33,142 nucleotides of DNA. Origin: Formosa sp. Hel1_33_131. GTDB taxonomy: Bacteria; Bacteroidota; Bacteroidia; Flavobacteriales; Flavobacteriaceae. Of the stretch, positions 1-33,142 are shown in pieces. The position numbers were made by a program, and so were the translations under genes. Position 1 is the first letter of the stretch, and every line of letters begins with the position of its first letter. Where the stretch lies: the NCBI GenBank assembly GCA_949499105.1, contig CATEFX010000038.1:1-33142 (forward strand). The letters run 5' to 3'. The notes beneath the pieces were generated by a model. The model was not told where the DNA came from, searched no databases, and saw only the letters and a list, made by a program, of their open reading frames with translations.

Positions 1-1
1 A

Positions 2-1189
2 AGTGTAGACATTCCTTTAGAAAACTTTTTAAATGATACGTCTGGAATCACTCAACTATTATTTGATACCACGGGTAACAATGCAATTGTGTATATAGAT
101 AATCTTTATTTTCACAAGGAACCTTCAGGAACAGCACCACTTATCTTTGATGATTTTGAAGGGAATGGTAACATTGACTCTTGGTTTGGTGACGACTGTG
201 GAATGGATAACGAATTTTCAAATCCTTATTCAGAAGGTATAAATACATCAAGTACTGTATTAGAATATAATGATACCGGAGGTGCCTATTCAAATGTACG
301 ATTTGACACAGATTCTGCTTTTGACATAGCAACTAACAGTACCTTTAGTCTAAAAATTTATGTACCTTCTTCAGGGATTACTGGCAGTCAGCCAAATCAA
401 ATATCAATGAAGTTGCAAGATGGGACTGCAGGAGAACCATGGACCACTCAAACGGAAATTATTAAGCCGCTAATTACAGATGCTTGGCAGATAGTAACCT
501 TTGATTTTGTGAATGACACTTTTGTTAACTGGGCTGGAATTGCTGAAACGCCTTCACAAAGAACGGATTTAAACAGAGTGGTTATTCAGTTAAACTCAGA
601 AGGGAACAGCGATGCTGTAATCGCTTATTTAGATGATGTTTCTTACGGATCTGTATCAACCGATACGGCACCGTTTGCAACCGATGATTTTGAAGGAGCT
701 GGAACGATCACGACATGGTTTGGAGACGATTGTGGGATGGATAATGAATTTTCAAATCCTTATTCTGAAGGGATTAATACTTCAAGTACAGTATTAGAAT
801 ATGCAGATACTGGAGGAGCATATTCAAATGTACGATTTGATGTTGAACCTAATTTTGATTTAACCGCTAAAAGTAAATACACTTTAAAGCTCTACGTGCC
901 TTCTTCAAGCATCACAGGAAGTCAAACAAATCAAATATCATTGAAGTTGCAAGACGGAACTGCTGGAGAACCTTGGACCACTCAAACTGAGATCATCAAA
1001 ACGATTGTTTTAGATCAGTGGCAAATAATCACTTTTGACTTTGCAAATGACACTTTTGTTAACTGGGCTGGAATTACGGACGCACCTGTTGATAGAACGG
1101 ATTTAAACAGAGTGGTGATTCAATTAAATTCAGAGGGTAACAGCGATAATGTCACTGGATATATCGACGATTTCAACTATCACAATTAA
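2..1189 (+). CDS. C-terminal part of a secreted glycan-binding protein with tandem CBM-like domains (5' end outside window)
   Basis: The reading frame is open from the left edge, so the true start lies outside; the GTG at 89 is only an internal codon. The first ~40 residues finish one beta-sandwich domain (ending YIDNLYFHKE). Two near-identical ~170-residue modules follow, each opening with DDFEG, carrying a WFGDDCGMDNEFSNPYSEG block and ending with a Y-(L/I)-DD motif. Such aromatic-rich galactose-binding-fold modules are typical of carbohydrate-binding domains in flavobacterial PUL proteins. No catalytic motif is visible in the part seen. It is followed 17 bases later by the PKD lipoprotein gene and then by beta-glucanases, so binding of laminarin or a similar beta-glucan at the cell surface is the likely role (inferred from context). 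It could instead be the binding tail of an enzyme whose catalytic part is off the left edge. Confidence 0.75.
   Translation, partial: SVDIPLENFLNDTSGITQLLFDTTGNNAIVYIDNLYFHKEPSGTAPLIFDDFEGNGNIDSWFGDDCGMDNEFSNPYSEGINTSSTVLEYNDTGGAYSNVRFDTDSAFDIATNSTFSLKIYVPSSGITGSQPNQISMKLQDGTAGEPWTTQTEIIKPLITDAWQIVTFDFVNDTFVNWAGIAETPSQRTDLNRVVIQLNSEGNSDAVIAYLDDVSYGSVSTDTAPFATDDFEGAGTITTWFGDDCGMDNEFSNPYSEGINTSSTVLEYADTGGAYSNVRFDVEPNFDLTAKSKYTLKLYVPSSSITGSQTNQISLKLQDGTAGEPWTTQTEIIKTIVLDQWQIITFDFANDTFVNWAGITDAPVDRTDLNRVVIQLNSEGNSDNVTGYIDDFNYHN
149..1184 (+). repeat. Two tandem ~534-bp coding repeats (CBM-like module duplication)
   Basis: Copy 1 runs from about 149 to 650 and copy 2 from about 683 to 1184. The offset is 534 bases (178 codons), so frame is kept. 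The protein copies are mostly identical while many third positions differ, which points to an in-frame duplication held by selection or gene conversion. Confidence 0.85.
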
Positions 1190-1206
1190 AATTTTAAAAT
1201 AATATT

Positions 1207-2157
1207 ATGAAACAAATAAAATATATTGTCAGTTTATGTCTCACCATAGCACTTTTTACAAGTTGCGAGGATGACAACAATGAGTTTGGGGCTATTACGA
1301 CTCCAACAAATGTACAAGTATCTGCAGAGATTGTAGGTCAAGATGCAGACAACCCTAACGGGGATGGTGATGGTTTTGTGACTTTTACAGTCACCGCTGA
1401 AAATGGAATTACGTATCAATTTAATTTTGGAGATGGCAACTCAGAGGTGGCAGCTTCTGGAGTTGTAACGCATCGATATTCTAAAACGGGTGTGAATGAT
1501 TACACTGTAATTATTAATGCTGTTGGAACTGGAGGCGTGTTGTCTAGCACTTCTGTAGACGTTCGTGTATTTAGTTCTTTCGAAGATTTGGAAGCACTAA
1601 GTTTTTTAGCTGGAGCTAATGAAGGCGATACGAAAACTTGGGTATGGGCTTCGGACATTCCTTTGCATATTGGACTTGGACCGGTTACGGATGACTACGG
1701 CGGAGGTGAATTTGCATGGCCAAATTGGTGGAATACGATTGAAGCTAACGATCCAGAAAAATCGTGTATGTATACTAATGAATTTGTATTTACGAATACT
1801 GAAAATGGTTTAACATTTGAACAAACAGCTGGACCTGCTTTTGTGCCAGGAGCCTATGCCTCAATTATAGGCGTCGGGGGCGATGCTTGCCACGACGAAA
1901 CAGTTGCAACAACTATGTTTGGAGTTAAAAATGTAGCATTCTCACCATCTTCTTCTAAAGCCGCAGTTGAGGGTTCTTATGACGATGTCCCTTACAGAAT
2001 GACCAGTTTTCAGTTATCCGATGGCGGATTTATGGGCTGGTACATTGGCGAAACAGTCTATGATATCATTTCAATTAGCGCTACAGAACTACATGTGAGA
2101 TCTATCCAAGAAGGTGGAGGATTTGCATGGTATGCTAAATACAAGGTTGCAAATTAA
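1207..2157 (+). CDS. PKD-domain surface lipoprotein, probable surface glycan-binding protein
   Basis: 316 aa. A lipoprotein signal ends in FTSC (Cys20) and is followed by an acidic stretch (EDDNNE), resembling the Bacteroidota lipoprotein export signal for surface display. Residues ~36-122 form a PKD/Ig-like domain (FNFGDGNSE...HRYSKTG). Residues ~145-313 form a domain with HIGLGP, SCMYTNEFVF and a terminal AWYAKY motif, a type met in flavobacterial SusE/SusF-like and SGBP proteins. No catalytic residues are recognised. It lies between the CBM-repeat protein and the GH16/GH3 genes and ends at a strong terminator. The role is inferred to be capture of glucan at the outer surface for the SusCD transporter encoded to the left. 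The C-terminal domain is nearly identical to one in the large protein at the right edge of the window. Confidence 0.75.
   Translation: MKQIKYIVSLCLTIALFTSCEDDNNEFGAITTPTNVQVSAEIVGQDADNPNGDGDGFVTFTVTAENGITYQFNFGDGNSEVAASGVVTHRYSKTGVNDYTVIINAVGTGGVLSSTSVDVRVFSSFEDLEALSFLAGANEGDTKTWVWASDIPLHIGLGPVTDDYGGGEFAWPNWWNTIEANDPEKSCMYTNEFVFTNTENGLTFEQTAGPAFVPGAYASIIGVGGDACHDETVATTMFGVKNVAFSPSSSKAAVEGSYDDVPYRMTSFQLSDGGFMGWYIGETVYDIISISATELHVRSIQEGGGFAWYAKYKVAN
1639..2145 (+). repeat. Copy 1 of a ~510-bp coding repeat shared with 32042-32554 (inverted)
   Basis: This segment encodes residues ~145-313 of the PKD lipoprotein. The reverse complement of 32042-32554 encodes the same domain, with most bases conserved and one stretch of about 50 identical bases (about 2055-2105). 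Most differences are synonymous. The similarity stops outside the domain. Confidence 0.85.
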
Positions 2158-2180
2158 TTAAATTAGTAAATTAAAAAATA

Positions 2181-2208
2181 AGAGGCGAAATTTCGCCTCT
2201 TTTTTTTT
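2181..2208 (+). terminator. Rho-independent terminator between binding-protein and enzyme genes of the PUL
   Basis: A perfect palindrome (AGAGGCGAAA/TTTCGCCTCT, 2181-2200) is followed by a run of T residues. It lies 24 bases after the lipoprotein stop and 20 bases before the GH16 start, inside an otherwise co-directional cluster. It may act as a partial terminator that lowers enzyme expression relative to the binding proteins. Confidence 0.85.
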
Positions 2209-2227
2209 AATTCTTAAATTTGAATTC

Positions 2228-3340
2228 ATGAAACACTCAACTATTTTAACTCTTTTTTTTACGCTTCTAGTAGGATTCTCTCTTGCTGGCTGCTCTTCTA
2301 GCGATGACGGTTCTTCAGGCGAAGGGAACGGCGACGACGGAAATGAACAAGGGATCGTTCCCACGAATATTGTGGCCACAATTGACATCCAAGGACAAGA
2401 TGCTGACAATCCTCAAGGCGATGGTTCGGGTATTTTTAGTGGTACGGTCACAGCAACCGATGCGGTTAATTATGGATTTAAAGTTGGCAGTGGAACAGAA
2501 ACTAAAAACACAACAGGTGTTTTTTCTTACACCGTTAACTCCTCAGGAACCAACCAATTGGCGGTTACTTTTTATGCCTATTCAATAGATGATGAAAAAA
2601 TAAGTACCAGTAAAACACTGACTGTTTTTGTAGAAGGCGGCACGACGGGAGGTTCTGGAAATAACGACACGCTTGTGTGGTCCGATGAATTTGACGGAAA
2701 CGGCAGCATTAATACCAGCGATTGGAATTATGAACTTGGCGCTGGAGGCTGGGGGAATCAAGAAGTCCAAAAATACACCAGCAACTCTCAAAATGTATTT
2801 ATTGAAAACGGAATTTTAAACATAAAAGCCATTAAAGAAACAGACGGCACCTATACCTCGGGTCGTATTACAACTCAAAATAAAGTAGATTTTAAATATG
2901 GCCGTATTGATATACGTGCAAAACTTCCTTCTGTTGCCGGAACGTGGCCTGCACTCTGGATGCTTGGTGCAAATTTTGGATCTTTAGGCTGGCCCTATTG
3001 TGGCGAAATTGACATTATGGAGCAATTCGAAGATAAGACGTATATCCAATCAACTTGTCATTGGAATAACAATAATTCTACCGCTAGTTATGGACTTCCT
3101 ATAGATTTAGCGACCCCTACAGAATTTCATGTGTATTCGTTAGAATGGAATGCTAGCAGCATCAAAGCATTATTAGACGGAGTACAATTTTACTCACTAT
3201 CAACAAGTAGTGCGATGCCTTTTGATGCGAACTTTTTCTTTATATTTAATCTTGCCATGGGTGGGTCCAATGGTGGCACGATAGATCCTAATTTTACTTC
3301 GGACAGTATGGAAGTTGATTATGTGAGAGTTTACCAATAA
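2228..3340 (+). CDS. GH16 endo-beta-glucanase lipoprotein (laminarinase-type)
   Basis: 370 aa. The lipobox is LAGC (Cys22), followed by a Ser/Asp/Gly-rich acidic linker consistent with surface exposure. Residues ~47-136 form an Ig/PKD-like domain related to the one in the preceding lipoprotein (both have GQDADNP and QGDG/NGDG). Residues ~148-370 are the GH16 catalytic domain, with GEIDIMEQF at 259-267: Glu260 nucleophile, Asp262 and Glu265 acid/base. WPALWMLG and the C-terminal VDYVRVYQ are typical of bacterial laminarinases and lichenases. The reaction is endo-hydrolysis of beta-1,3 (or mixed 1,3/1,4) glucan. The ATG lies 1 gene-length spacer (20 bases) after a terminator, and the stop is one base before the GH3 start. 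The exact substrate cannot be fixed from sequence; laminarin is most likely given the GH3 and second GH16. Confidence 0.9.
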   Translation: MKHSTILTLFFTLLVGFSLAGCSSSDDGSSGEGNGDDGNEQGIVPTNIVATIDIQGQDADNPQGDGSGIFSGTVTATDAVNYGFKVGSGTETKNTTGVFSYTVNSSGTNQLAVTFYAYSIDDEKISTSKTLTVFVEGGTTGGSGNNDTLVWSDEFDGNGSINTSDWNYELGAGGWGNQEVQKYTSNSQNVFIENGILNIKAIKETDGTYTSGRITTQNKVDFKYGRIDIRAKLPSVAGTWPALWMLGANFGSLGWPYCGEIDIMEQFEDKTYIQSTCHWNNNNSTASYGLPIDLATPTEFHVYSLEWNASSIKALLDGVQFYSLSTSSAMPFDANFFFIFNLAMGGSNGGTIDPNFTSDSMEVDYVRVYQ

Positions 3341-3341
3341 A

Positions 3342-5639
3342 ATGAAAAAAATAAATTTAATAGTAGTAGCGTTTTGCGTTTTAGGATTTATTTCCTGCCA
3401 AAATTCTAATACAAATAACCCCGAAACCAGTTCACCATCAGTATCCTCTGTTTTAGAGGTTGAACAAAAAGTTACGGCTCTGTTGAAGCAAATGACCCTT
3501 GAAGAAAAAATAGGTCAGATGAACCAATACAATGGCTTTTGGGACCTTACCGGCCCAGCACCAAGTACAGGCGCTGCTGCAAAAAAACACGAACACCTCC
3601 GCAAAGGCTATGTGGGGTCGATGCTCAATGTAAGAGGCGTGGAAAATGTTCGAAAAGTTCAAAAGATCGCCGTCGAAGAAACGCGCTTAGGCATCCCCCT
3701 AATTATAGGGTTTGATGTCATTCATGGCTATGAAACGATCAGTCCAATTCCTTTAGCAGAATCAGCGAGTTGGGATTTAAAAGCTATAAAAAAATCAGCA
3801 CAAGTCGCAGCAGAAGAAGCGGCGGCGGCTGGAATCAATTGGACCTTTGCGCCCATGGTCGACATTTCTCGTGACGCTCGATGGGGGCGTGTCATGGAAG
3901 GTGCTGGCGAAGATCCTTATTTGGGATCTAAAATTGCATTTGCAAGAGTTCAAGGTTTTCAAGGGTCTGATTTATCTCAACATACGACCATTGCTGCCTG
4001 TGCCAAGCATTTTGTAGGCTATGGATTTGCCGAGTCAGGAAGAGAATACAACACAGTTGATGTAGGAACCTCAACCTTAAACAATATTATATTCCCACCA
4101 TTCCAAGCCACTATTGATGCTGGTGTAAGAACTTTTATGAATTCGTTTAATGAATTGAATGGGATTCCTGCAACTGGAAATGAATACTTACAAAGAGATC
4201 TTCTTAAAGATCAATGGGGATTTGATGGATTTATAGTCACCGATTGGGGCTCTATTGAAGAAATGATCTCTCATGGACATGCGAAAGACGGCAAACATGC
4301 CGCAGAAATCGCCGCCAAAGCAGGCTCAGACATGGATATGGAATCGTATCTGTATGTGACCGAATTGGCTAATTTAGTTCGTGAAGGGAACGTTAAAGAA
4401 GCGTATATTGATGCTGCAGCAAGACGTATCTTGCGTGTTAAATTTGAATTAGGCCTTTTTGAGGACCCTTACAAATATTGTAATTTGCAACGCGAAAAAG
4501 AAGTGATTGGACAACAAGCGTTTCATGATGCGGCTTTAGACATGGCAAAAAAGTCAATTGTACTTTTAAAAAATGATAATCAATTATTACCACTTAAAAA
4601 ACAAGGCCAAAAAATCGCATTAATTGGAGCTCTAGCGTCCGACAAAACAAGTCCTTTAGGCAATTGGAGGATTGCTGCGAAAGACAGCACAGCAGTCTCT
4701 GTTTTAGAGGGAATGCAAGCCTATAAAGACAATCAATTAACCTATGCCAAAGGAGCCGATGTAAGTTTGGGTAAAACTAAATTTACAGCCGAACTAAACA
4801 TAAACACGACCAATAGGAGTGAGTTTCCGCAAGCTATTGCTGTGGCCAAAACCGCAGATGTGGTCGTGATGGTATTGGGTGAAGTTGGATATCAAAGTGG
4901 AGAGGCTAGAAGTCGTACAGAATTAGGATTACCAGGCGTTCAGCAAGAACTTCTTGAAGCTATCTACAAGGTTAATAAAAACATTGTTTTAGTCTTAAAC
5001 AACGGAAGACCACTCGTATTAAACTGGCATCAGGAACACCTACCCGCCATTGTAGAAGCGTGGCAGCTAGGGACTCAAAGTGGAAATGCCATTGCGCAAG
5101 TTCTTTATGGTGATTATAATCCAAGTGGAAAATTGCCAATGAGTTTTCCAAGAGCCGTTGGTCAAGTACCGATTTATTATAATTATAAAAATACTGGTCG
5201 TCCTTCGATTCCAGCATCAAATACTGTGTTTTGGTCCCATTTTCAAGACGTGCAAAACACCCCTTTATATCCGTTTGGATATGGTCTAAGCTATACAACA
5301 TTTGAATACACTGCGCTTAAAGCAAAAGTGGTTTCCAATCATGAAATTAAAGTTTCGGTGATTCTCAAAAACTCAGGTAAAATTTCAGGTAAAGAAGTGG
5401 TACAACTCTACATTAAAGACCATTATGCGAGTGTGACGCGTCCAGTCAGAGAATTAAAAGGTTTTGAGTTGGTCCGTCTTGAACCGAATCAAAGTCAAAA
5501 AATAGCATTCACACTTACGGAAAAAGAACTCGGGTTCTATGACAATGAAGGTGATTTCATAGTTGAACTAGGGGACTTCTCAATATTTATTGGCAGCGAT
5601 TCTAACGCAAAACTTCACACTAAAATTACTTTAAAATGA
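3342..5639 (+). CDS. GH3 beta-glucosidase lipoprotein
   Basis: 765 aa, the usual full length for the BglX-like GH3 group. The lipobox ISC (Cys19) is followed by QNSNTNN, which lacks the acidic export signal, so a periplasm-facing location is inferred. The (alpha/beta)8 domain spans ~40-380 with the nucleophile Asp301 in GFIVTDWGS and the substrate-binding KHF (222-224). The alpha/beta sandwich spans ~400-610 with Glu521 in SGEARSR as candidate acid/base. A FnIII-like C-terminal domain covers ~655-760. It releases glucose from the non-reducing end of beta-gluco-oligosaccharides produced by the GH16 enzymes. It starts one base after the first GH16 and overlaps the next GH16 by four bases (ATGA), so translation is coupled and the three genes form one operon. 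Confidence 0.93.
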   Translation: MKKINLIVVAFCVLGFISCQNSNTNNPETSSPSVSSVLEVEQKVTALLKQMTLEEKIGQMNQYNGFWDLTGPAPSTGAAAKKHEHLRKGYVGSMLNVRGVENVRKVQKIAVEETRLGIPLIIGFDVIHGYETISPIPLAESASWDLKAIKKSAQVAAEEAAAAGINWTFAPMVDISRDARWGRVMEGAGEDPYLGSKIAFARVQGFQGSDLSQHTTIAACAKHFVGYGFAESGREYNTVDVGTSTLNNIIFPPFQATIDAGVRTFMNSFNELNGIPATGNEYLQRDLLKDQWGFDGFIVTDWGSIEEMISHGHAKDGKHAAEIAAKAGSDMDMESYLYVTELANLVREGNVKEAYIDAAARRILRVKFELGLFEDPYKYCNLQREKEVIGQQAFHDAALDMAKKSIVLLKNDNQLLPLKKQGQKIALIGALASDKTSPLGNWRIAAKDSTAVSVLEGMQAYKDNQLTYAKGADVSLGKTKFTAELNINTTNRSEFPQAIAVAKTADVVVMVLGEVGYQSGEARSRTELGLPGVQQELLEAIYKVNKNIVLVLNNGRPLVLNWHQEHLPAIVEAWQLGTQSGNAIAQVLYGDYNPSGKLPMSFPRAVGQVPIYYNYKNTGRPSIPASNTVFWSHFQDVQNTPLYPFGYGLSYTTFEYTALKAKVVSNHEIKVSVILKNSGKISGKEVVQLYIKDHYASVTRPVRELKGFELVRLEPNQSQKIAFTLTEKELGFYDNEGDFIVELGDFSIFIGSDSNAKLHTKITLK

Positions 5640-6400
5640 TTGTCAGAATTTTAATACTATTGTTTTTAATCCCAATGGTGGAGATTGACGACTTCTCTAA
5701 ACCGAGACTTTTGTTATCAGAAGATTTTAATACAGAGTCTTTGGATTTAGAAACTTGGAATTATGAGCTTGGAGATGGGTGCCCTAACATCTGTGGCTGG
5801 GGAAATAATGAGCGTCAAGTTTATACTAAAAAAAACATTTCAATTCGTGACCAACAACTGGTCATAACCGCAACCAAAGAAGGAGACAACTATTACTCAG
5901 GACGTATAAGTACAAAAGATAAATTTGAATTTAAATACGGCACCGTTGAAGTTAAGGCGCAGCTTCCACGTGGCAACGGATTATGGCCAGCCATTTGGAT
6001 GTTAGGTCATGATATCGATTCAAACACATGGCCGGCTTGTGGAGAAATTGACATTATGGAGTATGTTGGAAAACAACCTGGAGAAATTCACACCACACTC
6101 CACACCCCAGACAGTTTTGGTAAATCGATAAACACCAAAGTGACCTCTATAGAAGGCATTGAAGCGGGTTTCCATATCTATAAAACGAAATGGGACGCCA
6201 ATCAAATGGAGTTTTATATTGACGACGCCTTAGTTTATACCTTCTCACCAGAAGTTAAAAATGATAAAACCTGGCCTTTTGATAAGCCATTTTATTTGAT
6301 CCTAAATCTTGCTATTGGTGGTAGTTTTGGAGGGCCTGAGGTGGATGACTCCATCTTCCCAAAAGAATTTATAATTGACTACGTTAAAGTTTACCAGTAA
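5636..6400 (+). CDS. GH16 beta-glucanase, second copy
   Basis: 254 aa, essentially only a GH16 domain after a short hydrophobic N-terminus (residues 1-15) that lacks a lipobox Cys; it is probably exported to the periplasm or beyond. The catalytic motif is GEIDIMEYVG (136-145): Glu137 nucleophile, Asp139 and Glu142 acid/base. The EDFNTESLDLETWNYELG start and IIDYVKVYQ end match bacterial laminarinases. Two extra Cys (CPNICGWG, 49-56) may form a disulfide. It differs clearly from the first GH16, so the two probably act at different sites or on different chain lengths: the lipoprotein on long glucan outside, this one on imported oligosaccharides. The start overlaps the GH3 stop. The gene ends one base before the convergent waaA, leaving no room for a terminator between them. 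Confidence 0.9.
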   Translation: MIVRILILLFLIPMVEIDDFSKPRLLLSEDFNTESLDLETWNYELGDGCPNICGWGNNERQVYTKKNISIRDQQLVITATKEGDNYYSGRISTKDKFEFKYGTVEVKAQLPRGNGLWPAIWMLGHDIDSNTWPACGEIDIMEYVGKQPGEIHTTLHTPDSFGKSINTKVTSIEGIEAGFHIYKTKWDANQMEFYIDDALVYTFSPEVKNDKTWPFDKPFYLILNLAIGGSFGGPEVDDSIFPKEFIIDYVKVYQ

Positions 6401-6401
6401 A

Positions 6402-7646
6402 TTACGACTTAAATATCGTTTTTACTTTGGCCATGACGAGTTCAGTAGCCCCTTTATTCGTTTCTATATAATCCTTATTTTTTTGCCCTATATCTTTTCT
6501 TTGAGGTGGATTATTAACCAATTCATATAAGATGGAATCTAGCGCATCATTCGTTGCGACACTAAACAAACCGCCTTGGGAGCGCATCGCGATCGCTTCG
6601 GGAAACTTTTTATAGTGTTTACCTATGACAATCGGAATGCCAAATGTAGCCGCTTCAAGCGTGTTGTGAAGTCCACTACTGCCCATGCCGCCCCCGATGT
6701 ATGCAATATCTGCATACTTATAGATTTTAGAGAGGAGGCCAATAGTGTCAATGATAAACACAGATTTGTTATTTAGCACTTCGTTTGAATAATTAGAGTA
6801 GAGAACACTCGGTTTTTGTAACTGTTTTGCCATCGAATTAATCTGATTAACATCGATATTATGAGGCGCAATTATAAACTTCGTGTCTTCTTTACAATGA
6901 TTGATATAATTGATCAGTAACGAATCATCTTCGGGCCATGTGCTTCCAGCCACAATACAAGTTTGATTGTTTTTAAATTCAGCAATAAATTCTAAGGTGT
7001 TATCTGTTTTTAGTTGATTGCCAACACGATCAAAACGCGTATCTCCAGAAACGGTGACGGCATGATAACCGATCGAATTTAACAATGTTTCTGAAGCTGT
7101 ATCCTGTGTAAAGATATGGTCAAACGAAAATAACAACTGCTTCATCCAGCTACCATAAAATTTAAAGTAGGGCTGGGACGGTCTAAACAAAGCCGAAATC
7201 AATATAGCGGTTATCGTTCGACGTTTCAATTCCAATAAATAATTGGGCCAAAGATCGTATTTCACAAACACCACTAATTCTGGGTGTGTGAGGTCTAAAA
7301 AGGACCTTACAGTCGATTTTTGATCTAGTGGAAGGTAGATAACAACATCTGCAATAGGATTGTTTTTTCGGATCTCATAGCCCGAAGGTGAGAAGAAAGT
7401 CATTACAAATTTGTGGTCTTTATAGTGTTTTTTAAGGGCTTGAAAGACGGGTAGACCTTGTTCATATTCGCCTAAAGAAGCGCAATGTAGCCAGATTACT
7501 TTATCCGTTTCAAGAACGGCTTGTTTTAAAATCTGAAGACTTTCGTTTCGCCCCAGTTGCCCTTGTTGAATTTTTTTATTCAAACCTGCAAAAGGACGCA
7601 CTAATACAGCTGCGAGTTCAATGATGATGTTATAAAAAAGTCTCAA
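6402..7646 (-). CDS. waaA: 3-deoxy-D-manno-octulosonic acid (Kdo) transferase
   Basis: 414 aa, normal length for WaaA/KdtA. It transfers Kdo from CMP-Kdo to the lipid A precursor at the cytoplasmic face of the inner membrane. An N-terminal hydrophobic anchor is present (residues ~4-20). The conserved HCASLGEYEQGLP (54-66) contains Glu60, which matches the catalytic base of the family. PHNID (261-265) and the nucleotide-binding GGGMGSSGLHNTLEAA segment (318-333) mark the GT-B C-terminal domain. The only usable start in frame before the anchor is TTG at 7646; an in-frame stop lies four codons upstream, so the gene seems to use a TTG start. It is divergent from the DegT aminotransferase gene and convergent with the PUL. 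Confidence 0.93.
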   Translation of the reverse strand: MRLFYNIIIELAAVLVRPFAGLNKKIQQGQLGRNESLQILKQAVLETDKVIWLHCASLGEYEQGLPVFQALKKHYKDHKFVMTFFSPSGYEIRKNNPIADVVIYLPLDQKSTVRSFLDLTHPELVVFVKYDLWPNYLLELKRRTITAILISALFRPSQPYFKFYGSWMKQLLFSFDHIFTQDTASETLLNSIGYHAVTVSGDTRFDRVGNQLKTDNTLEFIAEFKNNQTCIVAGSTWPEDDSLLINYINHCKEDTKFIIAPHNIDVNQINSMAKQLQKPSVLYSNYSNEVLNNKSVFIIDTIGLLSKIYKYADIAYIGGGMGSSGLHNTLEAATFGIPIVIGKHYKKFPEAIAMRSQGGLFSVATNDALDSILYELVNNPPQRKDIGQKNKDYIETNKGATELVMAKVKTIFKS

Positions 7647-7704
7647 TAAGTTTTATTTGTAGCTAAAATACATTCTTTATATTAATTTTAAGACTAAGCA
7701 TTGC

Positions 7705-7720
7705 TAATTTTGTATTTTTG
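7705..7720 (+). promoter_or_regulatory. Two overlapping candidate flavobacterial -7 boxes before the aminotransferase gene
   Basis: TAATTTTG (7705-7712) and TATTTTTG (7713-7720) both fit the TAnnTTTG consensus of flavobacterial sigma-A promoters, 43-58 bases before the ATG at 7763. No well-spaced -33 TTG was found, so support is partial. Confidence 0.45.
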
Positions 7721-7762
7721 TTTTTCGCAATTGTTATTGCTAGTAACTTGTAATTTTAAGAC

Positions 7763-8917
7763 ATGAAAAATATTCAAATGGTAGACCTAAAAGGTCAATA
7801 TGCCGCTATAAAAGACGTTGTAAATTCTTCTATTCAAGAAGTAATTGATAATGCTTCCTTTATCAATGGTCCAAAAGTGAAAGCGTTTCAAGCAAATCTT
7901 GAGGCTTACTTAGGAGTCAAACATGTAATTCCCTGTGCTAATGGGACAGATGCTTTACAAATTGCGATGATGGGCCTTGGTCTAAAACCCGGTGATGAAG
8001 TCATTACCGCGGATTTCACCTTTGCAGCGACTGTTGAAGTGATTGCATTATTAGGGCTCACGCCTGTTTTAGTTGATGTTGACCCCGATAAATTTAACAT
8101 CGATATTGAAGCGGTTAAAAAAGCCATCACACCAAAAACAAAAGCAATTGTACCTGTGCATTTGTTTGGACAATGCTCCAATATGGATGCTGTTATGGCA
8201 CTCGCAGAAGCACACAATTTATATGTCATTGAAGATAACGCTCAAGCAATTGGGGCAACCTATACCTCTAAAAATGGATCAAAAGCCAAAGCAGGAACCA
8301 TCGGTCATGTGGCTTCTACATCTTTCTTCCCTTCCAAAAACTTAGGTTGTTACGGCGATGGTGGTGCAATTTTCACCAATGATGACAAGCTAGCTCACAC
8401 CATAAGAGGGATTGTCAATCATGGGATGTATAAGCGCTATCACCACGATGTAGTGGGTGTTAACTCCCGATTAGATTCTATTCAAGCGGCCGTTTTAGAC
8501 GCAAAACTTCCCAAGCTCGACTCGTATAATAAAGCACGTCAATCGGCGGCTCGTAAATACAACGCTGCTTTTAAAAATCATGAAAACATTAGCACCCCAA
8601 AAGCAGGCAACGGTTGTGAAACCATTTGCGATAACTGCGATTGCCATGTATTTCACCAGTATACTTTAAAAATTCAGAACGCTGATAGAGATGCATTAGC
8701 GGCGCATTTACAAGAAAAAGGGATTCCCTGCGGAGTCTATTATCCAATTCCATTACACAAGCAAAAAGCCTATGTGGATGATCGTTATAATGATGCGGAT
8801 TTTACAGTCACCAATGCTTTGATTGATGAAGTAATTTCATTACCAATGCATACCGAGTTAGACGATGACCAGATAGATTTTATTACTTCAACTGTGATTG
8901 ATTTTTTATCTAAATAA
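7763..8917 (+). CDS. DegT/DnrJ/EryC1/StrS-family PLP-dependent sugar aminotransferase
   Basis: 384 aa, usual length. The fold-type I aminotransferase motifs are in order: NGTDALQIAM (60-69), HLFGQ (133-137), EDNAQAIG (157-164, Asp158 for the PLP ring nitrogen) and SFFPSKNLG (187-195) with Lys192 as Schiff-base lysine, then GVNSRLDSIQAA. These enzymes aminate keto-sugars, usually nucleotide-linked. An unusual feature is a Cys cluster Cys285-X3-Cys289-X2-Cys292-X-Cys294-His295, placed just before the conserved VFHQYTL strand; most relatives I know have a short Cys-free loop here. The divergent waaA suggests a role in LPS or surface-glycan synthesis, but the actual keto-sugar is unknown. The gene ends two bases from the convergent lspA. 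Confidence 0.88.
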   Translation: MKNIQMVDLKGQYAAIKDVVNSSIQEVIDNASFINGPKVKAFQANLEAYLGVKHVIPCANGTDALQIAMMGLGLKPGDEVITADFTFAATVEVIALLGLTPVLVDVDPDKFNIDIEAVKKAITPKTKAIVPVHLFGQCSNMDAVMALAEAHNLYVIEDNAQAIGATYTSKNGSKAKAGTIGHVASTSFFPSKNLGCYGDGGAIFTNDDKLAHTIRGIVNHGMYKRYHHDVVGVNSRLDSIQAAVLDAKLPKLDSYNKARQSAARKYNAAFKNHENISTPKAGNGCETICDNCDCHVFHQYTLKIQNADRDALAAHLQEKGIPCGVYYPIPLHKQKAYVDDRYNDADFTVTNALIDEVISLPMHTELDDDQIDFITSTVIDFLSK

Positions 8918-8919
8918 GG

Positions 8920-9423
8920 TTATTTAGTCACTTCGCTATTTTTTGATGGGCGATTTATAAAAGAGGCGAGTAGTAGTAAAATCATTCCCGTGGTTACTGA
9001 TAAATCAGCACTATTGAAAACACCTGTTTTGAGCATGCCTCCAAAGTCCATATATAGGAAGTCGGTGACAGAACCATACATAAACCGATCATAAATATTG
9101 GCAATGCCTCCGCCGGCAACACAACTGAGTCCTGTGACAGACATGCGGTCAAGAGACTTATTTGTTAGCACATAATACAAAACAACCCCTAAAACAATGA
9201 CGGGGACGATGAGTAAAAAGATGAGTTTTACGGTCGGATTTGAATCGCTACCCATGCTTAAAAAGGCCCCAGTGTTCTCAACATTCATTAGTTGTAATTG
9301 TTTTCCTACGAGTTCAGTTCTCGATCCAGGGACGACTTTTTCTCGCACCAGAACTTTAGAATATTGGTCTAAGCCAATATTAAAAACAACAAGACTAAGG
9401 ATTAAGAGTGTTCTAAGGTTCAT
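8920..9423 (-). CDS. lspA: Lipoprotein signal peptidase (signal peptidase II)
   Basis: 167 aa. It is an inner-membrane aspartyl protease that cleaves prolipoproteins before the lipidated Cys. Four membrane segments are visible (~5-18, 64-86, 95-110, 142-156). Motifs are present in order: DQYSK (19-23), VENTGAF (48-54), NIYDR (109-113), SVTD (118-121) and FNSAD (136-140). By alignment with the E. coli enzyme the catalytic pair is Asp121 and Asp140. The ATG at 9423 is preferred over the TTG at 9438, because the latter would overlap fabD by 11 bases; the ATG lies four bases after the fabD stop, so lspA is the last gene of that operon. Its substrates in this window include the PUL lipoproteins. 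Confidence 0.93.
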   Translation of the reverse strand: MNLRTLLILSLVVFNIGLDQYSKVLVREKVVPGSRTELVGKQLQLMNVENTGAFLSMGSDSNPTVKLIFLLIVPVIVLGVVLYYVLTNKSLDRMSVTGLSCVAGGGIANIYDRFMYGSVTDFLYMDFGGMLKTGVFNSADLSVTTGMILLLLASFINRPSKNSEVTK

Positions 9424-9427
9424 GTAT

Positions 9428-10315
9428 TTAGTTTTCAAGTGTTGCTGCTTTTGTATCCATTCCTCTATTTATTTTTTTAACCAACCCTTGAAGTACATTT
9501 CCGGGGCCAACTTCTATAAATTCTTGAGCACCGTCCTGTATCATTTGCTGAACCAATTGCGTCCATTTTACAGGGGCTGTTAGCTGAGAAATTAAATTCA
9601 TTTTGATCTCATTTTCGTTTAAAACGGCCATCGCAGTTACATTTTGGTAAATAGGACAACTCGGAGTATTAAATTTGGTATTTTCTATTGCCGCTGCTAA
9701 TTGCTCTTTAGCAGGCGCCATCAATGGAGAATGAAACGCACCGCCAACTGGTAATACAAGCGCTCGTCGCGCTCCTTTTTCTTTGAGTTGCTCACACGCA
9801 ACATGAATTGCATCAACGGAACCAGAAATCACTAATTGACCTGGACAATTATAATTTGCTGCCACTACAACACCGTCAATAGCAGCGCACGTTTCCTCTA
9901 CAATTTCATTTTCTAGACCCAACACAGCAGCCATGGTTCCTTTGGTCAAATCACATGCTTTTTGCATTGCTTGAGCACGCTGAGTGACCAGTTTTAGCCC
10001 GTCTTCAAAATCGAGTGTGCCATTGGCGACTAAGGCCGAAAATTCACCAAGAGAATGTCCTGCAACCATATCCGGTCGAAAGGCCTCTCCTAAACTCTTT
10101 GCTAAAATTACAGAATGTAAAAATATAGCAGGTTGTGTGACGTTCGTTTCCTTTAAATCTTCAGCAGAGCCTTCGAACATCGTTGCGGTAATGTTGAACC
10201 CTAAAATGTCATTGGCTTGGTCAAATAGTGACTTTGCAAGTGCTGAACTTTCATAAAGTGGTTGACCCATCCCCGAAAATTGAGCACCTTGTCCTGGAAA
10301 TATATATGCCTTCAT
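9428..10315 (-). CDS. fabD: Malonyl-CoA:ACP transacylase
   Basis: 295 aa, normal for FabD. It loads malonyl groups onto acyl carrier protein for fatty-acid synthesis in the cytoplasm. Motifs: FPGQGAQFSGMG (6-17), active-site Ser88 in AGHSLGEFSA (85-94), catalytic His195 in GAFHSPLM and the C-terminal EVGPGNVLQGL. The start is an ATG. It lies 42 bases after folA on the same strand and is followed closely by lspA, so the three are probably cotranscribed. Confidence 0.95.
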   Translation of the reverse strand: MKAYIFPGQGAQFSGMGQPLYESSALAKSLFDQANDILGFNITATMFEGSAEDLKETNVTQPAIFLHSVILAKSLGEAFRPDMVAGHSLGEFSALVANGTLDFEDGLKLVTQRAQAMQKACDLTKGTMAAVLGLENEIVEETCAAIDGVVVAANYNCPGQLVISGSVDAIHVACEQLKEKGARRALVLPVGGAFHSPLMAPAKEQLAAAIENTKFNTPSCPIYQNVTAMAVLNENEIKMNLISQLTAPVKWTQLVQQMIQDGAQEFIEVGPGNVLQGLVKKINRGMDTKAATLEN

Positions 10316-10357
10316 GTGTTTGTGTTTATTTTTTTTGAGCTGCTAAAATAGGATTAT

Positions 10358-10867
10358 TTATCGTCTTTTATAAGTTATAAATGAAAAGGGATACAAATGG
10401 AGTTCGTCCTTTTCGTTATAAATTCGCCCGGTTTCTTCCCAAATATCTTCACGTATTAAAGGGAAAAATGTATCGCCTTCAAAAGTGTGATGCACTCGAG
10501 TAAATTCAAGCGTATCTACACTATTTAAGGCTTGTTTATAAATTTCGCCTCCACCAATAATGAATGGATTAGTATCTTGTTCAGCCTGTTCAATAGCAGC
10601 TTCTAAAGAATTCACGACAATCACCCCTTCAGGAACTTTATAATCTTGCTGTCTTGTAATCACGATATGCGTTCTGTTCGGCAATGGCTTGGGGAAACTT
10701 TCAAATGTTTTCCGCCCCATGATAATGCAGTGCCCAGAAGTGAGCGCTTTAAATCGTTTAAGATCAGCTTTTAAACGCCAAATTAAATCATTGTCTTTTC
10801 CAATCACATCGTTTTCAGAGACGGCGACAATAAGCGTTAAATTTGATGTATTTTTTTTTGTTTTCAA
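10358..10867 (-). CDS. folA: Dihydrofolate reductase
   Basis: About 169 aa from the chosen start. NADPH-dependent reduction of dihydrofolate regenerates the cofactor consumed by the adjacent thymidylate synthase. Typical motifs: LTLIVAVSENDVIGKDNDLIWRLKAD at the N-terminus (substrate loop), HCIIMGRKTFESFP, IVITRQ and FIIGGGEIYKQAL. No ATG is available in frame before the core. The two in-frame TTG codons are at 10888 and 10867; I prefer 10867 because the upstream one overlaps a candidate -7 box (TACTTTTG on the minus strand). The start therefore stays uncertain. It lies just after thyA, the usual functional pair. Confidence 0.9.
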   Translation of the reverse strand: MKTKKNTSNLTLIVAVSENDVIGKDNDLIWRLKADLKRFKALTSGHCIIMGRKTFESFPKPLPNRTHIVITRQQDYKVPEGVIVVNSLEAAIEQAEQDTNPFIIGGGEIYKQALNSVDTLEFTRVHHTFEGDTFFPLIREDIWEETGRIYNEKDELHLYPFSFITYKRR

Positions 10868-10885
10868 TAGAATAAACTTAGGACA

Positions 10886-10893
10886 CAAAAGTA
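10886..10893 (-). promoter_or_regulatory. Candidate -7 box for folA
   Basis: Read on the minus strand it is TACTTTTG, fitting TAnnTTTG, about 18 bases before the TTG at 10867. The nearest -33 TTG is 23 bases away, longer than usual. Confidence 0.3.
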
Positions 10894-10908
10894 AGGGTTT
10901 CCATTAAA

Positions 10909-11733
10909 TTAAACGGCAACGGCCCCTTTGATGTGTGGATGCGGATCATAGCCCTCTAGAGTGAAGTCTTCAAAGGTGAACTCGAAAATATCTTTTATTT
11001 CAGGATTGAGTTTCATTTTTGGAAGCGTACGAAGGTCTCTTGAGCGTTGTAACTCCAATTGTTCGATATGGTTGCTGTAAATATGTGCATCTCCAAAGGT
11101 GTGGATAAACTCGCCAGCTTCGTACCCACAAACTTGCGCCATCATCATTGTAAATAGAGCATAGGACGCAATATTGAATGGGACGCCTAGAAATATATCG
11201 GCACTTCGTTGGTAAAGTTGACAGGATAATTTGCCGTCATTGACATAAAATTGAAAAAAGGCATGACAGGGAGGGAGTGCTGCTTTGTTGTTGGCAACAT
11301 TTTCGCTAAATGACTTTGAGGTGTCAGGAAGCACCGAAGGATTCCAAGCAGACACTAACATACGTCGGCTGTTTGGATTGGTTTTTAAAGTTTCGATAAC
11401 TTCTGTGATTTGATCAATCTCATCACTATTCCAGTTGCGCCACTGATGCCCATAAACAGGGCCTAGGTCCCCATTTTCATCGGCCCAAGCGTTCCATATT
11501 TTGACGCCATTTTCGGTCAGGTAATCAATATTTGTATCGCCTTTTAAAAACCAAAGAAGTTCATATATAATCGATTTAAGATGCAGTTTCTTGGTGGTCA
11601 CCATTGGAAACCCTTCACTTAGGTCAAACCGCATTTGATGTCCAAACACACTTTTTGTTCCTGTACCGGTACGGTCTCCTTTTTCATTTCCATTCTCTAG
11701 CACATGAGATACAAGGTCTAAGTATTGTTTCAT
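10909..11733 (-). CDS. thyA: Thymidylate synthase
   Basis: 274 aa from the ATG at 11733; a longer reading from 11781 adds 16 residues without homology and runs through the preceding terminator, so it was not chosen. It methylates dUMP to dTMP using methylene-tetrahydrofolate, producing dihydrofolate for FolA. Motifs: [11 protein letters not shown] (21-31), the dUMP/folate site [20 protein letters not shown], and catalytic Cys156 in [12 protein letters not shown], then [18 protein letters not shown]. It is a classical ThyA, not the flavin-dependent ThyX. Confidence 0.96.
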
Positions 11734-11762
11734 TTTAAGTTGATTTATTTGAAGTTTAAAAA

Positions 11763-11797
11763 TAAAAAAAGCTTCAATCATTAAGAAATTGAAGCTT
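11763..11797 (-). terminator. Rho-independent terminator after nupC
   Basis: A 10-bp stem (AAGCTTCAAT/ATTGAAGCTT, 11769-11778 and 11788-11797) has a 9-base loop. On the minus strand it is followed by a T run. It separates nupC from thyA, so thyA probably has its own promoter in the ~30 bases before its ATG or depends on read-through. Confidence 0.85.
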
Positions 11798-11824
11798 GTA
11801 ATAATTTTAAAAGTTATTAACTAT

Positions 11825-13222
11825 TTAGCCAATAATTGTCCCTGCAATAGTCGCAGACAAAAGCGAAGCGATGGTTCCACCAATCAAAGCTTTAATTCCA
11901 AATTCAGAAAGTGTTTTTCGCTGCCCAGGTGCTAAGGACCCAATGCCACCAATTTGAATTCCTATCGATGCAAAATTAGCAAAACCACAAAGCATATAGG
12001 TGGCCATGATAATCGATTTTTCGTATTTTAAATGCAAGAGGTTTAAAGGGTTTTTTAAATCCGCCAATTGAATATAGCCGACAAATTCACTCGCTGCTAA
12101 CTTTATTCCTAACAATTGTCCCATCAAAGCCACATCTTCTTTAGCAATTCCAATGAGCCACATCAGTGGTGCAAAAGCATATCCCAATATAAACTCTAAT
12201 GAAAATACTTTATAAGATGTATTTGACGCGACCCAGTCGTTTAGTGTTGTCATGTCTCCAACCCATCCTAGGATGCCGTTGATCATGGCGATAAATGCCA
12301 AAAATACTAATAACATAGCGCCAATGTTTAATGCTAGTTTTAAGCCTTCGGTGGTTCCGTTTGCAATGGATTCTAAAATATTTGAACCAATTTTTTCTTG
12401 AGTGATATTAATTTCATTATCAATCGCTCCGACTTGCGGATATAGCATTTTAGAAATGACGATCGCACCCGGGGCTGCCATGACGGAAGCCGTTAATAAA
12501 TGTTTGGCGTAAAACAAGCGCAGCACTTCATCTTCGCCACCAAGAAACCCAATATAAGCTGCTAAAACCCCACCAGCAACAGTGGCCATTCCACCAATCA
12601 TGACGAGTAAGATTTCAGAACGATTCATTTTTTCTAAATACGCCTTGATCATTAAGGGCGATTCTGTTTGTCCTAAAAATATATTTCCAGCCACACTCAA
12701 ACTTTCGGCTCCAGAAACTTGAAGAAGTTTGCTAAGTAACCAAGCTAATCCTTTTACAACACGCTGAATAATGCCTAAATAAAATAAGACGGAGGTTAGA
12801 GCAGAAAAGAAAATAACGGTTGGTAAAATTGAAATAGCAAACGTGACTAGTGGTGCTTCAATTTCGCCTGTAGAAAAGGAGGCAAATAGAAACTTTGTTC
12901 CCTCCATGGTAAAATCTAAGACCGCAATAAATAAACTTCCAACCCATTCAAAAAATGTTTGAACAAATGAAACCTTAAGAACCCCTATGGCTAAAATGAT
13001 TTGTGCACCTAAGCCAAGTCCAACAGTTCTCCAGTTGATTGCTTTTCTATTAGCACTTAAGATGTAGGAGATTAAAATTAACACAAACATTCCTAGAACG
13101 CCTCTTAAAAAACTTTGAGCGGTAAACCCTTGACTCGATACAATTTGAGGCACGTTATCTTGTGCTATTGCTGTTTGTATATTAAAAAACAACAGAAGCC
13201 CTAGCATGAGTAATTTTTTCAT
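11825..13222 (-). CDS. Concentrative nucleoside transporter (NupC/CNT family)
   Basis: 465 aa, inner-membrane cation-coupled uptake of nucleosides. CNT signatures: GQTESPLMIKAYLEKM (the nucleoside-binding GQTE motif), GGMATVAGGVLAAYIGFLG, and the C-terminal LCGFANFASIGIQIGGIG. About ten hydrophobic segments follow an N-terminal MKKLLMLGLLLFFNIQTAIAQ that looks like a cleavable signal peptide, a trait also seen in flavobacterial NupC relatives. Which nucleosides or coupling ion are used is not visible. It lies 11 bases after the bifunctional nuclease gene on the same strand and ends before a terminator. Confidence 0.92.
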   Translation of the reverse strand: MKKLLMLGLLLFFNIQTAIAQDNVPQIVSSQGFTAQSFLRGVLGMFVLILISYILSANRKAINWRTVGLGLGAQIILAIGVLKVSFVQTFFEWVGSLFIAVLDFTMEGTKFLFASFSTGEIEAPLVTFAISILPTVIFFSALTSVLFYLGIIQRVVKGLAWLLSKLLQVSGAESLSVAGNIFLGQTESPLMIKAYLEKMNRSEILLVMIGGMATVAGGVLAAYIGFLGGEDEVLRLFYAKHLLTASVMAAPGAIVISKMLYPQVGAIDNEINITQEKIGSNILESIANGTTEGLKLALNIGAMLLVFLAFIAMINGILGWVGDMTTLNDWVASNTSYKVFSLEFILGYAFAPLMWLIGIAKEDVALMGQLLGIKLAASEFVGYIQLADLKNPLNLLHLKYEKSIIMATYMLCGFANFASIGIQIGGIGSLAPGQRKTLSEFGIKALIGGTIASLLSATIAGTIIG

Positions 13223-13233
13223 AAAAGTTGGTA

Positions 13234-13854
13234 TTAGCGTTTAGAGATTTCGTCTCTAACTTTGGCAGCAGTTTCATAATCTTCGTCTGCAACTGCTTTG
13301 GTTAGTAATTCACTTAATTGGTCAATGGTCTTATTTTGATAATTGTCGTTGGTCGTTTCAACTTCTTCAGTTTCTGTATCGATATCATCAAAAAATAAAA
13401 CGTCTTCAGGATGCGCTTCAGAATCTTCTTTTTTCGGATCCGTTTTTAAGATAATACCGGCTTTTTCTAAAATATTTTCATAGGTAAATATAGGCGCAGA
13501 AAAACGCAACGCTAATGCAATGGCGTCGCTAGTTCTAGCGTCGATCACTTCTTCAATTTTATCGCGTTCGCATATAAGAGAGGCATAAAAAACGCCGTCT
13601 ACAAGTTTGTGAATGATCACTTGCTTTACAGTAATTTCAAAGCGATCCGAGAAATTTTTAAATAAATCGTGTGTTAATGGTCTTGGTGGCTGGATTTCTT
13701 TTTCCAAAGCAATGGCAATGGACTGTGCTTCGAAAGCACCAATGACAATTGGTAATTTCCGTTTTCCATCTACTTCACTCAAAATCAAAGCGTAAGCACC
13801 GCTCTGTGTTTGACTGTATGAAATACCCTTTATGTTAAGACGAACTAAACTCAT
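13234..13854 (-). CDS. Bifunctional nuclease family (BFN/DUF151) protein with C-terminal UVR motif
   Basis: 206 aa. Residues ~1-130 match the BFN/DUF151 fold: ALILSEVDGKRKLPIVIGAFEAQSIAIALE and RTSDAIALALRFSAPIFTYENIL. An acidic linker (~140-175) follows, then a UvrB/UvrC-type motif (DEDYETAAKVRDEISKR) at the C-terminus. This two-part layout is common in Bacteroidota. Plant members have been described as nucleases, while in bacteria the role is not established. It is the first gene of a pair with nupC. Confidence 0.88.
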   Translation of the reverse strand: MSLVRLNIKGISYSQTQSGAYALILSEVDGKRKLPIVIGAFEAQSIAIALEKEIQPPRPLTHDLFKNFSDRFEITVKQVIIHKLVDGVFYASLICERDKIEEVIDARTSDAIALALRFSAPIFTYENILEKAGIILKTDPKKEDSEAHPEDVLFFDDIDTETEEVETTNDNYQNKTIDQLSELLTKAVADEDYETAAKVRDEISKR

Positions 13855-13970
13855 AAGTTATAAGACAAAGAACAGTTTTAATTAGTAAAGTACCAAACCC
13901 TTTACAAATAAGTTTGGGATTAAAATAAACGAATGATCACTGTCTCGAATAGAACTGCAAGTTAAAATGG

Positions 13971-14927
13971 TTAAGCATTTTGAGCTTTGAAAACTTTTAG
14001 TTTTTCAATCAATTTAGGGACGACTTCAAAAGCATCTCCAACAATACCATAGTCCGCTGCTTTGAAAAATGGCGCTTCAGGATCGGTGTTTATCACGACC
14101 TTAACTTTAGACGAATTAATGCCTGCTAAATGCTGAATGGCTCCAGAAATCCCAATGGCTATATATAAGTTAGCGGCGACCGGTTTTCCCGTTTGCCCTA
14201 CGTGTTCGCTGTGCGATCTCCACCCTAAATCCGAAACTGGTTTAGAACAGGCTGTTGCGGCACCAAGAACGTCTGCGAGCTCTTCTATCATACCCCAGTT
14301 TTCGGGTCCTTTCAAGCCTCTACCTGCAGAGACGACAACTTCAGCATCCGCAATGGTCACTTTGTCACTTGCTTTGTCTGTAAAAGTCACATTTGTGGAT
14401 GAGGTTGCTAAACTTGGTGCAAACGCTTCGATCTGTGCTGCAGCCTTGTTTTCTACTAATCCAAAGGAATTATTAGACACTCCAATGATTTTTATAGCTG
14501 TTGAAAGTTCAGTATTGCAAAAAGCTTTATTGGTAAATGCCGTTCGTTTCACTGTAAATGGACTTAAGCTTGATGGTGCTGCAACCACATTGGGGACGTA
14601 ACCGGCAGACAGTCCTACAGACACTAAAGGAGCCAAATAACGACTGTCGGCACTCGCGCTTAAAATCACGACCGTAGCGTTTTCTTTTTCTGTGGCTTGT
14701 TTGATGGCATCCGCATATATTTTGGCATTAAAGGGAGTTGTAGAATTAATATTTAAAACTTTATCTACGCCGTAATTCCCTAGTTCGGAGGCGTCACTAA
14801 CTTTAAATGTCAATGCAATGAGGGTGGTTCCCATAGCATCTGCTACGGCTTTCCCATAGGACGCAGCTTCTAAAGCTGCTTTTTTAAAATTTCCTTGTTC
14901 GGATTCTGTATATACTAAAACGGGCAT
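13971..14927 (-). CDS. etfA: Electron transfer flavoprotein, alpha subunit
   Basis: 318 aa, normal. It forms the FAD-binding heterodimer with EtfB that carries electrons from acyl-CoA dehydrogenases to the quinone pool. The C-terminal FAD domain shows VVSAGRGLKGPENW, DLGWRSHSEHVGQTGK and NLYIAIGISGAIQHLAG, then INTDPEAPFFKAADYGIVGD. It begins 19 bases after etfB. The 116-base gap downstream, before the bifunctional nuclease gene, has no obvious terminator, only a weak CCAAAC/GTTTGG inverted repeat near 13891-13917. Confidence 0.96.
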   Translation of the reverse strand: MPVLVYTESEQGNFKKAALEAASYGKAVADAMGTTLIALTFKVSDASELGNYGVDKVLNINSTTPFNAKIYADAIKQATEKENATVVILSASADSRYLAPLVSVGLSAGYVPNVVAAPSSLSPFTVKRTAFTNKAFCNTELSTAIKIIGVSNNSFGLVENKAAAQIEAFAPSLATSSTNVTFTDKASDKVTIADAEVVVSAGRGLKGPENWGMIEELADVLGAATACSKPVSDLGWRSHSEHVGQTGKPVAANLYIAIGISGAIQHLAGINSSKVKVVINTDPEAPFFKAADYGIVGDAFEVVPKLIEKLKVFKAQNA

Positions 14928-14946
14928 GCTTTTTTTTTTAAATTAA

Positions 14947-15693
14947 TTAAATAACTTTTGCTTCGTTGTGAAGAAGGTCGATGAGTTCATCAATGTTATC
15001 CGCTTCGACTAATTTAACAGCGCCTCGAGGAGCTGGTTTTTCGAATGAAACAGAATGCGTTTTTGAAGCTTCAGTGGCGGGTTCTACAACGGTGAGTGGT
15101 TTTTTTCGTGCCATCATAATTCCTCTCATGTTTGGAATTCTTAAGTCACTTTCTTCTACCAATCCTTTTTGTCCTCCAATCACAAGTGGCAACACTGTAG
15201 AAAGAGTTTCTTTTCCACCATCAATTTCACGAATCGCTGTTGCGTTTGTGCCGTCAATTTCTAAACTAATACAATTTGTAACAAAATTCGCATCTAACAT
15301 CGCTGCAAGCATTCCAGGAACCATGCCTCCATTATAATCAATGGATTCACGACCCGCAATAATAAGATCATATTGACCTTCTTTTGCGGCAGCGGCTAAA
15401 TATGTGGCAACGCTATGGCCGTCTGTAGCTTCAGCATTCACCCGAATTGCTGCATCTGCGCCAATAGCAAGCGCTTTGCGAAGCGTAGGCTCGGTTTCTG
15501 CACCCCCAACACTGATCACATCGACGGCTGCGTTTTGCTTTTCTTTAAACCACATGGCGCGGGTCAATCCAAACTCATCATTTGGGTTAATGACGAATTG
15601 CACCCCATTCGTGTCAAATTTCGTATCTCCTTCGATGAAATTAATTTTAGAAGTCGTGTCAGGAACATGACTAATACAGACTAATATTTTCAT
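14947..15693 (-). CDS. etfB: Electron transfer flavoprotein, beta subunit
   Basis: 248 aa, the partner of EtfA. Typical EtfB features: MKILVCISHVPDT start, FVINPNDEFGLTRAMWFKE, the AMP/FAD-domain segment with DLIIAGRESIDYNGGMVPGMLAAML, and RIPNMRGIMMARKKPL near the C-terminus (recognition-loop region). It is first gene of the etfBA pair and divergent from pdhB across a 140-base region containing a 28-bp perfect palindrome. Confidence 0.96.
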   Translation of the reverse strand: MKILVCISHVPDTTSKINFIEGDTKFDTNGVQFVINPNDEFGLTRAMWFKEKQNAAVDVISVGGAETEPTLRKALAIGADAAIRVNAEATDGHSVATYLAAAAKEGQYDLIIAGRESIDYNGGMVPGMLAAMLDANFVTNCISLEIDGTNATAIREIDGGKETLSTVLPLVIGGQKGLVEESDLRIPNMRGIMMARKKPLTVVEPATEASKTHSVSFEKPAPRGAVKLVEADNIDELIDLLHNEAKVI

Positions 15694-15740
15694 TTGTACG
15701 TTCTCATTTAATTAGAATACGAAAGTAAATAAAAAACTTT

Positions 15741-15768
15741 AAATTTCCTATGCATGCATAGGAAATTT
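15741..15768. promoter_or_regulatory. 28-bp perfect palindrome between etfB and pdhB
   Basis: Both halves (14 bases each, AAATTTCCTATGCA and its exact reverse complement) meet at a central TGCATGCA core. No T run follows on either strand, so a terminator is unlikely. Its position between divergent genes, 48 bases upstream of etfB and 65 upstream of pdhB, fits a binding site for a dimeric repressor. Confidence 0.6.
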
Positions 15769-15805
15769 TAGTGAAATGTTGTAATTATAATTGAGTATTA
15801 TTCTT

Positions 15806-15813
15806 TATTTTTG
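15806..15813 (+). promoter_or_regulatory. Candidate -7 box for pdhB
   Basis: TATTTTTG fits TAnnTTTG and lies 20 bases before the ATG at 15834. A -33 TTG at normal spacing was not found (the nearest are 12 or 24 bases away). Confidence 0.45.
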
Positions 15814-15833
15814 TCCCTCATAAAATTCAATTA

Positions 15834-16811
15834 ATGAAAACAATTCAATTTAGAGAAGCAATATGCGAAGCGATGAGTGAAGAAATGCGTCGCGACGAAA
15901 GCATTTATTTAATGGGAGAAGAAGTTGCCGAGTATAATGGTGCTTATAAAGCTTCAAAAGGAATGTTGGACGAATTTGGTGCCAAACGTGTTATTGACAC
16001 ACCAATTGCAGAATTAGGATTTTCTGGAATTGCGGTTGGGTCTACAATGACTGGCAACCGTCCTATTGTTGAATTTATGACTTTCAACTTTTCGTTGGTT
16101 GGGATCGATCAAATCATAAATAATGCAGCCAAAATAAGACAAATGTCTGGTGGTCAGTTTAAGTGCCCAATTGTTTTTAGAGGTCCAACAGGATCTGCAG
16201 GACAGTTAGGGGCGACGCATTCACAAGCTTTTGAAAACTGGTTCGCTAATTGCCCTGGACTTAAAGTGATTGTACCTTCTAACCCGTACGATGCAAAAGG
16301 CTTACTAAAAGCTGCTATCAGAGATGACGATCCAGTAATTTTCATGGAAAGCGAACAAATGTATGGCGATAAAGGCGAAGTTCCAGAAGGTGAATATATC
16401 TTGCCCATTGGAGTTGCTGAAATTAAACGCGAAGGAACAGATGTCACCATCGTTTCATTTGGTAAAATCATCAAAGAGGCTTACGTCGCAGCAGATGTTC
16501 TTGCTAAAGAAGGTGTTTCTTGTGAAGTGATCGATTTAAGAACCGTCCGTCCCTTAGATATCAATACTATTTTGGAGTCTGTAAAGAAAACAAACCGTTT
16601 GGTAATTCTTGAGGAAGCTTGGCCATTTGGAAATGTCTCTACTGAAATTACATATCAAGTTCAAGAAAAAGCGTTTGATTTCCTAGATGCTCCTATTATA
16701 AAGATTAATACTGCAGATACCCCCGCTCCTTATTCTCCGGTCTTATTAAAAGAATGGTTGCCAAATAGCAATGATGTTGTAAAGGCCGTTAAGAAAGTAT
16801 TATATAAATAA
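15834..16811 (+). CDS. pdhB: Pyruvate dehydrogenase E1 component, beta subunit
   Basis: 325 aa, normal. With the alpha subunit it forms the thiamine-diphosphate E1 enzyme that decarboxylates pyruvate. The N-terminal domain has MGEEVAEYNGAYKASKGM (the Glu-containing ThDP site), TPIAELGFSGIAVG and RGPTGSAGQLGATHSQAFENWF. The C-terminal transketolase domain shows DVTIVSFGKI and EVIDLRTVRPLD. The best match by eye is PdhB rather than a branched-chain E1 beta, because of the VAEYNGAYKAS and ATHSQ segments. The alpha subunit and E2 are not adjacent, as is common in Flavobacteriaceae. Confidence 0.93.
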   Translation: MKTIQFREAICEAMSEEMRRDESIYLMGEEVAEYNGAYKASKGMLDEFGAKRVIDTPIAELGFSGIAVGSTMTGNRPIVEFMTFNFSLVGIDQIINNAAKIRQMSGGQFKCPIVFRGPTGSAGQLGATHSQAFENWFANCPGLKVIVPSNPYDAKGLLKAAIRDDDPVIFMESEQMYGDKGEVPEGEYILPIGVAEIKREGTDVTIVSFGKIIKEAYVAADVLAKEGVSCEVIDLRTVRPLDINTILESVKKTNRLVILEEAWPFGNVSTEITYQVQEKAFDFLDAPIIKINTADTPAPYSPVLLKEWLPNSNDVVKAVKKVLYK

Positions 16812-16856
16812 TTTCTTATCTTTCTAGTTAGATTGATTTTTAATAAAAAACAAAAA

Positions 16857-19355
16857 ATGAGATACATCCTACTATGTATAGTATTGACACTGTCTGCCTA
16901 TGGTTTTTCCCAAACCAAGGTTACTGGCACCGTTTACGACGAAGACAAGCAACCAGTTGCGTTTGCAAATGTTTTCTTTAAAGGCTCTTTAGAAGGGGTG
17001 ATTTCAGACATTGATGGTCAATTTTTAATACAATCAGAGACCAAGTACTCAACACTTGTCGTCTCCTACGTTGGTTTTGAAACTACCGAAATAGAACTTA
17101 AAACCAAGACAAACTCTAATCTCAAAATTGTTTTAAAAACCGGATTTGAACTCGATGAGGTGTTAATTGTAAATAGACCTAAAAAACGACTTAAAAAGAA
17201 AGAAAACCCTGCCTATAAAATAATGAAAGGCATTTGGGCTCATAAAAAAAGAAATGGTTTAAACCTTGTTGAAGCTTATGCGTACAAAAAATATGCATCC
17301 ACCGAGATAGGGCTTAATAATATGGACCAGAAGTTTTTAAAACGTCTTCTAAAAGAGGATTATGATTCCATTATTTCTATCATAAAACAAGACAAACGAA
17401 ATAAAAAATTCTATGTACCTATATACTTAAGTGAAATAATTCAGAAAGTATATGGCGATAACTCCTTAGATAAAACACTTCAACTAACGGAAGCAGAAAA
17501 ACAAATCGGAATCCAACAAGATGGATATGTGTTTGATCGCATTAGTAATGTTTTTAAAGAGATTAATGTGTATGATAATAATATTGAACTCTTAAATAAA
17601 ACCTTTGTAAGCCCGCTATCGACAGAAGGTTTTGGTTCTTATGAATATGTATTACAAGATAGTATTGTATCCGATGCTAAAACCAAATACCGCATCTATT
17701 TTTTCCCTAGAAGGGAAGGTGATTTAGTGTTTGAAGGAAATTTTATAGTCACAGACAGCGTGTATGCAGTCAATTCTATAAGTCTGCATGTCAATCCCAA
17801 AATCAACCTGAACCTTGTTCGTAATCTATATTTTGAAAAAACATATTCAATAGAAAATGACAGTGTATTTTTGCCTAAAAACAACAGCTACGAAGCCGAT
17901 TTCACCGTATTGACAAAAAACGATAAAGAAAAGGGGCTTTATGTGAAACGAATTGAAACGTTTGACAACTATGATTTTGACACGAGTAGAACCGCCGAAT
18001 TTTATGATAATAAAGTGGTTAAATACAAGCAAGATCAGTTTGAGAAAAGTGAAGAATATTGGGGTGAAAATTTACCAAGCAGTATAAACAATAGTGATAC
18101 CGAATCCGTCCTCGAAAACCTGAATGGAAATAAGAAAATAAAAAACATAACAGGCCTCTTAAGAACATTGTCAAGTGGTTATCTGAAAGTTTCTAATTCT
18201 ATTGAATTTGGGTCCGTTTGGAGCACTTTCGCCGTCAATGATGTTGAAGGTTATAAAGTCTCTGCCGGATTTAGATCCTTTAAAACCTTAGACGATCGGT
18301 TTAGAGTTAAGGGCAAGTTAGCCTATGGATTTAAGGATAAACAATTCAAATATTTAGTTGATACAAAATACCTGTTGAGTTACAAACCAAGGGTGTCAGT
18401 TGGAGTCGGATACCTAAACGATACCGAACAATTGGGAAGTCGAATCCTGAACAGCCTCGGAAATGCGCCTAGTGGATTTGGAACGACCTCACTTTTTAGT
18501 AGAGGCGAAAATTATTTTTTATCACGGATCAAAAAAGTATCTGCAAATATAAATGTTGAGGTTTTTAGAAATTTTTTGGTGGGTGCTAATTTCTCGAACA
18601 ACCGAATAAAATCGGCTGCTCCTGATGAGTTTTCAGTTGACTATTTCGATGAAAAGCAACAAAAAATACAATCCAATTTAGTGGATAATAATGCAGAGTT
18701 ATTTCTCTTATATACTCCAGGAAGAAATATATTTGGATACGGAGTTAAACGACAATTTGGCACAAATTTATATCCCTCCTTTTTAGTAAGCCTTCAAAAA
18801 GGGCTAGAAATTGGCTCCGGAGACACGAATTACAGCAAGCTTTTATTTTCCTACAACCAATTCATCAAACTCGGGAAAATAGGGATCATTAACACCACTA
18901 TTGAAACTGGTAAGATATTTGGAGCGACGCAATTGTCGGTCCTAAGTCCCGTGCCTGCTAATCAAACGTATTCACTTGTACCAAATACTTTTTCACTTTT
19001 AAATTATTATGATTTTGTCGTCGATCAATTTGTTGTTGGCCACTTTATACATCATTTTAACGGTTTTATTTTGAATAGAATCCCCTTAATCAAAAAATTA
19101 AAACTTAGAAGTGTCGCAGTTTTTAGAGGCGTCATCGGTAATATTTCAGATCAAAACAGGGATATCAATCGGTCCTCAATTGCTTATAATGCGCCAAGAG
19201 ATCTTTACTATGAGTATGGCTTTGGTTTTGAAAACATTGGCTTTGGGAACCTAAGAATATTCCGAGTCGACTTCATTTGGCGTTCAGAATCTGCAAACCC
19301 AAATAATTACGCTCCTAACTTTGGAATTCGACTCGGATTATTACCAGTGTTTTAA
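16857..19355 (+). CDS. DUF5686 outer-membrane protein with carboxypeptidase-regulatory-like domain
   Basis: 832 aa from the ATG at 16857; the TTG at 16833 would only add eight residues before a clean signal peptide (MRYILLCIVLTLSAYGFSQ). Residues ~20-110 form a CarboxypepD_reg-like beta-sandwich (VTGTVYDEDKQPVAFANVF...VVSYVGFE). The rest resembles the DUF5686 family: ENPAYKIMKGIWAHKKRN, then a long region ending in beta-barrel-like strands with a C-terminal aromatic residue (LGLLPVF). It is expected in the outer membrane; the function is unknown. It starts 45 bases after pdhB, with no terminator seen between them. Confidence 0.85.
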   Translation: MRYILLCIVLTLSAYGFSQTKVTGTVYDEDKQPVAFANVFFKGSLEGVISDIDGQFLIQSETKYSTLVVSYVGFETTEIELKTKTNSNLKIVLKTGFELDEVLIVNRPKKRLKKKENPAYKIMKGIWAHKKRNGLNLVEAYAYKKYASTEIGLNNMDQKFLKRLLKEDYDSIISIIKQDKRNKKFYVPIYLSEIIQKVYGDNSLDKTLQLTEAEKQIGIQQDGYVFDRISNVFKEINVYDNNIELLNKTFVSPLSTEGFGSYEYVLQDSIVSDAKTKYRIYFFPRREGDLVFEGNFIVTDSVYAVNSISLHVNPKINLNLVRNLYFEKTYSIENDSVFLPKNNSYEADFTVLTKNDKEKGLYVKRIETFDNYDFDTSRTAEFYDNKVVKYKQDQFEKSEEYWGENLPSSINNSDTESVLENLNGNKKIKNITGLLRTLSSGYLKVSNSIEFGSVWSTFAVNDVEGYKVSAGFRSFKTLDDRFRVKGKLAYGFKDKQFKYLVDTKYLLSYKPRVSVGVGYLNDTEQLGSRILNSLGNAPSGFGTTSLFSRGENYFLSRIKKVSANINVEVFRNFLVGANFSNNRIKSAAPDEFSVDYFDEKQQKIQSNLVDNNAELFLLYTPGRNIFGYGVKRQFGTNLYPSFLVSLQKGLEIGSGDTNYSKLLFSYNQFIKLGKIGIINTTIETGKIFGATQLSVLSPVPANQTYSLVPNTFSLLNYYDFVVDQFVVGHFIHHFNGFILNRIPLIKKLKLRSVAVFRGVIGNISDQNRDINRSSIAYNAPRDLYYEYGFGFENIGFGNLRIFRVDFIWRSESANPNNYAPNFGIRLGLLPVF

Positions 19356-19498
19356 GAGGTATATCAGCGAAAATTATCTGTTGGGTTCTGTCTATGCGAA
19401 ACCTCAAAACCAGTCTGTTACAATTATGTTAAAATAGGCTTTTTAGTTTCTATTCAATTTACTACATTTACGCCCTTAAAAATAAACAAAATTACACT

Positions 19499-22294
19499 AT
19501 GGAATCAATGATGATTTATATGCCAATTGCAATGGCACTTTTAGGTTTAGCATATATGCTAGTTAAAAAATCTTGGGTAATGAAGCAAGACGCAGGGGAT
19601 GGGAAGATGAAAGAAATATCTGACCACATCTACGAAGGTGCTTTAGCTTTCTTAAACGCTGAATACAGGTTGTTAGCAATTTTCGTAGTCGCTGCAAGTA
19701 TCGTTTTAGCAGGAATTGCTTTTTACATGGAGAGCACCTATTTAATTGTAGTTGCCTTTGTTATCGGTGCTATATTTTCTGCATTTGCAGGAAACATGGG
19801 AATGAAAATAGCCACTAAAACAAATGTAAGAACAACGCAAGCTGCTAAAACAAGCTTACCAAATGCACTAAAAGTTTCTTTTGGTGGTGGAACGGTTATG
19901 GGACTTGGAGTTGCGGGTTTAGCGGTCTTAGGTTTAACCCTTTTCTTTATTATATTCTTTCATACGTTTATGGGCGGTGAATGGACGAACACGACTGATA
20001 TGACGATTGTATTAGAAGCATTAGCTGGTTTCTCTTTAGGAGCGGAGTCTATTGCGTTATTTGCAAGAGTCGGTGGTGGAATTTATACAAAAGCAGCCGA
20101 TGTAGGCGCTGATTTAGCAGGTAAAGTTCAAGCAGATATCCCTGAAGATGACCCAAGAAACCCAGCGACAATTGCTGATAATGTTGGTGACAATGTTGGA
20201 GATGTTGCAGGAATGGGAGCCGATTTATTTGGTTCGTATGTAGCCACTGTTTTGGCAGCCATGGTATTAGGTAACTATGTCATTAAAGATATGGGCGGAA
20301 GTATTACGGATGCTTTTGGTGGAATTGGACCCATTTTATTACCAATGTCGATTGCTGGCGTTGGAATTATTATTTCTCTTATCGGAACTTTATTAGTTAA
20401 AATTTCTTCAAACGATGCAAAAGAAGCGGACGTACAAAAAGCATTAAACATAGGGAACTGGGCTTCAATCTTAATGGTTGCTGTAGCATGTTATGGTTTA
20501 GTAACTTGGATGTTGCCAGCGACCATGCAAATGGATTTCTTTGGTGAAGGGTTGCAAGAGATATCTTCAATAAGAGTATTCTATGCGTGTTTAGTAGGCT
20601 TAGTCGTAGGTGCTGGAATCTCAGCATTTACTGAATACTACACTGGACTCGGTTCAAAACCAATCTTAAAAATTGTACAACAATCAAGTACAGGCGCTGG
20701 AACCAACATTATTGCTGGTTTAGCGACGGGGATGATTTCTACATTCTCTTCTGTATTATTATTCGCAGCGGCCATATGGGCCTCTTATGCTCTAGCAGGA
20801 TTTTATGGAGTTGCTTTAGCAGCCTCTGCAATGATGGCCACAACTGCAATGCAGTTAGCAATTGATGCTTTTGGACCTATTGCTGATAATGCAGGTGGTA
20901 TTGCTGAAATGAGTGAGCAAGATCCAATCGTAAGAGAACGCACCGATATTTTAGATGCTGTTGGGAATACAACTGCTGCAACAGGAAAAGGATTTGCAAT
21001 TGCTTCAGCGGCATTAACGTCATTGGCCTTATTTGCTGCCTATGTAACTTTTACTGGGATCGATGGAATTAACATCTTTAAAGCGCCGGTATTAGCCATG
21101 TTATTTGTTGGTGGAATGGTGCCAGTAGTATTCTCTGCACTTGCAATGAATGCAGTTGGTAAAGCAGCCATGGAAATGGTAAATGAAGTGGTAAGACAGT
21201 TTAAAGAAATTCCAGGAATTATGGAAGGAACTGGAAAACCAGAATATGATAAATGTGTTGCAATATCTACAAAAGCATCGTTAAAAGAAATGATGTTACC
21301 AGGGTTATTAACCATTGGATTCCCTATAGCTGTTGTGTTAGTAGGTAAACTAGTGTATCAAGATAACAACATGCTGGTTGCCGAAATGTTAGGGGGTTAT
21401 ATGGCAGGTGTCACTGTAAGTGGTGTACTTTGGGCTATTTTCCAAAACAACGCAGGGGGTGCTTGGGATAACGCTAAGAAGTCTTTCGAAGCTGGTGTTG
21501 AGATTAACGGCGTCATGACTTACAAAGGTTCTGAAGCTCACAAAGCAGCCGTGACAGGGGATACTGTTGGAGATCCATTTAAAGATACGTCTGGACCATC
21601 AATGAATATTTTGATTAAACTTACGTGTTTAATTGGACTAGTGATTGCACCAATCTTAGGAGGTCACTCCGACGAATCTAATGGAGAGACACAAAAATTT
21701 AGCTACAGTCTAGGAGTCAATGTGGCTACAGGCGTAAAGTCTCAAGGGATAGAGTCTATCGATTCTAAAGCCATTGCAAAATCTTTTAAAGATGTATTTG
21801 ATGGTAATAATTTAGAAGTTACTGAAGAAGAAAGTTTACAGTTTTTACAAACTTATTTCAATGAATTTAAAGCTAAAAAACAGTTAAAAGATGCTGAAAA
21901 GTTTAAAGCTTTAGCACAAGAAGGCATTGCTTTTTTAGCTGAAAACGCCAAAAAAGAGGGCGTAACTTCGACTGATAGCGGCCTACAGTATGAGGTACTT
22001 ACTAAAGGCGATGGTGCCTCACCAAGTGCTGAAAACAGTGTGACGGTACATTACACAGGAACTTTGATTGATGGGACTGTTTTTGATAGTTCAGTTGAGC
22101 GTGGAACGCCAGCTACATTTGGGGTTTCACAAGTAATACCAGGTTGGACAGAAGCTCTACAATTAATGTCTGTTGGAGACAAGTGGCGTTTGGTCATCCC
22201 CTCTCAATTAGCGTATGGAGCAAGAGGTTCAGGAGCTAAGATTGGACCTAATTCAACGTTAGTATTTGAAGTTGAACTTCTTAAAATAAATTAA
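19499..22294 (+). CDS. hppA: Membrane-bound ion-pumping pyrophosphatase fused to an FKBP-type prolyl isomerase
   Basis: 931 aa. Residues 1-~720 are a complete M-PPase with about 16 membrane helices and the signature [10 protein letters not shown]...[20 protein letters not shown] (201-235). [10 protein letters not shown] (489-498) has Ala493 and Gly496, the pattern of K+-dependent enzymes. Glu183 in TM5 ([11 protein letters not shown]) replaces the gate glutamate of helix 6, where Gly and Ala occupy the usual positions. Residues ~733-815 form an FkpA/FKBP_N-like helical domain, and ~825-931 a full FKBP domain ([30 protein letters not shown]). It couples pyrophosphate hydrolysis to cation export. 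As the C-terminus of M-PPases is extracytoplasmic, the isomerase should sit in the periplasm. No start or signal peptide precedes the FKBP part, so the fusion looks genuine. Confidence 0.93.
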
Positions 22295-22312
22295 CCCTTT
22301 GGGATTATATAT

Positions 22313-22344
22313 AAAAAAATCACCTCATTGAGGTGATTTTTTTT
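22313..22344. terminator. Bidirectional terminator between hppA and the deoxynucleoside kinase gene
   Basis: The stem AATCACCTC/GAGGTGATT has a very short loop, with an A run on the left and a T run on the right, so it can act on both strands between these convergent genes. Confidence 0.85.
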
Positions 22345-22364
22345 GTCTTTATATAAAGGGTCGA

Positions 22365-22979
22365 TTAAAACAAACCGTTTATTTCAGCATCAATTTTGTT
22401 AATGATAAAACCAAGATCTTCGGGGTTCTCTACAAAGTCTAAATTATCCACATCAATAATAAGTAGCTTTCCTTTTGCGTAGCCATGAATCCAAGCCTCG
22501 TAACGCTCGTTTAAACGACTGAGGTAGTCAATACTGATAGAGTTTTCATAATCACGTCCTCGTTTATGAATTTGAGACACAAGGTTTGGAATCGAACTCC
22601 TCAAATAGATGATAAGATCCGGACTTTGCACCAAGGATTCCATAAGCCCAAAAAGAGACGAATAATTTTCAAAATCACGATTAGTCATCAAGCCCATAGC
22701 GTGTAAGTTAGGCGCAAATATATTAGCGTCTTCATAAATGGTACGATCCTGAATGATATTTTTCCCACTTTCGCGAATTTGCAACACCTGACGGAATCTG
22801 CTATTTAGAAAATATACTTGAAGGTTGAAACTCCATCGTTCCATTTGATTATAAAAATCATCTAAATAAGGGTTGTCAACAACATCTTCGAGTTGAGCTT
22901 CCCATTTGTAATGTTTGGCGAGCAACTGGGTTAGGGTTGTCTTTCCTGCCCCAATATTTCCGGCAATAGCAACATGCAT
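22365..22979 (-). CDS. Deoxynucleoside kinase (deoxyadenosine/deoxyguanosine kinase-like)
   Basis: 204 aa. It phosphorylates deoxynucleosides for salvage, in the cytoplasm. The P-loop is GNIGAGKTT (7-15). QDRTIYEDANIFA contains the DR(S/T) motif of the dNK/dCK family. The LID region is RGRDYENSISIDYLSRLNERYEAW, and IIDVDNLDFVENPEDL is a conserved C-terminal stretch. The specific deoxynucleoside is not readable. It lies four bases after the exported propeller-like protein gene and shares a bidirectional terminator with hppA. Confidence 0.93.
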   Translation of the reverse strand: MHVAIAGNIGAGKTTLTQLLAKHYKWEAQLEDVVDNPYLDDFYNQMERWSFNLQVYFLNSRFRQVLQIRESGKNIIQDRTIYEDANIFAPNLHAMGLMTNRDFENYSSLFGLMESLVQSPDLIIYLRSSIPNLVSQIHKRGRDYENSISIDYLSRLNERYEAWIHGYAKGKLLIIDVDNLDFVENPEDLGFIINKIDAEINGLF

Positions 22980-22983
22980 AATA

Positions 22984-23763
22984 TCAATTGTTTAAAAGTT
23001 GGTAGTGGTGAAGAAATTCTTCGTCATAAATATACAAGCTTTGGTTGGTTACAAAAAACTGTTTTACTAAAACTTTGTTTAAGTTTAACATCAAAAAGGT
23101 TTCAGCGTTTTTTGGTTTATAATAAAGGTCATTTCCTCTCTTTAAAAACAACACACCATTCCAAAGTTTTAAATCTGTATACCCTTGATGCGGTAGTTTT
23201 GCAATGAGGCTTCCCGTATAATTATAACAATGCAACTCAGTATCGAGCAAAACCCAGCAATAATTATAATCACTCTCTAAGGCGAGAACTTCCCCAGAGA
23301 GCGGTGCTGTTTTAACCTTTGTTTTAGAAGAGCTGTAATCAAATAATTCTAACTGTAATGTATTGGAATCAAACAGCCAAAAGCTCGTATCATTTCCATA
23401 AGAAATGTTGGACACTGTTCGCAAGGGACTCAGCGTATTAAAGTCAACGGCGATCAGTTCAGCTAAGCGGTTGTCTAAAAGAGTAACGGAATTAAAGTCT
23501 TTATAAAATAAGGCTAATTTTAGGGCATTAAACACCGAGACTTCACTAATAGCACCTTTATTTAGATCGCTATAATTTTGTAGACCTTGGCTATTTTTTT
23601 TAAAAAGCACATTCGAGTTTAAGAAATAAAGAGATTCAAATTGATCCATTCCAACAAATTGGTCCCATGCGACAGGCGTGGATACCAGCAAATCGGCACG
23701 CATATTGGTTTGACCAAAAAGCCAACAATTGAAAAGCAGTATAAAATAAAGAGGCTGTTTCAT
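22984..23763 (-). CDS. Exported protein of unknown function, probably beta-propeller-like
   Basis: 259 aa. A signal peptide (MKQPLYFILLFNCWLFGQ) predicts periplasmic location. The remainder is rich in short hydrophobic/aromatic strands with repeated units of the type SYGNDTSFWLFDSNTLQLELFDY, ALESDYNYCWVLL and LKLWNGVLFLKRGNDLYY, suggesting a propeller fold. No catalytic motif is seen. It is translated just upstream of the deoxynucleoside kinase (four-base gap). It is divergent from the GLPGLI genes over a 99-base spacer. Confidence 0.7.
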   Translation of the reverse strand: MKQPLYFILLFNCWLFGQTNMRADLLVSTPVAWDQFVGMDQFESLYFLNSNVLFKKNSQGLQNYSDLNKGAISEVSVFNALKLALFYKDFNSVTLLDNRLAELIAVDFNTLSPLRTVSNISYGNDTSFWLFDSNTLQLELFDYSSSKTKVKTAPLSGEVLALESDYNYCWVLLDTELHCYNYTGSLIAKLPHQGYTDLKLWNGVLFLKRGNDLYYKPKNAETFLMLNLNKVLVKQFFVTNQSLYIYDEEFLHHYQLLNN

Positions 23764-23862
23764 TCTGATTTGAAAAGTACAATTTTTTTGGTATTTATTT
23801 GTAACATTTTATAAAGTTAACCGTCTTTATACTAGTGATAAACATAAATTAAATCCAATATC

Positions 23863-24660
23863 ATGAATACAAACATCAAAATAGTCGTGCTAATGGTTTT
23901 TAGTTCTGTCACATTAATTGCCCAAGATTTTCAAGGGGTTGCAACCTATAAAACCCAGCGGAAGTTAGACATCAAAATGGACAGTACTCAAGTAGGTGGT
24001 ATGCAGGATCAAATTATGGCAATGCTCAAAAAACAGTTTGAGAAAACATATATTTTAACCTTTGACAAAGCGCAATCTATTTATAAAGAAGAGGAGTCTC
24101 TGGCGCCCCCGTCTATGGGCGGCGCTAGGGTCATTATTAGCGGTATGGGCGGTTCTGGAGAATTGTATAAAAACACCAAAGAGCAACGCTATGTTAGAAA
24201 AAGTGATTTATTTGGGAAGCTTTTTCTGATTGAAGACAAATTGAAAGAAACGGACTGGAAACTCCATAGCGATACCAAAAACATTGGCACATACACCTGT
24301 TATAAAGCGACCATGGAACAAGAGCTAGAAGCTTTTGAGCTAGATAAAGCGGATGCTTCAGGGAAAAAAATCATGGTTACGGCATGGTACACCCTACAGA
24401 TACCTGTGAGTAATGGTCCGGATGAATTTCAAGGACTTCCAGGTCTCATCTTAGAATTAAGCTATGACTCTCAAACTATTTTATGTAGTAAAGTGACGTT
24501 AAACCCAAAAAACAAGTCAACAATAAAGCCCCCTACAAAGGGGACGTCAGTAACACAGTCAGAATTTGATGCCATTAGGACCAAAAAAATGAACGAAATG
24601 GAGTCTCAATACGATGACCATGACGATGAAAATTCGGTTAAGATCAAAATTGGAGGATAG
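23863..24660 (+). CDS. GLPGLI family protein (first copy)
   Basis: 265 aa. A signal peptide (to about residue 20, ...TLIAQ) is followed by a periplasmic domain. The family signature is QGLPGLILEL (190-199), preceded by TAWYTLQIPVSNGP, the conserved W-(Y/F)-T-x-x-I-P segment. An insert rich in Gly/Met (MGGARVIISGMGGSGE) lies near residue 85-100. GLPGLI proteins are Bacteroidota-specific and often sit beside a TonB-receptor-like protein, as here; a role with metal ions or peptides at the envelope has been suggested but is not established. It is followed by a paralogue 84 bases later. Confidence 0.88.
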   Translation: MNTNIKIVVLMVFSSVTLIAQDFQGVATYKTQRKLDIKMDSTQVGGMQDQIMAMLKKQFEKTYILTFDKAQSIYKEEESLAPPSMGGARVIISGMGGSGELYKNTKEQRYVRKSDLFGKLFLIEDKLKETDWKLHSDTKNIGTYTCYKATMEQELEAFELDKADASGKKIMVTAWYTLQIPVSNGPDEFQGLPGLILELSYDSQTILCSKVTLNPKNKSTIKPPTKGTSVTQSEFDAIRTKKMNEMESQYDDHDDENSVKIKIGG

Positions 24661-24744
24661 ATTTTGTAACATTTTAAGACTTGTTTCTTAAACTATATGT
24701 AGTTTCGTAGGTCTATAGATTAGATATTAATTAAACATTTAATT

Positions 24745-25608
24745 ATGATTCTTACAAAAAGAGGTTTCCATATAGCACTTTTGTTGTTGTTTGTTTCAAT
24801 AACAACCACTGCTCAGGACTTCCAAGGAAAAGCCTATTATTTTTCTAAAACCTCGTTTGATATGGCTAACATAGGGAGTCGCCAAATGAGTATAGATCAA
24901 AAAAAGCAGATTGCAGACCGCATGCGGAGTATGTTTGAAAAAACCTATGTTTTGACGTTTGACAGAGAAGCCTCGACTTATAAAGAAGAGGAGGTTTTAG
25001 AGGCACCAACAGGCCAACGCGGATTTGGAAGACGAGGACGTAATTTTTCTGCAGGATTGCAATATAAAAACATCAAATCTCAGCAGATTCTTCAAGACCA
25101 AGAATTTTTCGGAAAACAATTTCTGATTACAGACACCTTGCCCAAGCTCGATTGGAAATTAGGAACTGAAACAAAACAAATTGGTCAATACCTCTGTATG
25201 AAAGCCACCGCCATGAAAAAAGCGGATGCCTTAGATTGGCGGAGTATGCGACGACGAAATCGTTCTAAAACAGCTGCTGTTAAAAATGATTCGACCACAA
25301 CAGCAATTACGGATGAAATCGAAATTCCTAAAGAAATTGAAGTCACAGCTTGGTATACGCCACAGATTCCTGTGAGCCAAGGACCAGGAGATTATTGGGG
25401 GCTTCCGGGGTTAATTCTCGAAATTAATACTGATAAAACCATTATTTTATGTTCTAAAATTATAATGAATCCGGAACAGAAAGAGGCCATTGAAGCGCCT
25501 CAAAAAGGCCAATCGATTTCACGATCAGAGTATAACGACACGGTTAAGGAAAAAATGGAAGAAATGCGCACCATGTATGAGGGTCGCCGAAACAAACGCA
25601 GAAATTAA
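24745..25608 (+). CDS. GLPGLI family protein (second copy)
   Basis: 287 aa. Signal peptide to ...TTAQ (24). It is a paralogue of the gene before it: both have KTY(I/V)LTFD, KEE and QGLPGLI-type motifs (GLPGLILEI at 219-227, TAWYTPQIPVSQGP before). It carries a basic insert (RGFGRRGRN and RSMRRRNRSK) and ends in EGRRNKRRN. A 25-base gap separates it from the TonB-like gene, so these two are likely cotranscribed. Confidence 0.88.
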   Translation: MILTKRGFHIALLLLFVSITTTAQDFQGKAYYFSKTSFDMANIGSRQMSIDQKKQIADRMRSMFEKTYVLTFDREASTYKEEEVLEAPTGQRGFGRRGRNFSAGLQYKNIKSQQILQDQEFFGKQFLITDTLPKLDWKLGTETKQIGQYLCMKATAMKKADALDWRSMRRRNRSKTAAVKNDSTTTAITDEIEIPKEIEVTAWYTPQIPVSQGPGDYWGLPGLILEINTDKTIILCSKIIMNPEQKEAIEAPQKGQSISRSEYNDTVKEKMEEMRTMYEGRRNKRRN

Positions 25609-25633
25609 GGGCGTCCAAATTAACGAAAGATTT

Positions 25634-28345
25634 ATGAGATATTATATTACAGTTATTTTCCTTTGCATGAGTGTTATTGGAATTTCCCAGGTGAAGTTAG
25701 AAGGTACTATTAAAGACAGTCTTGGAAGCCCTTTAGAATTAGCCAATGTTATTGCGATTAATAAGGCCACCAAGTCCTTAGATTCCTATGGAATTACTAA
25801 CGACGTCGGTCGGTTTCGTTTGGATTTAAAAAAGAACACCATCTATACGATTCAAGCCAGTTATATTGGAATGAAATCTTTAGACGAGGTAATCGAGACA
25901 AAAGAAGTTAATATAAATAAAGACTTCACACTTTTTGTAGATAATTCTTTAGACGAAGTTGAATTGGTTTATGAGATGCCCGTCACCATTAGTGGTGACA
26001 CCTTGGTGTATAATGCCGATTCCTTTAATACGGGCACTGAACGAAAATTAGAAGACGTGTTGAAAAATTTACCTGGCGTCGAAATTAACGAAGATGGTCA
26101 GGTCGAAGTAGAGGGAAAGGTGGTGAGTAAATTGATGGTTGAAGGTAAAGATTTCTTTGATGGAGACACCAAATTAGCCACCAAAAACATTCCGTCTAGT
26201 GCCGTAGATAAGGTGCAGGTTTTAAAAAATTATTCCGAAGTTGGGCAGCTAGGAAGTGTGACCAATAACCAAGATAACATCGCAATAAACATCAAGTTAA
26301 AAGAGGGGAAGAAAAGTTTCTGGTTTGGAAATGTGACTGTTGGAGCGGGAGATTCAGAAGTAAACTCGTTGTATTTAGCCCAGCCAAAACTATTTTATTA
26401 CAGTCCAGAATACAGCGTTAATTTTATAGGAGACTTAAATAATATTGGAGAAGTTGCCTTTTCGCGACGGGATTATTTTAATTTTTCGGGTGGCTTTCGA
26501 TCCCCAAGTCAAAGCAGTGGAACCAGTCTGAGTTTAGGTAATAATGACATCGGATTTTTATTGCTTCAAAATAACCGCGCTAAAGACATCAATACAAAGT
26601 TTGGCGCTGCCAATTTTAGTTGGTCGCCAAAAAAGACCTTAGATATTGGTGGGTTTGCTATTTTTTCAAACAGTAAAAATGAATTACAAGAAAATAGAAG
26701 TGTAGAGTATACAGATGCACCTGCTGGGTTTTCAGATGAGGACACGGAAAGTAATACCACCCAGGACAACGATTTAGGCATGCTTAAGTTGACCACGAAG
26801 TATCAGCCAAACGCTAGCAATCAGCTCGAGTATGAAGCCCTTGGAAACATGTCAAAAAGTACACAAGACCAACGTTTCAATTCTTCTTTAAACGGCGATA
26901 TAAATCAGTTGGAAACCACCAATCCATTTAGCTTTAATCAGAGTTTGAATTATTATTACACGTTGAACGAGACCAATATTTTTGCATTCGAAGCCCAGCA
27001 TCTCATCAAAGATGAAGATCCTTTTTATAATGCCATTCTCGAAGATAAAGCGAATTATGAAGACACCGCTAATACCCTTGGTTTAGACGGCGCTCAAGTG
27101 GATTACAACTTTGGTCAGGACAAGCGTGTGCAGTCGAATCAAGTAGATGCGAAACTCGATTATTGGAACATCTTAAATAAAAAAAGCAACATCAACCTGA
27201 CTCTTGGAACCATTTTGAGTCATCAACAATTCGACTCTAATATTTTTCAATATTTGGACAATCAAACCCAAATTAGTCCAACACCTTCCATCGCTAATGG
27301 TGCAGCAACCAATGACATCGCCTATAGATTTTCGGATCTGTATTTAGGATTTCATTACCGCTTAAAATCTGGAAAATTCACGTTTACACCCGGCGTAGCG
27401 GCCCATGGCTATACAATTTCAAACACGCAGACTGGGACGAAGACTACCGATAATTTCTTCAGGTTTTTACCGGACATGAATGTCATCTTTCAAATTAAAA
27501 AAAGTGAAACTTTGAATTTAAGTTACCGCATGCAAACGCAGTTCACCGATGTGTCGAAGTTTGCGAGTGGCTTAGTGCTTAATAATTATAACTCACTATT
27601 TTCGGGATCACCCGATTTACAAAGTGCACTTTCGCATAATATCAATCTAACGTATTACAGTTTCAATATGTTTAATTATACCAATGTGTTTGCCAACATC
27701 AACTATAACAAAAGTATTGATAACGTTAGAAATGTATCTGCATTTGTGCCCCAGAGTGTGATTCGCGTGTCCACGCCTTTTAACTCTGATTTTGCTGATG
27801 AAACCTTAACGGCCAGGGGGCGGTTTCAACGCACGTTTGGACGGCTGAGAGCATCGGTCAACGCCAATTTTAACTACTCAAAATTTAATCAATTTGTCCA
27901 GCAAATGCCATCGCTTAATGAGCGTTTCACACAAACGTATCGCGCACGTTTACGAACCAATTTTAAAACAGCGCCGAATGTCGATTTAAGCTACAAGCAC
28001 TCTATTCAGGATAATAATTTAGGGAGTAACGTCACTAAGTTTTTTACAAAAAGCCCCTCTATAGAAGTGGATGCGTTGATTTTAAAAACGTTTACCTTTA
28101 AAACCGATTTTTCTTACAACGATTTTAGTGACGAAGACCGCACGATTAATACCTACGAATTTTGGAATGCGTCTTTATCCTACCGGAAAGACGAAGATGC
28201 CAAATTTGAGTACGAGATCAAAGCGACCAACCTTTTAGATACTCGTTCTCAAAATCAGAGCAGCGCCTCCAACATTTCGGTGAGTGCAACGGAATATTTC
28301 ATCCAACCTCGTTATGTGACCTTTCGCGTGCGTTATGAATTGTAA
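25634..28345 (+). CDS. TonB-receptor-like outer-membrane beta-barrel protein linked to GLPGLI genes
   Basis: 903 aa from the ATG at 25634. An upstream in-frame start at 25490 lies inside the previous gene and adds no signal, so it was rejected. Signal peptide MRYYITVIFLCMSVIGISQ; CarboxypepD_reg-like domain ~20-105 (GTIKDSLGSPLELANVIAIN, YIGMKSLDE); plug-like domain ~115-215 (LEDVLKNLPGVEIN, KNIPSSAVDKVQVLKNYSE); then a long barrel ending in the aromatic-rich strand VTFRVRYEL. No clear TonB box was found. Likely outer-membrane transport of an unknown ligand together with the two GLPGLI proteins. The last codons are duplicated at 30668. Confidence 0.88.
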   Translation: MRYYITVIFLCMSVIGISQVKLEGTIKDSLGSPLELANVIAINKATKSLDSYGITNDVGRFRLDLKKNTIYTIQASYIGMKSLDEVIETKEVNINKDFTLFVDNSLDEVELVYEMPVTISGDTLVYNADSFNTGTERKLEDVLKNLPGVEINEDGQVEVEGKVVSKLMVEGKDFFDGDTKLATKNIPSSAVDKVQVLKNYSEVGQLGSVTNNQDNIAINIKLKEGKKSFWFGNVTVGAGDSEVNSLYLAQPKLFYYSPEYSVNFIGDLNNIGEVAFSRRDYFNFSGGFRSPSQSSGTSLSLGNNDIGFLLLQNNRAKDINTKFGAANFSWSPKKTLDIGGFAIFSNSKNELQENRSVEYTDAPAGFSDEDTESNTTQDNDLGMLKLTTKYQPNASNQLEYEALGNMSKSTQDQRFNSSLNGDINQLETTNPFSFNQSLNYYYTLNETNIFAFEAQHLIKDEDPFYNAILEDKANYEDTANTLGLDGAQVDYNFGQDKRVQSNQVDAKLDYWNILNKKSNINLTLGTILSHQQFDSNIFQYLDNQTQISPTPSIANGAATNDIAYRFSDLYLGFHYRLKSGKFTFTPGVAAHGYTISNTQTGTKTTDNFFRFLPDMNVIFQIKKSETLNLSYRMQTQFTDVSKFASGLVLNNYNSLFSGSPDLQSALSHNINLTYYSFNMFNYTNVFANINYNKSIDNVRNVSAFVPQSVIRVSTPFNSDFADETLTARGRFQRTFGRLRASVNANFNYSKFNQFVQQMPSLNERFTQTYRARLRTNFKTAPNVDLSYKHSIQDNNLGSNVTKFFTKSPSIEVDALILKTFTFKTDFSYNDFSDEDRTINTYEFWNASLSYRKDEDAKFEYEIKATNLLDTRSQNQSSASNISVSATEYFIQPRYVTFRVRYEL

Positions 28346-28444
28346 CCAATGCTAACTATTTAAATAAAAAAAACCCGACTTTGTGTCGGGTTTTTTAACT
28401 AATTAACTAACTTAAAAATAAATCCTGTTTAAGGAATTGTAATG
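28328..28444 (+). repeat. Direct repeat copy A (receptor 3' end plus terminator)
   Basis: It covers the last codons of the TonB-like gene (VRYEL stop), the hairpin terminator and ~50 bases beyond. The same ordered elements recur at 30668-30781, with a few substitutions and small indels. Confidence 0.85.
28368..28397 (+). terminator. Rho-independent terminator after the TonB-like gene
   Basis: Stem AAACCCGAC/GTCGGGTTT with a 5-base loop, A run before and T run after; it could also stop transcripts coming from the minus strand. Confidence 0.88.
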
Positions 28445-28470
28445 TTTTAAACGTCTATTGTCTCGCTAGT

Positions 28471-28854
28471 TTAAAAGTGCTCTTTTTGGTGCGTTCCTGA
28501 AAACAGCTGTTTGCCATTTATCGATGTGATATTCAACTTAAACTGTGTCGCCGTAGGATGCGAAACATAAAAGACCTCCGTTACGGGGTTGGGAAACAAC
28601 TTAAGGTTGAGTTGGAGTTCAGGATTTTCAGTACTCAAGGCTTCTAAACCTAAGGAAGGGTAGTAGCCATTGCCGAGTTGTATGGAACCATCTTCGGTAG
28701 TCATCGCGCCCACGATCACTTCACCGGTGGTATAGCTCAATTTGTTGGTGCCATTATCATCAGTGCCGCCACTAGGGCCAATCACTTGTTTGGAAATGCT
28801 TTGAGAAGACACAGTCATACTCAACAACACACATAGTAATGTTATATATTTCAT
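28471..28854 (-). CDS. Small secreted protein with a truncated T9SS type A sorting tail (probably damaged)
   Basis: 127 aa. A signal peptide (MKYITLLCVLLSMTVSSQ) is followed by a short domain with GGTDDNGTNKLSYTTGEVIVG and LGNGYYPSLG, a layout common in small flavobacterial secreted proteins. A T9SS sorting-like segment follows: LKLFPNPVTEVFYV...INGKQLFSG. The tail ends early at HQKEHF. Skipping one base in the A5 run just before gives STFKLARQ, typical of the sorting tail, but this also stops after eight residues and lacks the usual final GVY-type motif. The gene is therefore probably frameshifted and cut at the rearranged junction near 28445. Function unknown. Confidence 0.65.
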   Translation of the reverse strand: MKYITLLCVLLSMTVSSQSISKQVIGPSGGTDDNGTNKLSYTTGEVIVGAMTTEDGSIQLGNGYYPSLGLEALSTENPELQLNLKLFPNPVTEVFYVSHPTATQFKLNITSINGKQLFSGTHQKEHF

Positions 28855-28903
28855 AAAAACTAATTGGTTAATAATTCACTGAGCTAGGCAAACAAACCCT
28901 TAA

Positions 28904-28925
28904 ATTTGGTTCATATTTGGTTCAT
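28904..28925 (+). promoter_or_regulatory. Tandem 11-bp repeat (ATTTGGTTCAT twice) upstream of the T9SS-tail gene
   Basis: Two exact copies of ATTTGGTTCAT in a row, 50 bases upstream of the start of the gene at 28854 and overlapping the stop of the gene at 28922-29299. The same motif recurs before the gene at 29389. The period of about one helix turn fits a regulator bound to one DNA face. Confidence 0.55.
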
Positions 28926-29299
28926 AAAATGAATCGAGCATGTTCGACATTTGTCATAGCTCCTTCCGATTTGATTTCAAATCCTAATAATCCAGCATGT
29001 AAAATAAAAGTTGATAAATTTTCTATCCCCCACTGATTGCAAACGGAAATTTTAGTGCCGTCTCTCAAAGTGATTGGGGTATCTATATAGTAGTATTGCG
29101 CATTTTCTCTATCAATATCACTCAATTTTTTAATGACCCCTTTGCGACCTTGCAAGTCATCAAACCAGACTTTTTGTAACACACTAAAACTCATTTGAGA
29201 TTTTTCAATGTAATTTTCTACTATTTTTTGAACCAACCTCGCTTTACATAGGTTTTCTGCGATGCCATTAACGGCGTATTTTGTAACACCTTTTGCCAC
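28922..29299 (-). CDS. Small cytoplasmic protein of unknown function
   Basis: 125 aa, no signal peptide or membrane segment. I do not recognise a named family. It resembles a small domain seen in Bacteroidota hypothetical proteins with a pattern VNG..ENL.KARLVQKIVE.YIE, then a DDLQGR.GVIKKL segment and CNQWGIENLSTFI. The ATG start is at 29299. It is divergent from the 419-residue gene at 29389 over 89 bases and co-directional with the T9SS-tail gene, 67 bases before it. Confidence 0.65.
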   Translation of the reverse strand: MAKGVTKYAVNGIAENLCKARLVQKIVENYIEKSQMSFSVLQKVWFDDLQGRKGVIKKLSDIDRENAQYYYIDTPITLRDGTKISVCNQWGIENLSTFILHAGLLGFEIKSEGAMTNVEHARFIL

Positions 29300-29349
29300 T
29301 TATTTAATTTGATTAGTGTCTTTAACTCAAATATAATCTATAAAAAGTT

Positions 29350-29357
29350 TATATTTG
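29350..29357 (+). promoter_or_regulatory. Candidate -7 box before the gene at 29389
   Basis: TATATTTG fits TAnnTTTG, 31 bases before the ATG; it overlaps the first 11-bp repeat unit. No -33 element was found. Confidence 0.4.
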
Positions 29358-29374
29358 GTTCATAATTGATTCAT
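29353..29374 (+). promoter_or_regulatory. Tandem 11-bp repeat (second site) between divergent genes
   Basis: ATTTGGTTCAT followed directly by AATTGATTCAT (two mismatches). It lies 14 bases before the start of the 419-residue gene and in the shared upstream region of the small gene at 29299, and matches the site at 28904-28925 in orientation and spacing. Confidence 0.55.
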
Positions 29375-29388
29375 AATACTAAATAACT

Positions 29389-30648
29389 ATGGTTGATGTT
29401 CTAAAAAAAAGAATTGAACAAAAAATTGGAAAACCAGTAGAAACTCGAGGGGATTGTGATTTGGTGTCGAATGCAATTTTAGAAACGCTTGATGTCGATA
29501 TTAGCTGTAGCACTCTTAGACGGTTGTACGGATTAGCCCCTTACACTAAACCAAACAGCAAAACACTAAACATCTTAGCACAATTTATAGGGTATAAAAA
29601 CTATGCTCATTTTTCTCAAAACGATGCTTACAGAGAAAAGATTGATTTGTCACAAATCACCTACAAAGCTGTTTCTGTTGGAGATGAACAAGCTATTTTA
29701 GAGTTGGTCCAAAAAACTAAAAAAAGTCCTGAAAATTTTATAGGCTTTATCGTCTTGTTAACAAGGGAGTTATTTCACAACCAAGACTATCATTTATTAG
29801 ATGAGTTATTTAAATTAAAAGCCCTCAGTTATAGTCGTTTTTCATATTCAGAAGCCTTATACCTTGGGAATTCTATTGGACTTCTACTTCGAAAACAGGC
29901 TAAAGTTGATCCTGTGTTATTAAATAACACAAATTTTTTGGCGTGTGTCTATCTAACTTTTGTAGACTACTCTAGTTTAAATGGGTATTATGGAGAGTGG
30001 ACCGAAAATATCGATCGTACCCATCCTAAAAGTGAGATCTCAATATTCACTTTTTCGATACTTGAGTTTAGGAATTTTTTAAATCAAAAGCCCGTGAAAG
30101 AGCCTAAGGGTGATTTAATTTATTCAAACCAGTTAAATCCTATTTTATGCAGCCGATTATTAGCCCTAAAACTATTGGTTAATGAGACAGATCACGCATT
30201 AAACACGACAGAAGTTTTAAATACCTATTTTGATGTACACTCAAAAAAATCGACTTTATTAGATTATTCTTATGAGTTGTTTACTACGGCGATTTTAACC
30301 AAGAATCTTTTGCTAATGAAGTATCTTATTGAAAAAATAAACCTGGACACCAAGATCGAGTTTTACTATCAAAAATACCATTTAAACTCCTTTTACTTAA
30401 TGTGTATGTTTTATTTTAAATATACCAAAAACAACACTGAAGAAAAGAAATACAACCGACTTTTTAGTATCGATGCGTGTCGGTATAGTTATGAAGATTT
30501 TATCACAATTTTACATCAAGTTTATTTATTTGGAACGACTAAAACGGTCACCAAAAAGAAGCTCATAAAAAAGACCTATACCAATCTAAGTACGCAATTA
30601 AATCACCCTTACTTTTCGGAATTTTTTTTATTGAACTATTTTAACTAA
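29389..30648 (+). CDS. Putative cytoplasmic regulatory protein (N-terminal HTH-like domain, helical C-terminal part)
   Basis: 419 aa, no signal peptide. Residues ~1-85 resemble a domain found in several Bacteroidota regulators: CDLVSNAILETLDVDISCSTLRRLYGL followed by PNSKTLNILAQFIGYKNYAHF, read here as a DNA-binding-like module. The remaining ~330 residues are mostly helical, Leu/Tyr/Lys-rich and without a motif I can name; a TPR-like sensor region is possible. The 11-bp tandem repeats just upstream of this gene and of the T9SS-tail gene would be natural targets (inference). It lies inside the region bounded by direct repeats A and B. Confidence 0.65.
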   Translation: MVDVLKKRIEQKIGKPVETRGDCDLVSNAILETLDVDISCSTLRRLYGLAPYTKPNSKTLNILAQFIGYKNYAHFSQNDAYREKIDLSQITYKAVSVGDEQAILELVQKTKKSPENFIGFIVLLTRELFHNQDYHLLDELFKLKALSYSRFSYSEALYLGNSIGLLLRKQAKVDPVLLNNTNFLACVYLTFVDYSSLNGYYGEWTENIDRTHPKSEISIFTFSILEFRNFLNQKPVKEPKGDLIYSNQLNPILCSRLLALKLLVNETDHALNTTEVLNTYFDVHSKKSTLLDYSYELFTTAILTKNLLLMKYLIEKINLDTKIEFYYQKYHLNSFYLMCMFYFKYTKNNTEEKKYNRLFSIDACRYSYEDFITILHQVYLFGTTKTVTKKKLIKKTYTNLSTQLNHPYFSEFFLLNYFN

Positions 30649-30667
30649 AAACAGATAAACCTGAAGT

Positions 30668-30781
30668 GTGCGTTATGAGTTGTAACCATCGCTAAGATTT
30701 AAACACAAAAAAACCCGATACTGTATCGGGTTTTTTTGACTAACTAACTTAAAAATGAATCCTGTTTAAGGGATTATATGG
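30668..30781 (+). repeat. Direct repeat copy B (remnant of a TonB-like gene 3' end plus terminator)
   Basis: It begins with codons for VRYEL and a stop, although no receptor gene precedes it; it continues with the same hairpin and the same ~50 bases that follow copy A. This is a molecular remnant of either a second receptor gene or of a duplication. Confidence 0.85.
30706..30737. terminator. Terminator after the 419-residue gene (within repeat B)
   Basis: Stem AAACCCGATA/TATCGGGTTT with a 3-base loop, A run and T run on the two sides; usable on both strands. The 134 bases up to the next gene end hold nothing else recognisable. Confidence 0.85.
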
Positions 30782-30871
30782 TGATAACTTTAAGTGTTAA
30801 TTCCTGATAAAACGTAAACTATATCCTAACCTTTTTTTTAAACTATTCAAATTTATTTTAATAAACGATTA

Positions 30872-33142
30872 TTAAGGGGTTAGTCTTACAGATACGTTAT
30901 CTACATTCAATCTGGCTGCACTATTAACAATTTCAATAAGGAAAGTTAAACCTCCTTCTACTTGATTTGCATTTACAGGCGTTGTAAAGGTAAATATTTT
31001 CGTTTCCCAAGATGTTGTTGATATAGACGTTGTATTATCCGTAAGAGTGTGTTTGGTTGCTGCGACATTTCCACCATTGGGACCTTCAGAAAATGTATAT
31101 GCTTTAACAACTCCACCTTCGCCCAATCCATCAGAAGCAATGATATCAAACTGAACCGTATAAGAGGTATTTGGTTGAACTAAACCAACTCCAAAACGTT
31201 CCATTCTAAGTTCAACAGCAACACCAGTTGAACCTTGCAATTCAGCGGATTGCGTACCACCATTACTAACTGTCGTAGAAATTGTTACGCCATCAAAAAG
31301 TTGCCAGCAACCAACATTGCCTGCTTCAAAATCACCATTGGCTAACAACTCACCTGCTGGAACTACAGGACAATTACCTACACCGCCATCGCCGTAAAGT
31401 TTTAGGTCATCGAAATAGTAAGTGTCGGTATTGTTTGCTCCTAAGTCAAAGAAAATTACTATTTTATTAAATTTACCACTATCAGCTGCTGAGAAAGGGA
31501 ATGTTAACTCTTCCCAACCACTGGTTACTGAAGTAGTGAAAAACTTATCAATATAATTACCTGCATTTCCAATCTCTTCTAACTTTAATCGAACTTCGGT
31601 ATTTGGTCTTGCAGACCATACTTTAATTTTTAAGCCAGTGTTTGCCACAAAATCTAATTTTGCATCTAAATCGTATTGATTATAATCCCACGGATTGATA
31701 TTCGCCTTAACAACTTTTCCTACTTTACAAGAAGTGTTTACTGCATTGTCAAAATCGGGATTGTCTACCCATGAAAAATTAGCGCCATCAGAAATAAAAT
31801 CTTCAGATGGATCCGATTGAAACGTCATGTTTAGGTTTGAAGCACTGTAAGATTCAGTGGTTTCAGGATCACAAACTAAAAAACCTTCATCAATCTCCCC
31901 ATCACAGTCGTTATCGATTCCGTCTATTATTTCGGTGGCAGCTGGGTTTATAGAAGCATCTGTATCATCACAATCGCCTTCATTTTCCGTGAAGCCATCA
32001 TTGTCATCGTCAATGTCCAAATGTGCAATAGGTTTTTCTGTTTGGTACTTGGCGTACCATGCAAATTCTCCGCCTTCTTGGATAAATCTCACATGTAGTT
32101 CTGTAGCGCTAATTGAAATGATATCATAGACTGTTTCACCAATGTACCAGCCCATAAATCCACCGTCGGATAACTGAAAACTCGTCATTGTGTAAGGAAC
32201 GTCGCCATAAGATCCTTCAACTGCTGCTTTAGATGTGGATGGTGAGAATGCTACATTTTTAATTCCAAACATCGTTGTTGCAACTGTTTCGTCGTGGCAA
32301 ATATCACCAGTTAATCCTATAACATCCGCATAAGCTCCTGGAATATATGCAGGGCCTACTGTTTGTTCAAAAGTGAGACCATTTGCTGTTGTTGTAAAAA
32401 CAAATTCGTTGGTGTACATACATGATTTTTCTGGATCATTGGGTTGTATTGTATACCAAGCTGGAAATGCAAATTCGCCATTGCCGTAGTCATCTGTAAC
32501 AGGACCTAGACCTATATGCAGATACTTATCGGATTGCCAATACCAGGTTTGTGAACTTCCAATGTCATCAACTGTGGAGGCACCTGTTAATAAATTTGAA
32601 ATTTCATCTATCTGATTATCGACGATGCCATCGCAATTGTTGTCAATTCCATCTGTCAAATCTTCTGCTCCTGGACTTACTGAAGCATTATCATCATCAC
32701 AATCCCCTTGGTTTTCTGTGTAGCCGTCATTGTCATTATCAATGTTATCAGGATGATTGCCTTTTACAAAACGCACTGAAAAGCCTTGCTGCTTTAAGCC
32801 TTTGCCCGTGCTTAGGGGAAAGTAATTGCCGTTCAGGCCTAGGCCCCACGCGCCATCTGCATTGCTCTCAGTGGAACTCCAAAAGATCGCATTGTTACCC
32901 TCATTGCTGAACGAACCATCGTTGAGACAGCCACCCTCAGGGAAGGCGTTAAAGCCGCTGCTGTTGTTTAAACTTTGGTCGTTGCCTATGGCTCCTAATT
33001 CTGTTGAACTGTTCCAACCTGTAGTAGAAGCCATCGCTTTACCTATTTTGTTTCCTGTAGTGGTACCGTCGTAATTATAGCCGTTGGCTATTAAGTGTTC
33101 TTCTAAAGTGATCCACTCCGTATTACTTGGTACGTGCCAACC
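30872..33142 (-). CDS. Large multidomain secreted protein: FISUMP domain, DxDxDG repeats, shared SGBP domain and CBM-like modules (5' end outside window)
   Basis: Open to the right edge; at least 756 residues. It begins with GWHVPSNTEW, typical of the Fibrobacter succinogenes major paralogous (FISUMP) domain, which ends at GFSVRFVKG. Two acidic segments (DNDNDGYTENQGDCDDD...DGIDNNCDG and DDDNDGFTENEGDCDD...DGIDNDCDG) match the MopE-like putative metal-binding motif and flank the ~170-residue domain shared with the PKD lipoprotein. A CBM-like beta-sandwich (ending YYFDDLKLYG) and a CBM4/9-like module (LLANGDFEAGNVGCW...LNVDNVSVRL) follow. It ends without a T9SS tail. Probably a surface or secreted glucan-binding protein, possibly of another PUL to the right. 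No catalytic motif is visible. Confidence 0.8.
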   Translation of the reverse strand, partial: GWHVPSNTEWITLEEHLIANGYNYDGTTTGNKIGKAMASTTGWNSSTELGAIGNDQSLNNSSGFNAFPEGGCLNDGSFSNEGNNAIFWSSTESNADGAWGLGLNGNYFPLSTGKGLKQQGFSVRFVKGNHPDNIDNDNDGYTENQGDCDDDNASVSPGAEDLTDGIDNNCDGIVDNQIDEISNLLTGASTVDDIGSSQTWYWQSDKYLHIGLGPVTDDYGNGEFAFPAWYTIQPNDPEKSCMYTNEFVFTTTANGLTFEQTVGPAYIPGAYADVIGLTGDICHDETVATTMFGIKNVAFSPSTSKAAVEGSYGDVPYTMTSFQLSDGGFMGWYIGETVYDIISISATELHVRFIQEGGEFAWYAKYQTEKPIAHLDIDDDNDGFTENEGDCDDTDASINPAATEIIDGIDNDCDGEIDEGFLVCDPETTESYSASNLNMTFQSDPSEDFISDGANFSWVDNPDFDNAVNTSCKVGKVVKANINPWDYNQYDLDAKLDFVANTGLKIKVWSARPNTEVRLKLEEIGNAGNYIDKFFTTSVTSGWEELTFPFSAADSGKFNKIVIFFDLGANNTDTYYFDDLKLYGDGGVGNCPVVPAGELLANGDFEAGNVGCWQLFDGVTISTTVSNGGTQSAELQGSTGVAVELRMERFGVGLVQPNTSYTVQFDIIASDGLGEGGVVKAYTFSEGPNGGNVAATKHTLTDNTTSISTTSWETKIFTFTTPVNANQVEGGLTFLIEIVNSAARLNVDNVSVRLTP
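32042..32554 (-). repeat. Copy 2 of the ~510-bp coding repeat shared with 1639-2145
   Basis: Encodes the HIGLGP...AWYAKY domain, inverted relative to copy 1 and ~30 kb away. It is flanked on both sides by DxDxDG acidic segments. Confidence 0.85.

Follow-up and report, generated by a model that had tools for sequence, protein, structure and literature searches.

The window, that is, the whole 33,142-nucleotide stretch analyzed here, comprises all of one contig (C38) of a fragmented MAG that is 86.6% complete. It contains a gene in which a membrane-bound pyrophosphatase (M-PPase) is joined in frame to an FKBP-type prolyl isomerase. A sequence-only reading of this DNA had proposed that the M-PPase continues into the FKBP without a stop, which was confirmed by one open reading frame of 931 codons, starting with ATG and without internal stop, and by the Pfam domains found on the 931-aa protein (Table 1). 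Five terminator-like stem-loops were found in the region, compared with 2.5 in shuffled sequences; one of them separates the fusion gene from the convergent dNK gene.

Table 1. Coordinates of the fusion gene, its parts and the downstream interval in the window
Feature	Position	Strand	Basis
M-PPase-FKBP fusion gene	19499..22294	+	Open reading frame and Pfam; fusion recurs in 5 other genus genomes and in L172-L174
M-PPase domain (H_PPase, PF03030, profile 1-645 of 645)	19538..21646	+	Pfam, residues 14-716, 830 bits, above gathering score; alignment to Vigna radiata PPase
TM16, last pump helix (about residues 696-722), predicted to lead the chain to the periplasmic side	21584..21664	+	Hydropathy and alignment
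Polar linker, residues 724-731, variable	21668..21691	+	Comparison with relatives, dN/dS
FKBP_N, N-terminal helical domain of Mip-type FKBPs	21692..21997	+	PF01346, residues 732-833, 80.6 bits, above gathering score; block pLDDT 74-95
FKBP_C, catalytic domain	22022..22282	+	PF00254, residues 842-928, 106.5 bits, above gathering score; conserved columns; Foldseek matches to Mip/FkpA-type structures
Terminator-like stem-loop, intergenic (fusion gene/convergent dNK gene)	22313..22343	.	Consensus match only

Several other genes of the window were noted. A run of GH16, GH3 and GH16 genes beside CBM and PKD proteins (2228-6400) looks like a beta-glucan utilization cluster, the substrate of which we take to be perhaps laminarin. 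The gene at 30872-33034 (-) codes for a protein of 720 aa that has MopE-type metal-binding motifs as well as a domain for carbohydrate binding. The 259-aa open reading frame at 22984-23763 (-), which gave no Pfam or NCBIfam match, adjoins the dNK gene in five of nine relatives' loci, with 28-78% identity.

Recurrence of the fusion in the genus and beyond

Residues 640-931 of the fusion protein were searched against all 18 genus genomes, among them that of the window itself (G000). The full fusion was present in six of these, i.e. in six of the 15 genomes with a pump match, and each is a separate assembly: G000 itself, G695 (98%), G691 (97%), G698 (95%), G694 (90%) and G685 (80%). The tails of loci L172 and L174 are identical to those of G694 and G685, respectively, and L173 represents a further fused species. 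In nine genomes the pump ends in a short unrelated tail with no FKBP fused to it, and the separate FKBPs of genomes with an unfused pump matched the fusion query only partially. No pump match was obtained from G687, G692 and G696, which are 76-80% complete. One genus-mate assembled as a single contig (G123, locus L068) has the gene order pdhB - DUF5686 - pump - dNK, as in the window; its pump is 96.6% identical to that of the window over residues 1-727 and ends in a tail of ~67 residues without an FKBP.

An assembly chimera, or a frameshift missed within one MAG, would be conceivable for a source genome as fragmented and incomplete as this one. Such an artefact has a negligible probability, because independent assemblies agree: five other genomes of the genus, as well as genomes from other families, have the same fusion, and this recurrence rules out a chimeric contig. 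A stop or frameshift at the junction is likewise incompatible with five more fused genomes. Nor do the relatives always encode two separate proteins, since five more are fused and the nine unfused pumps carry an unrelated tail.

The fusion belongs to some marine Bacteroidota and is rare in wider samples. The class sample (n=395) contained at least five genomes matching across the junction, namely G000 and four from a single genus of family f29, a family in which the fusion occurs in 4 of 16 genomes. At least two junction-spanning genomes (G000 and G767) were found in the order sample (n=395) and at least one in the phylum sample (n=178); the class, order and phylum samples overlap, and junction-spanning matches rank first in them. 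Within the Flavobacteriaceae sample, G000 was the sole fusion among the best 150 of 277 matching genomes. G767 and locus L180 are apparently one organism, with equal frame length, contig number and FKBP identity. A search of viral contigs revealed no relative.

Pump type, orientation of the C-terminus and the isomerase

The pump part gave a full-length PF03030 match and has the catalytic motifs of membrane-bound pyrophosphatases in the alignment to the Vigna radiata PPase (VrPPase). We take R190 of the pump to correspond to R242 of VrPPase and to position 5.50. The alignment places Glu183 at 5.43, Gly245 at 6.53, Ala249 at 6.57, Asn703 at 16.46 and Lys707 at 16.50, and GNTTA at 489-493, with Ala493 as its final residue. 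According to the excerpts available of the published work, the Flavobacterium johnsoniae H+-PPase has a semi-conserved Glu at 5.43, and K+ dependence is tied to the terminal Ala in GNXX(K/A) (PMC10897367, PMC6882861, PMC5150537, PMC9405524); in its accessible part, one of these sources (PMC10897367) states that there is no pattern of residues from which selectivity could be predicted for all subclasses. The window's pump has the residues of the F. johnsoniae-type K+-dependent H+-PPases, i.e. Glu at 5.43, none at 6.53 or 6.57, and Ala493, and it has Gly245 at 6.53, where Na+-PPases have Glu. Because of the Glu at 5.43, the Gly and Ala at 6.53 and 6.57, and the GNTTA motif, the pump is most likely a K+-dependent proton pump of the F. 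johnsoniae type. The best NCBIfam model for the pump is named sodium-translocating; despite this name, a Na+ pump is disfavored by the residues.

The hydropathy profile peaks at residues 704-722 (TM16). Past residue 723 its maximum is 0.79, compared with at least 1.25 for the pump segments, and C-terminal of that residue the profile never reaches the hydrophobicity of the pump helices. K695 and D696 align with the ionic-network residues 16.38 and 16.39, and K707 with the ion-gate position 16.50. The available portion of PMC6882861 counts 16.38 and 16.39 among the residues of the ionic network; beneath this network, in mid-membrane, lies the ion gate, which includes 16.46 and 16.50. In published structures, as described in the excerpts at hand, the hydrolytic center has the ion gate and exit channel on its periplasmic side. 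Since the gate residues lie below the ionic network in TM16, this helix would run outward and the chain would leave the membrane on the periplasmic side. The C-terminus of the fusion should be periplasmic, judging from homology and the published structures, and the positions of the TM16 residues speak for the extracytoplasmic C-terminus that the sequence-only reading had assumed.

The FKBP part passed the cut-off of NCBIfam model PRK11570 (FKBP22-like) over FKBP_N and FKBP_C, with 212 bits against 198, and that of BamJ, with 117.4 bits against 100. It stayed below the cut-offs of the NCBIfam models GldI and BamM. With 139.4 bits against 215 it was also below the cut-off of the FkpA equivalog PRK10902, and membership of FkpA was rejected on this score. 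The solved structures nearest by sequence are Mip-type, and Foldseek searches with the FKBP model matched Mip-type, PaFkbA and FkpA structures. The AlphaFold model is usable for the FKBP part only, which is well modeled (block mean pLDDT 74-97); the pump part is poor, with 438 of the 931 residues of the protein under pLDDT 50. In a 40-row alignment, Y852, F862, D863, V879, I880, W883, Y906 and F923 are invariant and R868 is conserved in at least 90% of the rows. We take these residues to match the active site of FKBP12, with F46 and H87 of FKBP12 replaced, as in Mip. By these matches the FKBP is of the Mip/FKBP22 type, to which it is nearer than to FkpA. The fused FKBP_N and FKBP_C pair was recognized correctly in the sequence-only reading, but the label FkpA-like needs correction, PRK11570 being passed and PRK10902 failed.

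The ten nearest stand-alone FKBPs that were fetched all belong to family f87 and share 62.9-66.0% identity with the fused one. By eye, a signal peptide and a lipobox-like Cys were present in all ten, and these proteins look like secreted lipoproteins. The fused FKBP domain begins at about the start of their mature domain. As the f87 relatives are lipoprotein-like and the junction falls close to the mature-domain start, TM16 would appear to replace both the signal peptide and the lipid anchor, in line with the earlier idea that the last pump helix takes the place of a signal peptide. We consider it probable, with moderate confidence, that the pump both exports a periplasmic PPIase/chaperone and anchors it, keeping it tethered to the inner membrane.

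Alternatively, the linker could be cut after export to free a soluble periplasmic FKBP, the pump then acting as a cleavable export signal. The linker is short, polar and variable, as such processing would suggest, but a common cleavage motif was not seen by eye across the fused species, and the nearest stand-alone relatives appear lipid-anchored, not soluble; cleavage is thus regarded as very unlikely.

Origins, selection and exchange of pump tails

FKBP trees were built with one row per locus, first with 96 rows and then with 90 plus 11 added, out of 176 found. These trees and the pump-core trees resulted from quick searches; in the FKBP tree and in the pump-core tree that were tested with constraints, the search missed a better tree for one grouping each, and branch details are weak. 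By their FKBP parts, L173 and the window's genus formed one clade (SH-aLRT 93 in the 96-row tree and 99 in the 90-row tree). The fused FKBPs of family f29 nest among the stand-alone FKBPs of the same family, and in three f29 genomes (G326, G591 and G402) a closely placed stand-alone FKBP copy lies directly downstream of the fused gene. A single origin of all FKBP fusions was rejected (AU test, p = 0.0004), and one origin for the window's clade and G767 was not (p-AU 0.71). Because the constraint of all fused FKBPs to one clade was rejected, the FKBP-pump fusion arose at least twice; two origins, not three, is the safe count. L173 has a window-type FKBP, yet its pump core falls outside the window's clade (p-AU 0.005), and this mismatch suggests that tails and pump cores recombine.

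At locus L069, from a genome of another genus (G239), the pump core is 96% identical to that of the window, and the other matched genes are 36-84% identical. Transfer or gene conversion of this pump core is possible.

Both enzymes of the fusion are kept by selection, as indicated by low dN/dS: 0.01-0.06 for the pump in 10 of 10 pairs of fused genes, and 0.04-0.22 for the FKBP domains in 18 of 20 comparisons (10 pairs of fused genes, two domains), the other two being saturated. Purifying selection acts on the pump and on the FKBP domains. For the linker stretch 717-731, dN/dS was 0.07-0.67 in the seven of 10 pairs where it was computable.

The fusion of M-PPase and FKBP was borne out in Bacteroidota relatives, but the pattern is wider than FKBP and extends to YceI, OmpA-C, SnoaL-like and Cys-rich tails. 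Ten tails of relatives were tested with Pfam: five were YceI, one OmpA and one FKBP (f29), one was SnoaL-like just under the cut-off (25.9 vs 27; L121), and nothing scored above the cut-off in the last two, of which one is a repeat tail and the other contains Cys. A YceI-fused query matched to residue 224 or beyond of 294 in at least 56 of 395 class genomes from 19 families; the Pfam check covers three of the 56 (G670, G627 and G367), seven have a stop within the matched stretch, and one of these seven, G399 (open frame 782), is doubtful.

At individual loci, a YceI-type domain directly follows TM16 in L073, L076, L111-L118, L149, L266 and L267. YceI function is related to isoprenoids or lipids, and an isoprenoid or lipid link of the YceI-tailed M-PPases is possible. 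An OmpA-C-like domain follows TM16 in L074 (by Pfam) and in L075, L253 and L254 (by likeness to L074), and could tie the pump to peptidoglycan. SnoaL/NTF2-like tails occur in L121 and L122. Ten M-PPases (L255-L264, from families f21, f22, f28, f38, f54 and f61) have tails that are Cys-rich by eye, most with a CDMSKC..MTKEECA-like repeat, and possibly these are metal-binding periplasmic tails. Many Flavobacteriaceae pumps (for example L072, L028 and L033) end in a short, sometimes doubled ATVTT..ENG..GTEEVEAK-like element, which in L072 gave no Pfam match above cut-off.

Tail switching among Bacteroidota M-PPases is clearly repeated. When 121 distinct pump cores were placed on a quick tree, at least 26 changes of tail type were needed, and 26 again with 120 cores; these 121 pumps represent 145 collapsed loci, many of them chosen non-randomly for long open frames, and the tail labels are crude. 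With this crude labeling, the commonest tail, in 63 of the 121 pumps, is short and sometimes doubled, with GTEEV-like motifs.

These tails bear on whether the FKBP regulates the pump, a function that we regard as unlikely. From its place at the end of TM16, close to the exit channel, the FKBP might alter how the pump assembles, how asymmetric the dimer is or how the exit channel is gated; it is attached to a helix, TMH16, that moves in the TmPPase cycle according to the available excerpt of PMC12614893, and coupling is affected by exit-channel properties, as given in the accessible part of PMC6882861. However, unrelated domains occupy the same end (FKBP, YceI, OmpA, SnoaL-like just below cut-off, and Cys-rich by eye) and the linker is variable. 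With such diverse domains at one point, a general use of the pump end for export and anchoring is favored over regulation specific to FKBP.

The same switching, together with the patchy presence of the fusion inside one genus, could also mean that any secreted domain that comes to lie in frame behind TM16 is exported for free, with no gain for either partner. This is rather improbable, given the purifying selection on the FKBP domains, the preserved active site, and an architecture with at least two origins.

Proposed export and anchoring by the pump in relation to known systems

In the preferred reading, PPi hydrolysis would power a K+-dependent H+ pump whose periplasmic C-terminus is extended by a Mip/FKBP22-type prolyl isomerase. 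TM16 would both export the isomerase and anchor it at the inner membrane. The isomerase may act there as a membrane-bound periplasmic folding factor, tethered by the pump as the stand-alone relatives are by a lipid anchor. The FKBP fusion would be one case of a wider Bacteroidota habit of placing periplasmic-type domains on this pump end. Against export and anchoring as the role of the pump stand the nine of 15 pumps of the genus that do without an FKBP and the rarity of the fusion in wider samples, and a domain fused at this pump end might be tolerated without being favored by selection.

A bolder extension, quite doubtful in our view, is that the C-terminus of Bacteroidota M-PPases is a plug-in port where periplasmic modules are swapped again and again, and in which TM16 motion or local proton release drives the attached module. 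Since every PPi cycle involves movement of TM16, the pump would hand on motion or proton release directly. If true, such a port would let PPi power a periplasmic chaperone (FKBP), a domain that binds lipids (YceI) or a link to peptidoglycan (OmpA-C).

The fusions suggest the pump end as a natural export-and-anchor site for envelope-type domains, and with them it becomes testable whether PPi energy metabolism is linked to envelope biogenesis in Bacteroidota. They also serve as naturally occurring evidence on how the M-PPase C-terminus is oriented. Both protein families are known, and M-PPases are viewed as pumps without added domains in the literature excerpts available. Within the open-access texts searched, as far as accessible, no description was found of an M-PPase with FKBP or another such tail domain, or of tail switching; this is no proof of absence, but it agrees with the sequence-only reading, to which the fusion seemed undescribed.

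Compared with known systems, the pump resembles the F. johnsoniae H+-PPase in Glu183 at 5.43, in Gly/Ala at 6.53/6.57 and in the Ala that ends GNXX(K/A). It differs in its extra C-terminal domain, none being mentioned in the accessible excerpts on that pump type. Other tail-bearing Bacteroidota M-PPases likewise have a periplasmic-type domain right after TM16; unlike in the window, it belongs to the YceI, OmpA-C, Cys-rich or SnoaL-like families, which are unrelated to FKBP. In relation to the BamJ/GldI/BamM FKBP family of Bacteroidota (NCBIfam), the window's FKBP is accepted by the BamJ model and scores higher with PRK11570. With the Mip/FKBP22-type proteins (FklB, PaFkbA and Mip, FkpA being more distant) it shares the order of FKBP_N and FKBP_C, the active-site residues and the fold. 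Unlike these, it lacks its own signal peptide and lipobox and is joined to a membrane pump.
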